64,000 bases of DNA from Pirellulaceae bacterium. Its GTDB lineage: Bacteria; Planctomycetota; Planctomycetia; Pirellulales; Pirellulaceae. The notes beneath the pieces were generated by a model that saw nothing but the letters and a program-made list of their open reading frames with translations, was not told the origin of the DNA and searched no databases. Position numbers and translations under genes: made by a program. The stretch lies in assembly GCA_026004775.1 (NCBI GenBank), contig BPJU01000004.1:1-64000 (forward strand), read 5' to 3'. Of this stretch, positions 1 to 64,000 are shown piece by piece. Position 1 is the first letter of the stretch; each line of letters starts with the position of its first letter.

Positions 1-35
1 TGTTGGCCCGACGGGCGGCTCGGCCGCGATTCGTT

Positions 36-713
36 TTAATTGCCCGTCTCCGGCCCGTCTCCGACGGGTTGCTCCCAGACAACAGACAATTCGCCAAGTG
101 CCTCGCGGAGCACCTGGCTGTCCGCGGCGTCCAGTCGCGGCCACAACTGTTGTACCTGCCGGTCGACAGCTTGGCGCAGTGCGATACGGAATTCGGCCGG
201 ACCTGCAGCGGAAGCACCGCGAGCCACCTCCAGAAGTTCGGGGATCAGCTCGTACCAGCCGTGTCGGGCCAGTACAAAGACTACCGGCCACAGCAGTGAC
301 GCTTTGGCCGGATGCTGCTCGTTCCAACCCAACCAAAACGGTTTGCCACTAGAACCGGACATATCGAGCGCATCGCACAGCAAAGCGGCGGGCTGTGGCC
401 CTGCCACCCGCACACCGTAACGACCCCGGACCAGGTGCCACCGGCGAGCCGGTTGGCTTTGCACCCATCTTTGCAGGATAAGTTGCTGCTCTACCTGACC
501 GACGTACGAAGTGCGAACCACCGGGCTTATCTGAGCACCCGTTATCGGTTCCACATAATACGCAAAATCGCGCCGCATGAGAGCTTCCGGAGAAAACTCC
601 GTTCCTTCTACGTGACCGAAAAACAGGATGCTCAGTGCCGAGGCGAGTACGGATATCACCAGCACCACCGCCACCACTCGGATAACACTGGCCCAACGCA
701 CCTTCTCTCCCAT
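36..713 (-). CDS. hypothetical single-pass membrane protein
   Basis: About 225 residues. A hydrophobic segment near the N terminus (roughly residues 9-32, rich in V, L, A and I) is followed by a soluble region with many Trp and Arg residues, so this is probably a membrane-anchored protein with its bulk outside the cytoplasm. I see no catalytic motif and do not recognise the family. The ATG at 713 is preferred to an upstream in-frame TTG at 728 because it lies directly before the basic N-terminal stretch that precedes the membrane segment. It is divergent from scpB. The function is unknown; the reading frame itself is convincing. Confidence 0.6.
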   Translation of the reverse strand: MGEKVRWASVIRVVAVVLVISVLASALSILFFGHVEGTEFSPEALMRRDFAYYVEPITGAQISPVVRTSYVGQVEQQLILQRWVQSQPARRWHLVRGRYGVRVAGPQPAALLCDALDMSGSSGKPFWLGWNEQHPAKASLLWPVVFVLARHGWYELIPELLEVARGASAAGPAEFRIALRQAVDRQVQQLWPRLDAADSQVLREALGELSVVWEQPVGDGPETGN

Positions 714-1028
714 CGGGTAAGAGGCCAACCATCCGCTACTGAAGACCGGCTACCGCAAGACTACCAGCAGCCCCGCTAGCCTTCATCCGCTTCGAAAAAA
801 ACCTGCATTGTCACGGGCCGATGATCTTAAGGACTATTGTGCTTGCTTTGTCCGGCACGTACCATACTACCAACTTTACGTACATTCAGGCACATAGCCA
901 GGGTTATTCCGGGGTCCAAGTGAATCGACCGGATGGGGATTGGCTATTGCGGGAAGGGATGGTTTTGAGGGAAATTGAAGGGCAAGGGAGCGTTTTTTCC
1001 GGGGGGTGTCACACAAGGAGGGAAGGCC
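714..1028. other. intergenic region between divergent genes
   Basis: This 315-base stretch separates the minus-strand membrane protein from scpB and must hold both promoters. I see no convincing -35/-10 pair, RNA gene or repeat in it. The last bases carry the strong ribosome binding site of scpB (AAGGAGGG at about 1015-1022). Confidence 0.5.
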
Positions 1029-2228
1029 GTGTGGGTAGGGCGACCGGTGGGGTTGCGCGTGCGGCGGGCCGGGTCGTACCGGGATCGTGCGACGCGGATG
1101 GCCCGCGGCATAGCCGATTGGTGGTGGCGGTTGGAGGACGGGGGTGGGGGCTTCGAGGTCGCGCCGGCCGATGCGCCACCGACGGCCCGCGAACCGAGAC
1201 TCCAGCGGCTGGAGGCCGTATTGTTTCTGGCTCGCGAACCGTTATCGAGTCGCCGGTTAGCCGAGTGCGTGGGGCTACAGGACGGTACAGAAGCTCGGAT
1301 GCTGGTACGGCGGTTGAACCGGCTGTATGATACCGCAGGACGGGCATTTCGCGTCGAAGAGGTGGCGGGCGGTTTCCAGCTCTTGACGCGCCCCAAATTC
1401 GCTTCCTGGTTGAGGCGGTTGGGCCATGTGCCGGCCGAACTGCGGCTGTCACCACCCGTACTGGAAACGCTCGCCGTAATTGCTTATCGTCAACCCGTGC
1501 TGCGTGCCGATATCGAAGCCATTCGTGGAGTCAATTGCGGTGAAATCCTGCGGCAATTGATGGACCGCCAATTGATCCGTATTTGTGGGAGGAGCGACGA
1601 ACTGGGCAGGCCATACCTGTACGGCACAACCCGCAAGTTCCTTCAGGTGTTCGGTCTGGCAAATCTGGATAAACTACCGCCGATCCCCGCATTCCGAGAC
1701 GCTACGCCGCCAACTGGGCAAGCGGGTGAACCGGGTGTGGACGGAACGGCGGCGGAAGCACAAAATAATCGCTTACCAAATCACCAGGACAAGAAGGAGG
1801 ACAGTAACGTGACCGTGTCGACATTTCATTCTGTAGCTGATGTGACTGCCGCGTTCGACCCGCACAGGGCCGCCGATTCAGTGGGCCTTCCCTTGTCGAC
1901 TCCTGTGGCTGCTCGTCGTGATGATGACGAAGACTATGAGGATGAGGAGGACTTCGACGATTACGATGAGGGCGAGTACGACGACGAGGAGGATGAATAC
2001 GACGACGAAGACTATGACGAGGACGAATACGACGAGGACGACTACGATGATGAAGAGGATGAGTACGAGGACGACGATTTAGAGGACGAAGACATTGAGG
2101 ACGATGACGATTACGACGACGATGACGAATGGGAGTCGGTAGACGACGAAGAAGATTTTGAAGACGATGACTGGGAAGACGATGACGAGTGGGAAGATGA
2201 GGACGAAGACGATGATGAATGGGATTAA
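1029..2228 (+). CDS. scpB: segregation and condensation protein B with long acidic tail
   Basis: ScpB works with ScpA and SMC in chromosome condensation and segregation. Residues about 50-220 carry the paired winged-helix ScpB region, including LAVIAYRQPVLRADIEAIRG and a GRPYLYGTT segment typical of the family. The GTG at 1029 is chosen because AAGGAGGG sits 6-7 bases upstream; an in-frame TTG at 975 has no such site. The ScpB part ends near residue 230 (LDKLPPIPAF). A low-complexity linker follows, then about 105 residues made almost wholly of D and E with regularly spaced Y and W. Family members are usually about 180-250 residues, so 399 is long because of the tail. scpA is not in this window. 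An internal start may produce the tail separately (see 1809-2228). Confidence 0.85.
   Translation: MWVGRPVGLRVRRAGSYRDRATRMARGIADWWWRLEDGGGGFEVAPADAPPTAREPRLQRLEAVLFLAREPLSSRRLAECVGLQDGTEARMLVRRLNRLYDTAGRAFRVEEVAGGFQLLTRPKFASWLRRLGHVPAELRLSPPVLETLAVIAYRQPVLRADIEAIRGVNCGEILRQLMDRQLIRICGRSDELGRPYLYGTTRKFLQVFGLANLDKLPPIPAFRDATPPTGQAGEPGVDGTAAEAQNNRLPNHQDKKEDSNVTVSTFHSVADVTAAFDPHRAADSVGLPLSTPVAARRDDDEDYEDEEDFDDYDEGEYDDEEDEYDDEDYDEDEYDEDDYDDEEDEYEDDDLEDEDIEDDDDYDDDDEWESVDDEEDFEDDDWEDDDEWEDEDEDDDEWD
1809..2228 (+). CDS. possible separate acidic protein from an internal in-frame start of scpB
   Basis: A GTG at 1809 lies in the scpB frame and is preceded by AAGAAGGAGG at 1791-1800, a near-perfect Shine-Dalgarno sequence with 8 bases of spacing. 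Translation from here gives a 139-residue protein beginning MTVSTFHSVADVTAAF, with a short normal-looking N-terminal region and then the D/E-rich tail with spaced aromatic residues. It could be made as an independent product alongside the full-length fusion, or it may be a relic of a formerly separate gene that fused when the scpB stop was lost. Only the site and frame are seen; its use is inferred. Confidence 0.35.
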   Translation: MTVSTFHSVADVTAAFDPHRAADSVGLPLSTPVAARRDDDEDYEDEEDFDDYDEGEYDDEEDEYDDEDYDEDEYDEDDYDDEEDEYEDDDLEDEDIEDDDDYDDDDEWESVDDEEDFEDDDWEDDDEWEDEDEDDDEWD

Positions 2229-2336
2229 CAGTCCACTCGGATCGTCGATCGGTACGGCCAAGCGTGCGAGCAGATAATAACCGGTCAGAGAGCGGTAGCT
2301 TTGGTGGAGTTCGTATATCGGGACACGCTTGCCGTC

Positions 2337-2936
2337 TCAGATTGGTGGCCGTGCACGTGTCAGAAGATGCTGGAGTTTTTCCAGCTTGGGGCGAATGACC
2401 GCGCGAACGTATGGGTGATCCGGGTGCCGGCGTGCGAAATCCTGGTGGTATTGCTCGGCTGGATAGAAGCTTTCCAAGGGTTCGAGAGTGGTAACGATCG
2501 GTGCGGGAAATTTTTTCTCTGCGGTAAGCCGCTCGATCACTTCGGTTGCCTGTTGGCGTTGTTCGGGGGTTGCATAAAAAATAGCGGAGCGGTACTGCGG
2601 GCCCACGTCGGCGCCTTGGCGGTGGTATTGGGTCGGATCATGCAGCTCGAAAAACAGCTCCAGCAGCCGCTGGAAGGTGATCCGTTGCGGGTCGAACTCA
2701 ATGCATACAGCTTCGGCATGGCCTGTGTCTTTTCGGCAAACGGCTTCGTAAGTGGCTGTTTCGGCGGAGCCGCCGGTGTATCCGGCGACCACACGCAGCA
2801 CGCCGGGCACGTTCTGGAACGCGGCTTGCGTGCACCAGAAACAGCCGCCGGCGAGCACGGCGAACTGCCGTTGCGGTGACGACGGGAATGGTTGCTGGCT
2901 GGGCTTGGAGGCTCGAGGCTCACGGGCGTCGCTCAT
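2337..2936 (-). CDS. msrA: peptide methionine sulfoxide reductase MsrA
   Basis: MsrA reduces methionine-S-sulfoxide in proteins and free methionine, using a catalytic Cys. The signature GGCFWC is at about residues 30-35, followed by VVAGYTGG, TGHAEAVCIEFDP and a YRSAIFY segment, which gives the normal order of family motifs over 199 residues. The first Cys of the CFWC motif is the expected nucleophile. It starts 17 bases after the hemA stop, with GAGGG upstream of the ATG, so it is probably the last gene of a ccsA-like/hemA/msrA transcript. It converges with scpB. Confidence 0.95.
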   Translation of the reverse strand: MSDAREPRASKPSQQPFPSSPQRQFAVLAGGCFWCTQAAFQNVPGVLRVVAGYTGGSAETATYEAVCRKDTGHAEAVCIEFDPQRITFQRLLELFFELHDPTQYHRQGADVGPQYRSAIFYATPEQRQQATEVIERLTAEKKFPAPIVTTLEPLESFYPAEQYHQDFARRHPDHPYVRAVIRPKLEKLQHLLTRARPPI

Positions 2937-2952
2937 GGCTAATCCCTCGCTC

Positions 2953-4227
2953 TCAATCCCGCAACTTGAACAGGTGCACCAGCGCGTCGATCAGGTGATG
3001 CAGCGATCCGCGCTCGGCATGCGCCCGCAACGATTCCAACGGTGGGTGCAGCAGTTTGTTTACCAGTCGATCCAGAGCGATTTCGATCTCCCGGCGCATC
3101 TGCGGCTCGATCGGCCCCAGCTTGTTGAGCAATCGGGCAAGTTCTTCCTGCTTGATCTGATCGGCTCGGGTCTTGAGCCGTTGGATCGTCGGCGCGGTGG
3201 CCCGGTGGTGTAGTTCGGCCATGAATCGGCGAGCTTCTTCGTCGATGATGCGACTGGCTTTGGGAAGTTCCCGCTGGCGTGCCTGGCGGTTTCGCTCGCA
3301 CGCCTCTTTCAGGTCATCGATCGAGTACAGATAAACTCCAGGAAACCGCCCCACCGCCGGATCGATGTTTCGGGGCACACCCAGGTCCAGCAGGAACAAG
3401 GGGCGCTGGTTACGGCGTTTTTCGATGGCGGCAAAGCCGGCGGTGTCGATGATCGGTTCTGTGCTTCCTACGGCCGTGACCACGATGTCAGCTTGAATCA
3501 GCAGTTCGGGCCATTCAGCCCAGGGGCGGACTTCGCCACCCAGGCGCTGGGCCAATTGTTCGGCCCGTTCCTGCCGCCGGTTAACCAGGTAGATCCGGGT
3601 GGCGCCCTCTTCTTGCAAGTACTTGAGGGTCTCCTCGGCCATCTCACCAGCGCCGACGACCACCACCCGTTTGTCGTCAAATCGCTCGAAAATCTCACGG
3701 GCAAAGTCGCCCACGGCCACACTGGGGATGCTGACACGATGCTGTTGGATGGCGGTTTCGGCCGCCACGCGCCGGGCTACCCGCATGGCTCGCTGAAACA
3801 GCAGATGCATCCAGGTACCGGCGCACTTGCCGGCACACGCCAGCTCATACGCCTGGCGCACCTGGCCGGCTATCTGAGCCTCTCCCAACACCATGCTGTC
3901 CAGTCCCGAAGCGACGGCAAACAGATGGCGGACGGCATCTTCGTCCGTTCGCTCGTAGAGCTTTTCAAAGAGCTCCAGCGCATCCAACCCGTGGAAATCC
4001 GCCATGAACTCTACCACATCGCGATGGGACGGGCAGACCTCGTCTCGCTCCGCTGCCAGATAGACCTCCACCCGATTGCATGTGGAGAGTACCACCGCTT
4101 CCGATTCCGGAAAACGATTCTTGAGCTCCTCCAGCGCTAAGGGTAACCGTTCGCTGGTGAACGCCAAACGTTCGCGCCATTCCAGCGGCGTGTTCTGGTG
4201 GCTACAGCCGATCATGTGCAGTTTCAT
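2953..4227 (-). CDS. hemA: glutamyl-tRNA reductase
   Basis: Catalyses the NADPH-dependent reduction of glutamyl-tRNA to glutamate-1-semialdehyde, the first step of C5 tetrapyrrole synthesis, in the cytoplasm. The 424 residues have the expected plan: an N-terminal catalytic domain with the nucleophile C50 in VVLSTCNRVEVY, a conserved MVLGEAQIAGQVR segment, a Rossmann NADPH domain with GAGEMAEETLKYL (about residues 192-204), and a C-terminal helical dimerisation region. The ATG overlaps the stop of the upstream membrane protein gene by 4 bases (ATGA), indicating translational coupling. That neighbour is a cytochrome-assembly/HemX-like protein, which fits a haem-related operon. Confidence 0.97.
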   Translation of the reverse strand: MKLHMIGCSHQNTPLEWRERLAFTSERLPLALEELKNRFPESEAVVLSTCNRVEVYLAAERDEVCPSHRDVVEFMADFHGLDALELFEKLYERTDEDAVRHLFAVASGLDSMVLGEAQIAGQVRQAYELACAGKCAGTWMHLLFQRAMRVARRVAAETAIQQHRVSIPSVAVGDFAREIFERFDDKRVVVVGAGEMAEETLKYLQEEGATRIYLVNRRQERAEQLAQRLGGEVRPWAEWPELLIQADIVVTAVGSTEPIIDTAGFAAIEKRRNQRPLFLLDLGVPRNIDPAVGRFPGVYLYSIDDLKEACERNRQARQRELPKASRIIDEEARRFMAELHHRATAPTIQRLKTRADQIKQEELARLLNKLGPIEPQMRREIEIALDRLVNKLLHPPLESLRAHAERGSLHHLIDALVHLFKLRD

Positions 4228-5147
4228 CGGCTGCCTCCTGCCGTCTGGGATTGCCCGGATGGGGCCGACATGAGCAGCCCGCGCCCGGCGGTTGCCTGCT
4301 CCTTTGCGTCTGTGTCACGACGCCCATGTCCGCCCCACAACACAAGTGCCAATACAATGCCCAGAAAAATGAAATTGGCTAGGGTCAGATAGGCGACTTT
4401 TCTTCCCTCGCGGGCCGGCTTGTACAACGCCTCAAACAGGCACACCGCCAGCAGCCATGCCAGTAACAGGCCAGAGCTCAATACGACCGCATCCAGCCAC
4501 ATCACGCGTGGTTCCGGCTGCGACAGGTTCAGCACGACTCCGGCGACTAACCCCACCGCCAGCGCTGTCGTAGAAATCCACAGGGTCTCACGGCTGAATC
4601 GCTGCAACCATTCCAGCGGGGGAAGCTGGAATCGCCGGGAATTCAGCAACCCGTGCCGCAACCGGTATGAGTGGATCAAATACATCAATCCCGACGCAAA
4701 GCCCAGCAACGCTCCGACGGTTCCCAACAATAATGCACCTCCGTGGATGGTCTGCCAAAGAGAAACAGCCTGAGCACGCGGGAAAGCGGGCCAATCCCGC
4801 ACCATGTGCGCCACACCCAAAAGCAAGAGCACCATCGGCAACAGGAACAATCCAATAGCACTGCCACCACGGCGCGCCAGTAACCCCAGGTAAGCACCGG
4901 CAAGCACCCAGCCTCCCAACAACGCCCAGTCGTGCCAACTGGACCAGACGCTCCAGCCCCGCACCCGGCTCTCCCACCACGCCAGGTATCCCAATTGAAT
5001 AGTATGTGCCACCCAGCCGGCACCGACCAAAGCTAGGCGTACAGGCAAAGCTCCTGCCCACCGGTATCGCAGTCGTGCCAGTTCGCTTCCCCATGCCAGG
5101 GCATAGCAAGAACCGTAGCAGACAATCGAAATACGTGATAGATCCAT
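4224..5147 (-). CDS. cytochrome c assembly / HemX-like membrane protein
   Basis: A polytopic membrane protein of 307 residues with about eight hydrophobic segments. It resembles the CcsA/CcmC/HemX family, which handles haem delivery for cytochrome c maturation or modulates HemA level. A short WQTIHGGALLLGTVGALLGF segment and a C-terminal helix pair match the family's general pattern, but a clear WWD motif is not visible, so HemX-like is the safer name. The ATG at 5147 is chosen because it directly precedes the first membrane segment; an upstream extension to 5285 looks non-coding. It overlaps hemA by 4 bases and is surely co-transcribed with it. Haem-operon context plus topology supports the call; the exact subfamily is uncertain. 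Confidence 0.8.
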   Translation of the reverse strand: MDLSRISIVCYGSCYALAWGSELARLRYRWAGALPVRLALVGAGWVAHTIQLGYLAWWESRVRGWSVWSSWHDWALLGGWVLAGAYLGLLARRGGSAIGLFLLPMVLLLLGVAHMVRDWPAFPRAQAVSLWQTIHGGALLLGTVGALLGFASGLMYLIHSYRLRHGLLNSRRFQLPPLEWLQRFSRETLWISTTALAVGLVAGVVLNLSQPEPRVMWLDAVVLSSGLLLAWLLAVCLFEALYKPAREGRKVAYLTLANFIFLGIVLALVLWGGHGRRDTDAKEQATAGRGLLMSAPSGQSQTAGGSR

Positions 5148-5440
5148 AGTCAGTCTGGTATCGACAGTGGGCAGGCTTCGCTTTCTTATTGGGAATGTTG
5201 TCCTGTTACCTCGAGCTTCCATTACGGGCTGGGCGATGGGACTGCATCGTTCGTATTGACTTGCCCGCCGTGCGTCGGCGTGCATCCAGCCGACAGGGCT
5301 GAAAGCCGAAGCTCATTTCTATCTGTACTATCTTTATGTTACGTGCGTGACGAGCGGCTTGCCAGGGACGCGGCCACTTTGACCAGCCGGCGGGGTTTGG
5401 AGGCCGGGCGTCATGCGGAAGTCATCGGGAAACCGCAGGG

Positions 5441-6508
5441 CTAGGACGGTTCTTCGTCGCTTGCGTCAAGGCCGTATTCTTTGAGTTTTTTGTGGAGGGT
5501 GTTGCGGTTGATGCCTAACAATTGGGCCGCCTTCGTCTGCACATTGCCGCAGGTGGCCATCACCTGTCGGAGCAACTCTTTTTCCACGCGATTGACGACC
5601 TGGCTGTGCAGGTTATCGGTGTCTTTGCCGGCCTGATGGATGGATCGCTCGACCAATTCTTCCACCAGCACTTCTTGCGTGACGTGGCGGATGCGACCGG
5701 CGCGCACCGGGCCTTTGCCCAGCACCACATCCGGCAACAGATCCACCGTCAATTCGTCCCCCTCGGCCAGCACCACCGCCCGCTCGATGTAGTTCTGCAA
5801 CTCGCGCACGTTGCCCGGCCAATCGTAGTCCTGGAGTGCCTGCATGGCGTGCGGGTCGATGTGAACCACATACGTGTCGTTGCGCTCGTTATAAACGTTC
5901 AAGAAGTGCGTTACCAGTTGCGGGATGTCTTCGCGGCGCGCCCTGAGCGGCGGAAGGTAAATCGCCACCACGTTCAGCCGCCAGTAAAGGTCTTCGCGGA
6001 ACCGTCCCTGATGCACTAGCTCCATCAAGTCACAGTTACTGGCGGCGATGACGCGAGTGTCAACCCGGATCGTGGTCGTATCGCCCACCCGCTCGAACTC
6101 CCGCTCCTGGAGCACCCGCAGCAGCTTCACCTGGAGGTGCAGCGTGGTGGAGTTGATCTCATCCAAAAAAATGGTTCCCGTATGGGCCGCCTCGAACCGT
6201 CCGGTTCGGTTGCCGATCGCTCCGGTAAATGCACCCCGCACATGGCCGAAAAGTTCGCTTTCCAGGAGATTCTCGCTGAGGGCACCGCAATTGACTTTCA
6301 CAAACGGTCCGCCGGCCCGACGACTGAGGCGATGGATTGCGTTGGCGATCAGTTCCTTGCCCGTTCCGGTTTCACCGAGAAGCAGTACCGAGCAGTCGCT
6401 GCCGGCGACCTTGCGCGTGAGCCGATAGACCTCCTGCATCGCCGGCGAGGAGCCGATGATACCCGGTATCGGGGGTGGGTTTTCTGGAGACGGACTTGCC
6501 CGTGCCAT
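5441..6508 (-). CDS. sigma-54-dependent Fis-family transcriptional activator without receiver domain
   Basis: An AAA+ activator that remodels sigma-54 RNA polymerase at enhancer-dependent promoters. Residues about 14-260 form the AAA+ domain, with Walker A GETGTGKE, the sigma-54 contact loop GAFTGA, Walker B GTIFLDEIN and an arginine-finger region (RFREDLYWRLNV). The C terminus is a Fis helix-turn-helix (AAQLLGINRNTLHKKLKEYG). Only about 20 residues precede the AAA+ domain, so there is no receiver, GAF or PAS sensor; the signal input must come from elsewhere. The ATG at 6508 is used; extension to 6640 reads as low-quality sequence. The target promoters are not evident in this window. Confidence 0.92.
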   Translation of the reverse strand: MARASPSPENPPPIPGIIGSSPAMQEVYRLTRKVAGSDCSVLLLGETGTGKELIANAIHRLSRRAGGPFVKVNCGALSENLLESELFGHVRGAFTGAIGNRTGRFEAAHTGTIFLDEINSTTLHLQVKLLRVLQEREFERVGDTTTIRVDTRVIAASNCDLMELVHQGRFREDLYWRLNVVAIYLPPLRARREDIPQLVTHFLNVYNERNDTYVVHIDPHAMQALQDYDWPGNVRELQNYIERAVVLAEGDELTVDLLPDVVLGKGPVRAGRIRHVTQEVLVEELVERSIHQAGKDTDNLHSQVVNRVEKELLRQVMATCGNVQTKAAQLLGINRNTLHKKLKEYGLDASDEEPS

Positions 6509-6693
6509 CAATGCCAAGCTCACCCGGTGCGCGACGCCGTTTGCCGTCAGCTCCCGGCCACTTTCTGCGCGGCAGCTTCCAACCCCATAATCTCGCACCG
6601 CCGTCGCCTTCCCGACAAGGTCCCTTCCGAACGCCCGCACGGGAGCTGCTTATTTCGAGCGGTGGGGAACCCGTGGCGGGCTATCCGGGTAAT

Positions 6694-8943
6694 TCATTGG
6701 TTGGCCGAGCTGCGGCGGTTATCTTCGATCGTATCCAAGAGGGAGCCAAGGACCTGTTGGGTTGCGGTATCGAGCGTGGCACTTTCATTGTAGCGATCAT
6801 ATTGAAGCAGAACTTCGGACGATGTCAGAAGAAGCCCGCGCCGTGCCACGGCCTTTTGGAACGCCTGAGCTGCTGCTTGCCGCAGTTCGATCGGCAATCC
6901 CGGCTGGCTGGCCACATCGACCAGGCGTTTTTGAGAGCGAGCCGTTCCCAGAGCACCCAATGCCGCTACGGCGTGGGGACCCAATATTGTCGATTCGGCA
7001 AGTGGCAGCAGCCGGTTTTCTAATCGTACGAGTTCCAGATACTCCCGAGCCGGATCGGCGGCGGCAAAGGCCAGCCAATTGAGAATTACCTTTGTCCGCT
7101 CGACCCGTTCTTCCGGAGGAAGTTGTCGCCGGCCCGGTAGCGATTCCAATTGGGCGACTAGAACTTGCACCGTGTCCGCCGAAAAAACTCGTGACCACAC
7201 CAACACCGTCGCATGATCTTCCGCCCACAGCCGCCAGCGATCCATTTGATGGGAATGAGCCAGTATGGCGAAGCGCAGATGGGTACCCCAGGGAGCCGTT
7301 TGCGCCAATTGGATGACTTCATCCACAGGAGGCTGGCTTAGCCGGTCCACCAGCAGCACAAAGTCGTAGTCGGGTACTTCGGCCAATTGTTCCAACACCA
7401 TCCGGCCGGTCGGTACCAAGTCGACTTCGAACCCCATTTGCCGCAGCCAGCCTGCCCAGCTTTGGCCCTCTTCTGTGTTGGGGTTGCCCACCAGAACTCG
7501 GCGTGCCATGCGGCTGTTCAGAAAGTACCCCATCGTGTCGCGCCAGCGGGAGCTGCCGGCGAAGGGCGAAGCGGGGTTGATCTTCATGATCGCCTCGACA
7601 GCCGCGAATTGCACATGTTGCTCGGGGAACGACAAAGCCCGTACGAGCGGCGAGAACCCTGCCGGGCTATGCAACTGTTCAGTGCCGCCGATCTGGCCCA
7701 GTTGACGGGCCGCCCAGGTTGCGGCCGCCGCCCGTCCGCTGGACAGGGCATAATCCAGCAGGCGTTCTACCCACTGGGCTTGTGTCGCTCGGTCAGCTTC
7801 GCGGACCGGTTCGAGCAAAGGTGTGCTCAGACCGGCCTGACTCTGCTGCCACTCGCGCCGCGCCGCTTCGTGCCATAACACATACCGGGAATCGGTGGGA
7901 GCCAGTTTTACCAGTTGTGTGGCGCGTTGGAGGGCCTCGAGCCGTTGCTGGTCTTCAGGCGATAGCGAACTGGCGACCGGACGGTTTTGCGCTGCATCCC
8001 AGATCCACGTTTGTTCCATCCCCGAAACAGGGCTGGGTCGCTCGGAAGTTTGCAGGAACAGGCGTGAAAATTCTCTTTCCAGCCATCGCAGCACGACTTC
8101 TTTGCGAGGTAGTGGGCCCCAGGTGTTTTCACACAAGGCTTTCAATTGTCCGCCGATCGGTTGCGGCCAATCGTCGCGCAAGGCGAGCGGGACAAGAGCA
8201 AACTTGACATTGGGTTGGGCGGGAGCTTTTTTCGCCAGGAGCCGCGCCGCTGCCAATACGACGGCAGGGTTTTGCGCGTCCAGCGCTGCCAGCAGTAGGT
8301 TGGTCGTTGGCTGGCCGCCGGCTGCAAGCAGCCTTTCGGCGGTTGGATGATGGAGCGAGCGATTCGGATCGGCAAGCACCTCCAGCAATCGCGGACCGGC
8401 AAACGGCATTACATCCGTCAATGCCCGCAGAGCCGCCACCTGACGGTCCATATCGGCGGCGGCTTCCAACTGCTGGTCGACCCACGCTGGATCCTCGCCG
8501 AGTGCGCGAACGGTGTTGCGGATGAACTCGGCAAGTTGTGCGCCCTCCGGTCGAAGTTCTTCCGACAGCGAAAGCTCCAACACGAAGGCCGGGCCGTATG
8601 CGCGATAGATGCGTAGCGCGGCCTGGGCATCGGTACGGCCATCCAGAAGTTTTTGCAAGTAGCTCTTGGCTTCGGACCATTCGCGAGCGTCCACCATGAT
8701 ACGGACGGCTCGTGCCAGGTCGGTTGGCGACTGGGGATTGGCCTCCCGGACGGCTTCCACGATGGGGTTGGGCGGTGGAGGTGCTTCTTGGGGCGGTGCT
8801 GCAGCACGGCCGGCCGCGCCCGGCTGCGCTAATAACGGTCCAGAAAGTGCCAGTGACACGCCGATGGCAAGGTTCCCCGCCAACCGTATAGCGCCGTTTG
8901 ATCGACTATAGGCTCTTTGTATCCGAATCACTCGCCACGCCAT
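6694..8943 (-). CDS. secreted HEAT-repeat protein with an embedded receiver-like domain
   Basis: About 749 residues. A basic N terminus and a hydrophobic stretch ending in [10 protein letters not shown] look like a signal peptide, followed by a Pro/Ala-rich spacer. Most of the protein is helical repeats of HEAT type (for example [24 protein letters not shown] and [11 protein letters not shown]), usual in planctomycete scaffold proteins. Residues about 479-605 (7129-7509) instead read like a CheY-type alpha/beta fold ([41 protein letters not shown]), but the acidic pocket is incomplete. The ATG at 8943 has GGTGAGG upstream and overlaps the end of argH by 38 bases. The function is unknown. Confidence 0.7.
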
Positions 8944-10396
8944 CAGAAACCTCACCGCCATCGATCCCCAGGTGCTTGCGCCAACGTGCCTCTTGAGCCG
9001 CCACTTCGGCCGGAGCCGATGACCCGTAACTGACGTATGCCTGCACAGCCCGCTTGGGGCCCAGGAACTGGTAAACGTCTTCATCCACGGCCGGGTGGAT
9101 GGAGCGTAGTTCCTCCAGCGGTAGTTGGTCGAGCCGCATTTGGCGTTCCATGGCCCGGCGAACCAACTGACCACAGGCATGATGAGCGGTACGCTGCGGA
9201 ATGCCCTTTCGGATCAAGTATTCCATCAGTGAAGTGGCGTCCAGGTAGCCGTGCTCCAGGTGTTGAGCAATCCGCTCGGCCCGCAGTTCCGCCTTCTCCA
9301 CTATAATTGCCGCCAACTCCAAACATGCCTCTACCGTGTCAAAACTGTCGAAGATCGCTTCCTTGTCCTCTTGAAGATCGCGGTTATAGGCCAGTGGCAG
9401 TCCTTTGAGCAGCACCAGCAAACGCTGCAGATTCCCGATCACCCTGCCGGATTTACCTCGAGTCAATTCCAACACGTCCGGGTTGATTTTCTGGGGCATG
9501 ATCGACGAGCCGGTGCAGAAGGCCTCCGGAAGCTGCAACATCCCGAACTCGCTGGTCGACCACAAGATCCATTCTTCCGCCCAACCGCTGAGGTGCACGG
9601 CAATAAGAGCCAACACGAAAGCCGCTTCGGCGACAAAATCTCGGTCGCTGGATGCGTCCAGACTGTTGGCTGCCACGCCAGTAAAGCCAAGGAGTTGGGC
9701 GGTCAGTTGCCGGTCGACAGGCAACGACGTACCGGCCAGGGCCGCTGTGCCTAGTGGGCAGATGTTCACGCGACGGCGGCAGTCGGCCACGCGCTGTCGA
9801 TCCCGCTCGAACTTCTCGCAGTATGCCAGCCAGTAGTGAGCCGCCAGCACCGGCTGGGCTGGCTGTAAATGGGTATAGCCCGGCAGCACAACGTTTCGGT
9901 CCCGACTACAGCGATTGACAAAGGCTCGCTGGAGCGATAGCAGGCGCGAGTCAATGCGATCCAGAGCATCCCGCATCCACAAGCGGAGAGCCGTCGAAAC
10001 CTGATCGTTGCGGCTGCGGGCCGTATGCAACTTGCGCCCCAAATCGCCCAACCGCTCCACGAGCGCCTGCTCGATATGCATGTGGATGTCTTCCCACTCC
10101 GGTCGGAACCGAAATGAACTAGTCGCTTCTCCGGCCAGATAAGCTGCGATCTCGTTGCGGATCTGTTCGAGGGCCACAATGATCTGTTCGGCCTCTTCGC
10201 CCGTCAGCAGTCCAACGCGAGCCAGCATACGCGCATGAGCGATTGAGCCTTGAATGTCATGAGCGTAAAGCCGATAGTCGTACTGGATGCTGGCCGTAAA
10301 CTGCTCGACACGACGGTCCGGAGCCGACTGGAATACACCTGAGCGCGATGGGGTAGTCAACCGCGTCACCTGCTGAACTGAAAGTCGTATTCCCAT
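8906..10396 (-). CDS. argH: argininosuccinate lyase
   Basis: Cleaves argininosuccinate to arginine and fumarate, the last step of arginine synthesis. Family landmarks are all present: [19 protein letters not shown] at the N terminus, [12 protein letters not shown], the TARSRNDQV segment, and the fumarase/lyase superfamily signature [12 protein letters not shown], whose serine is in the catalytic loop. The length of 496 is slightly above the usual 460-470, partly through a C-terminal extension after [12 protein letters not shown] start at the ATG at 10396; a further upstream in-frame start at 10453 is possible but adds no conserved sequence. The HEAT-repeat gene overlaps its end. No other arginine genes are nearby. 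Confidence 0.96.
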
Positions 10397-10859
10397 GCGG
10401 ATAATCCGGCAAACCACACGCCGTCCCGCATGGACTTCGGTTCGTTTTACCACCTACCTACCACTTACAGCTGCACACCAAGTTTTTCATGCTACGCGGA
10501 GCCAGTTGGGGTGTCAATGAACCGAAACCCGCGACGCATTCCCGGTACTTGACACGCTTGCCCTGGGGCACAGCAACAGTTGCTATGGCCGATGAAGGGT
10601 GCAATTGTCTATGCGTCCGGTGGTGGACAGCACTTACTTGGTATTGGATGGCCATTAGAAAAAGTCCCGTCGCAATTGACTGCCAATTTCTTGCCTTGCG
10701 GAAATTTTCGCTTGAAGGTGTGCCGGGAATTGCCGGGTTACCGGTGGGAGTAGCCTCGATCAGAATCCGCGCCGGGTGACGATCGAGAACAAAGCAGGTA
10801 ACTGGTTTCGAGCCGAAGTTGGTATTCGGGGCGGAAATCAATCGCCACGCTGAGTGTGG

Positions 10860-10878
10860 CACGGCCGTTCCGGCCGTG
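10860..10878. repeat. REP-like palindrome
   Basis: CACGGCC and GGCCGTG form perfect 7-base arms around a 5-base spacer. It lies in the same gene-free region as the larger direct repeats and could form a hairpin or bind a dimeric protein. Confidence 0.45.
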
Positions 10879-11072
10879 TGGGTCACCCAAGATGCTGGTT
10901 CACACCGGTGTAGAACGATCTTGAGCTTTGCTTGTAGCGGAAGTCGCCAGGCGGCTGCGCCAGCAGTCGCCGCAAGACTTCCGAACCAAAAATTTTTCAT
11001 CAGGCGTCCCCGTCCTCCACCACGCCGCAGATTGCGCAAGGGTCCGCCCCCCTCCTCCCGATACCATCGCCC

Positions 11073-11240
11073 GGGGACAGACCTTGGCAGTTCCGCCCTT
11101 CCCAACGGGGTCAGGTTCCCCAGGTTTGCCCCCGCGGTCCGCCGATTGGTTTGCCATCATCGGAGCATCGCCGTTGCACTTCGCTGGCAGCCCCGCGCGG
11201 CTCGGCTTCTCCAGCCTCGTTTGCTCGCCGACCTGCGATG
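11073..11240 (+). repeat. direct repeat copy A, about 168 bases
   Basis: Begins with GGGGACAG, contains ACGGGGTCAGGTTCCC and GCATCGCCGTTGCACTT, and ends near CCTGCGATG. It matches copy B at 11447-11612 block for block in the same orientation, with scattered substitutions and small indels. The left palindrome arm is decayed here (GACCTTG instead of GACCCCG). Confidence 0.75.
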
Positions 11241-11446
11241 AGGGGCCAAGCTCGCGCGATCCGTGGTGTAGGGTAAGAGGTGAGGCTGGCGCTCCCGGTG
11301 GTGTTGGGTGAGGGCCCCAGCTGCTAGGCCCGATGGCGTGGGCCGACGAGCCAGGCTGCCGGCCCAAACGGCGTTGACCGAGCAGGCCCCGCCTCCGGCT
11401 GTCCGTGGGCGAAATTGGGGGACAGACCCCTCATATTTCCAATCGC

Positions 11447-11612
11447 GCGGGGACAGACCCCGGCAGTTTCGCGGCTCCCGACGGGGTCAGGTTCCCTAGG
11501 TTTTTCCCCGCGGTTCGCCGCCTGCCCCCCTCCATTGGAGAATCGCCGTTGCACTTTTGGTGCAGCCAACCCGCGCGGCTCGGCTTCCTTAGCCTCGCTT
11601 CTTCATCGGATG
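11447..11612 (+). repeat. direct repeat copy B with intact REP-like hairpin
   Basis: The second copy of the element at 11073-11240. Its first 45 bases hold a hairpin with arms GACCCCG (11456-11462) and CGGGGTC (11482-11488). The GGGGACAGACCCC core is repeated once more just upstream at about 11417. The remainder shares the GTTGCACTT, CCCGCGCGGCTCGGCTT and terminal TCGGATG blocks with copy A. GGGGACAG-type palindromes are known to accompany REP-associated transposase genes in several phyla. Confidence 0.75.
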
Positions 11613-11822
11613 CGGCCAGAATTCGGCCCACAAAATCCCAGGAAAGAGCTTCTCAACACACCAAAGACAAGACCCTGCCCCTCACCGGGTGCCCGGCTTT
11701 CAAAAACAAGATGCCCCGACAAAAGATTCGCACCGTCTAAACAGCCCCAAGCTCCCATCGAGCAACGCATGCAAAGATGCGGCGCAAGAAGCTCGGCCTG
11801 CTTAGACATCCCGGCGACTTGC

Positions 11823-13589
11823 CTAACTTGTGTCCGGCGGCGGCCTCGCGTCAGCCTCCGCCGAGCTTCCTTCAGCTTGCGCCCTCAACATCGCCCGCCG
11901 CCGAGCCACCCACTCGCGCAAGCCCAATAACTCCTGAGCCCCACGCACCAGGTCCACCCGCCACAACTCGCCAGCCTCCACAATCCGGCTGATCGTCAAC
12001 CGCACCCGAGCCAACGCCCCTCGTAGCTCCGCCATCCGCTCCTCACTCACCCCCAACAACTCAGCCACCTCGTCGGCCAACTCCTCCGGCGTCTGGCGAG
12101 CCGCCAACAACCGATCGGCCCACCTCGCTCGATCTTCCTCCGCCAATAAGCCCGGCACCCGACCCACACGCGCACACTCGGTAAGCCACTCGATCAGCTT
12201 CTGCCGAGCCCTTTGAAGCTGTTGCTCGTCCAAAGCTCCCATCCGGAACTGCCGCTGGCCCTGCCTCCACTCGTCATACCGCTTCTTGTCAAACACCACG
12301 TCCTGGTCCTCTGGCTTGATCTGCCGCCATGCACACCAGGTCGTCCCCACCCACCGCACAAGCTCAGCCCACTCCACTTCGTCGATCGGCCCAATCCCAA
12401 GAGCATGCTGCCAAGAGACGCCCGCGCCCATCTCACCGCTGTACCTGCGGCAGTCCACCGGACCCAGCTTGATCGGCGGCACCGGAAATTTTCGTCGTTC
12501 ATCACGCTCGGCTTCCTGCCTACCAGCCGCGCCACGGGAAGTCTTCCTTTTATTCCGAGAACCTCGCAACTCCGCTCGCGCTTGCCCACCTCCCGAACGA
12601 GATGGCACTTGCCCACTTGGCGAAGCAGCCAGCGTTTCTTCATTCGGTGCACCCAACGCCGTCGCTTCGTCAAACGATGTTTCCGAGTTACCCGACGCCT
12701 GGCCACCTGCCGCCGGAGCCTCCGTTTGTTCAACAGCCGAAGGTTCAGCGGTTGTCTCGTCGGACAAGTCGGCCTCTTCGGTTAGCTCGCCATCATCGAT
12801 ATCCCCATCCACTACCCGCTGCATGCCCTCTCTGAGCAATCGAAAAGCTCTGCCCAACGAGGCACGCACCTCTTCGCTTAGCTGAGGCGTATCGGCCAGC
12901 GTTTCCTCGGTGACCTCCACACCGCACACCTGGATCGCATAGACCAGCCGGCACCACCCAGAACCATGGTGCGGCTGCTCCAAGACCGGCACCATCCGCA
13001 CCGCCACCGGGTGCGCGTCGATCAGCATGTTCATCGTCACCGAATCCGCCTGGTTCTTCTCCGGAGTGCCAGAAAACCGTTCGGACCAAAAGCACCCGCG
13101 CACACCATCTTCACGGTTAAAGTGAAAAGCCGAAGTCTGTTTGATAAGCTTCATGAAAAGCGATACGGATGAGAGCCTCTCCCGCATTTCTTTCTGGAAC
13201 TTTTGGTCTTCCAGCAGTACCGCTGGCGGATTTCTCTTCCACCGGCATTCAATACCGTTCTCTTTGCAATACTCTCTGACCAGTTTGCGAAGTCCCTTCC
13301 AGGCACGCTGGAGCACTTCCTCGTTCGACCAGCTTTTTACCCAATCGGGTCGTAGCTGCAAGCTGATCAGAATCGCCTCGGGCAGTATCGTGCAGGAATA
13401 GACTACCAGGCCGAAGACGCTGGCGTAGTGCACCACCTTTTCGAACAAGAAGAGTGGCCGGTCGATGCGCTCGTCTACTCGTGATGGGTCTCGCCGGATA
13501 AGCGCCTCTTGACGCACGCAGGTCGAGCCGCACACCAGGCGGATCAGTTCGCCGTTGGAAAAGACGTCGCAGCGTCGTGGCCGAGCCAT
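11823..13589 (-). CDS. degenerate REP-associated (Y1/HUH) transposase-like protein with extra C-terminal domain
   Basis: 588 residues in three parts. Residues 1-245 follow the Y1-transposase-like family common in planctomycetes: an N-terminal CGSTCVRQEAL segment, RPDWVKSWSNEEVLQRAW, RERLSSVSLFMKLIKQ and NREDGVRGCFWSERF. Where active relatives have the HUH motif (NHFH) this protein has EAIL (residues 71-74), and the segment that usually reads YVDLNP reads LIDAHP (189-194), so both metal-binding histidines and the likely catalytic tyrosine are missing. Residues 246-370 are a disordered linker. Residues 375-588 are a helical domain starting LGPVDCR, shared with the protein at 56238-57890. The start at 13589 has GGGAGGA upstream. 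It is probably a DNA-binding, non-transposing derivative; catalytic loss is inferred from remembered family motifs. Confidence 0.65.
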   Translation of the reverse strand: MARPRRCDVFSNGELIRLVCGSTCVRQEALIRRDPSRVDERIDRPLFLFEKVVHYASVFGLVVYSCTILPEAILISLQLRPDWVKSWSNEEVLQRAWKGLRKLVREYCKENGIECRWKRNPPAVLLEDQKFQKEMRERLSSVSLFMKLIKQTSAFHFNREDGVRGCFWSERFSGTPEKNQADSVTMNMLIDAHPVAVRMVPVLEQPHHGSGWCRLVYAIQVCGVEVTEETLADTPQLSEEVRASLGRAFRLLREGMQRVVDGDIDDGELTEEADLSDETTAEPSAVEQTEAPAAGGQASGNSETSFDEATALGAPNEETLAASPSGQVPSRSGGGQARAELRGSRNKRKTSRGAAGRQEAERDERRKFPVPPIKLGPVDCRRYSGEMGAGVSWQHALGIGPIDEVEWAELVRWVGTTWCAWRQIKPEDQDVVFDKKRYDEWRQGQRQFRMGALDEQQLQRARQKLIEWLTECARVGRVPGLLAEEDRARWADRLLAARQTPEELADEVAELLGVSEERMAELRGALARVRLTISRIVEAGELWRVDLVRGAQELLGLREWVARRRAMLRAQAEGSSAEADARPPPDTS

Positions 13590-13925
13590 CCGTGGTTCCT
13601 CCCTGAATGGCGCGAGATTCCCTGTGCCTTTGTCTGCGGCTACTCGATGCGTGCAGCCGATCGAACGCCGCCATTCCAAGCAGCGTAACAAATTTTCGAA
13701 AAAATAGAACCTATGTGGCCTTGTTTGGTCTACCATACGGGTGTCACACTATGCACGATTTTTTTCCAGAATTTGGCGGCGATCGGCTCAAAAAGCCGCC
13801 TTGGGTGGGGCCGAAAACCGGAAGGAATCAAGCGCCAACCTGTTGCTACTTGTCGCGGCTCTGAATAGCTTAACCGTTTTGGGGATGATGGATGCGGCCG
13901 GATGCGATTGTTCGAGGAGACCGCC
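13590..13925. other. intergenic region between divergent genes
   Basis: 336 bases upstream of both the transposase-like gene and the TPR-redoxin gene. It has a 6-base stem GGCGGC/GCCGCC at about 13777-13802 without a T tract. No gene or clear promoter is recognised. Confidence 0.4.
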
Positions 13926-16349
13926 ATGTATAAGGTACTCAGGGGGCCGTTGTGGCGATGCAAGCGGTGTATTGTGTTCTGTTGCGGCCTTCTGACGGTG
14001 GCGAGCACGTGCCTGCTGAGCGATGTCAGACTGTGGGCGCAAGAAGAGGTCCAGGCGCAGCAAGAAGCCACCGGCGGCATGTTACCCGCCGGCCACTCGT
14101 ATCACGGCGAAGTTTTCAATGAAGGGCCTCGACAAGCGGCCCTACTTCTTGATGGCATGGGCAACGTTCATTTCCCGGTAACCACGCAAAATGCGATGGC
14201 ACAAAAGTATTTCGACCAGGGCGTTGCTCAGCTTCATGGCTTTTGGTACTTCGAATCCGAGCGTTCATTCCGGCAGGTGGCGGCTTTGGATCCGGACTGT
14301 GCCATGGCTTATTGGGGAATGGCCATGTCGAACCCCGGCAATGAAAAACGGGCGAAGGGGTTCATTGCCGAGGCCGTTAAACTCAAGGACAAGGTGACGG
14401 ATCGCGAGCGGCGGTACATAGAGGCTTTGGCGGCCTATCTGGAAGCCGGGGAAGCAAAGAAACAAGAGCGGACGCGAGCCTATACGCGGGCGTTGGAAGG
14501 ACTGCTCTATGCTTATCCGGATGATATCGAAGCCAAGGCCTTTTTGGCCCTGCATCTTTGGAACGGCCGAAATGCCGGCGAGCCGATCCAAAGCTATCTG
14601 GCCGTGGACGCTCTTTTGGACCAGGTATTCGCCGTCAACCCGATGCATCCGGCACACCATTACCGCATCCATTTGTGGGACACGGTAAAGCCGGAAAAAG
14701 CTCTTCAATCGGCGGCCTTGTGTGGGCCGAGCCTGCCGGGCGTGGCCCATATGTGGCACATGCCGGGCCACATCTATTCGCGATTAAAACGCTACGACGA
14801 TGCTTGCTATCAACAGGAAGCGTCCGCTCGGGTCGATCACGCCCACATGATACGATTTGGTCTGTTACCCGATCAGATCCACAATTTCGCGCATAATAAC
14901 GAGTGGTTCATTCGCAATCTCGTTCACGTTGGCCGCGTAAAAGATGCCTTGACACTTGCCAAGAATATGATCGAGCTGCCTCACCATCCAAAATATAACC
15001 TCCTAAGCCGCTCCGGCTGTAGCGCCTCCTATGGGCGACAGCGCTTGTGGGACGTGCTGCGAACATTTGAAATGTGGGACGAGATCGTGCGGCTGGCAGA
15101 AACACCTTATTTGGATCCGACGAACATCGAGTCCGAACAGATCAAGAGATTGGCCAATCTCGGTGTGGCCTACGTGGAATTGCAGCGTGCAGAGGAAGCG
15201 GCACAGGTACGCGCAGAGCTTCAATCGCGGCTGGATGAGAAGAAACGCAGTGCGGAAGAGGCTGCTCAACAGGCCAAGACCAAAGCGCAGGACGAGGGGT
15301 TGGATGCAGCAAAGAGGGAAAAAGCGGTTGCCGCTGCGCGCCAGCCGTTCCAACCCCAGATCGACCAGTTGGAGCAAGCGCTGGCCGAACTCGATGCTCA
15401 TCGAGCCGCTGCGGCAGGAGATTTCGCTCGAGCTGTCGATCTGGCCGCCAAAGCGCCGACTGTCGACCGTATGCGGATCGCGTACTGGATGTTGCGTGCG
15501 GGCCAGGTAGACCAAGCCCTGGACAAAGCTCGCCGCACCGCGCAACAAAACGAACAGGAAGTGCAACCGCTTGCCTGGTACGTCTACCTGTTGGCCGAAG
15601 CCGAGCGGTGGGATGAGGTGGAACGGCATTTCGAGCAATTGCGGACTGTGGCGGCTGAGGCGGATTTGGCCAGTGCACCGCTTGCGCGCCTGGAGCCGAT
15701 CGCCAAGCGGCTGGGCTACCCTCCTGACTGGCGTTTGCCGCGTGCACCGAAACCGGATATCGGCGATCGCCCACCCTTGGAGTCGCTGGGGCCCTTCCGG
15801 TGGCGCCCACCGAAAGCTGAACCGTGGTCGCTGCTTGATCACATCGGAAAAATGCATAGCTTGAAAAACTTCTCCGGAAGAACCGTCGTGGTGATATTCT
15901 ATTTGGGATATGGCTGCCTGCACTGTACCCAACAATTGCAGGCATTTGCACCGAAGGTGGAGGAATTCCGCAAGCATGATATCGATTTGATTGCCATTAG
16001 TACAGATAAGGTAGCAGATTTGAAGAAGGGCATAGAAAACTATCAGGATGGTACGTTTCCAATCACCCTGGTATCCAACGCTACTTTAGACGTCTTTAAA
16101 AAGTACCGTTGTTATGATGATTTCGAGCAGCAGCCGTTGCATGGAACTTTTGTAATAGATCCGGACGGATATGATATCTGGCACGATATTAGTTATGAAC
16201 CGTTCATGGATCCGGATTTCGTGTTACAAGAGACGCTACGGCAACGAAGAATGCGCGACTATGGAGCCACAGCACCAGCGCCACAAGCCTCCAGTGCCGC
16301 TCAAAGAGCCCCGGCCACTGATCGTAGCGTGTTGTCCGATGCGCAGTAA
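13926..16349 (+). CDS. secreted TPR protein with C-terminal thioredoxin-like (redoxin) domain
   Basis: About 807 residues. A signal-type hydrophobic stretch near residues 19-40 indicates export. The central part is alpha-helical, TPR-like repeats (AQKYFDQGVAQLHGFWYFESERSFRQVAALDP and similar), plus a charged coiled-coil region around residues 430-480 rich in A, E, K and Q. Residues about 630-770 form an AhpC/TSA-type redoxin domain with GYGCLHC, giving a CxxC pair at about C664 and C667, followed by LIAISTDK and GTFVIDPDG. It may reduce peroxides or act as a periplasmic thiol-disulfide exchanger on a protein bound by the repeats. The ATG at 13926 has GAGGAG 6-7 bases upstream. Its end overlaps the next gene by 89 bases in another frame. 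Confidence 0.8.
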   Translation: MYKVLRGPLWRCKRCIVFCCGLLTVASTCLLSDVRLWAQEEVQAQQEATGGMLPAGHSYHGEVFNEGPRQAALLLDGMGNVHFPVTTQNAMAQKYFDQGVAQLHGFWYFESERSFRQVAALDPDCAMAYWGMAMSNPGNEKRAKGFIAEAVKLKDKVTDRERRYIEALAAYLEAGEAKKQERTRAYTRALEGLLYAYPDDIEAKAFLALHLWNGRNAGEPIQSYLAVDALLDQVFAVNPMHPAHHYRIHLWDTVKPEKALQSAALCGPSLPGVAHMWHMPGHIYSRLKRYDDACYQQEASARVDHAHMIRFGLLPDQIHNFAHNNEWFIRNLVHVGRVKDALTLAKNMIELPHHPKYNLLSRSGCSASYGRQRLWDVLRTFEMWDEIVRLAETPYLDPTNIESEQIKRLANLGVAYVELQRAEEAAQVRAELQSRLDEKKRSAEEAAQQAKTKAQDEGLDAAKREKAVAAARQPFQPQIDQLEQALAELDAHRAAAAGDFARAVDLAAKAPTVDRMRIAYWMLRAGQVDQALDKARRTAQQNEQEVQPLAWYVYLLAEAERWDEVERHFEQLRTVAAEADLASAPLARLEPIAKRLGYPPDWRLPRAPKPDIGDRPPLESLGPFRWRPPKAEPWSLLDHIGKMHSLKNFSGRTVVVIFYLGYGCLHCTQQLQAFAPKVEEFRKHDIDLIAISTDKVADLKKGIENYQDGTFPITLVSNATLDVFKKYRCYDDFEQQPLHGTFVIDPDGYDIWHDISYEPFMDPDFVLQETLRQRRMRDYGATAPAPQASSAAQRAPATDRSVLSDAQ

Positions 16350-16758
16350 CGTGAATGTGTCGCGTATCGTCAGGACGGCCGGATGTTGCGGCGTGCGCCG
16401 GGTGATCGTGTGCGGCCGCCCGAAACTCGATCCGGAAATCACCCGAGACGCCCTGCATTACGTCACTGTCGAAATGCATCGCACGCTGGCACCCGTGTTG
16501 CGGCGCCTCCGTGAAGAAGGATTCCTGCTCGTGGGATTGGAACAGACCGATCGCTCCAAGGTGCTGTTCGAGTTTGCTTTCCCGAAGCGGTGTGTACTGG
16601 TGATCGGGAACGAGCGTCTGGGAATCGACTCGGAGACACTGCGGTTACTGGATGCGGTGGTGGAAATACCGGTCTATGGACAGCCCGCCAGTTATAACGC
16701 CGCTGCAGCCGCGGATATGGCTCTGTACGAATACTGCCGGCAATACCCGTTCGGCTAA
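16261..16758 (+). CDS. SpoU/TrmH-family RNA methyltransferase
   Basis: 165 residues, near the minimum for the SPOUT catalytic domain that 2'-O-methylates tRNA or rRNA using SAM. The three family motifs are recognisable: NVSRIVRTAGCCGV (motif 1, with the conserved Asn and Arg), LVIGNERLGID (motif 2) and IPVYGQPASYNAAAAADMALYEY (motif 3, where S-Y-N replaces the more usual S-L-N). It has no N-terminal RNA-binding extension. The start at 16261 keeps the PLIVACCPMRSN strand; it lies inside the end of the redoxin gene, so the two are likely translated from one mRNA. The target nucleotide is unknown. Confidence 0.82.
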   Translation: MEPQHQRHKPPVPLKEPRPLIVACCPMRSNVNVSRIVRTAGCCGVRRVIVCGRPKLDPEITRDALHYVTVEMHRTLAPVLRRLREEGFLLVGLEQTDRSKVLFEFAFPKRCVLVIGNERLGIDSETLRLLDAVVEIPVYGQPASYNAAAAADMALYEYCRQYPFG

Positions 16759-16837
16759 CAGGAAGCGCCGCCGTCGGCGGAACCTGCGAGCCGTCAGCAG
16801 CCGGGCGAGTGGGCGTCGGAGCCATGCACACGCCATG

Positions 16838-17968
16838 TCAGATGTCAATCCAGCGATCGCGAGCCGTCACGGGCCAGCGATCGACCACTCGCCCGCCCTC
16901 GATGACCCACGCCATTTGATGCCACGCGCACGTAGGGCAGATGTGCCGCGGGATGGCCAGCAAAACGTCTCCAGGCTGATAAGCCGATGCCCGATCCGTT
17001 TCCAGTACCAGATGTTCCTCGTTGTGCAGTACTTGTCGAGCGTCCGGCAAATCCGGGAAAAAGACACGCTGTCCCATGGGCGGGTCGGCAGCCACGGCTT
17101 TGTTCCCCAAGTCGACCGTCAGCCGATTGGCCGTCGGCCGGCTGATGACGCGTGTCAGTAAAAGCGCGGCAACTGCGAACGGCAGGTCAGGAAATAGGGT
17201 GCCATAGCCCCAATCATGAAAAATCGTAGTACCCGGGCTTACTTCAATCGCTGGATCGTCCAGCCTGGCGAAAATCGGAAACGAACCGGTTCCTCCCGCG
17301 ACGATTCTTGGCACAGGTAATCCAGCGGCCAGCAGCCGGTCGCGCAACCGTGCGGCCGCCTCCCAGACCCGCATCACCGCCTGCCGCCTTTCTTCCACGT
17401 CCGTCTGATGATTCTGTCCGTCGTAGGCATGCAGCCCCTCCGGACGCAGTCCCGGCAAACTGGCCATTAACCGATAGATCTGAAGAGCCTCGTCGGATTC
17501 CGGATCCACACCGGTGCGATTGAGTCCGGTGTTCACGTCGAGTATCACTCCGATCGTGTGCGGCCGTCCTGCAAAGGCCTTACTGAGCTGCTGCAACGGC
17601 TCGGGATGATCGGCCGTGACGCTCAGACGCACATCCGGGTATCGATCCAAGAACCTTACGGCACGCTGTATATTCGGCCCAACCAGGTTGTAGGCTAAAA
17701 AAATATCTTTCACACCCGCATCGGCCAGCATTTGGGCCTCGGCCAGCGTCGCGCATTTGTGTTTGACGATGCCTGCTGCCAACTCCATCTGTGTGACCGC
17801 AGCCATCTTGTGCGTTTTGCAGTGAGGGCGCAGCCTGGAGGCGCCCCCCGCTATGCGAATCATCTGATCAATGTTCTGCCTGACTAACGGCCGGAAAACC
17901 ACAAGTGCCGGCGATAGTATCTCGCTTGTATCCGAAATCTGATAGTGTTCCATGTCCCATGCATTCAT
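16838..17968 (-). CDS. D-threonine aldolase-family PLP enzyme
   Basis: 376 residues of the fold-type III (alanine racemase N-terminal-like) family that contains D-threonine aldolase and D-serine dehydratase. The PLP lysine is expected at K51 in RPHCKTHK. The C-terminal domain ends with PRHICPTC, giving the H342-x-C344 pair that binds the divalent metal in this family. GLHAYDGQNH and GGTGSFPIF match PLP phosphate-binding regions. The start at 17968 is supported by GAGG 6-7 bases upstream. It probably cleaves or dehydrates beta-hydroxy D-amino acids; which substrate cannot be told. It follows the propeller/cytochrome gene by 55 bases. Confidence 0.85.
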   Translation of the reverse strand: MNAWDMEHYQISDTSEILSPALVVFRPLVRQNIDQMIRIAGGASRLRPHCKTHKMAAVTQMELAAGIVKHKCATLAEAQMLADAGVKDIFLAYNLVGPNIQRAVRFLDRYPDVRLSVTADHPEPLQQLSKAFAGRPHTIGVILDVNTGLNRTGVDPESDEALQIYRLMASLPGLRPEGLHAYDGQNHQTDVEERRQAVMRVWEAAARLRDRLLAAGLPVPRIVAGGTGSFPIFARLDDPAIEVSPGTTIFHDWGYGTLFPDLPFAVAALLLTRVISRPTANRLTVDLGNKAVAADPPMGQRVFFPDLPDARQVLHNEEHLVLETDRASAYQPGDVLLAIPRHICPTCAWHQMAWVIEGGRVVDRWPVTARDRWIDI

Positions 17969-18023
17969 GTCACAACCTCGGGATGTGTAGTCGACGCGAA
18001 ATGCCGGCGGCGACCGCAACTTA

Positions 18024-20639
18024 TCATTCCGCTCCCTGGGATTCATCTCCCAGGAGTGCCAGCAGGTCACTCCAATCCTGAAGCGACAACGTGTAGAAGT
18101 AGCCGCTGGGCATCAACGACCCGGTGCCCGCTCGGCGCGATGCTATTTCCGCAAGCGGCACCACCTGTACTGTTCCGTCGGACAACAGGAAACGCTCGAT
18201 GCCCGGCGTGCTTGCCGGTAGTGAAAGTCCCGTCAAAATGCGCCCGTCCTCCAGTTCCACTAACCAGGGAGTATAAAGCGGCGCGACCTCACGAGCCGGG
18301 TCGGCGATCGATTGGACCAGCTTCAAACGGGTCGTCGTAGCGGCGATTCCGGTAAGGTCCGGCCCGACGGAACTTCCACGGCCTTGCAGGCGATGGCACG
18401 AGGCGCACCGAGCGCCATTTTTCGAGAAGAAAAGACGCCAACCGCGATCCGGATCACCCGATCTTGGTAATCGCATCAGCAGCTCTTCCAGTTGCCGGTC
18501 GGTTGGTGGTTGTGCGCCGGGATCGGGAAGCCGGTGCGTCTCCAGAACCTGCCGGGCCGCCTGTCCGACCGGATCGCGATCGGGCAACGAGGCCCACTTG
18601 CGCAGGGTGTCTCGATACGGTTCGCTTCGTCCCTCCAGCCCCATAATCGCATCGGCTCGCTCCTGCCGGTCCCGCTGTTGCTGTTCGGCCAGCCGCACCA
18701 GCACAGCCGTCGTGTCTTCAGCCGTTCGCAGAGCGAGCGTGCGGACGGCTTCACGCCGCAAGCGGGGCGATCGCGCATGAGCCCAACTTTCCAACCGGCG
18801 CACATCCAGACGCGGTTCGTCCGGATCGATCATTTGCAAAGCTACCGCCCGTAACTCGTCAGAGCTGTCCGACGCATTCAGCACACGAAGAGCATACTCG
18901 TCGTAGGAAGGCTCGCCGCGAAGCGATACGTTGCCCTGATCGAGCCACTCCAAGGCAGCCAGCGTGGCTTGGAAAAGTCGCGGCGACAACCGCCGGTCGT
19001 TGAGCGTGGCTTCCAGCAGGTCGCGGAATTCGCGCTGCCTGAATTCCGCCACCAGCCGCACTGCGAACAAACGCACTTGAGGATCGGCGTCTTGCAGTGC
19101 CAGCCGCAACCATTCCGCCGGCAGTTCTTGACCGGACAAAGCCAACCAACGCGCCTGCTGCATGCGAGCCAGTTTCATTGCTCCGTCGGCCTCGGCGGGC
19201 CATGAGGCAAGTTTCTTTTCGTACGCAAGATCAGCCCAAATGGCGACCTGACGCAATGCCACATCGCCTGATCCGAAGTAAGGAGCCAGTTGTTCTGCCC
19301 TGGGGGGCTCCCCCTTACGAACAGCGGTTATCCACGACAGAACCAGCGCTTCTTCAGACGTCGGGGGCGGCAAATCCGAGGACGTCACTTCACCGGACAA
19401 GGATCCGGCACCCGCCGGCGGGGCCTTGAAAACCAGCCGCCAAACACGCCCTTGGCCATGCACCGGATAGCTCTTGTCGACCCAATCGGTGAAATACAAC
19501 TCTCCATTGGGTGACAGCGCGAAATCCACCGGCCGAAAATGCTCGTCGCCCTGCACTACCACTTGCCGGATAGCCCGAAACCAGGCACCGTACGGAACCA
19601 GTTGGTATGTTTCGATGCGGTTGTCACCCCAACTGGTAACCCACAAGCGTCCGCCCAGCGGCAGCACGGCACAGGGAGCTTCGCCGGTGCCGGCCACCAT
19701 CGGCATCGTGCCGGGTAGTTCTCCGTTCCATGCTTGAAGCGGGTGCCGTCCGGTGCGGCCGAACCGGAATTGGTATCCGTAATCGCCGCCCGGCAACACG
19801 CGATGCAGCCGGCACGGCGGGCTGGCGTCCGGGTCGTTGTCCACCGCCCACACCCGCCCATAACTGTCTACGTGAATACCGAAGGGATTCCAAAAACCGG
19901 TGGCGATCTGTTCCAGCGACTGCCCCTCGATGGTCATGCGATAGATGTTGCCTCCTTCCCCTCCGCCCTGGCATTGCGTACCGTCGCGCGCCACCAGTGT
20001 ATAAGGTTCCCCCAGATTTTCTCCCAAGCCGAAGTACAAGTGGCCCTCTTGGTCGAAGGCCAGACCGCACAGGCCATTATGCGGGTAGTTGCCCGGAGTC
20101 TTGAGTTCCACCAGTCGTTCGACGGTTTCGGCCACGTCGTCCGCATCTTGGTCGGCGATGCGAAAAATTTCCATCCTCGTAGCAACGTAGATCCATGGGA
20201 ATGGGCCCCTACGCAAACTCATCGTCGCCCGGCTTCCTTCCCAGAACGTACGGATGCGGTCGGCTCGCCCGTCGCCGTTGGTATCTTCCATGATCCGTAT
20301 ACGATCGACCCGCGGTCCGGCGTAATTCTCGGGCGGAAAATGCGTGTGGCATTCAACCACCAGCAGGCGACCTTTATGATCGAATGTGGCTGCGATGGGA
20401 GTAACGATCTGGGGATGCTCAGCAAAAAGCGCGAGCGAACAATCGGGTACCAACACGCGCGGCGATTCAGCTTCGAGCCACCCGGATGGGGCTGCATAGT
20501 GGCACAAGGCCGCACATAATCCGATCAGCACGCCCCGCCACACACCGCGCCCGTCGAGTCTTATCGGTGCCGGCCGATCGGTGATGGCGTACCCGATAAC
20601 CGCCCGCTGGAGCCTCTTTCGTGCATCGGGCACATACAT
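18024..20639 (-). CDS. planctomycete membrane-bound dehydrogenase-type protein: beta-propeller, HEAT repeats and cytochrome c
   Basis: 871 residues. A signal-type helix (GVLIGLCAALCHYAA) is followed by a six-bladed propeller-like domain (about residues 60-410) with NGDGRADRI and GLAFDQEGHLYFGLGENLGE, of the type found in PVC 'membrane-bound dehydrogenase' proteins. HEAT-like repeats (about 420-700) link it to a C-terminal cytochrome c domain with CASCH at 745-749 and a possible axial Met in GSLMPSG. It probably oxidises a sugar or alcohol in the periplasm and passes electrons to the haem. The ATG at 20639 has AAAGGG 7 bases upstream but overlaps the M50 gene by 173 bases; a GTG at 20543, just before the signal helix, is an alternative. 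Confidence 0.85.
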   Translation of the reverse strand: MYVPDARKRLQRAVIGYAITDRPAPIRLDGRGVWRGVLIGLCAALCHYAAPSGWLEAESPRVLVPDCSLALFAEHPQIVTPIAATFDHKGRLLVVECHTHFPPENYAGPRVDRIRIMEDTNGDGRADRIRTFWEGSRATMSLRRGPFPWIYVATRMEIFRIADQDADDVAETVERLVELKTPGNYPHNGLCGLAFDQEGHLYFGLGENLGEPYTLVARDGTQCQGGGEGGNIYRMTIEGQSLEQIATGFWNPFGIHVDSYGRVWAVDNDPDASPPCRLHRVLPGGDYGYQFRFGRTGRHPLQAWNGELPGTMPMVAGTGEAPCAVLPLGGRLWVTSWGDNRIETYQLVPYGAWFRAIRQVVVQGDEHFRPVDFALSPNGELYFTDWVDKSYPVHGQGRVWRLVFKAPPAGAGSLSGEVTSSDLPPPTSEEALVLSWITAVRKGEPPRAEQLAPYFGSGDVALRQVAIWADLAYEKKLASWPAEADGAMKLARMQQARWLALSGQELPAEWLRLALQDADPQVRLFAVRLVAEFRQREFRDLLEATLNDRRLSPRLFQATLAALEWLDQGNVSLRGEPSYDEYALRVLNASDSSDELRAVALQMIDPDEPRLDVRRLESWAHARSPRLRREAVRTLALRTAEDTTAVLVRLAEQQQRDRQERADAIMGLEGRSEPYRDTLRKWASLPDRDPVGQAARQVLETHRLPDPGAQPPTDRQLEELLMRLPRSGDPDRGWRLFFSKNGARCASCHRLQGRGSSVGPDLTGIAATTTRLKLVQSIADPAREVAPLYTPWLVELEDGRILTGLSLPASTPGIERFLLSDGTVQVVPLAEIASRRAGTGSLMPSGYFYTLSLQDWSDLLALLGDESQGAE

Positions 20640-21774
20640 CAGGAAGCCCTTTCGCCATGGCAGAGAGGGAATGCTCGGTCACCGCCGGATTGATGGTAAG
20701 GCTGCCCGGAGTGGAAAACAAGCGAGCTTCCACGGGTGACGGTTCGGTGGCTTGGAATTCCACCGGCCTCAACGGGTGCAAAGGCAGACACAGTACCGGA
20801 ATGATCAGCGACAGATAACCTGCCACGGTTCGCCAGCGCCCGATCGGTACCGAATCGTCCCGAGTAGGTGGATGATAAGGCCCGATGAACAATACCAGAA
20901 TCGCCATCACCAACCACGGCGAAGGCTCACGCCGTACCAGAAAACTCCAGACGACGTGCACACCCACCGCCAACAGAATGCCTCGTGCCACCCAATACGA
21001 TCGCCGGCCCAGCAGACAGTACACGACATGACCTCCGTCCAACTGGCTGATCGGTACCATGTTCAGTCCGGTAATAAGAAACCCGACCCAGCCGGCCACG
21101 AACAGCGGATTGCCTTGCAAGTGACCCAGCCAGAAGGACCAGTAATCATCGATTCCCGCAGGGGCCACGTACTTGAGAATCAACCATATTCCAAGCGGCA
21201 TTTCCAAAGCCCAACCGCCTTTCCCGTTGGAGGTAGCAAGCTGTAGATGCGTGGCCGAATACCACATCACCGGGACGGCCACCAGCAGCCCGGCAATCGG
21301 ACCGGCCAGACCAATATCAAAAATCTGCTTGCGGTTGGCCAATCGGCCATCGACGCTGATCACCGCTCCCAAAGTGCCGATCGGTGTAATAGGCAACGGG
21401 AGAAAATAAGGAAACGACGCGGGTACGCCATAAGCAACCGTGGCAAGAAAATGCCCCATTTCGTGGGCGAATAGTATCCCCAGCAAACCCGCCATGTAGA
21501 TAAGGCCGTCCTGATAGTTTTCAAGAATGACTCGGCGCACGGCGAGCAGGCTGCCTTGTTGCGAACTTATTTCCAGATATTGGATCGGCTCCAAGCAGGT
21601 TCCGACCCAGAAAGTCGAAACACAGGTGAGCAAAAACAAACTCATGGGCAGCAGCAGCCGCCGGCGCACGCGAGCAGGCCTTGCCCGCTGTCTGTCAGGA
21701 TACCCCGCTTGCCCCTCGGCGGGCATCTCATCCACACCCGTCGCATCGTTGTTCGTTGCAAGGTTACTATCCAT
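20467..21774 (-). CDS. site-2 protease-family (M50) zinc metalloprotease
   Basis: 435 residues with about seven membrane segments. The zinc motif HEMGH (residues 104-108, HExxH) lies in a transmembrane helix, and LNMVPISQLDGGH further on supplies the third ligand Asp of the family. S2P proteases cut membrane-bound substrates, typically anti-sigma factors or signal proteins. The conserved part ends near LPLHPLRPVEF; the last 95 or so residues show no family features and partly share bases with the next gene in a different frame, so the natural stop may once have been earlier. Two copies of GCAAGGTTACT about 42 bases apart flank its start region. Confidence 0.88.
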   Translation of the reverse strand: MDSNLATNNDATGVDEMPAEGQAGYPDRQRARPARVRRRLLLPMSLFLLTCVSTFWVGTCLEPIQYLEISSQQGSLLAVRRVILENYQDGLIYMAGLLGILFAHEMGHFLATVAYGVPASFPYFLPLPITPIGTLGAVISVDGRLANRKQIFDIGLAGPIAGLLVAVPVMWYSATHLQLATSNGKGGWALEMPLGIWLILKYVAPAGIDDYWSFWLGHLQGNPLFVAGWVGFLITGLNMVPISQLDGGHVVYCLLGRRSYWVARGILLAVGVHVVWSFLVRREPSPWLVMAILVLFIGPYHPPTRDDSVPIGRWRTVAGYLSLIIPVLCLPLHPLRPVEFQATEPSPVEARLFSTPGSLTINPAVTEHSLSAMAKGLPDVCARCTKEAPAGGYRVRHHRSAGTDKTRRARCVAGRADRIMCGLVPLCSPIRVARS

Positions 21775-21946
21775 TTGGATTGATACCCATTCCCGTTCGC
21801 AAGGTTACTGCCAGGCGGGAGACTTCGCATGGCCGGCTTACGCAAACATAGCATAGTTGCTATTTTGCGTGCACCCGGCTTCAGAGCCGACAAGCGGCTC
21901 CAGCCGGCTGGCGATGCGGCCTTTGACGGGCAAAAGTGAGGGCGGA

Positions 21947-22846
21947 ATGGGTGGGCGACCAAGCGGATACGGCTGGGTGCTGCTGGCGGCGGTGATGTGG
22001 AGCACCAGTGGCTTTTTTGCCAAAGCCCCGGTTTTCGCCGGCTGGCCGGGGGCCGTACTGGCCTTCTGGCGGGCGCTGTTCGCCAGCGTGCTGCTGGTGC
22101 TGTGCGTGAGGCGGCCAAGCTGGTCATGGGGGGTGGTGCCGATGGTGTTCATCTTCGCATTGATGAGCGCCACGTATTTGATGACCATGGAGCGAGCCGA
22201 GGCCTCGGTCGCGATTTGGCTCCAGAATACGGCTCCCGCCTGGGTGTTTCTGGTCGGGGTGTGGTGGTTGCGCGAGCCGGTGCAGCGACACGACTGGGTG
22301 ATGCTGGCACTGTGCGGCTTGGGAGTCGGATTAATCGTACAATACCAGATACGGCAGGCGGCCATCGAGGCCGTAGCGTTGGGCCTGGCTTCCGGAGCCT
22401 TATATGGCGGCGTGATTCTGTCGTTGCGGCGTCTGCGACAACACGAACCAGCTTTTCTGGTGGCACTGAACCATGTTGGTACCAGTGTGCTGCTGTTTCC
22501 GGTGGCCTGGAGCTCCGGCTATTGGCCGCAAGGCGTCCAGTGGGTCTACCTGGCGGCCTTCGGGATGTTGCAGTTGGGGCTGCCCTACATGTTCCTGGCG
22601 CGAGGCCTTCGCAGCGTGCCCAGCCATCAGGCCTCACTGCTGACGCTCATCGAACCTCTGTTGGTACCCGTGTGGGTCTACCTGGCCTGGGGCCGACACC
22701 CCTCGTACCAGCCTCCCTCGGGCTGGACGATTGCCGGCGGGTTATTCATCATAAGCGGTCTGCTTTACCGCCACGTAGTCAGTGCCCGATGGGCTGTCGG
22801 CCACACCGATAACCGTCAAGTACCGGACGAAACATCCGCAGCCTAG
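21947..22846 (+). CDS. DMT (EamA) superfamily transporter
   Basis: A 299-residue inner-membrane protein with about ten hydrophobic helices arranged as two EamA repeats; the first begins GWVLLAAVMWSTSGFFAKAPV and the second near ALGLASGALYGGVILSLRRL. The conserved EPLLVPVWVYLAWG segment is typical of the last third of these transporters. They export small metabolites such as amino acids; the substrate cannot be deduced. The ATG at 21947 is chosen for GAGGG upstream and because it directly precedes helix 1. Its stop is 9 bases before the FAD oxidoreductase gene, so the two are probably co-transcribed. Confidence 0.88.
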   Translation: MGGRPSGYGWVLLAAVMWSTSGFFAKAPVFAGWPGAVLAFWRALFASVLLVLCVRRPSWSWGVVPMVFIFALMSATYLMTMERAEASVAIWLQNTAPAWVFLVGVWWLREPVQRHDWVMLALCGLGVGLIVQYQIRQAAIEAVALGLASGALYGGVILSLRRLRQHEPAFLVALNHVGTSVLLFPVAWSSGYWPQGVQWVYLAAFGMLQLGLPYMFLARGLRSVPSHQASLLTLIEPLLVPVWVYLAWGRHPSYQPPSGWTIAGGLFIISGLLYRHVVSARWAVGHTDNRQVPDETSAA

Positions 22847-22854
22847 GAGATGCC

Positions 22855-24487
22855 ATGCCGTGGGATGAACGCAGCTACGACGCGATCGTGATTGGTGGTG
22901 GACACAATGGATTGGTCTGCGCGGCGTATTTGGCCAAAGCAGGCAAGCGCGTCTGTGTGCTCGAGCGCCGCGAAGTGCTGGGGGGATGCTCGGTCACGGA
23001 ACAGTTATGGCCGGGGTACCGCGTTTCCACGGCTGCTTACGTTATCAGCCTGTTCCTGCCGGAAATCATTCGCGAGTTGCGACTGCACGAGTATGGCTTG
23101 AAGATCCTGCCGCGCAATCCGTCGTCTTTCACTCCCTTGCTCGATGGGCGGTACCTGTTGATGGGGCCGGATGAACAGGCCAGTTGTGCCGAAATCGCCA
23201 AATTCAGTCGCCGCGATGCGGAAGCCTATCCGCGGTATCAGCGGTTCTTGGAGCGGGTGGCTGAAGTGTTGGAACCCCTCCTGACAAAACCGGCTCCGGA
23301 TCCGCTGCCGTTGCCGCGCCGCTGGAGAGCCATTTCGTGGGGCAAGAAGCTCCACGACGCGCAGCATCTGTGGCAGTTGTTTCAGGCTCTGGGCCGGTTG
23401 GAAGAGGATCTGCCCGAAGCCCTGGAACTGCTGCTGGGGGCTGCCCGGCCGCTGCTGGAACGGTGGTTTGAAAGCGAAGTGTTACGAGCCACACTGGCCA
23501 CCGACGGCATCATCGGCGCCTTCGCCTCCCCTTCATCGCCCGGCACCGCCTACGTCCTGTTGCACCATGTGATGGGGCGAGCCACGGGAGTGCGGGGCGT
23601 GTGGGGATATGTCCAAGGGGGGATGGGCGGACTGGCGGAAGCTTTGGCCGGCGCCTGCCAAGACCTGAAAGTGGACATCCTTCGTGAAGCCGAAGTAACC
23701 CGAATCCTGGTCGAAAACCATCAAGTACGCGGCGTGGCTCTGGCCGACCATCGCGTTGTGAAAGCACCGGTGGTGGCATCCAGCATCGACGCCCATTGGA
23801 CGTTCCTCAGATTGCTGGCACCGCACGAACTGCCGGAGAGTTTCTTGAAAGCCGTGTCGCGCATCGACTATTCATCGGCGTCGGCCAAGATCAATTTGGC
23901 GCTGGGCGAGCCCCCGCGCTTCCGCTGCTGGCCCGCATCGGGTATCGGTCCCCACCTCCATGGGACGATCCACATTTGCCCGACGCTGGACTATATCGAA
24001 CAGGCCTACGCAGATGCTCGAGCCGGCTGGCCCAGTACCGAGCCGGTACTGGAGGTCACGCTCCCGAGCAGCGTCGACCAGACGCTGGCACCCCCCGGCA
24101 AGCACGTCATGTCGATTTTCGTGCAGTACGCCCCGTACCATCTGGCCAGTCGCAGTTGGGATGAAATCAAGGAAGATTTCGCTGACCGTTGCCTGGAATT
24201 GCTGGGCCGTTACGCGCCCAATGTGCCGAAGGCTGGTCGAGCATCGTCAGGTGTTGAGCCCGGTGGACCTGGAGCGAACCTTCCGTTTGACAGGGGGCAA
24301 CATCATGCAAGGAGCGATGAGCCTCCATCAACTTTTTTTCCTGCGGCCTGTAGCCGGATTTGCCGACCACCGTACCCCGGTCGAGGGTTTATATCTGTGT
24401 GGGGCCGCAGCGCATCCCGGCGGTGGCGTAATGGGAGCGGCCGGCCGGAATGCCGCCTGCCAAATCCTCAGGGATTTCCCCATCTAG
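22855..24487 (+). CDS. FAD-dependent phytoene-desaturase-like oxidoreductase, frameshifted near the C terminus
   Basis: The N terminus has a dinucleotide-binding motif (YDAIVIGGGHNGLVCAAYLAKAGK) followed by the LERREVLGGCSVT segment of the NAD(P)/FAD oxidoreductases related to PYROXD2 and carotenoid desaturases. The frame from 22855 reads well to RYAPNVPKA (about 24233), then turns into low-quality sequence to a stop at 24516. The frame one base ahead carries the natural end: HRQVLSPVDLERTF, LTGGNIMQGAMSLHQLFF and LYLCGAAAHPGGGVMGA, stopping at 24487. Removing one G from GCTGGTC at about 24232-24238 restores the whole protein. It could be a true lesion or a sequencing error. The product is about 543 residues if corrected. 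Confidence 0.85.
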
Positions 24488-24584
24488 CCACCGAGATGCC
24501 CGACGTGCCACAATAGATGCACCTCCGGTTGGATCTCGAACTTTCCGCCCAGCCGCCTGTAATCTCAGGGAGATCTGCGCTGCG

Positions 24585-25242
24585 ATGGGACTTCCGCTGA
24601 TCGATTCCGAGTGTCGCGACCGTTACCCGGCGGTCGTGCGCCGATTGATCGAAGAAGCCGACCAATATGAAATCGGTCCCGGACAGGCTCGATCGTCCGT
24701 CCGCTCGGTCCTCGAAAAACTCACACCTCCAGGAAGTGATCGGCCAGGCGCCGTTTTCCGAGTCGGCGAGCCGTGCCTGTCTGGCCGGTTTGTGGCTGCT
24801 TCATAATTATCTGGATCAATCCCATACGCTCAGCCAGGCCATCGCCGACAGCAACGGCAGCTTCTGGCACGGCATCATGCACCGCCGCGAGCCGGATTAT
24901 GGCAATGCGAAATATTGGTTCCGCCGCGTAGGATCGCATCCGGTATTGGATCGACTGGCAGGAGAACTTCACAAGCGATCGCAGTCGGACCGGTTGCCTG
25001 ACGAGTTGCGCCCGCACGCTGCGGGCAGCTTGTCCGCTGCGGCCTCGGCCGAAAAATGGACCCGGCGTGTGGTGCGGGCCGGAACGTTCGACCCGATGGC
25101 GTTTGTCGATTTGTGCCAGGAGGCATCCAGGCCGGCGGCTGGCGAAGAGCTGCGCGCCTGGTGCCGCTGGGTCGGATGGCTGGAATGGCAACTGCTGTTC
25201 GATTACTGTTTCCAGGAGGCGATTACCCCGCGGAAAGAGTGA
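24585..25242 (+). CDS. conserved hypothetical protein, single-base frameshift
   Basis: The reading begins at ATG 24585 (MGLPLIDSECRDRYPAVVRR) and runs to VLEK at about 24718, where the frame moves by one base to continue as SHLQEVIGQAPFSESASRA and ends at 25242. The switch falls on a run of five A in CTCGAAAAACTC; four A would join the two parts into one protein of about 218 residues. The second part has a long helix-rich stretch with W and H (LWLLHNYLDQSH, SFWHGIMHRREPDYGNAKYWF), the last resembling a small family I cannot name. No catalytic motif is certain. It lies 98 bases after the FAD oxidoreductase. Confidence 0.6.
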
Positions 25243-25350
25243 AAAAAGCGGGCGACCGATAGCCATAGGCTTCGCGGGAGCGTACCATAAGAGATGTTGC
25301 TCGTGCCGAGCCGTGCGAGCGTTGTGTCGGAAGATGTCGAGTAGTGTTCT

Positions 25351-26937
25351 ATGACGAGTGACCCCCATTCCTCGCCCCTAGCTTCGCCCACCGAGTCAGC
25401 TTCCCCCGCCCAGTCCAGCCGGGCAACCGCTGCTGAAGCGCCCTCCTCGGCTGCCCGTGCCGATTCCGGCGGTCCGCTTCGTGATCGCGTGCGCCGTGAA
25501 ACCCCGCAGTCTGGCCAAGAGAGCGGTTTTGCCAAGGCTTCCGAGCCAGCGGAGGCCAGCCAGACCGCCGCCAGCCAACCGATCGAGCCATGCGAAGAAG
25601 CAGCCACGCCCTCGGCGGCTGAGACCGCGGGGCCAATCCCGCCTCCAGCGGCGACAGAAGCAACTTCCCAATCGTCGCAAAAAGACATCTCGCCGCCGGC
25701 CGACAAACCCTCGCCGGCCGAAGCAGCTAGCGACCTGGATGCGGAACTGTCGGCAGCGCTCGGTGACCAGACGATCGAATCGCTGCTGGAGAGAGCTCCG
25801 GTGGAGGTTCCTCAATTGGAGATCGAGTCGCGCGTTACGGCCACCGTCCTTCGCGCCGACCGTGAAAACGTCTTCTTGTCGCTGGGTGGACCACACCAAG
25901 GTGTAGCACCACGCACCGCGTTCAAGGAAGTTCCGCAGGTCGGTACGCCCGTGGAAGTGGTGATCCGCTCTTACAATCCCGACGACGACCTGTATGAAGT
26001 CGTCGTCCCCGGTGCGGCTCAGCCGGTGGCCGACTGGTCGGATCTCACCGAAGGAGCTGTGGTCGAAGCGCGCATCACCGGAGCTAATACCGGCGGATTG
26101 GAATGTATGGTCAACCATATCCGCGGCTTCATCCCCGCCAGCCAGATTGCCCTGTATCGGGTCGAACATCTGACCGAATATATCGGGCAAAAACTGTTGT
26201 GTGTCGTTACTGAGGCTAACCCGAAACGCCGTAACCTGGTACTCAGTCGCCGCGCGATCCTTGAACGCGAGCAAGAAGAAGCACGCCGCGCCCGGCTCGA
26301 GCAACTCCACGAAGGGGACGTCGTGGAAGGCCTCGTGCGCAATATCCAGAAGTTCGGCGCGTTCGTCGACCTGGGAGGCGTCGACGGGTTGATTCACGTA
26401 AGCAAAATGAGTTGGGACCGGGTGGAAGACCCATCGGAAGTGGTGTCGGTGGGCCAGCGAGTCCGAGTACGGATCGAGGCGATTGACCGGCAAACCGGCA
26501 AAATCGCTCTATCACTTCGTAGCCTTCAAGAACACCCGTGGGAACGTGCTGCGGAACTGTTCCCCGTGGGCGCCGTGGTAAACGGCACCGTCTCGCGATT
26601 GGCAAAATTCGGCGCCTTCGTGAAACTGGCGCCAGGCGTCGAAGGGTTGCTCCATATTTCGGAGCTGTCCCATCAGCGAGTGCCGAGCGTCCAAGCCGTG
26701 CTCCAAGAAGGCCAAGAAATCCAGGTGAAAGTGATTTCGCTGGACGTCGAGCAGCAGCGAATCGGCTTGTCGCTGAAAGCTCTTACGCCGGCCCCGGCAC
26801 CGGCTCCCGAACCTGAACCACAAGCCGAACAGAAGCCGCCCCCAGAACAACGGCCAAAGTCGGGCCGCCAACGCCAACCGCTCAAAGGAGGTCTTGACCG
26901 GCCTTCAGGCGGTGAACGTTTTGGACTGCGTTGGTAG
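25351..26937 (+). CDS. S1 RNA-binding domain protein (ribosomal protein S1-like)
   Basis: 528 residues. The first 130 are a disordered Ser/Ala/Pro-rich region. Four S1 (OB-fold) domains follow at about 159-222, 232-305, 320-395 and 405-480; the last two are closest to consensus ([29 protein letters not shown] and [29 protein letters not shown]). The end is Pro/Glu-rich then basic. It may serve as the short ribosomal protein S1 that helps bind mRNA, or as a general RNA-binding factor; E. coli S1 has six such domains. No Shine-Dalgarno sequence is evident before the ATG, as is also known for rpsA in E. coli. It converges with csrA. Confidence 0.85.
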
Positions 26938-27007
26938 AGAACCCCGCGGCGGCTGCTTGCGGCGTCGCCTTAGCTGACATCGTCCCGTGCGACCTTGGGG
27001 CCAGCTA

Positions 27008-27208
27008 CTAAAGGCTTTCGGCAGTCACCGGCTCGTCCGCCTCCACCATCGTCGCAATCCGCCGCTGGACCTCCTCGCGATGCACCGGTACCTCCGGCGG
27101 AGCCTCGATCCCCAGTTTCACTCGATTTCCCACCACCTGTACCACAGTGATGCGAATCGATTCCCCAATCAAAATGTTTTCGCGCGGCCGACGACTCAGA
27201 ACCAACAT
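27008..27208 (-). CDS. csrA: carbon storage regulator CsrA
   Basis: A 66-residue RNA-binding regulator that binds GGA motifs in mRNA leaders and blocks or promotes translation. The whole family pattern is present: MLVLSRRPRENILIG at the start, the strand GNRVKLGIEAP, and VPVHREEV with the RNA-contacting Arg. The ATG at 27208 is the natural family start, with GGGAG 8 bases upstream; an extension to 27295 is not family-like. It stands alone, facing the S1-domain gene. No fliW or flagellar genes are nearby. Confidence 0.97.
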   Translation of the reverse strand: MLVLSRRPRENILIGESIRITVVQVVGNRVKLGIEAPPEVPVHREEVQRRIATMVEADEPVTAESL

Positions 27209-27586
27209 ACTGTGTCTCCCTCTGCTGCAATCCCCTATTTCCGACGCTTCCCCGGGCGTGTACCCGTAACGCACCTGTGATCGCGAGCGGTTCATCGACC
27301 GGTCGCGCTGTCAGTGCGGGCAATACTACTACTTCAGCGTGCGGCACAATCCGCGACAGAAGTGAGTATGGCGGGGTAAGGTGTCCTGGGACACCAAGCG
27401 CACTACATGTTGCACGGAGCATGAGCGATGACGAAAATTCTGTCAAGAGCAATTTTCTTCCCGCTAGCAGGTCAGGTCGCCGGTCTTCCTGGAGCGGGAC
27501 TGCTGAAAAAGCGGTTTTTTGGGTGCGTTGAGGATGGCTGAGGGAAAACGAATTGCATCACCCCACGAAGAAAAGGGAGATGTTTG
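27209..27586. other. intergenic region between divergent genes
   Basis: 378 bases between csrA and the PQQ-propeller gene. I see no gene, RNA or convincing promoter boxes. The last bases carry AAGGGAG, the ribosome binding site of the propeller gene. Confidence 0.4.
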
Positions 27587-28969
27587 ATGAACTGGGCAAG
27601 TTGGGCAAAATGCGTAGTTTGCGGTGCGCTTCGCAATCGAGCCTCGATGCTTTCGGCGGCAAGAATATTCCTGATAGTGCTGATGGTGGTGGGCGCCTGG
27701 CTACAGCCGCGGGCACGTGCCGACGACTGGCCGCAGTGGCAAGGGCCGACTCAGGACGGCGTCTGGCATGAGCAGGGGATATTGGAGCGGTTTCCCGAGG
27801 GAGGACCGCGGCGAGTATGGGCCGCCGGTGTCGGTGGCGGTTATGCCGGTCCGGCTGTGGCTGAAGGCCGCGTTTATGTCACCGATTTCCTCGCCGACGA
27901 CCCCCGGCAAAACGACCCCAATAGCCGCGCTGCCCGCCAGGGGCGCGAACGCATCCTGTGTTTCGACGCGTCCGACGGCCGGCTGTTGTGGAAGCATGAA
28001 TACCCCTGCCGGTACGAAATCTCCTACCCGGCCGGACCCCGCGCCACGCCGACGGTTTGCGAAGGTCGAGTCTACACGTTGGGAGCCGAAGGGAACCTGT
28101 TGTGCCTGGATGCCGAACAGGGTTCGGTGATTTGGCAGCATGATCTCAAGAAGCGATTCCAGGTGGAGACCCCGATATGGGGTTTTACGTGTCATCCGTT
28201 GTGTGACGGTGAACGAGTCTACTGTTTGACCGGAGGCAGTGCCGGCATTCTCACCGCGTTCAATGCCAAGACCGGCGAACCGATCTGGCAGTCCGTGCGA
28301 GCCGCCGAATTGGGTTACAGCACTCCCCGCATCTTTGAAATAAACGGGCAGCGCTTCTTGGTCTTCTGGCATCCGCATGCGGTGGTCGGTCTGGACCCGG
28401 AAAACGGCAAAGAATTGTGGTCGGTTCCGATCGAGCCGATGTACGGCATGTCGATCATGGCTCCGTTGCGCTGGGAGGATTACATCTTCGTAAGCGGGAT
28501 CGGGAATCAGTCGGTATTGTTGCGATTGGCCAACCCACGCGGTGGTGTAAAAGAGGTGTACCGCGGGACGCCTCGGACCAGTGTCTACTCGGTGTGTGCC
28601 CCACCTGTCGCGTATCGCGGCGTCTTGTATGGATCGTGCCAGCAGGGGCATTTTCGAGCAGTCGATCTGGCAACCGGCGAGCGGTTGTGGGAAACGTTTG
28701 CTCCCACGACGGGCAAAGACCGCGCCAGCTCGGCCTGCGCGTTCGTCGTTCGCAACGGAGAGCGGTTCTTTCTTTTCAGTGAAAAAGGCGATTTGATCAT
28801 CGCTCGGCTCACTCGCGAGCGTTACGAAGAAATCGACCGAGCCCACATTTTGGACCCCACCAACGAAGCCTTTGGACGCTCCGTTGTGTGGTGCCATCCG
28901 GCATTCGCCGGTCGAAACATGTACGTGCGCAACGACGAACAACTTGTCTGTGTTTCGTTGGCCGAATAA
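27587..28969 (+). CDS. secreted PQQ-like beta-propeller repeat protein
   Basis: About 460 residues with an N-terminal signal peptide (hydrophobic segment around residues 20-40, then ARADDWPQWQGP). The DWPQWQGP start followed by blades of the form GRVYVTD, CFDASDGRLLWKHEY, CLDAEQGSVIWQHDL and AFNAKTGEPIWQSV is the usual planctomycete 'outer membrane protein assembly-like' PQQ propeller. The repeated W in each blade closes the propeller. It likely acts in the periplasm as a binding or dehydrogenase-like protein; the ligand is unknown. The ATG at 27587 has AAGGGAG 7 bases upstream. The ThuA gene follows after an AT-rich 80-base gap. Confidence 0.88.
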   Translation: MNWASWAKCVVCGALRNRASMLSAARIFLIVLMVVGAWLQPRARADDWPQWQGPTQDGVWHEQGILERFPEGGPRRVWAAGVGGGYAGPAVAEGRVYVTDFLADDPRQNDPNSRAARQGRERILCFDASDGRLLWKHEYPCRYEISYPAGPRATPTVCEGRVYTLGAEGNLLCLDAEQGSVIWQHDLKKRFQVETPIWGFTCHPLCDGERVYCLTGGSAGILTAFNAKTGEPIWQSVRAAELGYSTPRIFEINGQRFLVFWHPHAVVGLDPENGKELWSVPIEPMYGMSIMAPLRWEDYIFVSGIGNQSVLLRLANPRGGVKEVYRGTPRTSVYSVCAPPVAYRGVLYGSCQQGHFRAVDLATGERLWETFAPTTGKDRASSACAFVVRNGERFFLFSEKGDLIIARLTRERYEEIDRAHILDPTNEAFGRSVVWCHPAFAGRNMYVRNDEQLVCVSLAE

Positions 28970-29049
28970 ATGATAAAATGATAATACGAACAAATGTAAT
29001 TAATACAAACAAATGCGATCCGAGTTTGTAGTCCACAAAGGAGGAAAAC

Positions 29050-30060
29050 ATGTGGCGATTGGCGATACTGCTGCTTTTCGGTGGACTGGTCCTGCCGGCA
29101 TCGGCTCAGGAGTCGCTGTGGGTCGAATACACCGGCACGCAGGGTCCCGGAGTCGGTAAGCGAATCGTGCTCATCAGCGGTGACGAAGAATATCGCTCCG
29201 AAGAGGCCCTCCCACAGTTGGCTAGAATCCTCGCCTTTCACCACGGCTTCCATTGTACCGTGCTGTTCGCAATCGATCCGGAAACCGGGGTTATCGACCC
29301 GAATCGGCGAGACAACATTCCTGGTCTGGAAAAACTCAAAGAGGCGGATCTCATGATCATTGCCACCCGTTTCCGCGACTTGCCTGACGACCAGATGAAA
29401 CACATTGTCGACTACGTCGAATCGGGACGGCCGATCATCGCATTGCGCACGGCGACCCATGCCTTCGACTTGCGCCCCAGTTCGGCCTACGCCCACTGGT
29501 CGTGGAAGAGCAAGGAGTGGGACGGGGGATTCGGCCGCCAGGTGCTGGGCGAGACGTGGGTAAGCCATCATGGCAAACATGGCAGCGAAGCGACCCGCGG
29601 GATCATCGCTCCGGGAGCCGAAAAACATCCGATTCTCCGCGGCATACAAAACGGGGATATCTTCGGACCCACTGACGTTTATACCGTGCGACTTCCGCTG
29701 CCGGGCGACAGCCAACCGCTTGTTTTGGGACAAGTGGTCGCCGGAATGCGCCCGGACGATCCTCCGGTAGAAGGTCCCAAGAATAACCCGATGATGCCGA
29801 TTGCATGGATCAAAACTTATCGTACCAGCTCCGGCAAGGTGGCTCGTGTTTTCACCACTACCATGGGAGCCTCGCAGGATTTGTTGAGCGAAGGCTTTCG
29901 GCGGCTGTTGGTCAACGCCGCGTATTGGGCATTGGGGATGGAAGACCAGATCCCACCAAAAAGCAATGTGGAGCTGGTGGGCCAGTACGAGCCATCGCCG
30001 TTCCGGTTCAACGGTTTCCGGCGGGGCGTCCGCCCCCGCGACCTTGCCTGGCCGCGTTGA
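29050..30060 (+). CDS. secreted ThuA-domain protein
   Basis: 336 residues, with a signal peptide (LAILLLFGGLVLPASAQ) and a glutamine-amidotransferase-like ThuA domain, seen from KRIVLISGDEEYRSEE through LMIIATRFRDLPDDQMKHIVDYVESGRPIIALRTATHAF to RVFTTTMGAS. ThuA-like domains are widespread in planctomycete secreted carbohydrate-related proteins, but their reaction is not well defined. The ATG has a strong AAGGAGG 6 bases upstream. The 80 bases before it are unusually AT-rich, with two AACAAATG copies about 20 bases apart. It converges with the sulfatase gene. Confidence 0.88.
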   Translation: MWRLAILLLFGGLVLPASAQESLWVEYTGTQGPGVGKRIVLISGDEEYRSEEALPQLARILAFHHGFHCTVLFAIDPETGVIDPNRRDNIPGLEKLKEADLMIIATRFRDLPDDQMKHIVDYVESGRPIIALRTATHAFDLRPSSAYAHWSWKSKEWDGGFGRQVLGETWVSHHGKHGSEATRGIIAPGAEKHPILRGIQNGDIFGPTDVYTVRLPLPGDSQPLVLGQVVAGMRPDDPPVEGPKNNPMMPIAWIKTYRTSSGKVARVFTTTMGASQDLLSEGFRRLLVNAAYWALGMEDQIPPKSNVELVGQYEPSPFRFNGFRRGVRPRDLAWPR

Positions 30061-30155
30061 CGCCACGCCGGGACGCCAAACTTGGAAGCTATACCGCGAT
30101 CATCTCAGCCCACTATCCGAAGAGCGGGTCCCCGTCAGCCAGGCGATGCCCGCCT

Positions 30156-31643
30156 TCAGCGGCGAGTCGCAATGCGGCCGTCGGGTTTGTTGGGGTCGAA
30201 GGCCGGATTGGCGGTAGGGAATCGAGCCCCCACTTCCTTTTGCCAGGCGTGGAGCTCGTCCTGTAGCTCCTTGACCAAATCGGGATGCTCGGTGGCCAAG
30301 TTCCGCGTTTCGCTCAGGTCGGACTCCAGATCATACAACTCCACTGAATTATCTTCATACCACTCGATGAGTTTCCACGTGCCGTGGCGGACGGCCGCTC
30401 CCGGTGCGCCGCCCTGGTTTCCATAGTGAGGGTAGTGCCAGTAGAGCGAGCGGCGGGGCAGGGCGTCGCCTTGAAACAGGGGCAACAAGTTGATTCCGTC
30501 CAGTGGCGGCTGGGCCGGGGTCGGAAGACCAGCGGCTGCCAGAAGAGTAGGGAAAATATCGACGCCGCAAACGGGCGTATCGTTTTCCGTGCCGGCAGGC
30601 ACTACTCCCGGCCACCGCACGATGAACGGCACACGAATTCCACCCTCATACAACCATCCTTTGCCGGCTCGCAGAGGAACATTGGAGGTGGGCCAGCCTT
30701 CGCTGGTCGACAACCCGCCGTTGTCACTGGTGAAGATCACCAAAGTGTGGTCGGTCAGACCCTGTTCGTCCAACGCTTTGAGCACCGTGCCCACAGCCTG
30801 GTCCATCGCCTCGACCATGGCAGCATAGACGGCATGTTCCTGCACCAGCCGTACGTCGCGAGGGCCTTCTCTTCCCCACTGCGGCTGTAGGCCGAGCCGC
30901 GCGCGCTTTTCCTCGTACTTTTGTTTCAGGTCTTCCCGAGCCATCAACGGGGTGTGCACCGAATAAAACGATAACATGGCGAAGAACGGCCGATCACGGT
31001 GAGTACGGATAAACTGGGCCGTCTCGCGTGCCAGCCGATCCGGTAGGTGCTCACCGGGAGGTCCATCCGGCAGCCGCGGATTGCCGTAGGGAGAAAAGTA
31101 GCGGTTGCCGCCATACGGGCCACCCCGCTCCGTGCCTCCCAGATTGAAATTGAAACCCTGGTTTTCCGGATAAAACCCTTCGGGACCCAGATGCCACTTG
31201 CCAGCGAAAAACGTGCTGTAGCCGTGTGCCTTCAAGGCTTCGGCAATCGTCTGTTCTTCCAACCGCAGAGCCGTCTCGTACGGTGCGGGCAATAGTCGAG
31301 TATTGCGCCGCCATGCAGCCGGCTGCGGAGCCCCCAAATAGTCGGTTATCCCGGACCGTTGCGGCCAGCGTCCGGTGACGATTGCCGCTCGGCTCGGCGA
31401 GCATACCGGGCAGGCCGCATATCCGGCCAAAAACCGCATCCCCTCGCGCGCCAGCCGATCCACGTTCGGCGTTTCATAAAATGTACTCCCGTAACATCCA
31501 ACATCCGTCCAGCCAAGATCGTCCACCACGATCAACACCATATTGGGTTGCTTGACTGCTTGTGCTTGCCCCAATGCGGAAAAACAACAAACTGCACAAA
31601 ACAGCGCCACTATCGACGTGCAGGCTGTTCTGTATAAGGACAT
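30156..31643 (-). CDS. secreted sulfatase (formylglycine-type)
   Basis: About 495 residues with an N-terminal signal peptide (FCAVCCFSALGQAQA). The type I sulfatase signature is CSPSRAAIVTG, with C81 expected to become formylglycine; the metal-binding VLIVVDDLGWTDVGCYG strand, GKWHLG, and the VIFTSDNGG motif are also present. It hydrolyses sulfate esters, probably of a polysaccharide, outside the cytoplasm. The ATG at 31643 has GAGAGG 9 bases upstream. No sulfatase-maturating enzyme is close by, so one must lie elsewhere. The upstream region has an inverted repeat flanked by direct repeats. Confidence 0.93.
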   Translation of the reverse strand: MSLYRTACTSIVALFCAVCCFSALGQAQAVKQPNMVLIVVDDLGWTDVGCYGSTFYETPNVDRLAREGMRFLAGYAACPVCSPSRAAIVTGRWPQRSGITDYLGAPQPAAWRRNTRLLPAPYETALRLEEQTIAEALKAHGYSTFFAGKWHLGPEGFYPENQGFNFNLGGTERGGPYGGNRYFSPYGNPRLPDGPPGEHLPDRLARETAQFIRTHRDRPFFAMLSFYSVHTPLMAREDLKQKYEEKRARLGLQPQWGREGPRDVRLVQEHAVYAAMVEAMDQAVGTVLKALDEQGLTDHTLVIFTSDNGGLSTSEGWPTSNVPLRAGKGWLYEGGIRVPFIVRWPGVVPAGTENDTPVCGVDIFPTLLAAAGLPTPAQPPLDGINLLPLFQGDALPRRSLYWHYPHYGNQGGAPGAAVRHGTWKLIEWYEDNSVELYDLESDLSETRNLATEHPDLVKELQDELHAWQKEVGARFPTANPAFDPNKPDGRIATRR

Positions 31644-31685
31644 GGTACGCATCCTCTCGTTTGAATACTCACATTTATTTCGCCT

Positions 31686-31781
31686 ACATGTGGCCTTCGC
31701 AACTAATTGCCGGTTGCTCGTCCACGATCCTGATCGTAGGATCGTCACAGATTCCAGCAAAAAGAATACACGACATGTGGC
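31686..31781. promoter_or_regulatory. candidate operator array upstream of the sulfatase gene
   Basis: A perfect inverted repeat with CGATCCT and AGGATCG arms and a 6-base spacer (31725-31744) lies 82-101 bases upstream of the sulfatase start. It is flanked nearly symmetrically by two direct copies of ACATGTGGC at 31686-31694 and 31773-31781. This looks like a binding site cluster for a dimeric regulator, but no consensus is known. Confidence 0.35.
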
Positions 31782-31934
31782 ACGATCTCTACACGCTGAA
31801 GCCGGCCGAATCCGTCGCCCTTATTAGAAGAAGAAAGATATTAGTCATACCGCATTGGCCGCTTTTAGAAGTTGAAAGTTAGTCGTCACCCTTATTGCGT
31901 ATCTTGGCAGACAACCTGTTAGTTTCAGTGCCCC

Positions 31935-32840
31935 TTAAGATGAAGAGGGCCGCGGCGAGGGAGGACGATCCAAATACCGCTTTAGCAAGCCTTCGTAGGC
32001 ATCGATGCGCCGATCCCGCAGGAACGGCCAGTGGGTGCGAGCCACATCGATCACATTCAGGTCGCAGTCGGCAACCAGCAGGCAAGGCTGGTCGTGTTCG
32101 GCTCGAGCCAGGATGTTGCCGTATGGGTCCGAGACGAAGGAGCGGCCCCAGAACTCGAGTTCTCCTTCGCGGCCGACGCGGTTCACGGCAGCCACGAAAA
32201 CGCCGTTGGCGATCGCGTGGCTGCGCATCATCGTTTCCCAGGCAGAACACTGGCTGGGCCCGTAGGTCTCTTTTTCGTCGGGCAGCCAGCCGATGGCGGT
32301 GGGATAAAAAAGGATTTCGGCGCCGCTCAGCGCCGTAAGGCGCGCCGCTTCCGGGAACCACTGGTCCCAACAGATACAGACCCCCAGTTGCCCGGCTGAA
32401 GTCGGAAAGCTGGCAAATCCCAGGTCACCCGGCGTAAAATAAAATTTTTCGTAATACAGCGGATCATCCGGGATATGCATTTTTCGATAGACGCCGGCCA
32501 GGCGGCCGGTGCTGTCGAGAATCACGGCCGTGTTGTGGTACAGGCCGGCAGCCCGCCGCTCGAAAACCGAGGCGATCACCACCATACGGTGCGCTTGTGC
32601 GGCTGCCGCCAGTTGCTGTACGGTGGGGCCTTCCAGCGGCTCGGCGTCCGCAAACCGCTCGTGGTCCTCCCGCTGGCACGGATACCAGGTGGCGAACAGT
32701 TCCGGCAGGCAGACGACGTGGCAATGGCGGCGGGCCGCTTCGGCGACGATTTCCAGCGCTTGTGCGACGTTTTCACTCTTGCTTGCCGAGCAGCGCATCT
32801 GAGCCAACGCGATGCGCACCAGCCGGGTTTCGCTCCCCAT
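31935..32840 (-). CDS. aguB: carbon-nitrogen hydrolase, N-carbamoylputrescine amidase-like
   Basis: 301 residues of the nitrilase superfamily. The catalytic triad is in place: E47 in CLPELF, K120 in YRKMHIPDD, and C157 in CICWDQWFPE. The ICWDQWFPE and RKMHIPDDP sequences are those of the AguB branch, which hydrolyses N-carbamoylputrescine to putrescine in polyamine synthesis. The partner agmatine deiminase is not adjacent, so another amide substrate is possible. It is divergent from bioD across a 63-base gap. Confidence 0.88.
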   Translation of the reverse strand: MGSETRLVRIALAQMRCSASKSENVAQALEIVAEAARRHCHVVCLPELFATWYPCQREDHERFADAEPLEGPTVQQLAAAAQAHRMVVIASVFERRAAGLYHNTAVILDSTGRLAGVYRKMHIPDDPLYYEKFYFTPGDLGFASFPTSAGQLGVCICWDQWFPEAARLTALSGAEILFYPTAIGWLPDEKETYGPSQCSAWETMMRSHAIANGVFVAAVNRVGREGELEFWGRSFVSDPYGNILARAEHDQPCLLVADCDLNVIDVARTHWPFLRDRRIDAYEGLLKRYLDRPPSPRPSSS

Positions 32841-32903
32841 CTGTGGCTTTCCTTGTCGTTGTCACTCTTGGGCATTTTCCTCGGATGCGTTACCCTATCG
32901 TAC

Positions 32904-33632
32904 ATGATACGCCGGCCGAGTCGAGGGTTGTTTGTGGTGGGGACAGACACCAACGTGGGCAAAACCTACGTCGGGTGCCTTATTGTTCAGGCTCTTCGCA
33001 AACGAGGCCATCGCGTCGGCGTATACAAGCCTGTAGCTAGTGGCGTGGGAGAAGACGAGCAGTGGGAACAGTCGGACCCGTACTTGCTGTGGCAAGCGGC
33101 TGGGCGAATGGCATCCGTTCACCTGGTCTGCCCGCAGAACTTCCGCGCTCCGTTGGCCCCGCCGGCGGCCGCCGAGGCCGAAGGCAAATCGGTTGACGGT
33201 GCGCTCCTCCGCGATGGTCTTTCGGCATGGGAGCCGCTCTGTGATCTGGTGCTCGTCGAAGGAGTAGGCGGGTGGTTCGCCCCCGTAAGCGACAGCGATC
33301 TGGTCTGCGATCTGGCAACCGAATTCGGCTATCCCGTAGTGGTGGTAGCGGCCAATCGTCTGGGTGTGATCAATCACACGCTGCTTACCGTTCAGGCCGT
33401 TCACCACGCCGGACTGCACGTGCTCGGCGTGATTCTGAACGATCCGTTCCAGGCGGACCGGCAGGATCTATCGACGCGTAGTAACTACCGGTATTTGGCC
33501 CGGTTTTGTAACGCCCCCATTCTTGGCCAAGTGCACCACGGACAGACCGAACTACCCGACCACCTTACCGACCGGCTCCTCAAACGCTGGGAACAAGCCG
33601 AGGATTCGGCGGTCCTGGGCGGTGGTGCGTGA
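32904..33632 (+). CDS. bioD: dethiobiotin synthase
   Basis: 242 residues. Forms the ureido ring of dethiobiotin from 7,8-diaminopelargonate, CO2 and ATP. The P-loop-like GLFVVGTDTNVGKTYVG is the BioD signature; KPVASG, LVLVEGVGGWFAPVS and VVVVAANRLGVINHTLLT follow in the right order. The ATG at 32904 directly precedes the first strand; a longer upstream extension would overlap the divergent aguB-like gene. No strong ribosome binding site is seen. No other biotin genes are in the window. Confidence 0.92.
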   Translation: MIRRPSRGLFVVGTDTNVGKTYVGCLIVQALRKRGHRVGVYKPVASGVGEDEQWEQSDPYLLWQAAGRMASVHLVCPQNFRAPLAPPAAAEAEGKSVDGALLRDGLSAWEPLCDLVLVEGVGGWFAPVSDSDLVCDLATEFGYPVVVVAANRLGVINHTLLTVQAVHHAGLHVLGVILNDPFQADRQDLSTRSNYRYLARFCNAPILGQVHHGQTELPDHLTDRLLKRWEQAEDSAVLGGGA

Positions 33633-33799
33633 TCAGCGAGAAAGCTGCGGCCCCGGGCCGAATCGGGCGGGTACAATGGACCAGAGGCGGGTTACCGCTG
33701 TGTCGCATGTTGTTGGGGGCGCACATCCACTGTGCAGCGAGGCCGCCGAACGGCCGAACCGGCGGGGCAAAGGGAGATGGGGTTGAAAGGGGAGCGGCG

Positions 33800-34801
33800 A
33801 TGAGGCTGGTTCAACTGCGCGCTGATCGCAAGCCGAAATCAATCGACCCGCGGTTTCTGATCGAGCCTTTCGAGCCGTGCTATCTGGAGCTGTATCGCCG
33901 AGGCGAACTGGCTCGCCGGGTCGAACTGGCGCTGAACGAGTTGGCCGATTGCTGTGCGTGCCCTCGCAATTGTCACGTCAACCGACTGGCCAACGAGACT
34001 CGTGTCTGCCACACCGGCAGATACGCGCGCGTCGCCAGTGCTTTCGCTCACTTCGGGGAAGAAGATTGCTTGCGAGGTTGGAACGGGTCCGGAACTATTT
34101 TTTTCAGCTCGTGCAACCTGCGATGCGTTTTCTGCCAGAATTGGGATATTAGTCAGGTAGAAGTAGGAAAAGAATGTAATGCAGACAAGATCGCTGATCT
34201 AATGCTCTATCTGCAAGATCACGGATGTCACAATATCAATTTTGTCACACCGGAACATGTGGTACCACAGGTCATCGAGGCCATTGCGGCGGCGATACCT
34301 CGTGGACTACGAGTGCCAATCGTATATAACACCAGCGCCTACGACGCCGTTTCCTCTTTGCGGTTGCTCGACGGGTTGATCGACATCTATATGCCGGACT
34401 TCAAGTTCTGGGAACCGCAGACGGCGAAACGTTTGGCCAAGGCGCCGGACTACCCGCAGCGGGCTCGCGAAGCCATCCTGGAAATGCATCGGCAGGTGGG
34501 GGTGTTGCGATTCGGGCCGGACGGATTGGCGCGGCGCGGTGTACTGGTTCGGCATCTGGTGATGCCCGGCCTGGTGCACGAGTCCGCCAAGATCTTCCAG
34601 TGGCTGGCCGGCGAAGTATCAGCCGATACGTATGTCAACATCATGGGGCAATACCGGCCGGAATATGAAGTGGGGGAGATTGCTCGGGATGGCTCGATCA
34701 AATACGCCGATATCAATCGGCGGCCTACCGCCGATGAGATAGAGCAGGCTTTTCAGGCGGCTCGAGATGCGGGCTTGTGGAGGTTTGACGAGCGGTGGTA
34801 A
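33800..34801 (+). CDS. PflX-like radical SAM protein
   Basis: 333 residues. The radical SAM cluster motif is C105-x3-C109-x2-C112 in SSCNLRCVFCQNW. An additional Cys group near the N terminus (CCACPRNC, C51-C58) followed by CHTG is characteristic of the PflX-like group (pyruvate-formate-lyase-activating-enzyme relatives of unknown target). YMPDFKFW and VLVRHLVMPG are also family-type. It probably activates or modifies a protein partner; none is adjacent. The ATG at 33800 has AAGGGGAG upstream, so the longer frame back into bioD is not used. Confidence 0.88.
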   Translation: MRLVQLRADRKPKSIDPRFLIEPFEPCYLELYRRGELARRVELALNELADCCACPRNCHVNRLANETRVCHTGRYARVASAFAHFGEEDCLRGWNGSGTIFFSSCNLRCVFCQNWDISQVEVGKECNADKIADLMLYLQDHGCHNINFVTPEHVVPQVIEAIAAAIPRGLRVPIVYNTSAYDAVSSLRLLDGLIDIYMPDFKFWEPQTAKRLAKAPDYPQRAREAILEMHRQVGVLRFGPDGLARRGVLVRHLVMPGLVHESAKIFQWLAGEVSADTYVNIMGQYRPEYEVGEIARDGSIKYADINRRPTADEIEQAFQAARDAGLWRFDERW

Positions 34802-34822
34802 GCCGCCGCCATCCGCACCCGC

Positions 34823-36088
34823 TTATACTACCAGAACCTCTCTGTTGATCTGCGCCGGACGCACACGAACCAATTCGCCGGGCCGGCACGAGTCGCTTCG
34901 GACCACAACCGGCATGTAGCGGCAGGAGGTTCCCGCGTAACCGGAAAGAGGCGGTTCGGCGGGCGACTCGACCAATACGTCCAGCGACCGCCCGAGCAGG
35001 CTTTCCAGATACCGCTGGCGCAATTGCCGCTCGCACCGCGCCAGCCGCTCGATCCGTTCCCGGCATACTTCCGGCGGAACCGGATCGGGCATCTGCGCGG
35101 CCGGGGTACCGCGTCGCGGGCTGAACGGAAATATATGGATCTTGGCAAAGCCAGCTTCCCGGCACGCCTGGAGCGTCTGCTGGAAATCGTCTTCCGTTTC
35201 GCCGGGGAATCCCACGATCACGTCCGTCGTCAGGCACGGCTGATCCAGCACGGACCGAACCAGGCGCACTCGGTCCAAAAATCGCCGCACACCCCAGCGG
35301 CGCCGCATCCGGCGAAGCACCGCATCCGAGCCGCTCTGAAGGCAGATGTGCAGATGCGGGCAGATCCGGTGCGGATGTGCAGCCATGACTTCCAGAAGCT
35401 CGTCGGTCACTTCCGTGGCTTCCATGCTCGACAAGCGGATGCGGAATTCCTCCGGCAGTGCGACTAATTCCTGGAGCAGCGTCGAAAGCCGCACCCATTG
35501 GGCCTTGGGCTTTCCCAGGTTACGGTCCACCCCATAGTGGCCCAGGTGGATTCCCGTCAGGACGATCTCGCGGTATCCATTGGCCACCAGACGCCGCACT
35601 TCGCGGACGATTTCCTCCACCGGCCGGCTCGACACATGCGGGCGCACTTGAGGAATGATGCAGTAGGTGCACCGCAAATAGCAGCCGTCCTGGATTTTGA
35701 TGTAGGCCCGATGGCGGTGCCCGAAGCGGCTGATACCATCCGGCAAGTCCCGGACACCGAAACGTCCCAACCAATCCGGGATTTCCCGCTTGTCGGTGAT
35801 GACTTCGCTGACGCCCGGGATCGAGCGCACCTCGTCCGGCGCTCGCGTCGCGTAGCAGCCCATCACGACGACCCGAGCGGCGGGGTTCTGCCGGATCAGC
35901 CGCCGAATCGCTTGGCGGCTCTTACTGTCCGCTTCACCGGTGACGGTGCACGAGTTAATGACGCACAGATCGGCCGTCTCACCCGGCTCGGCATCGCGAT
36001 ATCCGATCCGCAGCAACCCTTCGCGGACCAGTTCCGTTTCGTACTGGTTAACTTTGCAGCCGAGCGTATAGGTGCGCAAGGTGGCCAT
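34823..36088 (-). CDS. mtaB: tRNA t6A37 methylthiotransferase MtaB
   Basis: 421 residues of the MiaB/RimO/MtaB family, which uses two iron-sulfur clusters and SAM to add a methylthio group to N6-threonylcarbamoyladenosine at tRNA position 37. The N-terminal UPF0004 domain has C11 (TLGCKVNQYE), C47 (NSCTVTGEAD) and C78 (MGCYATRAP); the radical SAM cysteines are C136, C140 and C143 in DGCYLRCTYCIIP. The TLGCKVNQ and SCTVTGEAD motifs separate MtaB from MiaB and RimO. The C terminus has a short TRAM-like segment. The clpS gene ends 11 bases upstream on the same strand. Confidence 0.95.
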   Translation of the reverse strand: MATLRTYTLGCKVNQYETELVREGLLRIGYRDAEPGETADLCVINSCTVTGEADSKSRQAIRRLIRQNPAARVVVMGCYATRAPDEVRSIPGVSEVITDKREIPDWLGRFGVRDLPDGISRFGHRHRAYIKIQDGCYLRCTYCIIPQVRPHVSSRPVEEIVREVRRLVANGYREIVLTGIHLGHYGVDRNLGKPKAQWVRLSTLLQELVALPEEFRIRLSSMEATEVTDELLEVMAAHPHRICPHLHICLQSGSDAVLRRMRRRWGVRRFLDRVRLVRSVLDQPCLTTDVIVGFPGETEDDFQQTLQACREAGFAKIHIFPFSPRRGTPAAQMPDPVPPEVCRERIERLARCERQLRQRYLESLLGRSLDVLVESPAEPPLSGYAGTSCRYMPVVVRSDSCRPGELVRVRPAQINREVLVV

Positions 36089-36099
36089 CGGGTGTGCCG

Positions 36100-36453
36100 C
36101 TACTCCTCAACCGGCTCGATCGTGGCGTACATCGAGCCTTTACAGCGGGGGATGAGCGGATCCTTGCCGAAGGCATGGATCTGGTCCCGCTTCAGCTCGG
36201 CGTGTTCCAGCGTCGTCGTCAAGCACACCACACGCCCCACCGTGTCTACTTCGCAGGCGATCTCGTAGGCACGTTCCAGCGAGTAGCCGAACAACTGCCG
36301 CATCATGCGGATCACGTAGTCGTAGGTGTGGTCATCGTCGTCCCACAACACCACATTGTAGCGAGGCTGCTTGCGCGGACGCTGTTCGGGTTTCGTCCGG
36401 CGCTTGGTCTCAACCTCCGGTTCTACCACCGCACTCTTGGCTTGCTTGGTCAC
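36100..36453 (-). CDS. clpS: ATP-dependent Clp protease adaptor ClpS
   Basis: ClpS delivers N-degron substrates to ClpAP. The core reads YNVVLWDDDDHTYDYVIRMM (with the Asp-rich substrate-binding loop), LFGYSLERAYEIACEVDTVG, and TTLEHAELKRDQI, all as expected. The N-terminal 30-odd residues are disordered and basic. The GTG at 36453 is preferred because GAGGG lies 7 bases upstream; ATG codons at 36474, 36495 and 36549 are in-frame alternatives. It is followed after 11 bases by mtaB. The partner clpA is not in the window. Confidence 0.9.
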   Translation of the reverse strand: MTKQAKSAVVEPEVETKRRTKPEQRPRKQPRYNVVLWDDDDHTYDYVIRMMRQLFGYSLERAYEIACEVDTVGRVVCLTTTLEHAELKRDQIHAFGKDPLIPRCKGSMYATIEPVEE

Positions 36454-36686
36454 GGTCGTACCCTCACTACCCATACTACCCGTGTCGGCAACCATCCCGT
36501 TCCAGCCGCTCATAGCCCATACGGGTTGCCTGAATGAAAAAACCAGCAAATGTACGCGGGAATGCCTGCCGCAGCTGCGTCACAACCCGTTCGACCGGCA
36601 GGGTTGTGCTTGTCGAGCCATGCGGCAAAACTACGGCAACCGTGTTATTATAGGAGACCGGAAGCCTACCTGCAAAGGACAATATC

Positions 36687-38057
36687 ATGCAAGACATCGT
36701 CGCGTACCTGGAGCAGAACCGGGGTCGATTCGAGCAGGAGCTGTTCGAGTTGCTGGCGATTTCCAGCGTCAGTGCCGACCCGAGCCACGCCTCGGACGTT
36801 CAAAGGGCCGCCCAGTGGGTGGCCTCGCACCTGAAAGCTCTTGGTTTCAATACCCAACTTATCCCGACCGAAGGACATCCGCTGGTATATGCCGAAAGCG
36901 AGCCGGTCCCCGGGGCGCCGACCGTGTTGGTCTACGGTCATTACGACGTGCAACCACCCGATCCGCTGGACGAGTGGGTCACGCCCCCGTTCGAACCAGC
37001 GGTTCGGGACGGTTATGTCTATGCACGCGGGGCAACCGACGATAAGGGACAGATGTTTACTCATTTCAAGAGTGCCGAAGCATGGCTGCGCGTACGCAGC
37101 GGGTTGCCGGTTCAACTGAAATTCCTGATCGAGGGGGAAGAGGAGGTTGGGAGTACCAGCATCGAAAAATACTTGAAGGAACATGCCAGGTCCTTGGCGT
37201 GCGACGTGATCGTTATCAGCGATTCGTCGCAGTTCGCTCCGGGCCTGCCGGCGATTACCTACGGCCTGCGGGGCATCGCCTATTTCGAGTTGCGACTGCA
37301 AGGCCCGAAGCGGGATTTGCACTCCGGCACGTTCGGCGGTGCCGTCATGAACCCGCTCAACGCCCTGACCCGGATTCTAAACGGCTTGATCGATTCGAAG
37401 GGACGCATCCAGATTCCGGGCTTTTATGACGATGTCGTGCCGTTGGCGGCTGACGAGCGGGCCATGTGGGCTTCGTTGCCGTTTGACGAGGAGGCCTACA
37501 AGCGGGAGTTGGGGGTGACGGCCTTGGCCGGCGAAGAGGGTTACTCGACGCTGGAACGCTCCTGGGCTCGTCCCACCTTCGATATCAACGGTATTTGGGG
37601 CGGCTATCAGGGGAAGGGGAGTAAAACGGTACTGCCGGCTCGAGCCGGGGCCAAGTTCAGCTTCCGATTGGTGCCCAACCAGGATCCCAAGAAAATCGCC
37701 CAACAGTTGCGCCGGTACATAGCCGAGCTATGTCCGGAGGGGGTGCGCTGGGAGCTGATAGAAATGCACGGAGGCTACCCGTATGTGGCGCCGTTGCAAA
37801 GTCCCTATTTCAAGGCGGCGTCGCGGGCCATTGAAGCGGGCTTCGGCCGCCAACCGGTGATGATCCGCGAGGGTGGCTCGATCCCGATCGTCACCCTATT
37901 CCGGCAGCAGTTGGGTGTCGACTCGCTGCTTCTGGGCTGGGGGCAGCACGACGACAACACCCACAGCCCGAACGAACGGTTTTCGCTGGAGGACTTCCAT
38001 CGCGGGATTCTCTCCAGTGCCCACCTGTGGCTGGAATTGTCGCGTTGTTCGAGCTGA
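36687..38057 (+). CDS. M20 family dipeptidase
   Basis: 456 residues, a metallopeptidase of the M20 family (carnosinase/PepV-like branch). Metal-binding motifs are visible in order: GHYDVQPPDP (first zinc His and catalytic Asp), ARGATDDKGQMF (bridging Asp), EGEEEVGS (catalytic Glu pair) and a late HDDNTHSPNERF (final His). LHSGTFGGAVMNP marks the dimerisation domain. It cleaves dipeptides in the cytoplasm; no signal peptide is present. AAGGA lies 7 bases before the ATG. It is divergent from clpS. Confidence 0.92.
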   Translation: MQDIVAYLEQNRGRFEQELFELLAISSVSADPSHASDVQRAAQWVASHLKALGFNTQLIPTEGHPLVYAESEPVPGAPTVLVYGHYDVQPPDPLDEWVTPPFEPAVRDGYVYARGATDDKGQMFTHFKSAEAWLRVRSGLPVQLKFLIEGEEEVGSTSIEKYLKEHARSLACDVIVISDSSQFAPGLPAITYGLRGIAYFELRLQGPKRDLHSGTFGGAVMNPLNALTRILNGLIDSKGRIQIPGFYDDVVPLAADERAMWASLPFDEEAYKRELGVTALAGEEGYSTLERSWARPTFDINGIWGGYQGKGSKTVLPARAGAKFSFRLVPNQDPKKIAQQLRRYIAELCPEGVRWELIEMHGGYPYVAPLQSPYFKAASRAIEAGFGRQPVMIREGGSIPIVTLFRQQLGVDSLLLGWGQHDDNTHSPNERFSLEDFHRGILSSAHLWLELSRCSS

Positions 38058-38274
38058 ATCGTGAGGCGGGAGCGGCCCCGATTTCCCAAGCCGGTTGCTT
38101 CCCGCCCAGCAAGCCGTGGCCTAGGGTGTGAGACCGCAAGTCGGATCGGTGTGTGAGTATCGGCCGGATCGCCCCCCGCGGCTATCCCCAGGATCGCCAT
38201 TTTGCGTTAGGATTCCGAATCCAGGAATCTGACGCGGTCGGCACTTGATGCCCGAGACATGAAGGACAGCAACC

Positions 38275-39552
38275 ATGTTGGATCGGCGGTTCATTTTGGA
38301 ACACGTAGAGGAAGTGAAGGAAAACTGCCGGCGGCGGCGCGTCGAGGTGGACGTGGATCGATTCGTCGAGCTGGAAAAAAAGCGGCTGGAAAAGCTGCGT
38401 GAAGTAGAAGAGCTCAACCGGCAGGCGAACGAAGTGGCCAAGTCCGTAGGGAAAACGAAGGATCCGGATGAGCGCCAGCGGCGGATTGCCCAGGGGCGCG
38501 AGCTGCGCGAAGCTCGTGACCGAGCGCAGAAAGAGCACGATCAGTTGGAAGCCGAGGTGTTAGCTCTTCAAGCTCTTATTCCCAACATGACGCATCCGGA
38601 CGCGCCGGTCGGAGACGACGCGTCGGCCAATCGAGAGATTGCTCGAGGGAAGACGCCTGTTCCCGAGTTTCGATTCAAACCGTTAGATCATGTGCAATTG
38701 GCCGAGAAGCATGATCTTATTGATTTCGAGGCCGGGGCGCGCGTGGCCGGGCACGGATTCTACTATCTGAAAAACGAGGCGGCGTTGCTGGAACTGGCTC
38801 TCCAACAGTTTGCTGTGCAATTCCTGGTCGAACGTGGGTACGTCCCGGTCATTACGCCGGATCTTGCGTATACGGAGATCCTCCAGGGAATCGGCTTTAT
38901 CCCGCGCGGTCCGGAAACGCAGATTTACAGCATCGAAAACAGCCCGTTGAATCTGGTGGCGACGGCCGAGATCACATTGGGTGGCATGTACAGCCAGATG
39001 ATATTGGATGAGGAGCAATTGCCGATCCGGTTATGCGGGATCAGCCATTGTTTCCGCACGGAAGCCGGGGCGGCCGGGCGGGCCGCGCGCGGGTTGTATC
39101 GAGTGCATCAGTTCACCAAGGTGGAAATGTTCGCGTTCACGCTGCCGGACCAGAGCGATCAGATGCTGGAGGAATTCCGAGAAATGGAGTGCCGGATTTT
39201 CGACCAATTGGAAATCCCGTATCGGGTGGTCGACACGGCCACCGGGGATTTGGGCGGCCCGGCTTACCGAAAGTACGATCTGGAGGCGTGGATGCCGGGG
39301 CGGGGCGAGAACGGCGAGTGGGGAGAGGTTACGAGCACGTCGAACTGCACGGACTATCAGGCGCGGCGGTTGAACATCCGGTACAAGCGGCGCGGCGAGA
39401 AAGGGACGCATTTTGTGCATACGCTGAACGGTACGGCGATCGCCGTGAGCCGGGCTCTGATAGCGATTCTGGAGAACTATCAACAGCCGGATGGCAGCAT
39501 TCTGATTCCCGAGGTGTTGCGGCCCTGGGTAGGCAAGAACCGCATTGGTTAG
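38275..39552 (+). CDS. serS: seryl-tRNA synthetase
   Basis: 425 residues, the usual length. Charges tRNA-Ser and also supplies Ser-tRNA for selenocysteine where that is made. The N-terminal coiled-coil arm is clear (residues about 25-105, with many E, K and R), followed by the class II core: motif 2 region ISHCFRTEAGAAGR and motif 3 NGTAIAVSRALIAILENYQ, plus TSTSNCTDYQARRLNIRYK. The ATG has GAAGGA 8 bases upstream. It lies about 215 bases after the dipeptidase, with nothing recognisable in the gap. Confidence 0.97.
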   Translation: MLDRRFILEHVEEVKENCRRRRVEVDVDRFVELEKKRLEKLREVEELNRQANEVAKSVGKTKDPDERQRRIAQGRELREARDRAQKEHDQLEAEVLALQALIPNMTHPDAPVGDDASANREIARGKTPVPEFRFKPLDHVQLAEKHDLIDFEAGARVAGHGFYYLKNEAALLELALQQFAVQFLVERGYVPVITPDLAYTEILQGIGFIPRGPETQIYSIENSPLNLVATAEITLGGMYSQMILDEEQLPIRLCGISHCFRTEAGAAGRAARGLYRVHQFTKVEMFAFTLPDQSDQMLEEFREMECRIFDQLEIPYRVVDTATGDLGGPAYRKYDLEAWMPGRGENGEWGEVTSTSNCTDYQARRLNIRYKRRGEKGTHFVHTLNGTAIAVSRALIAILENYQQPDGSILIPEVLRPWVGKNRIG

Positions 39553-39620
39553 AAAGATCACGTGCAGAGCTTTGGGGCGCGGTCGAAAAAGGTGCGTACG
39601 GCGACGGGTGAGATCTTGCT

Positions 39621-40559
39621 GTGATACTGAACGGCACGGAAATTGAGGATACGTTTGCTGAAGCGTTCGGCATGCGTTTTGTGCGGCTGTTGATAACGGC
39701 CGAGGAAAGTTACTGGTTGGATGCGGCGTTGCGCGAGTTTTGTGGCGACAGCGCTTCGGTGATCGGTTGCGACGCGGAGATTGGCACGGAATTGTGGTGG
39801 GATCCGAGTCAGACGCCGGATGGGCGGCCGGGGGCTTCGGTGTTGGTATTTGGTTTTTCGGTGGATGCGCTGCAGAAGGCGGTGCCGCGGCGGGTAGGGC
39901 AGTGTGTGATGACCTGCCCGACGACGGCTGTTTTTGATACGCTGGAGCCCACGGATCGACGGATCAAGGTGGGACGGCATGTGCGGTTTTTTGGGGACGG
40001 GTATCAGCAGAGCAAGTTATGGGTTGACCGGCGTTATTGGCGGGTGCCGGTGATGGATGGTGAGTTTTGGGTGGTGGACGAGGCGTATGTGGGGCGAGGT
40101 GTTGCGGGCGGGAACATTATTATTCAGGGCCGTACGTGTCGGGTGGCGTTGGAGGCGGCTCGGCGGGCGGTGGAGGCGATTGCGGCTTTGCCGGGCGTGA
40201 TCACCCCGTTTCCTGGGGGGGTGGTGCGAAGCGGCAGCAAAGTCGGCTCGCGGTATCGGAATTTGAAGGCTTCTACGGCGGATGCGTTTTGTCCGACACT
40301 GCGAGGCGTCGTCCAGACGCGGCTGCATCCGGAGGCGAATGCGGCGTATGAGATTGTGATCGACGGGGTGGATGTGGAGCATGTGGGCCGAGCGATGGGG
40401 GCGGCGATTCGCGCCGCGTGCGGCCCCGGCATCGTCCGCATCAGCGCCGGCAACTACGGCGGCAAACTCGGCCCCTACCCCATCCCTCTCCACCAGGTAC
40501 TTCAAACCCCTTCGAATGGGAAGGATGCCAACAACGTAACAAAACAGGCTTCCGCTTAG
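39621..40559 (+). CDS. ftr: formylmethanofuran-tetrahydromethanopterin N-formyltransferase
   Basis: 312 residues. Transfers the formyl group between methanofuran and tetrahydromethanopterin, part of the formaldehyde-oxidation pathway found in methanogens, methylotrophs and planctomycetes. MILNGTEIEDTFAEAFGM at the start, the QCVMTCPTTAVFD segment, and the C-terminal PYPIPLHQVL are family-type. The GTG at 39621 is the only sensible start. No other H4MPT-pathway gene (fhcA, fhcB, fhcC, mch, mtdB) is in this window, so it is an orphan here; such genes are often scattered in planctomycetes. It converges with a sulfatase 27 bases away. Confidence 0.92.
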   Translation: MILNGTEIEDTFAEAFGMRFVRLLITAEESYWLDAALREFCGDSASVIGCDAEIGTELWWDPSQTPDGRPGASVLVFGFSVDALQKAVPRRVGQCVMTCPTTAVFDTLEPTDRRIKVGRHVRFFGDGYQQSKLWVDRRYWRVPVMDGEFWVVDEAYVGRGVAGGNIIIQGRTCRVALEAARRAVEAIAALPGVITPFPGGVVRSGSKVGSRYRNLKASTADAFCPTLRGVVQTRLHPEANAAYEIVIDGVDVEHVGRAMGAAIRAACGPGIVRISAGNYGGKLGPYPIPLHQVLQTPSNGKDANNVTKQASA

Positions 40560-40586
40560 ATATATTGAGTTGCCACGCTGTATTGT

Positions 40587-42293
<1,707 letters not shown>

Positions 42294-42429
42294 GGCTATA
42301 CCATCCGCATACCGGCCTGCACGAGAAAATGCTTTTGCAGCGCCATGATCATCGGCATTCCCTACTTAAAACAAATACGTTTCTCGTAGTACAAGCTCGG
42401 TGGATATTCTTGCACGTTTCGGGTACAGC

Positions 42430-43749
42430 TCAATTTCCCGATGCCGCCTCCCCGGCTTTCCGCCATACCACGGGCTGGACCCAGGCCTGTTCTTTCTGAT
42501 TCGTAAAGGACGGATTAGGATGCTCCTTGCTCGATGTCACCACCGCCCGCACATACAGCTCTTCGCCCGTCATCCGGTAAATAGCCACCGGGCCCTGCAC
42601 GGTCGCCAGCACTTTGCCGATCTCAGAAGAATACTTTCGCGTGGCATGGATCGGCTGTTGGTTTTCATCCAGGACGGGTTCCGATGAAAGATCGACCGAT
42701 TTGAGCGTGCCAATAAACTCCGTTTGGTACGTGACGCCTTCTTCGGCGTCGATAGTAATTTGGAAAATACCTTCTTTTTCATCGAAGCGGATATCAGCAA
42801 GTTTCACGCCGCTGGAGGCATAAAAATCTCCGCGGAAAATCGCCTGGATTATTTCATCGGCTTCCAGACGCGCGGCTCGAACCCATACCCAGCCGCAGCC
42901 CGGTGAGTTGAAACGGGAAAAGTAGTTATGTGAGTCATCGGTCGCCAGACCGTAAAGCGGCGGCTGCTTGTGTTCCAACATTCTGAGTGTGTTGGAAATA
43001 TCCCACAGGCGTTCGACGCTCGGATGCTGGGCATCACCCTGGTGGCGCACCGACGGATGACCGTTGTACACTTCAAAAAATCGCTCTTCGTGTACCGCCG
43101 CCATATCTTCAGCGGTGATGGCGAAACCGTAGTTCGGATGGTTGACGTGTCCCAGGATGGGGCGGCCTGTGCGGCGGCCTTGTTCGAGGATCGCTCGCAG
43201 GTTGTTGGCCATCACTTCGCGCACACTGCCCCCTCCCTGCGGCCGGATGTATTCCTGAAGATTATTGGCGTTGACGTGGATTGGGTAGCGCTGGAACGAA
43301 TCGGTGATTTCTTCCGCTTCGAGCAGGAGAAACTGGCCCGGCTTTTCGAAAAGTGTCCGGTACTCTTCCAGCCGCTTGAGCCGCACTTCCACTTTTCCGT
43401 CTCGCTCGCGCGTTTCCACCCACGCGTCGCCGAAGCGTGCTCGATAGCGAGTCAAATCCGGATCGCCACCTCTTCTTTGGATGGCGTCCAACGGCATCCA
43501 TTTTTCGCCGCGCTGAAGAATGTTGTGATCCGAGATCCCCAGGAAGTGATAACCGTTCTGGACATACCAGTCAGTAATCATTTCGGGAAAATCGTTGCCG
43601 TCGCTCCAGAGCGAATGGGTATGCAGATTTCCGCGATACCAGTGTGTTGCGGCATCCTCACCCACAGTGGATTGCGTGCCAATCCACAACGCCGCCAGCA
43701 GCACACAAGTATGCGGGAGGCCCTGTCGGCGGCTTCCGGCGATAACCAT
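42430..43749 (-). CDS. secreted CehA/PHP-type metallohydrolase
   Basis: About 439 residues, with a signal peptide (LPHTCVLLAALWIGTQSTVG). The RGNLHTHSLWSDGNDFPEMI segment carries the PHP-type HxH motif, followed by FLGISDHN, EAEEITDSFQRYPIHVN, GHVNHPNYGF and ATDDSHNYF, giving the usual set of metal ligands. CehA-type enzymes of this superfamily hydrolyse esters or phosphoesters in the periplasm. The ATG at 43749 has GAGGAG 7 bases upstream. The neighbouring sulfatase on the same strand suggests a shared catabolic role. Confidence 0.85.
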   Translation of the reverse strand: MVIAGSRRQGLPHTCVLLAALWIGTQSTVGEDAATHWYRGNLHTHSLWSDGNDFPEMITDWYVQNGYHFLGISDHNILQRGEKWMPLDAIQRRGGDPDLTRYRARFGDAWVETRERDGKVEVRLKRLEEYRTLFEKPGQFLLLEAEEITDSFQRYPIHVNANNLQEYIRPQGGGSVREVMANNLRAILEQGRRTGRPILGHVNHPNYGFAITAEDMAAVHEERFFEVYNGHPSVRHQGDAQHPSVERLWDISNTLRMLEHKQPPLYGLATDDSHNYFSRFNSPGCGWVWVRAARLEADEIIQAIFRGDFYASSGVKLADIRFDEKEGIFQITIDAEEGVTYQTEFIGTLKSVDLSSEPVLDENQQPIHATRKYSSEIGKVLATVQGPVAIYRMTGEELYVRAVVTSSKEHPNPSFTNQKEQAWVQPVVWRKAGEAASGN

Positions 43750-44006
43750 GACGATGCTCCTCAAATGCGCCATGCGGCGCGCAGGCCTGGGATGGGGTTG
43801 GGATGCTGCAGGCGAACGCGGCCAGTGCGCCACCCAGCGCTGACCGCGATCGTCGGAGTCGGTGCGCCAGCGGCATTGTAATTTCTGGAAACGGGCATCG
43901 CCACCTGGGCAACCCCCGCTGTGACTTCAGCCGGTCCAAGGACACGTTCGACGACCGTGTGCGATGCAGGCAACAGTCGGTTGGGCCGCAGGGCGTTTTT
44001 TGGCGA

Positions 44007-45050
44007 TCACGCTGCGGATCCGGTTTCGCCGGGAAGTTCCGGTAGTTGCCGGCCCAGCCAGCCGAGGAAACGGAACAGCCACTGGAACAGTGCCAGGCCA
44101 AGCAAACCCAATAGCAGGCCGGAAACTCCCAGGTCGTCCCATCGTTGCCAGTACGTGAAGACAAACTGAAGCAAGCAAATAAAGGCCACCCACCCCAGCA
44201 AGCGCCGGCGATCCAATCGACCTGCCACCCAGGCGCCGAAAGGAGCACCAACTGCCACGATCGGCGCCGCAGCCAGCCAGTGCGGGAAGACTCCAGCCGG
44301 CATTTGCCCCGTGACTTTGAGTGTAGTAACGCCCACCAGCGACGTGAATGCCATCAGAATCACCGAGGTGGGGACAGCGACCCGCAAGTCGGCTTGGCGT
44401 ACCAGCACCAGCACGCAATACAGTAACATGTCGACGCCCACACCGGTCACCGATGCAACCAACATCCCGCCGAGAAAACCCACCGCACCGCCCAGACACC
44501 AATTCAATCGGCGATAGCCTTGTCGTAGGTGAGTTCTTGCTGTCAGTTGGCGGATATATCTTAGGGTGAGGATTCCAAAACTTGCCCATACCACGGCAAA
44601 CAGCACCGTGATCAGGGGACCGGGGATCTGTGGGGCGAGGAACAAAATCCCTAATGGCGTGCCGATGGCCGAGCCGGTACAGGCCGCCAGCAACATGTCG
44701 GCGGCGATCGGTTTTCGTGTCGACAAAATATAAATGGACGCGCTGGTCATGCCGATCGATTGGATGGCAAAACTGAAGTCACGGCCCAGCGAAGGGGCTT
44801 CGCCCAGCAGCAGTACCAGCACCGGGAAGCCGATCGTACCGCCTCCCATCGGCGTGGAACCGGCCACGAACGAACCGAGCATCATGGCGACCGCGATCGG
44901 CCAGTGGCCGGCAAGCAAGTGCCACAGATTACCGGCCACCACCAGCGACAGCCAGCCGCTGTAAAAGAGCAGCAGCCAGGTGGGGAAAAGCCAACTGTAC
45001 CGGTTCCTGGCTACGGTTCCTTCGGCGGGTGCGGCTACAGCACGTTGCAT
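44007..45050 (-). CDS. TauE/SafE-family (TSUP) membrane transporter
   Basis: 347 residues with about eight or nine hydrophobic helices. The conserved pair of repeats is recognisable by VAGSTPMGGGTIGFPVLVLLLG in the first half and GFLGGMLVASVTGVGVDMLLYCVLVLV in the second, as in the TSUP family that exports sulfite, sulfoacetate or similar anions. It is the last gene of the exporter operon, 11 bases after the second permease, so it is surely co-transcribed. Sulfatase genes nearby would release sulfate, but a link is only a guess. Confidence 0.88.
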   Translation of the reverse strand: MQRAVAAPAEGTVARNRYSWLFPTWLLLFYSGWLSLVVAGNLWHLLAGHWPIAVAMMLGSFVAGSTPMGGGTIGFPVLVLLLGEAPSLGRDFSFAIQSIGMTSASIYILSTRKPIAADMLLAACTGSAIGTPLGILFLAPQIPGPLITVLFAVVWASFGILTLRYIRQLTARTHLRQGYRRLNWCLGGAVGFLGGMLVASVTGVGVDMLLYCVLVLVRQADLRVAVPTSVILMAFTSLVGVTTLKVTGQMPAGVFPHWLAAAPIVAVGAPFGAWVAGRLDRRRLLGWVAFICLLQFVFTYWQRWDDLGVSGLLLGLLGLALFQWLFRFLGWLGRQLPELPGETGSAA

Positions 45051-45061
45051 AAGACCCTACA

Positions 45062-46429
45062 TCAACGCAACGCATCCAATGCCGACATCCGCATCGCACG
45101 CAGCGCCGGCATAAGCCCGCCCAAGATGCCTGTAGCCACGGTCAGTAGCAACCCCAGGGCGATTGTATCCGCGTCGATCATCAGTCGTAATACCACGAAC
45201 TTGCCGCCCCCCTGACCGCCCACCACACTGTTGGCTGTCCAGCCATGCGACAGGCAGCCCAGGGCAATTCCCACGACACCCCCGGCCACGGCGATCATCA
45301 GGGACTCGGTGAGAAACGCGACCAGAATTTGATGCCGGCGGAAACCAAGTAATCGCAACACTCCGATGTCTTTCGTTCGCTGGCTGATGGCCGCGTACAT
45401 CGTGTTCATGATTCCAAAGACCCCTCCGATCGCCAACACCACCGTCACGAAAGCAATGGCAACCAGAAACTGCTTGTTGGTTTCTGATAAACTGGCAAAA
45501 TAATCGGTTTCGATCTGTGCGTTGACAGCCGCTCGTTTGTATTGTCGATTAAAGTAGTCCCGCAATTTCACAGCGTCATCTGGCGATGCTGTGCGGGCGA
45601 CCAGAGTGGAATAGGTCTCTTTGCCAAACATCGGCCCTATGAGTGACCGCTTGCCCCACACCTCCGAATCGAACGTTTTTCCCGACGATTGCATAACGCC
45701 CACCACCAACCAGGGGCGGTCGTTAAGAATGAATTGGTCTCCCACTTCGAGGCGAATTTTCTTTGCCCCGTTGCCGTCCCGGTCTCTTGCTAACTCACGG
45801 GCAATCCCTTCTCCCAATACCACTTCTACTGCGATCTGGCCGTCGGATAGCTGTCGCACGCCGGCGTCGCTAAACCATTCGCCGCCCGGGTACAGCTCGA
45901 CGCGATGCACGCGGGCGGCAATTTTCGGATCATCAATTCCTCGCAGTTGAAGAAACCGCCGCTTCGGACGGCCCGGCGGGGCATTTGGGATAGGTTGATT
46001 GACAACCAAATACGTCTCGCGGCTCAATAACGGCACCCCGTCTTCCTGGAGGATGCCCGGCTGAGTGCCGATATCATTGACGTCGGAAAAACCGAGATTA
46101 CTGAAACCCTCATCCGTAGAACCTTCGGAAAGAATAATAACATTCTCCGGATTTCCACTCCCCAGTGTAAGCGCATACATTCCGTTGACAAAAGCGAGCA
46201 TCACCGTCAACAAGGCAGTAACCAGAGTGAAGGCAAGGGCGGTAAGCAGCGTGGTCCGCCACCGAACCTGAAGGTTGAGCACATTGTAACTGGTGGGAAT
46301 ACGACTGGCGCCATACAGCAGGAAAACTATTACCACGGCCAGCAATGTCCCCGCCGTTACGAAATGCGATAGTCCGGGAATGATGCCGCCCCACAGCAGT
46401 CCGCCGACTGCGAGCCCCAGAAAACTCAT
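45062..46429 (-). CDS. FtsX/MacB-type ABC transporter permease (second of pair)
   Basis: 455 residues. Four membrane helices: one near residue 30-70 and three at the C terminus (FVTVVLAIGGVFGIMNTMYAAISQRTKDIGVLRLLGFRR and following), with a large periplasmic MacB-type domain between them. ISQRTKDIGVLRLLG is the conserved FtsX-family coupling segment. The ATG at 46429 is chosen to include the first helix cleanly; the longer start has no support. It is paired with the permease 50 bases upstream; the two probably form a heterodimer. Confidence 0.9.
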   Translation of the reverse strand: MSFLGLAVGGLLWGGIIPGLSHFVTAGTLLAVVIVFLLYGASRIPTSYNVLNLQVRWRTTLLTALAFTLVTALLTVMLAFVNGMYALTLGSGNPENVIILSEGSTDEGFSNLGFSDVNDIGTQPGILQEDGVPLLSRETYLVVNQPIPNAPPGRPKRRFLQLRGIDDPKIAARVHRVELYPGGEWFSDAGVRQLSDGQIAVEVVLGEGIARELARDRDGNGAKKIRLEVGDQFILNDRPWLVVGVMQSSGKTFDSEVWGKRSLIGPMFGKETYSTLVARTASPDDAVKLRDYFNRQYKRAAVNAQIETDYFASLSETNKQFLVAIAFVTVVLAIGGVFGIMNTMYAAISQRTKDIGVLRLLGFRRHQILVAFLTESLMIAVAGGVVGIALGCLSHGWTANSVVGGQGGGKFVVLRLMIDADTIALGLLLTVATGILGGLMPALRAMRMSALDALR

Positions 46430-46479
46430 GGTCGAATTCTCCGCGACATGTATTTTGGTGGCACGGCGGGTAAAAATTA

Positions 46480-47724
46480 TTATCCGACTCGTGCAAACAC
46501 ATCGGTCACTTTCACTCGGCATGCCGACCAGGCGGGCAGGAAACTACCCGCAAGGGCCGTTGCCGCGCCAACGATCGTTCCCCATAACAGGGCCTGGCTC
46601 GGAATAAAAAACGCGCCGAAAAACGCAATGGGAAACTTGATACCGCCCACTACATAGTTGACGACACTGAATGTAAGAGCAGCGCTTACCAATCCGGACA
46701 GTGATCCAACCAGGATGGCTTCGCCCAGAACGAGGCTCAGGATATGAAACGGTCGATATCCGAGCACTTTCAGCACGGCGAATTCCACTTGCCGCTCGCG
46801 GACACTGATGCTGATGGCATTGGAAATCACCAGTGCCATCGTTACCAGGATAGCCGGCGCCAGCAAATAGCGCATGCCCCACAACAGGTCGCGGTATGCT
46901 TCCAGGAAGGTAGCAATGCCTGACGAGGCAGTTTCAATTTTCACGGCTGGATTGGAATAGTAGGGGGCGGTGAGGATTTGCTGTGCTATCCGGTCGAACT
47001 CGGCGGTGTCCTGCATGCGCAGCCACACCAGGTTCAAACTCTTGTCAGCCAGCGGGTGGGGCTGGCCGTTTTCACGCTGATAGGCATCCAGCGCGGCCGT
47101 CAGGTAGTCGATGTTCATGGCGGCGCTGTTGTCGTATCGACCAGGTGGGAACAGGCCGACGATCTCGAACTCCAAGTCGATACCGCGATAGTTGAGCGAG
47201 TAGATCTTGATGCGATCGCCGACGCGTTTCTGGATGGCCTCCAGCCGCTGGCGGCCGAGAATGATCCCCTGGCGGTTTTGTTCCAGTCGCCGCACCACCT
47301 CGGCAAACTCCCGATGTTGATCGGGCGGCAACGAATCCAGTTCATCCATCATGGTGAGCAGTTTGGGAGGTTCCAGGGCGAAGGCGAAGAGGCTGTTTTC
47401 GCGGGTGCGTTTTTCTCGATCGAGCGACCCGCCGTAGAATGACCAGCACATGGCGTCCCGCGGGCGAATGTGGCCCGGCTCACGAGCCGCTCCCTCTTTC
47501 AAGGTCGCCGCATAACTGTACGGCATTTGGCTGGGAAGACGCCACCTTTCGGTGACGATCGCCTTGAAATTCGAGGTGCGTGTGGCCGTGGCCGCATTCA
47601 AGAAGTCGAGGATCGACCAGACCAGCGTCACCACAAACACCAGCACCATTGTCCCCAGGATCGTCAACAGGGAGCGCACCGGGTTGCGCAGGATATTGTC
47701 GGCGATCAGGCCGAATAGTTTCAT
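46480..47724 (-). CDS. FtsX/MacB-type ABC transporter permease (first of pair)
   Basis: 414 residues. [25 protein letters not shown] is the typical N-terminal helix of DevC/MacB-like permeases, followed by a periplasmic domain of about 230 residues and three C-terminal helices with [22 protein letters not shown], the cytoplasmic coupling helix. It lies between the ATPase gene (57 bases upstream) and the second permease. Only weakly similar to the second permease, so it is not a recent duplicate. Confidence 0.9.
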
Positions 47725-47781
47725 CGCTGTGGCTCCTCAACTGCCGACATGCCGGTCTACATGCGGCCAGGGACCTATCCT

Positions 47782-48489
47782 TCACGAGACCGCGCTGGGC
47801 ACTTCGGAGGTAAGGCGGCCCTTGTCCAAATGCAGCACTCGGTCCGCTCGCTGCGCCGCACGCGGGTCGTGGGTCACCATGATGATGGTCTTACCGAGTG
47901 ACGAACGCAGTTCGCACAACAGATCCAGGATCTCTTCGGCTGACTTGGCATCCAGATCCCCGGTCGGCTCGTCGGCGACAATGATGGCTGGGTCCGTGAC
48001 GATGGCACGAGCAATCCCGACGCGCTGCTGCTGCCCGCCGGAAAGCTGGCCGGGACGGTGGTGGATGCGGTCCGACAGGCCGACGATATCCAGGGCGTTG
48101 AGAACCTGCCGGCGCCGCTGAGCTCGAGACAACGGCAGCAAAAGCAGCGGCAGTTCGACATTGCGGTATGCCGTCAACACCGGGATCAAATGATAAAACT
48201 GAAAAACGAAGCCGATGTTGCGGGTTCGCCAACCGGCCAGTTGCCCTTCGCTCATCGACGAGATCTCCTGGCCGCGTACCCAGATCCGCCCCTGACTGGG
48301 GCGGTCCAGACCGGCGATCAGGTTCAACAGGGTGGTTTTGCCGGAGCCGCTGGGTCCCATCAGGGCCAGAAATTCTCCCTCGGGCACCTCAAGACTCAGG
48401 CCATTGAGCACATCGATGCGTTCGCTGCCCCGCGTAAAAAACTTGTGAATGTCTTCGACGACAACAATCGGCGGCTGAGCTTGTGCCAT
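47782..48489 (-). CDS. ABC transporter ATP-binding protein (LolD/MacB type)
   Basis: 235 residues, complete. Walker A GPSGSGKT (residues 45-52), Q-loop [22 protein letters not shown], signature [15 protein letters not shown], and Walker [13 protein letters not shown] are intact, so it is an active ATPase. The [15 protein letters not shown] region is typical of the LolD/FtsE/MacB branch that works with FtsX-like permeases by mechanotransmission rather than substrate passage. It is the second gene of the exporter operon, 80 bases after the adaptor. Confidence 0.95.
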
Positions 48490-48569
48490 GCAGCTTTACC
48501 TCGATTTAATCAGGCCAAATACGCGTCGCCAGAAGCGCGTGTTGCAGACGATGCCGAATGGCAGCGAGT

Positions 48570-49883
48570 TTACCGCGCCGCGGCCGGTGCGTTAACGGGG
48601 CTTGCGCCGCCGGCACGCTGCGGTGTGGCGGCTTGGGTGGGATGCGCGCCAGCCTCATTCAAGAACGTAACCTCGGCGGTCATTTCCGGCTTTAGATAAA
48701 CACCCTCCTCTTCCGGCGGAACGGCGATTTTTACGCGCACCGCAATCGCTTCTTTGGCACGGTCGGCAATCGGCATCAACCGGTCGACCACACCGTCGTA
48801 GTAACGTTCCTGGTAAGCGACGGCGCGTACTTTGCACTTTTGCCCCACGAAAACATGGCGGATGTCGCGCTGTTGGATACTCAGCTCCACTTCCAAATCG
48901 GAAAGATCCGCCATCTCACAGATACTGAAACTTCCATTGAAGGCGATAGGGTTGACCATGTTTCCTTCTTCGGCGTTTTTCCTGAGGATCGTGCCGGAGA
49001 TAGGCGCGACGATGGTGCAATTGTCCAGTTGCCACTGGGCCCGCAACAATTCCGCCTCGGCCTGAGCGACGGCGGCACGCGCGGCGGCGATCCGCTCTTC
49101 GCGAGGGCCTTTCTCCATCAGGGTCAAGGCGAAGGCGAGGCGTTCCACACGGCGCTGTTGGGCTCGGAACTGCTGTTCGGCCGAAACCAACTCCTCTTCT
49201 GTGGCGGCCCGGTCCGCAGCCAACTGCCGGATCCGCTCGTAATTGCTTTGCAACTCCACCAGCCGCTCCCTTGCCTCCGCCAACTCCGCCCGCACCTGCT
49301 CGATCTCTTCAGGCAAACTGCCATTTTCCAATTCGCGCAACTGCTGGCGGGCCTGCTCCAAAGCCGCCAGAGCTCGCTGGTATTCGGCCTGATATTGAGT
49401 CGACTCGATCAGCCCGATCACTTGGCCTTTCTTGACGCGCATCCCTTCTTCGATATTCAGGGCAATGAGGCGGCCGGAGACTTGAGGGCTTACCAGGATT
49501 TGCCGAGCCGGCACGATGTAGCCGGTGGCTTGGAGGGCGACTTGGTTATTGGACGGTGGATTGCCCACGGCGGAAGGCGTTGCGCTGGACGAGCCTGGTG
49601 GAACCGAGTCAGCCGGCGGAGTTGCCGATGCGGCGCCGGCCGAGTCGGCCGGCGATGGATCGGCCTGGCTGGCTCGTTGATAGAAATACCAGCTTGCCGC
49701 AAAGCCGGCCAAGGTCGTAAACAACAAAACGATCGTGGAAGTGACCCACCAGAGGTTGTTCGACGCCGGGGCCGCTTCGGGCAATTGCAACGAGCGAACC
49801 CGTGCTCGCAACTGTTCGCGCGATTCGCCTCGACCGCTCGATTCGTCAACCGACCCTGCCGGCTTAAGAGAGGGTGTACTCAT
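48570..49883 (-). CDS. HlyD/MacA-type periplasmic adaptor protein
   Basis: About 437 residues. A single N-terminal membrane helix (WWVTSTIVLLFTTLAGFAASWYF) anchors it. Residues after this are Pro/Ser/Ala-rich, then a lipoyl half (VALQATGYIVPARQILVSPQVSGRL), a long alpha-helical hairpin (about residues 145-260, rich in Q, E, R and A) and the second lipoyl/barrel part (TIVAPISGTILRKNAEEGNMV). This is the family's usual plan. It bridges the ABC permeases to an outer-membrane exit; no TolC-like gene is nearby. The ATG at 49883 is preferred to a TTG at 49907. Confidence 0.92.
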   Translation of the reverse strand: MSTPSLKPAGSVDESSGRGESREQLRARVRSLQLPEAAPASNNLWWVTSTIVLLFTTLAGFAASWYFYQRASQADPSPADSAGAASATPPADSVPPGSSSATPSAVGNPPSNNQVALQATGYIVPARQILVSPQVSGRLIALNIEEGMRVKKGQVIGLIESTQYQAEYQRALAALEQARQQLRELENGSLPEEIEQVRAELAEARERLVELQSNYERIRQLAADRAATEEELVSAEQQFRAQQRRVERLAFALTLMEKGPREERIAAARAAVAQAEAELLRAQWQLDNCTIVAPISGTILRKNAEEGNMVNPIAFNGSFSICEMADLSDLEVELSIQQRDIRHVFVGQKCKVRAVAYQERYYDGVVDRLMPIADRAKEAIAVRVKIAVPPEEEGVYLKPEMTAEVTFLNEAGAHPTQAATPQRAGGASPVNAPAAAR

Positions 49884-50031
49884 AACGTGGAATTGGAAAG
49901 TCTTCAACCTGCGAGAACGAGCACTACTTCATACGTACCGCATTCGCCTAGGCGGTGTTTCAAAGCAACAACCTATTCTACTCGCAAAACTCACCCGCGG
50001 ATAGTTGCCTTTTCCCCGTCATTGAGACAAC

Positions 50032-50049
50032 CGTGTCGCGTGGGACACG
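50032..50049. promoter_or_regulatory. inverted repeat upstream of the exporter operon
   Basis: CGTGTC and GACACG arms with a 6-base spacer, about 150 bases upstream of the adaptor start and downstream of the glycerophosphodiesterase gene. There is no T tract, so an operator is more likely than a terminator. Short arms; could be chance. Confidence 0.25.
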
Positions 50050-50167
50050 CCGAAGGTCGAGCCCAACGGTAGATAACTCGACAAAAGCTGTAGCTATATT
50101 AGGGTAACATGGAATACACCACTGGTGTGCGGCAAGGCGCGGGTAGGTTGGGGCGACGAGTGGCAAT

Positions 50168-51211
50168 TCAAGGAAGTAATCGTAAGAGGATTTCGTTGGT
50201 CACGTCGGGAAAGTCGGTGAAAAGTCCGTCTACTTTGACGTCCTGGACGAACAGCCGCACCAGTTCGTCGAACGAGACGGCGAACTCCGGCAGAGCGTCA
50301 CGGCGGAACGTATAGGCATGGACGACCAGCCCCAGGCGATGAGCTTCGGCGACGACGGAATTGGCCACTGCTCGTCCTTCTGCGTCCACATTCACCAGCA
50401 ATCGCAGGTCGACTCCGATACCGGCACAGTATTCGGCGCAGGCCGCCAGGTCGTTTTTCATCCGCTCTTCGTCCCATTGTCCGTCCTTGGCACGCCAGGC
50501 ATCTTCGGAGAAAAGCTGCACCAGACGAAGATCGGTCTGAAGTTCATTTCGCAGTCGCCGCAATTCTGCTGCATCGAAGCACTGCAAGTAGCAGGGTGCT
50601 CGGCGATCCCGATAGCCGTACCGTGAAAGCGTCGACAGAACGACGGTGGAAATATCCAGATTGTGCTGCCGGTGCCAGGCCGGGTTTTTGATCTCCGGGT
50701 AGATTCCCGCGTGGCGCCCCATCGACTGATTGAGGCCCTGGAGCATTTCAATCCATTCGGCCAACGTGGGAACGCGCAAATCGGTTTCTTTTCGGGGGAA
50801 ACGTTGCGGATAGACACGCCGCCCGGTGCGAACGTCGATTCTTTCATGGACGCGAAGTTGTTTGATCTCTTCCAGGGTAAAGTCGATTGCGTAGTAACGC
50901 TGGTCCGAGCGGGCTCGTTGAGGAAAAACCTCACGCACATTGGTTACGGTGTCCAGATAAATATCGTGCAACACGATGGGGGTGCCGTCCTTGGAGAGGA
51001 CGACATCCGGTTCTACGAAGTCGGCTCCCTGAGCAACGGCAACTGCTACGCCGGCCAGCGTGTGTTCCGGCACATAGCCGCTGGCACCTCGATGAGCGAT
51101 CACCAGCGGACGTTCCTGGACCGGTTGACCAGCCATTATCATCAGTTCACAACCGCAGGCGATGCAGATCCAGACCACAAGTGCGCAGCACGCAGGACGC
51201 GACGATTGCAT
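50168..51211 (-). CDS. glycerophosphodiester phosphodiesterase
   Basis: 347 residues of the GDPD (GlpQ/UgpQ) TIM-barrel family, which hydrolyse deacylated phospholipids to glycerol-3-phosphate and an alcohol. PLVIAHRGASGYVPEHTLAG holds the catalytic His and the EHT motif; DFVEPDVVLSKDGTPIVLHD carries the metal-binding E/D pair and the second His. An N-terminal hydrophobic segment (CCALVVWICIACGCELMI) indicates export, perhaps as a lipoprotein. The length and GASGYVPEHT resemble periplasmic GlpQ. It is divergent from the DUF1592 gene. Confidence 0.92.
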   Translation of the reverse strand: MQSSRPACCALVVWICIACGCELMIMAGQPVQERPLVIAHRGASGYVPEHTLAGVAVAVAQGADFVEPDVVLSKDGTPIVLHDIYLDTVTNVREVFPQRARSDQRYYAIDFTLEEIKQLRVHERIDVRTGRRVYPQRFPRKETDLRVPTLAEWIEMLQGLNQSMGRHAGIYPEIKNPAWHRQHNLDISTVVLSTLSRYGYRDRRAPCYLQCFDAAELRRLRNELQTDLRLVQLFSEDAWRAKDGQWDEERMKNDLAACAEYCAGIGVDLRLLVNVDAEGRAVANSVVAEAHRLGLVVHAYTFRRDALPEFAVSFDELVRLFVQDVKVDGLFTDFPDVTNEILLRLLP

Positions 51212-51384
51212 AACCTTTGTCGGTTCACGCCCCCGCACCGCCAAAACCCTCCCTGACCGCGCAATAAATGGTCACCGATACGCAGTGTTGTACGTTTCGC
51301 GGCGCAGTCGTGCAAGGCGAAACGGATGGAGGCAACGGGCGTCGGATGGCGTTGGTGGCGTTGGTTTATTGGTTCTCGCCTATC

Positions 51385-51429
51385 TTGACCTGCTGTTCTG
51401 GGAGTTGCCATAATAACCATGAGGGTTAT
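51385..51429 (+). promoter_or_regulatory. candidate promoter with overlapping palindrome for the DUF1592 gene
   Basis: TTGACC (51385-51390) and CATAAT (51409-51414) are separated by 18 bases, a plausible sigma-70-type pair. Directly overlapping the -10 end is a perfect palindrome, ATAACC-atgag-GGTTAT (51413-51429), placed where a repressor would block initiation. It lies in the 337-base gap between the divergent glycerophosphodiesterase and DUF1592 genes; the rest of the gap shows nothing else. Confidence 0.4.
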
Positions 51430-51548
51430 CGGGCGGTGGCGATAGGCGGATCGTCACCGGCCGAATCGGTATGGATTCGGTGAAGCCCGTACGAAACCCA
51501 GCAACCCACCTTATTCCCGCCTCCCGCACGCGTGGATCGAAACCTGCC

Positions 51549-53969
51549 ATGAAGGCCACCTGTTTGAAGTCCTACCGCATGCCGGCAAATAGTCTATTGC
51601 GCGCAGCCCAAAGGGCACTGGTCACCGCATTTCGTCCAGCTATTGCAGGTCTGATCGCTTTTTGTGCATGGCAAGGCGGCTGGATGATGGCTCAGCAGGG
51701 CGCGAACTCACCCGAGCCGCAAGATCCTCAAGCCGTGCAGATTTACCAGCAAAAATGTGCCCGTTGCCATGGCGCGGAAGGCGAGGGGACGGCCGACTAC
51801 CCGAAGCCGCTTGCCGGCACGAAATCACTGGAAGAGCTGGCGCGGTTCATCGAGGAGACGATGCCCGAGGACGATCCCGAGTCGTGTGTCGGCCAGGAGG
51901 CTGAGCGTGTAGCCCGTTACATTTACGAAGCTTTTTATTCTCCGATCGCCCAAGCGCGCCGCGCTCCGCCGCGAATCGCCTTGTCCCGGCTTACGGCTAA
52001 TCAATTGCGCCAGGTGCTGGCGGACCTTGTCGGCGGCTGGGCCGCCGCCCCTGCCTGGGACGACCAGCGCGGGTTGGAAGCCGAGTACTACGACGGGCGG
52101 AGTTTTCGTCGCGATAAACGTCAAATCCAACGGCGTGATCCGTTGATCGATTTCCATTTTGGCAACGAAAGTCCGGCTCCGGGTACAATCGGCTCGGAGG
52201 AATTTGCCATCCGCTGGCAAGGGGGCCTGTATGTACCGCAAACGGGCGAATACCAGATCGCTATCGAAAGCGACAACGGCGTGCGGTTATGGCTGAATGA
52301 CATGAACGCACCGCTCATCGACCGCTGGGTACGTTCCGGGGATGAGCGGCTGCATCGGGCTACGCTGTTTTTGCTGGGCGGCCGAGTTTATCCACTGCGA
52401 TTGGAGTTCATGAAGTTCAAGGAAAAAACGGCTTCGGTACGACTATTGTGGCGCATGCCGCACCGGGTTCTGGAGCCGATTCCCAATCGCTATTTGTCGC
52501 CCCATCGCTACCAGCCGGTGTTTGTGGCGACCACGCCCTTTCCTCCCGAGGATCGCAGCCAGGGCTACACCCGAGGCTCGTCGGTTTCGCTCGAATGGCA
52601 GCAGGCCCTAGTCGACGCTGCGCTCCAGACGGCCAGCTTCGTGGCTGAGAATGCCGACCGTCTGGCCGGAACACGTCCGGACGCAGGGGACCGCGCCGAG
52701 CGGCTGAAGGAGTATTGCCGGTTGTTGGCGGAGCGGGCATTTCGACGTCCCTTGAATGCGCAAGAGCAGGAACGGTTTGTGGACCGACCGTTCCAGCTCC
52801 ATGCATCGCCGGTCGATGCTGCCAAACAGTCGGTGTTGGCTGTGTTGCTCTCCCCTCAGTTTGTGTATGTGAATCTTCCGTGGGAGGACAGCTCTATTGA
52901 ACCGTATGCCCGAGCCGCACAATTGTCGCTGGCCTTGTGGGACTCGCTTCCCGACGAACCGTTGTGGCGTGCCGCGCGGGAAGGAAAAACGATGGATGCC
53001 GGTGAATTGCGGCGGCAGGCCGAACGCATGGTGCGGGATTTGCGCGCAAGAGCAAAACTTGGCGGCTTCGTCGAGCAGTGGCTGAAGCTCGACCAGATGC
53101 ACGATGTGGTAAAAGATCCGCAACTGTATCCGGGCTTTACGCCGGAATTGGTAAGCGACCTTCGCGCGTCGCTCGATCTTTTCCTGGATGATGTTCTTTG
53201 GGGTGCCAATGCCGATTGGCGGCGATTGTTGTTGGCTGATTATGTTTATGCCAATGCGCGGATGGCTGAGTTCTATGGCTGGCAGCTTCCGGAAACGCCC
53301 GGCGACACGCAGCCGTTCGTGAAAGTGGTGCTGGAGCGCGACCGGTATGCCGGATTGCTGACTCACCCGTTGCTCATGTCCGGCTTTGCTTACACCTCGA
53401 CCAGTTCACCGATCCACCGTGGAGTCTTCGTGGCCCGAAGCCTGCTGGGCAAGTTTCTACGGCCGCCGCCGGAGGCTGTCGCTCCGCTTGCGCCCGATCT
53501 GCATCCGGAGCTGACGACCCGGGCCCGGGTCGAGCTACAGACCAGTCCTACACAATGCCAGACCTGCCATGCCATGATCAACTCGCTCGGTTTCCTTTTG
53601 GAAAATTACGATGCCGTCGGACGCTACCGGTTACTCGAGAAAAACCGGCCGATCGACGCTTCGGGACGCTACCGGCAACCGGATGGCACAGACGTCGCGC
53701 TGCAAGGAGCGAGGGCATTGGCCGAGTATCTGGCAAGCAGCGACGAATCGGCTCGCGCCTTCGTCCTGCAATTGTTCCAGCACGCGGTAGGCCAGCCGCT
53801 GGCGGCCTATGGTTCGAATACGTTGAACGAATTGACGGCCCGGTTCCGAGAGCAAGGCTATTCGGTACCGGATCTGCTGGTGGAGATTGCGTGCCGAGCC
53901 GCTTCGCTTCCGGTGGCGACCAACCCGGCGCTGTCCGTGGCCCCGCTGCCGACCACGACCCCCCATTGA
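51549..53969 (+). CDS. DUF1592-type planctomycete cytochrome c protein
   Basis: About 806 residues. A signal-type segment precedes a cytochrome c domain with CARCH at about residues 70-74 (DPQAVQIYQQKCARCHGAEG is the family start). A PA14-like carbohydrate-binding region follows (GLEAEYYDGRSF to LLWRMPHRVLEPIP), then the DUF1587/1592/1588/1585 series (AERAFRRPLNAQEQERF, VEQWLKLDQMHDV, GLLTHPLLMSGFAYTS, CQTCHAMINSLGFLLENYDAVGRYR, QHAVGQPL). These proteins are thought to act in periplasmic oxidation of complex carbon sources and are normally paired with a DUF1552 protein, as here. Start chosen at ATG 51549; other in-frame starts exist at 51471 and 51579. Confidence 0.9.
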   Translation: MKATCLKSYRMPANSLLRAAQRALVTAFRPAIAGLIAFCAWQGGWMMAQQGANSPEPQDPQAVQIYQQKCARCHGAEGEGTADYPKPLAGTKSLEELARFIEETMPEDDPESCVGQEAERVARYIYEAFYSPIAQARRAPPRIALSRLTANQLRQVLADLVGGWAAAPAWDDQRGLEAEYYDGRSFRRDKRQIQRRDPLIDFHFGNESPAPGTIGSEEFAIRWQGGLYVPQTGEYQIAIESDNGVRLWLNDMNAPLIDRWVRSGDERLHRATLFLLGGRVYPLRLEFMKFKEKTASVRLLWRMPHRVLEPIPNRYLSPHRYQPVFVATTPFPPEDRSQGYTRGSSVSLEWQQALVDAALQTASFVAENADRLAGTRPDAGDRAERLKEYCRLLAERAFRRPLNAQEQERFVDRPFQLHASPVDAAKQSVLAVLLSPQFVYVNLPWEDSSIEPYARAAQLSLALWDSLPDEPLWRAAREGKTMDAGELRRQAERMVRDLRARAKLGGFVEQWLKLDQMHDVVKDPQLYPGFTPELVSDLRASLDLFLDDVLWGANADWRRLLLADYVYANARMAEFYGWQLPETPGDTQPFVKVVLERDRYAGLLTHPLLMSGFAYTSTSSPIHRGVFVARSLLGKFLRPPPEAVAPLAPDLHPELTTRARVELQTSPTQCQTCHAMINSLGFLLENYDAVGRYRLLEKNRPIDASGRYRQPDGTDVALQGARALAEYLASSDESARAFVLQLFQHAVGQPLAAYGSNTLNELTARFREQGYSVPDLLVEIACRAASLPVATNPALSVAPLPTTTPH

Positions 53970-54063
53970 TTTCTGGCGAATCCGTTAAGGTTTCCGGTGA
54001 AAGCTTGCCACAGATAGTTTCTCCAACAAAGTGACGATAAAATAGCGGTGTGAGGAGAGGCGT

Positions 54064-55380
54064 ATGACGCGTAACTTTATCAGTCGGCGGGAATTTGTCA
54101 GAAGTCTGGGAGTCAGTGCGGCGGTATTGCCGTGGATCACGAACCTTCCCAGCCTGGGGTGGGCCTCGCAGACTCGTCGCAAGCAGCGTTTGGTCATCGT
54201 CTTTACGCCGAACGGCGTGGTGCCCGACCGGTTCTGGCCTCGGGAAGAGGGTGAAGCCTTTACGATCACGCCGATCCTGGAGCCGCTTGCCCCGTGGAAG
54301 GATCGCATGCTGGTACTGCACGGTGTGTGCGACAAAATCCGAGGTGACGGCGATAATCACATGCGCGGGATGGGCTGCCTGTTAACGGGCATCGAGCTAT
54401 TCCCGGGCAATATTCAAGGGGGTTCGCACACGCCTGCCGGCTGGGCGAGCGGCATATCGATCGATCAGGAGATCAAGAATTTCCTGCAAAGTCAGCCGGA
54501 AACGCGGACGCGGTTCGGTTCGCTGGAATTTGGCGTATTGGTGCCGGATCGAGCCGACACGTGGACGCGGATGGTTTATGCTGGGCCTAATCAACCGATC
54601 GCCCCGATCGACGATCCATACCAGATGTTCCACAAGTTCTACGGCCGCCAAAAAGACCAGCGTCTGGTGCGAAGCGTGCTGGATGAGGTGCTGGCGGATT
54701 TGAACAAAGTCCAGGCGCTGGTAAGCCAAGAGGATCGCCAACTGCTCGAACAACATATGGCCTTCGTCCGCCAGATGGAGGAACAGCTCAAGGCTCAGCC
54801 GGACGAACAGCCGCATGCCGTACCCGAACTGGAACCGGGTGTGGAGCAGGAAAACGACCGCATGCCGGAACTGACGCGCATGCAGCTTGACTTGCTGGTG
54901 CATGCCCTGGAAAACGATTTTGCACGAGTGGCCACCTTCCAGTTCACCAACTCTGTGGGGCAAGCCCGGATGAGGTGGCTGGACATCAGTGAGGGGCATC
55001 ACGAACTGTCTCACGAACCGGACAGCAACGAGGTGGCTCAGGATAAACTCACGCGGATCAATCGCTGGTATTGCGAACAATTGGCTTATCTGGTCAAACG
55101 GCTGGCTGAGACTCCAGAGCCGGGTGGTCCGGGCACGCTGCTGGACAATACCACCATCATTTGGACCAACGAATTGGGTAAGGGCAATTCGCACACGCTG
55201 GACAATATTCCGTTTGTCCTGGTGGGCAACGGGCTTGGATTCCGGATGGGGCGTGTGGTGCGCTTGCCTCGCGTGCCACACAATCGGCTGCACTTGGCGT
55301 TGGCTCATGCTATGGGCCACTACCTCGAGCGGTTCGGTAACCCGGATTACTGCGGCGACGGCCCGCTGGTGTTGACGTAG
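54064..55380 (+). CDS. DUF1552 domain protein with Tat signal
   Basis: 438 residues. The N terminus [10 protein letters not shown] has the twin-arginine pattern (R8, R9) followed by a hydrophobic stretch, so it is exported folded. The rest is the DUF1552 family, with [51 protein letters not shown], and the [20 protein letters not shown] end. These proteins resemble sulfatase/phosphatase-like folds and are always next to DUF1592 proteins in planctomycetes; the pair probably forms a complex. GAGGAG lies before the ATG; the gap to the DUF1592 gene is 94 bases. Confidence 0.92.
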
Positions 55381-55410
55381 GGAAACCGGCGCGCTGCGTT
55401 GAGGCTTACT

Positions 55411-55474
55411 GCCTATCGGAAAACCGCCCTTGGTCCGCTTATTGATAGGCTCTCGAACCGGTTTTCGGATAGGC
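55411..55474 (+). repeat. 64-base palindromic repeat, copy 1
   Basis: Arms GCCTATCGGAAAACCG and CGGTTTTCGGATAGGC (one mismatch) flank a 32-base loop. It begins 30 bases after the DUF1552 stop. It is homologous, in the same orientation relative to the upstream gene, to the repeat at 62364-62426; loop blocks CTTGRTCCG and TTGAYAG are shared as well as the arms. Confidence 0.7.
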
Positions 55475-55908
55475 TCTTGATCCGAAAGCCGGATGGAGCA
55501 CTTTCCACCACGAGCCCAATGTCTGGTTTTCGGGTGGGCACGAAGGTGGCTGCCTAAAGAGGGCTCAGGCTGCCGCGTAACCGGATGAGCGATCGCGATC
55601 GGGTACGGGGGCGTTGTCTTGATTCCCATGCAGCGACTCTAGTGCTTCCTCATGGGATAATTTCTAGTTACAAGGATTTCTGCTGGCCTCGGCCCTCCGA
55701 GATGGTTATTCGCCAGTAGATCAGTTGCCAGTCGACGCCGGGCCGTTGGTCGTCGAGATCCATGGACCAAGTGGTGACCTTTGAATGGGCTAATTGGCGA
55801 GTTTCTGTTAACCCGAAGTTCCAGGGGCAGGGCTCTAGAAGATGCGGGCGACGCGCTAGGGGGGGGCCGTGCCGGGCAACGCAATGGGCAATCCACCGCG
55901 AAACGATG

Positions 55909-55985
55909 GTGCCAGGCACCACGGTCTGGGCGCCAATGGTGGTGCCAGGCACTACGCTAACCACGAAAATGGTGGTGCCAGGCAC
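55909..55985. repeat. three palindromes at exact 33-base spacing
   Basis: The perfect palindrome GTGCCAGGCAC (5-base arms, 1-base centre) occurs at 55909-55919, 55942-55952 and 55975-55985. Copies 2 and 3 share extended flanks (ATGGTG before, TACG after). The starts are exactly 33 bases apart, about three helical turns, which would place bound proteins on one face of the DNA. A degenerate fourth, GTGCCGGGCAAC, lies at about 55869. Confidence 0.75.
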
Positions 55986-56237
55986 TACGGTTTTCCCGGC
56001 GGGGCCGCGAACCGATACCACCCTAATTGTGGATTATTCTATCAGACAATATCGGTAATTTCCGGGCGCGTGTTCGCCCCTACTGGCACATCACCGCTCA
56101 GAAAAGCCGCAACGAGAAGCCCAAAAGACCAAGTACCGGCTCTTGCGAGCCACCACCGACAAGACTCTCACCCCGCAACCCGCTTCGGGCTGCTAAAAAA
56201 GCTTCCGAAAAAGTGAAATTTCATCCATCACACGACG

Positions 56238-57890
56238 CTAACTCGAGTCCAACCGATTCTCGTCCGAGCCTGCCCGCTCCTCGCGCTGGCTACGCAGCAA
56301 CGCGCGCCGCCGCCTCACCCAATCGTTAAACCCTAACAACTCCTTGGCGGTCCTCAGCGGATTGCGCACCCACGCCTCGCCCGTCCGTATCACATCCGCT
56401 ACGCGCAACCGCACCCGCCCGAGCACCCCACGCAACCTCTCCAACTCCGCCTGCCCATACCCCATGAGAAGCGCAACCACCCCCGCCAACTCGTCCGGAT
56501 TCTCCCTTGCCGCCAATAACCGCTCGACCCATTGTTGAACCTCTTCCTCCGTGCTCAAGCCGGGCAGTTGACAGGCTTGCCCCCACACCTGAAGCCAATG
56601 GGCCAAGTTCCGGCGCACTCGGTCTCGCAGATTCTCATCCAGCGGCTTTACCCGGAGCAATTCGTCCGTGATTTTCCAATGGCGACCCGGGCGGTGTATC
56701 TGCTCCTCTTCCACATCGGCGCCGGGCTTCACCAACCGCCAAATCCGCCATGTGGCACCCAACCACCGCGAAAGCGCTACCCATTCGACCGGGTCGACCG
56801 GCCCGATGCCCGATATCCCGTGCCACTGGTCGACGTCGGTTGCCGGCCAGCCCTCTGTCCGGCAATCCACCGGCCCCAACGCCAGCACTTCGCGTATTTC
56901 TTCCACATAGCCATCAATTTGTATTGGCTCAACAGCGCCGGCACTCGCCGCCTCATTTGCCTGCCGGCCTTGCCGGGACGCATTTTGCCTTGATGCATTT
57001 CGCCTGGACGGATTTTGCCTGGACGGACTGTGCCTGGACGGATTCTGCCGTGATGGATTCTGCGTACCATCCGGCACGTGCAGCCCGCCCGCAACCACTA
57101 ACCCCGATTCCAGCTCCACACCCGCCACCTGGATCCTGCCACCGTCCGGAGTCCGCAGCCCCGTGATCACCAATTCGTTGAGGTCCGTTACCACCTGGAG
57201 CAAGCTGTCGTCGTCTTCCAGGCCTTTCTCACGCATCAAACCCACATATCGGTCCCACAGCGAACCGCTGTGACACACCTCCGATATCGGGACCACACCA
57301 GTCGACACCAGCTCGATTTCTTGAATCAATGCCACCAGGATCGAATGCGACTCGGCATTGACCGGCACCGAGCCATATCGGTCCGACCAAAAGTGGCCGC
57401 TTACCTGGTCCTCCTGGTTGAAGAGGATCGCCACGCGTTGCTTGACCACTTGCTCGAAAAAGGGCAGCGACGCCAATTGCCCGCGCCAATACTCAATAAA
57501 CTCCACGTCCTGGCAAAGCACTTCCGGTGGCGGTGCATTACGCCTCCAGCGGATGCGGTGCTCCCTGCACCTCTTGGCAACCGACCTGGGAAAAGCATGC
57601 TTTACGCGAAGCAGTAGCTCCTCGGCCGACCAGCTCTTCGCCCACTCCGGATGCACGTGCAAATAGCTTACCCAGGCGTTGGGCAGCACAGCCGTCGAAT
57701 AGAGCTCCAACGCAAAGGCCGGATGATAGCGGCTACAAGTCTCTAGAAGAATCTTGCGCCTGTGGGAGAAATCCTTTCCCAGTATCCGATCCTTGCCCAG
57801 CAGGGCTTGCTGGCGAGAACACTCCGAGATGCACGCCACCCGCACAGGTTGGCCGTCGGGCAAGATCTCATATCGAGCAACTCGTCCCAT
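56238..57890 (-). CDS. degenerate REP-associated (Y1/HUH) transposase-like protein, paralogue
   Basis: 550 residues, a paralogue of the protein at 11823-13589. The N-terminal part follows the same family: CISECSRQQALLGKD, KDFSHRRKILLE, HPEWAKSWSAEELLLR, and NQEDQVSGHFWSDRY. The HUH position reads NAWV (residues 71-74), so both histidines are replaced at the same positions (72 and 74) as in the paralogue; the expected tyrosine position is I189. A linker with a 5-residue repeat of the type QNPSR follows, then a C-terminal helical domain starting LGPVDCR (about 340) that matches the paralogue closely (IGPVDPVEWVALSRWLGATW versus IGPIDEVEWAELVRWVGTTW). AGGAG lies upstream of the ATG. Probably a domesticated DNA-binding protein. 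Confidence 0.65.
   Translation of the reverse strand: MGRVARYEILPDGQPVRVACISECSRQQALLGKDRILGKDFSHRRKILLETCSRYHPAFALELYSTAVLPNAWVSYLHVHPEWAKSWSAEELLLRVKHAFPRSVAKRCREHRIRWRRNAPPPEVLCQDVEFIEYWRGQLASLPFFEQVVKQRVAILFNQEDQVSGHFWSDRYGSVPVNAESHSILVALIQEIELVSTGVVPISEVCHSGSLWDRYVGLMREKGLEDDDSLLQVVTDLNELVITGLRTPDGGRIQVAGVELESGLVVAGGLHVPDGTQNPSRQNPSRHSPSRQNPSRRNASRQNASRQGRQANEAASAGAVEPIQIDGYVEEIREVLALGPVDCRTEGWPATDVDQWHGISGIGPVDPVEWVALSRWLGATWRIWRLVKPGADVEEEQIHRPGRHWKITDELLRVKPLDENLRDRVRRNLAHWLQVWGQACQLPGLSTEEEVQQWVERLLAARENPDELAGVVALLMGYGQAELERLRGVLGRVRLRVADVIRTGEAWVRNPLRTAKELLGFNDWVRRRRALLRSQREERAGSDENRLDSS
56971..57062. repeat. 15-base coding tandem repeat in the linker of the transposase-like gene
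   Basis: About six copies of a 15-base unit related to GCCTGGACGGATTTT encode a pentapeptide repeat of the form (Q/R)-(N/H)-(P/A)-S-R. Copies differ by 1-4 bases, so they are still close to identical and may vary in number between strains. Confidence 0.7.
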
Positions 57891-58445
57891 CCGGACTCAC
57901 TCCTTACTTGGCGCGTAATCCTTGTCCCCTGCGGCGCGCTTTACGCCCGCACCGGCCGGCCGGATAGGAGTTTGCCCAACCAACCCTAGAAGTTTATCAA
58001 AACCCCGGCGAATCCGGACACCAAGTGGCCGATCTTTTTTTGCTCGAGCTACCGATCAAGCAAGCAGTGCGGTCTTGTCCGGTGCCAGAATCGGCGACGG
58101 AGACGGACGGTTGATTAAGGAGGGGCGGAAGAGTATGGCCACTCAGCCAACGGCTCGACAAACAGAACGGTCATGCGACGGCAGTCAAAGGCCTCCGCGA
58201 TTAGTCCGTCAGTTCAACCGGACCGTTTGCGTTCAACTTCAACAAAAACGGAGCTCGCTGCAGCATCTGGCTTGTCCCGTTGAACTTCCGAATGACTTGC
58301 TGATACTGCCGACATTTGTTGTCCGTTGAGCGAACGATATACATCTTTTGCATGGCTGCCCGCCCAGACTAGGTATCAACGGTTGGCTGACGGCAGCCAA
58401 ACCAATCCGACTCCGTTATTCCCAAATCATCAACGAGACGAAATA
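57891..58445. other. intergenic region, no confident gene
   Basis: 555 bases. One open stretch from ATG 58135 to 58329 (64 codons) follows AAGGAGG at 58116-58122, but the spacing of 12 bases is long and the product, a basic Gln/Arg-rich peptide, resembles nothing I know. No RNA gene or repeat is evident. Confidence 0.4.
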
Positions 58446-58940
58446 CTAGCTATCCGCCGCATAAAGTTCGGCGTATTCGAGAATCCACGTGTCGATGCGT
58501 TTTTGGAACTGGTCGGCTGAGGCGTTTTCGATCGGCATGTGGTAGCGCCGTTCCAGCAGTTCGCGATTGCGCACCGTTCCCTTAGCTCTGAGATCCACCA
58601 CGTGGTATGCCGAAAATGGTGCCACTGTGATCTCCAGTCGGCTGTAAAGATTCTCGCCCCGGCCCTTGGCGTGCGGGGCAAGTCGCAAGTCATCGCGATA
58701 GCAGGCCGCCCCCCAACCACGCTCGCCAAACACCGGCTCGTACAGAAAACCGGGTACCTGGTGCGCAAACTTTTCGAGCGCCTGCTCGATATGCTCGGAC
58801 AATTCCAGCCGCATTTCGGTATGACGCCGCCGCAGCTCTTCCTCGGTCCATTGCTTTTGCTCGTGTTGGGCCTTGTTGGCGAGCCCTCGCTGGCGGCCGC
58901 GCCGCAGTGCTTCCTGAAGTCGATCTTCAAAGTCTTTCAT
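58446..58940 (-). CDS. conserved hypothetical soluble protein
   Basis: 164 residues, no membrane segment or signal peptide. The first 55 are a highly charged helix (MKDFEDRLQEALRRGRQRG and onward, possibly a coiled coil), followed by a compact alpha/beta part with VPGFLYEPVFGERGWGAACYRDDL, YSRLEITVAPFSAYHVVDLRAKGTVRNRELLERRY and a C-terminal helix. The regular mix of charged and hydrophobic residues, and good codon structure, indicate a real protein. I do not recognise a function. It probably belongs to a family confined to planctomycetes. Confidence 0.7.
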   Translation of the reverse strand: MKDFEDRLQEALRRGRQRGLANKAQHEQKQWTEEELRRRHTEMRLELSEHIEQALEKFAHQVPGFLYEPVFGERGWGAACYRDDLRLAPHAKGRGENLYSRLEITVAPFSAYHVVDLRAKGTVRNRELLERRYHMPIENASADQFQKRIDTWILEYAELYAADS

Positions 58941-59179
58941 GGCCTTCGATCCGCCTCAGTGTCCGGCAAGTGCCGACGTTTGCCAACGGAAGTTTCCTAC
59001 AGCTATTACAAGACTCCTACTTCATTGTAACCGCTCGGACCACCGCACAATGGGGTGTTTGTGATTTGCCACGGTGTGAAGATATCCCTGTGGCAGCCGA
59101 CCGGCAATCGTTTTTGTAACGCGGACAACACGCAGCTACGGTGGTCGTCGGGAGGAAAGCGGGCGGGATTGTGGCGAAG

Positions 59180-62100
59180 TCACGGTTGTGCGTGTCGCTG
59201 TTTGTAGAACTCCAGAAGCTCAGCAAAGGAGCGGAGCGGTTCCCGGCCTTCTTGCTTGGCTTGGTTCAGCACGACCGCGGTGGCCGAGGCGGGCCGGCCA
59301 CGCCGCGCCGGCTTTACCGAGTCAGCCGGCCGGACAGAGTCGCGGGTGTGAGACTCGCGAGGCTTGCCTGAGTAGGCAGCAGCGCTCTTTTGATCCTGAG
59401 CTTCTTGAGATTCGACCGTCTGCGCCGCGGTTCGCGTCGGCCGGCACGGCTGCGCCGCTCCAGAAGGCTGAGCGGTTTCAACCGCGGCCGGCCGCTCCGG
59501 TGTTGGGGAAGCGGCCTCTTTCTGCGGCCTACTTCCGGTACCACCCGACCGGCGTTGCGCGGGTTTCTCCCGGGTTGCCGTACCCGGTGCAATGGCAGTC
59601 AGCGACACATGGCGGCGGTCTCGATCCACTTCGACCACCCATACTTTCAATATGTCGCCGACGCCTACTACTTCATGAGGATCTCGGATGAACCGATCGG
59701 CCAGGCGGCTGATGTGGACCAGCCCGCAATCGACAAGTCCGATATCAACAAAGGCTCCGAAGTCCACCACATTCAGCACCGTGCCGGTCAGTTCCATGCC
59801 GGGTTTCAGGTCGTCGAGTTTCAAGATGCCACGGCGGAAGATGGGCGGTGGCAAATCTTCGCGAGGGTCTCGAGGCGGCGAGCTGAGCGCGGCCAAGATG
59901 TCGCGAACCAGATGCTCGCCGGCCCCCAATTCCGCAGCCAGTTGTCGGGGATCGACCCGGCCGATGCGCTCAGCCAATTCGGCTCGCAAATTGGTCCGTG
60001 GTGGACCATTACCGGTGCCGGTCGCCTTCGCGCGGTCAATTCCCGACTGCCGATCCGGCGAACCCGTATCGTCTTGGCGGGCCGCTGATCGATCGTTTGT
60101 CTCAGCATGGATGCCGGACGGCTCGGGAATGCTGGACGCTGCGGAGCTTGCCGGCCGAAGCCACTCGACCGATGCACCCAACCGCTCCAGAATCCGCTCA
60201 GCCAGGTGGTAACTTTCCGGGTGGATCCATGTCGTATCCAGCGGATTGGTACCGCCATGAACCCGCAGAAACCCGGCCGCTTGTATGAACGTCGCCTCAC
60301 CGAGCCCTGGCACGTTCTTCAGTTCTTCGCGCGAGCGGAACGGGCCGTGCTGCGAGCGGTATTCGACGATGCGGCGAGCGGTTAGCTGGTTCAGCCCCGA
60401 CACGTACCGCAACAAAGCCACGCTGGCCGTATTGACATCCACACCCACATAGTTGACGCACGACTCGACCACCTCGTCCAGCGACGCATACAAGTGTTTG
60501 GCTTTGATATCGTGCTGGTAAAGTCCTACACCCAGGTTAGCCGGGTGGATCTTTACCAATTCCGAGAGGGGATCGAGCAAGCGGCGGCCGATGGAAATGG
60601 CGCTACGAAGCTGGGGATCGTATTCGGGCAACTCTTCGCGGCCGAGCGGGCTGGTCGAATAGACACTGGCTCCCGCTTCGTTGACAATCACGTACGCCAC
60701 ATCCAAGTCGCGAAGCTCTTGTTCCAGCGTTTCGGCCACGAATTGTTCGGTTTGCCGGGAAGCGGCACCGTTGCCGATGGCGATTACGGAGATGCCGTGT
60801 GACCGGACTAGTTGGCTCAACCGCCGGCGTGCCTCATGCCGCTTCTCTTCACCACCTATCAGATGGACCAGGTCGTGGCCCAAGACATTGCCACACTCGT
60901 CCAGCGCCACGATCTTGCAGCCGCTTCGGAATCCAGGATCGATAGCCGCTACCCGCCGGCCTCGCACCGGCGGTTGGAGCAGGAGTTTACGGAGGTTGCG
61001 GGCGAAGACTTCCACGGCGTGTTGTTCGGCGCGTTCGGTCAGTTCGCGGCGAATCTCCCTCTCCAAAGCGGGCAAAATCAACCGCTGTAACGCGTCACGC
61101 AACGCGGCCAACAACAGGTCACGGAACGGATGCTCCGGCGGCACCGCCACCCGTTGGGCGACCTGCCAGACACGCTCGAATTCCACCTCGATCTTCACAC
61201 GCAGTATCCGGGCCCGTTCGCCCCGATTGATCGCCAAGATCCGATGGGGCGGCATACGCCGCAACGGTTCGCAAAAGTCGAAATAATCTTTGAAAGCAGC
61301 CTGCAATTTGCGGCGTTTGGCTTCTTTGCGCTGTTCGCGCTGTTGGCGGCGAGCGGTTTTCGAAGCATCTGCATTCGCCACCGTTTCCGGCCATGGGGGC
61401 GAGGCTTCCCCCGCACCGGGCGCCGTTTCGCCGGACACTTCGGTGACGGGAGCCGCTTCGCCGCCGGTGTTCGGGTCGCCACCGGCCTTCAGGTCGGACG
61501 GCGGGCCCGTCGTGTCACCAGCAGGTGAGCCCGCTTGGCTGTGCGAATTTTCTCTGGCAACCACCGCTTCCTGAGCTTTGGGGCTTTCTGCCCGTTGCGA
61601 CACCAACACACCGTGCTTCCAAAGCGTTCGCCGCAACGTTCGCCGCAACTCGGCTGACTCACTGAACCGCTCAGCCATCAAATGCCGCACACCCTGAAGC
61701 ACGTCGGCTGCCGATTTCAAGCCTTTGTCCGGATGCACATAAGGAGCCGCCAGTTGCTCGAGCTCTTCGGTCTTCTCCGTAGACGACCAGATCTTTTCGA
61801 ATAGAGGCACCAAGCCGCGCTGGCGAGCCAATATAGCCAATGTCTGTTTGCGCGGCTTGTAGGGCAGATAAAGATCTTCCAGTTGCTTGAGCGATTCGGC
61901 GGCCAGTATCGCCGACTGAAGCTCGGGAGTCAGCTTCCCTTGAGCCTGGAGTGACTTGAGAATCGTCTGCTTGCGCTCGGCCACCGCGCGCAGTCGGACA
62001 GCCAGACGCGCTACGGCACGGATCTGCTCCTCGTCCAACCCGCCAGTCTGGTCCTTGCGGTAGCGAGTGATAAATGGGATGGTGTTGCCGTCGTCCAACA

Positions 62101-62185
62101 GGTCCAAGGTTCGTTGGACTTGTTCCGTTCCCAAGCGCAACTGCCGTGCCAGTTGAACCGGATCGATCTGAACGACGCTGTTCAT
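59180..62185 (-). CDS. tex: RNA-binding transcription accessory protein Tex, with two insertions and a long tail
   Basis: 1001 residues; typical Tex proteins are about 720-780. The N-terminal Tex domain is normal (RTLDLLDDGNTIPFITRYRKDQTGGL, LEDLYLPYKPRKQTLAILARQRGL). The YqgF/RNase-H-like part is near residues 420-500 (AAIDPGFRSGCKIVALDECG), the helix-hairpin-helix region near 545-680 (HPANLGVGLYQHDI, ELKNVPGLGEATFIQAAGFLRV), and the S1 domain near 790-870 (TGTVLNVVDFGAFVDIGLVDCGLVHISRL). Low-complexity insertions lie at about 200-290 and 690-750, and a Pro/Ala/Arg-rich tail after 870 ends in LRSFAELLEFYKQRHAQP. Tex binds structured RNA and acts in transcription and stress responses. Confidence 0.93.
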   Translation of the reverse strand: MNSVVQIDPVQLARQLRLGTEQVQRTLDLLDDGNTIPFITRYRKDQTGGLDEEQIRAVARLAVRLRAVAERKQTILKSLQAQGKLTPELQSAILAAESLKQLEDLYLPYKPRKQTLAILARQRGLVPLFEKIWSSTEKTEELEQLAAPYVHPDKGLKSAADVLQGVRHLMAERFSESAELRRTLRRTLWKHGVLVSQRAESPKAQEAVVARENSHSQAGSPAGDTTGPPSDLKAGGDPNTGGEAAPVTEVSGETAPGAGEASPPWPETVANADASKTARRQQREQRKEAKRRKLQAAFKDYFDFCEPLRRMPPHRILAINRGERARILRVKIEVEFERVWQVAQRVAVPPEHPFRDLLLAALRDALQRLILPALEREIRRELTERAEQHAVEVFARNLRKLLLQPPVRGRRVAAIDPGFRSGCKIVALDECGNVLGHDLVHLIGGEEKRHEARRRLSQLVRSHGISVIAIGNGAASRQTEQFVAETLEQELRDLDVAYVIVNEAGASVYSTSPLGREELPEYDPQLRSAISIGRRLLDPLSELVKIHPANLGVGLYQHDIKAKHLYASLDEVVESCVNYVGVDVNTASVALLRYVSGLNQLTARRIVEYRSQHGPFRSREELKNVPGLGEATFIQAAGFLRVHGGTNPLDTTWIHPESYHLAERILERLGASVEWLRPASSAASSIPEPSGIHAETNDRSAARQDDTGSPDRQSGIDRAKATGTGNGPPRTNLRAELAERIGRVDPRQLAAELGAGEHLVRDILAALSSPPRDPREDLPPPIFRRGILKLDDLKPGMELTGTVLNVVDFGAFVDIGLVDCGLVHISRLADRFIRDPHEVVGVGDILKVWVVEVDRDRRHVSLTAIAPGTATREKPAQRRSGGTGSRPQKEAASPTPERPAAVETAQPSGAAQPCRPTRTAAQTVESQEAQDQKSAAAYSGKPRESHTRDSVRPADSVKPARRGRPASATAVVLNQAKQEGREPLRSFAELLEFYKQRHAQP

Positions 62186-62363
62186 AAGAAATATTTCCGC
62201 GCGTCCGTTCGCACCGGGATCACAGACCGCTTTGCCCTCACGTGATTCGTTAACATGTTTCCGGCTGGACGCATCATGCCGCGCATGCGAGAAACTGTCA
62301 AGCAGTTCTTCGCCACACCGCGCGCCACCAGCCGCGGTACATCGTAGTCAGTTAACCTTCAGT

Positions 62364-62426
62364 GCCTCTCCGAAAACCGATTCGTGCACTGTCAAAGACC
62401 GGATCAAGAGAGGTTTTCGGACAGGC
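62364..62426 (-). repeat. 63-base palindromic repeat, copy 2
   Basis: Arms GCCTCTCCGAAAACCG and GGTTTTCGGACAGGC surround a loop. On the minus strand it begins 2 bases after the stop of the LOG-family gene. Reverse-complemented it aligns along its length with the repeat at 55411-55474, so the two have the same orientation relative to their upstream genes. Confidence 0.7.
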
Positions 62427-62428
62427 AG

Positions 62429-63532
62429 TCAATCCACCGGCGACACCTCTCCCGCATTCAACGAATCGATCAAACGCCGCAGTTTCCCCATGCTGTGCCG
62501 ATCAAAGGAAAATACCAGTCTCGGCAAATGGCTCAGCTCCGGCTCGTCCATCTCCGCAGGAAGGGGTCCCGTCAGCTCAAAGCGCCCATCCACCAAAATG
62601 TCGGCAAACTCGCGGTTGATGGCATCCAGCAGGCCGGGAGAGATCGTGGTGGTGAGTCGAAAAACCAGCTTCTCTCGCACGTAGCGCATGCTGTGGTAGA
62701 CGCGATAGAACCCGACGATCTCCGCGACCGCCTCTTCGTAACGGTCCGTGATGCGATAGAGATAACGATCCTCAGGGCTGATCATTCCGCGGGCCAGCAC
62801 ATGTTCGCGGAAGAACGTGTCGAGCGCTTGCCAGTAGCGTCCACCCGGGGCATCCAGCAGCACCAAAGGTACCATGTCGCGTTTGCCTGTTTGCAGGAGC
62901 GTCAGCACTTCCAGAGCTTCATCCAAAGTACCAAAGCCGCCCGGCAGACAGACCACCGCGTCGCATTCTTTGACGAACATCAACTTCCGCGTAAAAAAGT
63001 ACTTCATGTGAACCAGCTTCGGGTCACCGGCTATCACCGGATTGGCCGCCTGCTCGAAGGGCAGCAGGATATTGAGTCCCATCGATTTTTCGCGTCCTGC
63101 TCCCCGATGGCCCGCTTCCATAATCCCACTGGCAGCCCCGGTAACCACCAACCAGTCCAATTCGGCCATTGCCCGCCCCAGGGCCATCGCCTGCTGGTAT
63201 GCCGGTTCGTCAGGCTGCGTGCGGGCCGACCCGAAGATGCTCACTTTCCGTATCGCCCGATACGGAGCAAACACTTTGAAGGCGTAGCGCAGCTCGCGGA
63301 GTGCCCGACTTACGATTTTCAAGTCACCCCGCGACGAGCGATCTGCGGCGAACTTGTCGACTGCCTCTTTTATTGTTTGTATAAGATCGTCGATCTGGTG
63401 CGTCTCGTCCGGCAACGGTTCGAACTTCCTGGACGTAGCACGCCCCAGGGACCGGCTTACCTCTGGAACGTTGCTCGGGGCATTCACAATCGATCTCTCC
63501 GTCTCCTCGAAAACGAGCCAATAGCCACCCAT
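62429..63532 (-). CDS. LOG-family (lysine-decarboxylase-like) nucleotide phosphoribohydrolase
   Basis: 367 residues. The LOG fold is seen from VSIFGSARTQPDEPAYQQAM, through the nucleotide-binding loop VVTGAASGIMEAGHRGAG, to the catalytic PGGFGTLDE motif in CDAVVCLPGGFGTLDEALEVLT. LOG proteins cleave nucleoside monophosphates or make cytokinin-type bases; the bacterial role is often nucleotide salvage. About 85 residues precede the LOG core, and a C-terminal extension of about 95 follows; neither is typical of the short LOG proteins, though both occur in longer relatives. Start at ATG 63532; a GTG at 63487 with GGAGAG is an alternative. A palindromic repeat follows the stop by 2 bases. Confidence 0.9.
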   Translation of the reverse strand: MGGYWLVFEETERSIVNAPSNVPEVSRSLGRATSRKFEPLPDETHQIDDLIQTIKEAVDKFAADRSSRGDLKIVSRALRELRYAFKVFAPYRAIRKVSIFGSARTQPDEPAYQQAMALGRAMAELDWLVVTGAASGIMEAGHRGAGREKSMGLNILLPFEQAANPVIAGDPKLVHMKYFFTRKLMFVKECDAVVCLPGGFGTLDEALEVLTLLQTGKRDMVPLVLLDAPGGRYWQALDTFFREHVLARGMISPEDRYLYRITDRYEEAVAEIVGFYRVYHSMRYVREKLVFRLTTTISPGLLDAINREFADILVDGRFELTGPLPAEMDEPELSHLPRLVFSFDRHSMGKLRRLIDSLNAGEVSPVD

Positions 63533-63655
63533 CCACAGCCTTTCTGGAGGCCAGCACGCCGTACCGCAACGAGTGGTGGGTCCGGCACCTATTTATTCTA
63601 ATTGGCACCCGGCCTGACCAGGTGAGTGGTGGCCGGAAGGAAGGCCGGTCCGATG

Positions 63656-63684
63656 AAAAAAAGCCCGGCACAGGAGGGCCGGGC
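63656..63684 (-). terminator. intrinsic terminator of the small downstream gene
   Basis: On the minus strand a GC-rich hairpin (arms GCCCGGC and GCCGGGC, 8-base loop, 63663-63684) is followed by seven T (63656-63662). It lies about 35 bases after the stop of the gene at 63719-63964, so that gene is probably a single transcription unit. Confidence 0.85.
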
Positions 63685-63718
63685 CGGAAGGACGTTCAAA
63701 CCGCAACCGGATGGTCGC

Positions 63719-63964
63719 TCACGCCGTCGGGCGGCGAAAGTCCCGATACGCCATCAACACTTCATAAAGATCAGTGGATATCGTCAGCCGATCGTCGTCG
63801 AAATCGCGCAGCCAACTGCGGCGATACCGAATCGCGTCGGCCAGCACTGGCAGAATCTCTCCCCAACGGAGCTCTACCGTGTGACGATGCTCCGACTGGT
63901 CCGACCCGTGACTATCCAGCTCCGTTTCCGGACCATAATACACCCGCAATCGCGATGGCCCCAT
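63719..63964 (-). CDS. small conserved hypothetical protein
   Basis: 81 residues. RVYYGPETELDSHG, VELRWGEILPVLADAIRYRRSWLRDFDDDRLTIS and LYEVLMAYRDFRRP give a compact, mostly helical, hydrophilic protein with no signal or membrane segment. The ATG at 63964 has GGGAGGGAG about 9 bases upstream, and a clear intrinsic terminator follows, so it is a genuine monocistronic gene. I do not recognise a function; the sequence style is of small planctomycete-conserved proteins. Confidence 0.75.
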   Translation of the reverse strand: MGPSRLRVYYGPETELDSHGSDQSEHRHTVELRWGEILPVLADAIRYRRSWLRDFDDDRLTISTDLYEVLMAYRDFRRPTA

Positions 63965-64000
63965 GCAGAAAACTCCCTCCCTGTAAGACACAGCTCTTCC

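Follow-up and report, generated by a model that had tools for sequence, protein, structure and literature searches.

Background

As described in PMC3733652, a REPtron comprises a TnpAREP/RAYT gene and its cognate REP palindromes, among which a GTAG REP superfamily is recognized. The same paper gives GGGGWSAS as the TIRYT consensus and reports the HUH motif and the catalytic tyrosine as conserved in all aligned RAYT members (PMC3733652). RAYTs have been sorted into classes, including subclass 2.3, with a tree that kept only sequences carrying both motifs (PMC6006769), and the proteins are regarded as low-copy, domesticated enzymes (PMC6006769, PMC3733652). Our searches of the RAYT/REP literature, which included PMC3733652, PMC6006769 and PMC8266576, found no description of multi-copy RAYT members lacking HUH. 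Searches for literature on inactive, domesticated IS200 proteins with the catalytic tyrosine and on repetitive extragenic palindromic sequences in Rhodopirellula found none, and the string GGTGCCTGGCACC was returned only from unrelated papers.

Here we took as our starting point a short palindrome array in a 64,000-nucleotide stretch of a Pirellulaceae genome (hereafter the window), which lies beside a gene for a 550-aa protein (56238..57890, minus strand). A protein search of the same genome with this gene product returned 76 matching stretches, which resolve into three families, A (to which the gene belongs), B and C. Family A resembles REPtrons in its predicted fold, for which 4er8 is the best match, in the GTAG-tagged short palindromes that adjoin the gene, and in having one motif per protein family. 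Unlike REPtrons, families A, B and C lack the HUH pair, the tyrosine and the partner asparagine and exist as many near-identical gene copies, and the A arrays are tandem, uniformly oriented, located on the 3' side and not dispersed gene-free. Features shared with TnpAREP subclass 2.3/TIRYT, as described in PMC6006769 and PMC3733652, are a C-terminal extension and an insertion that follows beta3 and precedes alphaC; subclass 2.3 is said to prevail in Alteromonadales (PMC6006769), and the named homologues here include Alteromonadales. The opposite-strand C units GGGGACAG and GGGGTCAG fit the TIRYT consensus given in PMC3733652, whereas the published members retain HUH and the tyrosine (PMC6006769, PMC3733652). 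The IS200/IS605 group offers a related fold (IS608 and ISDra2 TnpA, Z 10.5-12.1) and short palindromes near an end, but differs in that A, B and C lack its active site and carry a tandem array where these insertion sequences have a subterminal hairpin at either end.

A multi-copy element with the array as its 3' module

The motif GTGCCAGGCAC consists of 5-base inverted arms on either side of a single central base and is imperfect as a palindrome. Counted from the gene, its exact plus-strand copies are unit 1 at 55975-55985, 256 bases beyond the last sense codon, unit 2 at 55942-55952 and unit 3 at 55909-55919, with starts 33 bases apart; a degenerate fourth unit with 2 mismatches lies at about 55869..55879 on the same strand, at a spacing of 40 beyond the third. 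Tandem Repeats Finder independently reported a 33-base array at 55907-55991, in agreement with the exact matches, so that the original prediction of three identical sites at 33-base steps is confirmed. When one mismatch was allowed the window gave 6 matches, that is, the 3 sites on both strands, compared with a mean of 1.94 and a maximum of 6 in shuffles.

Across the genome, GTGCCAGGCAC had 93 exact matches (53 forward, 40 reverse) against 3 (1 and 2) for a reversed-pattern control. Defining a cluster as neighbouring sites no more than 200 bases apart, we assigned 84 sites to 26 clusters by manual tally and left 9 single, where about 3 are expected; a GTAG context was present in only 1 of these 9. 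The genome search proposed with the original prediction thus yielded 26 clusters, every one of which adjoins a family-A gene or remnant, and the suspected link to the neighbouring gene holds. Wide dispersal between genes, away from the transposase-like gene, was not seen in this genome beyond the 9 single exact sites. In 24 of 25 family-A loci the distance from the gene end to unit 1 is 255-258 bases, the exception being a fragment. Since all 26 clusters accompany the gene at 56238-57890 in one of its copies or remnants, usually at this distance beyond its end, the array is the 3' module of a multi-copy family-A element rather than an isolated operator. The original prediction had missed this, as it had the loss of the catalytic residues described below.

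Family A comprises 26 loci, namely the 25 analysed and one at a contig end; DNA was extracted around 35 A or motif places, 6 B and 15 C, one of the stretches containing a single motif and a B gene. The common core begins at an A-tract, which precedes the ATG by about 130-230 bases depending on subtype, and runs through to the array. In the window its left boundary (58029..58042, minus strand) reads, in gene sense, as an A-tract followed by GATCGGC, and copies diverge outward from it. Cores are at least 90% alike, whereas the flank classes beyond them are common to subsets of copies at roughly 68-80%. The outer right block (55639..55905) recurs in 9 other A copies with a likeness of 73-80% along most of the block, and the outer left block (58179..58450) is 68-78% alike in several others, partly at other distances from the gene. 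These outer flanks are mosaic, and the ends of family A are therefore blurred. We considered that family A had inserted into independent genomic repeats and rejected this, as the outer right block had 14 matches, 13 at A loci and one (38 bases) elsewhere, and all 14 matches of the outer left block were at A loci. A resemblance of the outer left block to an IS630 relic, suggested by a 50-aa reading, found no Pfam match and is not claimed. Within the family-A gene there are 15- and 30-base tandem repeats (56970-57059 in the window), and the difference between copies of 545 and 550 aa equals the length of one 15-base unit.

Families B and C have motifs of their own

The window also contains a member of family C, encoding 588 aa at 11826..13589 on the minus strand, which is one of 15 C loci in the genome. 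Beside it, on the same strand, the motif GGGGTCTGTCCCC occurs exactly at 11418..11430 and 11449..11461, at a spacing of 31, followed at a spacing of 34 by a variant read from the sequence, GGAACCTGACCCC, at 11483..11495. Genome-wide, GGGGTCTGTCCCC had 39 exact matches (control 0), none of them more than about 1.3 kb from one of the 15 C loci, with close neighbours 31 apart. Family B has 8 loci, 7 of them full and mostly 37-38% identical to A, plus a 3' remnant at C6:23422. Its motif, AGAGGCTGTCNCC, gave 13 matches (control 1), 10 at B loci and 3 in the form of GCC variants elsewhere, and paired B-type units 33-35 bases apart were found in 6 of the 7 full loci. A B-type motif pair at C6:23422 had been considered as a gene-free counter-example until the adjoining DNA proved to be the 3' remnant of the eighth B copy. 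The expectation that each protein has its own site is supported, as C has GGGGTCTGTCCCC and B a third motif, each linked to its own loci.

Tandem B and C motifs are spaced 31-35 bases apart overall. Read by eye on the opposite strand, the A, B and C units have GG[TG]G-N-CAG in common, and no GTAG was seen by eye ahead of the palindrome in B or C units. By eye, B and C had seemed to conserve a hairpin at the left end, its stems kept paired by compensating changes. This was abandoned, as shuffle-based folding was weak and few copies folded well: against composition shuffles the mean z was -0.54 for B (7 loci), -1.36 for C (13 of 15, excluding two whose left part differs) and -0.33 for A (22 of 25, leaving out three fragments). 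In some C copies only (L082, L088 and L090), strong inverted repeats with an A/T core lie about 160-206 bases before the gene, just outside the conserved left part.

A predicted TnpAREP fold that lacks the catalytic residues

The family-A protein had no family match in Pfam, NCBIfam or PHROGs, Pfam Y1_Tnp was below cut-off or absent, and a search of genome contigs with the A protein alone identified no relative. Alignment of A residues 1-217 with canonical relatives by hhalign gave 99.5% and E 2.7e-22. An AF2 model of residues 1-230, built from 56 sequences with the relatives in the alignment, reached pLDDT 87 and pTM 0.83; an earlier model from two sequences (pLDDT 42) was set aside, and the C-terminal half was poorly modelled. 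The best PDB match to the model was 4er8, a structure of TnpAREP with a REP hairpin (E 1.4e-4 in Foldseek; Z 12.8 in VIA-align, at rmsd 3.2 with 146 aligned), with IS608, ISDra2 and other Y1 transposases next at Z 9.4-12.1 and the remaining listed rows at 7.6 or below. A sequence search of solved structures gave weak matches, mostly Y1 transposases, with a best E of 0.36. Residues 1-230 of the window gene product are thus predicted to adopt the Y1 transposase fold of TnpAREP/RAYT type, without HUH and the tyrosine.

The HUH pair (H72, H74), the catalytic tyrosine (Y189) and the partner asparagine (N193) are present in 54 of 54 aligned named relatives and in none of 36 A, B and C proteins compared (18, 6 and 12, respectively), and H19, R23, E151 and R196 are likewise lost in all 36. 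Conversely, residues including Y55, C108, K150, Q151 and H207 are invariant in A, B and C and rare in relatives. Among loci of unnamed relatives both motifs were found in 54 of 55 (some repeated, giving 44 distinct proteins), the other having no readable ORF. The 80 named loci comprise 74 with both motifs, 3 with one (two truncated by the locus, one with an HSH outside the search pattern) and 3 with no ORF. A quick tree of 81 rows, several of its branches being long, joins families A, B and C in one clade at SH-aLRT 100, and the three have A72 in common. As all three families lack the catalytic residues, and share A72 in particular, the active site would, most simply, have been lost before they split, with recent multiplication coming later.

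Identity of the A, B and C proteins to canonical relatives is low, at 19-26%. Matches occur in 86 of 149 genomes of the taxonomic family, including the genome studied here, and for the canonical homologues the best named relatives come from Pirellulaceae and other Planctomycetota, which makes a Pirellulaceae-like host likely. Among the matches listed from 396 genomes of the order (85 of which match), there was no full-length relative outside this genome, alignments ending by profile position 297 of 570, and no match at E 1e-30 was found in 391 other genomes of the phylum sample. The only PF01797 matches in the genome itself are at C16:42747-43088 and C2:517890-518060; the former belongs to an intact IS200-like Y1 protein of 157 aa with DHVH and YIRKQ, and the latter to a RAYT-like gene split over two frames.

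Related palindromes in other genomes

Of 116 distinct canonical genes, 10 have a near-identical palindrome, GGTGNCWGNCACC, no more than 500 bases away (0.05 expected, control 0). At these 10 genes it was upstream in 7 (-64 to -66 in 6, -80 in 1) and downstream in 4 (+176 to +257), one gene having both. The remaining 106 of the 116 genes, which are not independent of one another, have no GGTGNCWGNCACC within that distance. Counts of GGTGSCWGSCACC against its control over 149 genomes were 72/0 in G024, 66/1 in G122, 28/0 in the genome studied here and 18/1 in G013, most others being near background. In G024 and G122, GGTGCCTGGCACC lies in dispersed REP-like clusters, at 72 and 66 places (L169-L188), and the 20 regions that we inspected (13 and 7, respectively) all showed dispersed clusters, one of them including a canonical RAYT-like gene that the motifs flank on either side. 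An ORF flagged as RAYT at another (L186) does not resemble one. The original prediction would have been refuted by clusters elsewhere without such genes: none were seen in the genome that carries the window, but G024 and G122 have dispersed clusters of a near-identical 13-mer that are mostly gene-free. Their layout resembles the published REP-RAYT arrangement, from which, by this comparison, the window element would be a derived form. In Colwellia, GGTGGCAG occurs at +190, +224 and +389 after a canonical RAYT-like gene, possibly as a tandem array.

Multiplication of the elements

With dN/dS at about 0.28 over 18 A copies, 0.13 over 6 B copies and 0.30 over 9 C copies, the ORFs are under purifying selection. 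Within families, nucleotide identity is 88.1-98.3% for A, 98.7-99.3% for B and 95.9-98.5% for C, and decayed copies are numerous in A and C. The B copies, at different places, have common limits relative to the ATG, on the left about 200 bases ahead of it (7 of 7) and on the right about 1,935 bases after it (6 of 7), although in some pairs the likeness runs slightly past those limits; like ends at unrelated places are thus seen for B, and are blurred for A and C. We infer that the copies arose by transposition; no empty site was seen, and the genomes listed as matching in the family and order searches include none of the same genus.

We consider that the GTAG-tagged REP-type array is probably the 3' module of a REPtron-derived element that multiplied after losing the known catalytic centre. 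The ancestor would have been a REPtron, a TnpAREP/RAYT gene with cognate REP palindromes; A, B and C would descend from a common ancestor that had already lost the HUH pair, tyrosine and asparagine, and each family would have multiplied afterwards. The encoded protein, retaining its predicted TnpAREP fold, most likely still binds the array of its own family, and cutting may come from another enzyme in trans or from an unknown active site. In support of this reading are the array-gene linkage (all 26 clusters at A genes or remnants, with the fixed distance of unit 1 and the GTAG tag), the B and C motifs at their own genes, the RAYT homology and predicted fold, the residue loss in a single clade with no counterpart among the 54 relatives, the purifying selection, the close identity and like limits of the B copies, and the palindrome at 10 canonical genes; the linkage, family-specific motifs, predicted fold, residue loss, selection and B limits are established by computation. 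Counting against it are the blurred ends of family A, the lack of an empty site among those seen, the one-sided arm changes and weak hairpins of the array units (described below) and the many canonical genes, albeit non-independent, that have no palindrome. Here a clade without the catalytic centre nevertheless has its gene and array in three recently multiplied families, with distinct motifs, in one genome. If correct, this would mean that REP binding is separable from REP cutting, would provide three natural pairs of protein and site with which palindrome reading by the fold could be tested, and would pose the question of what moves the A, B and C elements.

It is possible, though we think it doubtful, that the elements are passengers moved in trans by an unrelated or distantly related enzyme, the dead protein serving only to guide, protect or repress. 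The absence from A, B and C of every catalytic residue of the relatives is consistent with this, as is the presence in the genome of the intact 157-aa protein on C16 and the frame-split gene on C2. However, no array motif is present on C16, and a pure passenger would hardly be expected to keep a 550-aa ORF under purifying selection. It seems unlikely that the TnpAREP-fold proteins of A, B and C themselves multiply the elements without an HUH-tyrosine centre, by a re-invented active site or by recruiting a host nuclease to the bound array; the invariant residues that are rare in relatives (Y55 and the others given above) would be the candidates for such a site. We also give little credence to the proposal that the three families are now immobile, the protein being a domesticated DNA-binding factor, the arrays its binding stations and the copies products of recombination or gene conversion. 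Recombination would account for cores that are more alike than their outer flanks and for the array units, which are reshuffled between family-A copies, but the B limits recur at different places and the many decayed A and C copies resemble element turnover.

Spacing and structure of the array units

Of the 52 intervals between neighbouring exact motifs at the 25 family-A loci, 20 measured 33 bases, 11 measured 31 and 5 measured 32; 30 and 35 occurred once each, and the other 14 were 65-130. When units with as many as 2 mismatches were included, 33 accounted for 32 of 78, the rest being 29-36, 40, 62-68 and a single 447. Strict 33-base phasing as a defining trait is ruled out by these spacings, which are mostly 29-36; two successive steps of 33 belong to the window copy. 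The original prediction had also taken the spacing, near three helical turns, to suggest cooperative binding on a single DNA face, which would make the palindromes phased operator sites. This now appears distinctly improbable: the two steps of 33 in the window and the predominance of 31-33 (36 of the 52 exact intervals) fit it, but spacings range from 29 to 36, and reach 40, between units with up to 2 mismatches, and the sites lie at the 3' end in sets of 2 to 11 units.

The consensus over 89 family-A units is accGTAGTGCCTGGCACCac-tTTt, with GTAG ahead of the palindrome at 85-95% per position and a TTT run that starts 5 bases past it (T at 100, 96 and 78%). That the palindromes are transcription terminators of the gene is very improbable in spite of this T run, as a terminator scan reported only 2 sites, both away from the array and against 2.6 expected, the hairpins are weak and there are several units per gene. 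Folded as single-stranded DNA, the three window units gave z of -0.96, 0.04 and -2.50 relative to shuffles, only one thus folding better. Together with the arm changes among 102 units, which were one-sided in 23 of 23 cases and compensated in none, this argues against selection on a hairpin. The array size in family A is 2 to 11 units, and at one decayed family-A gene (C1:342656-343762) we observed a long GTGCCAGGCAC array with periods of 65 and 128 bases.
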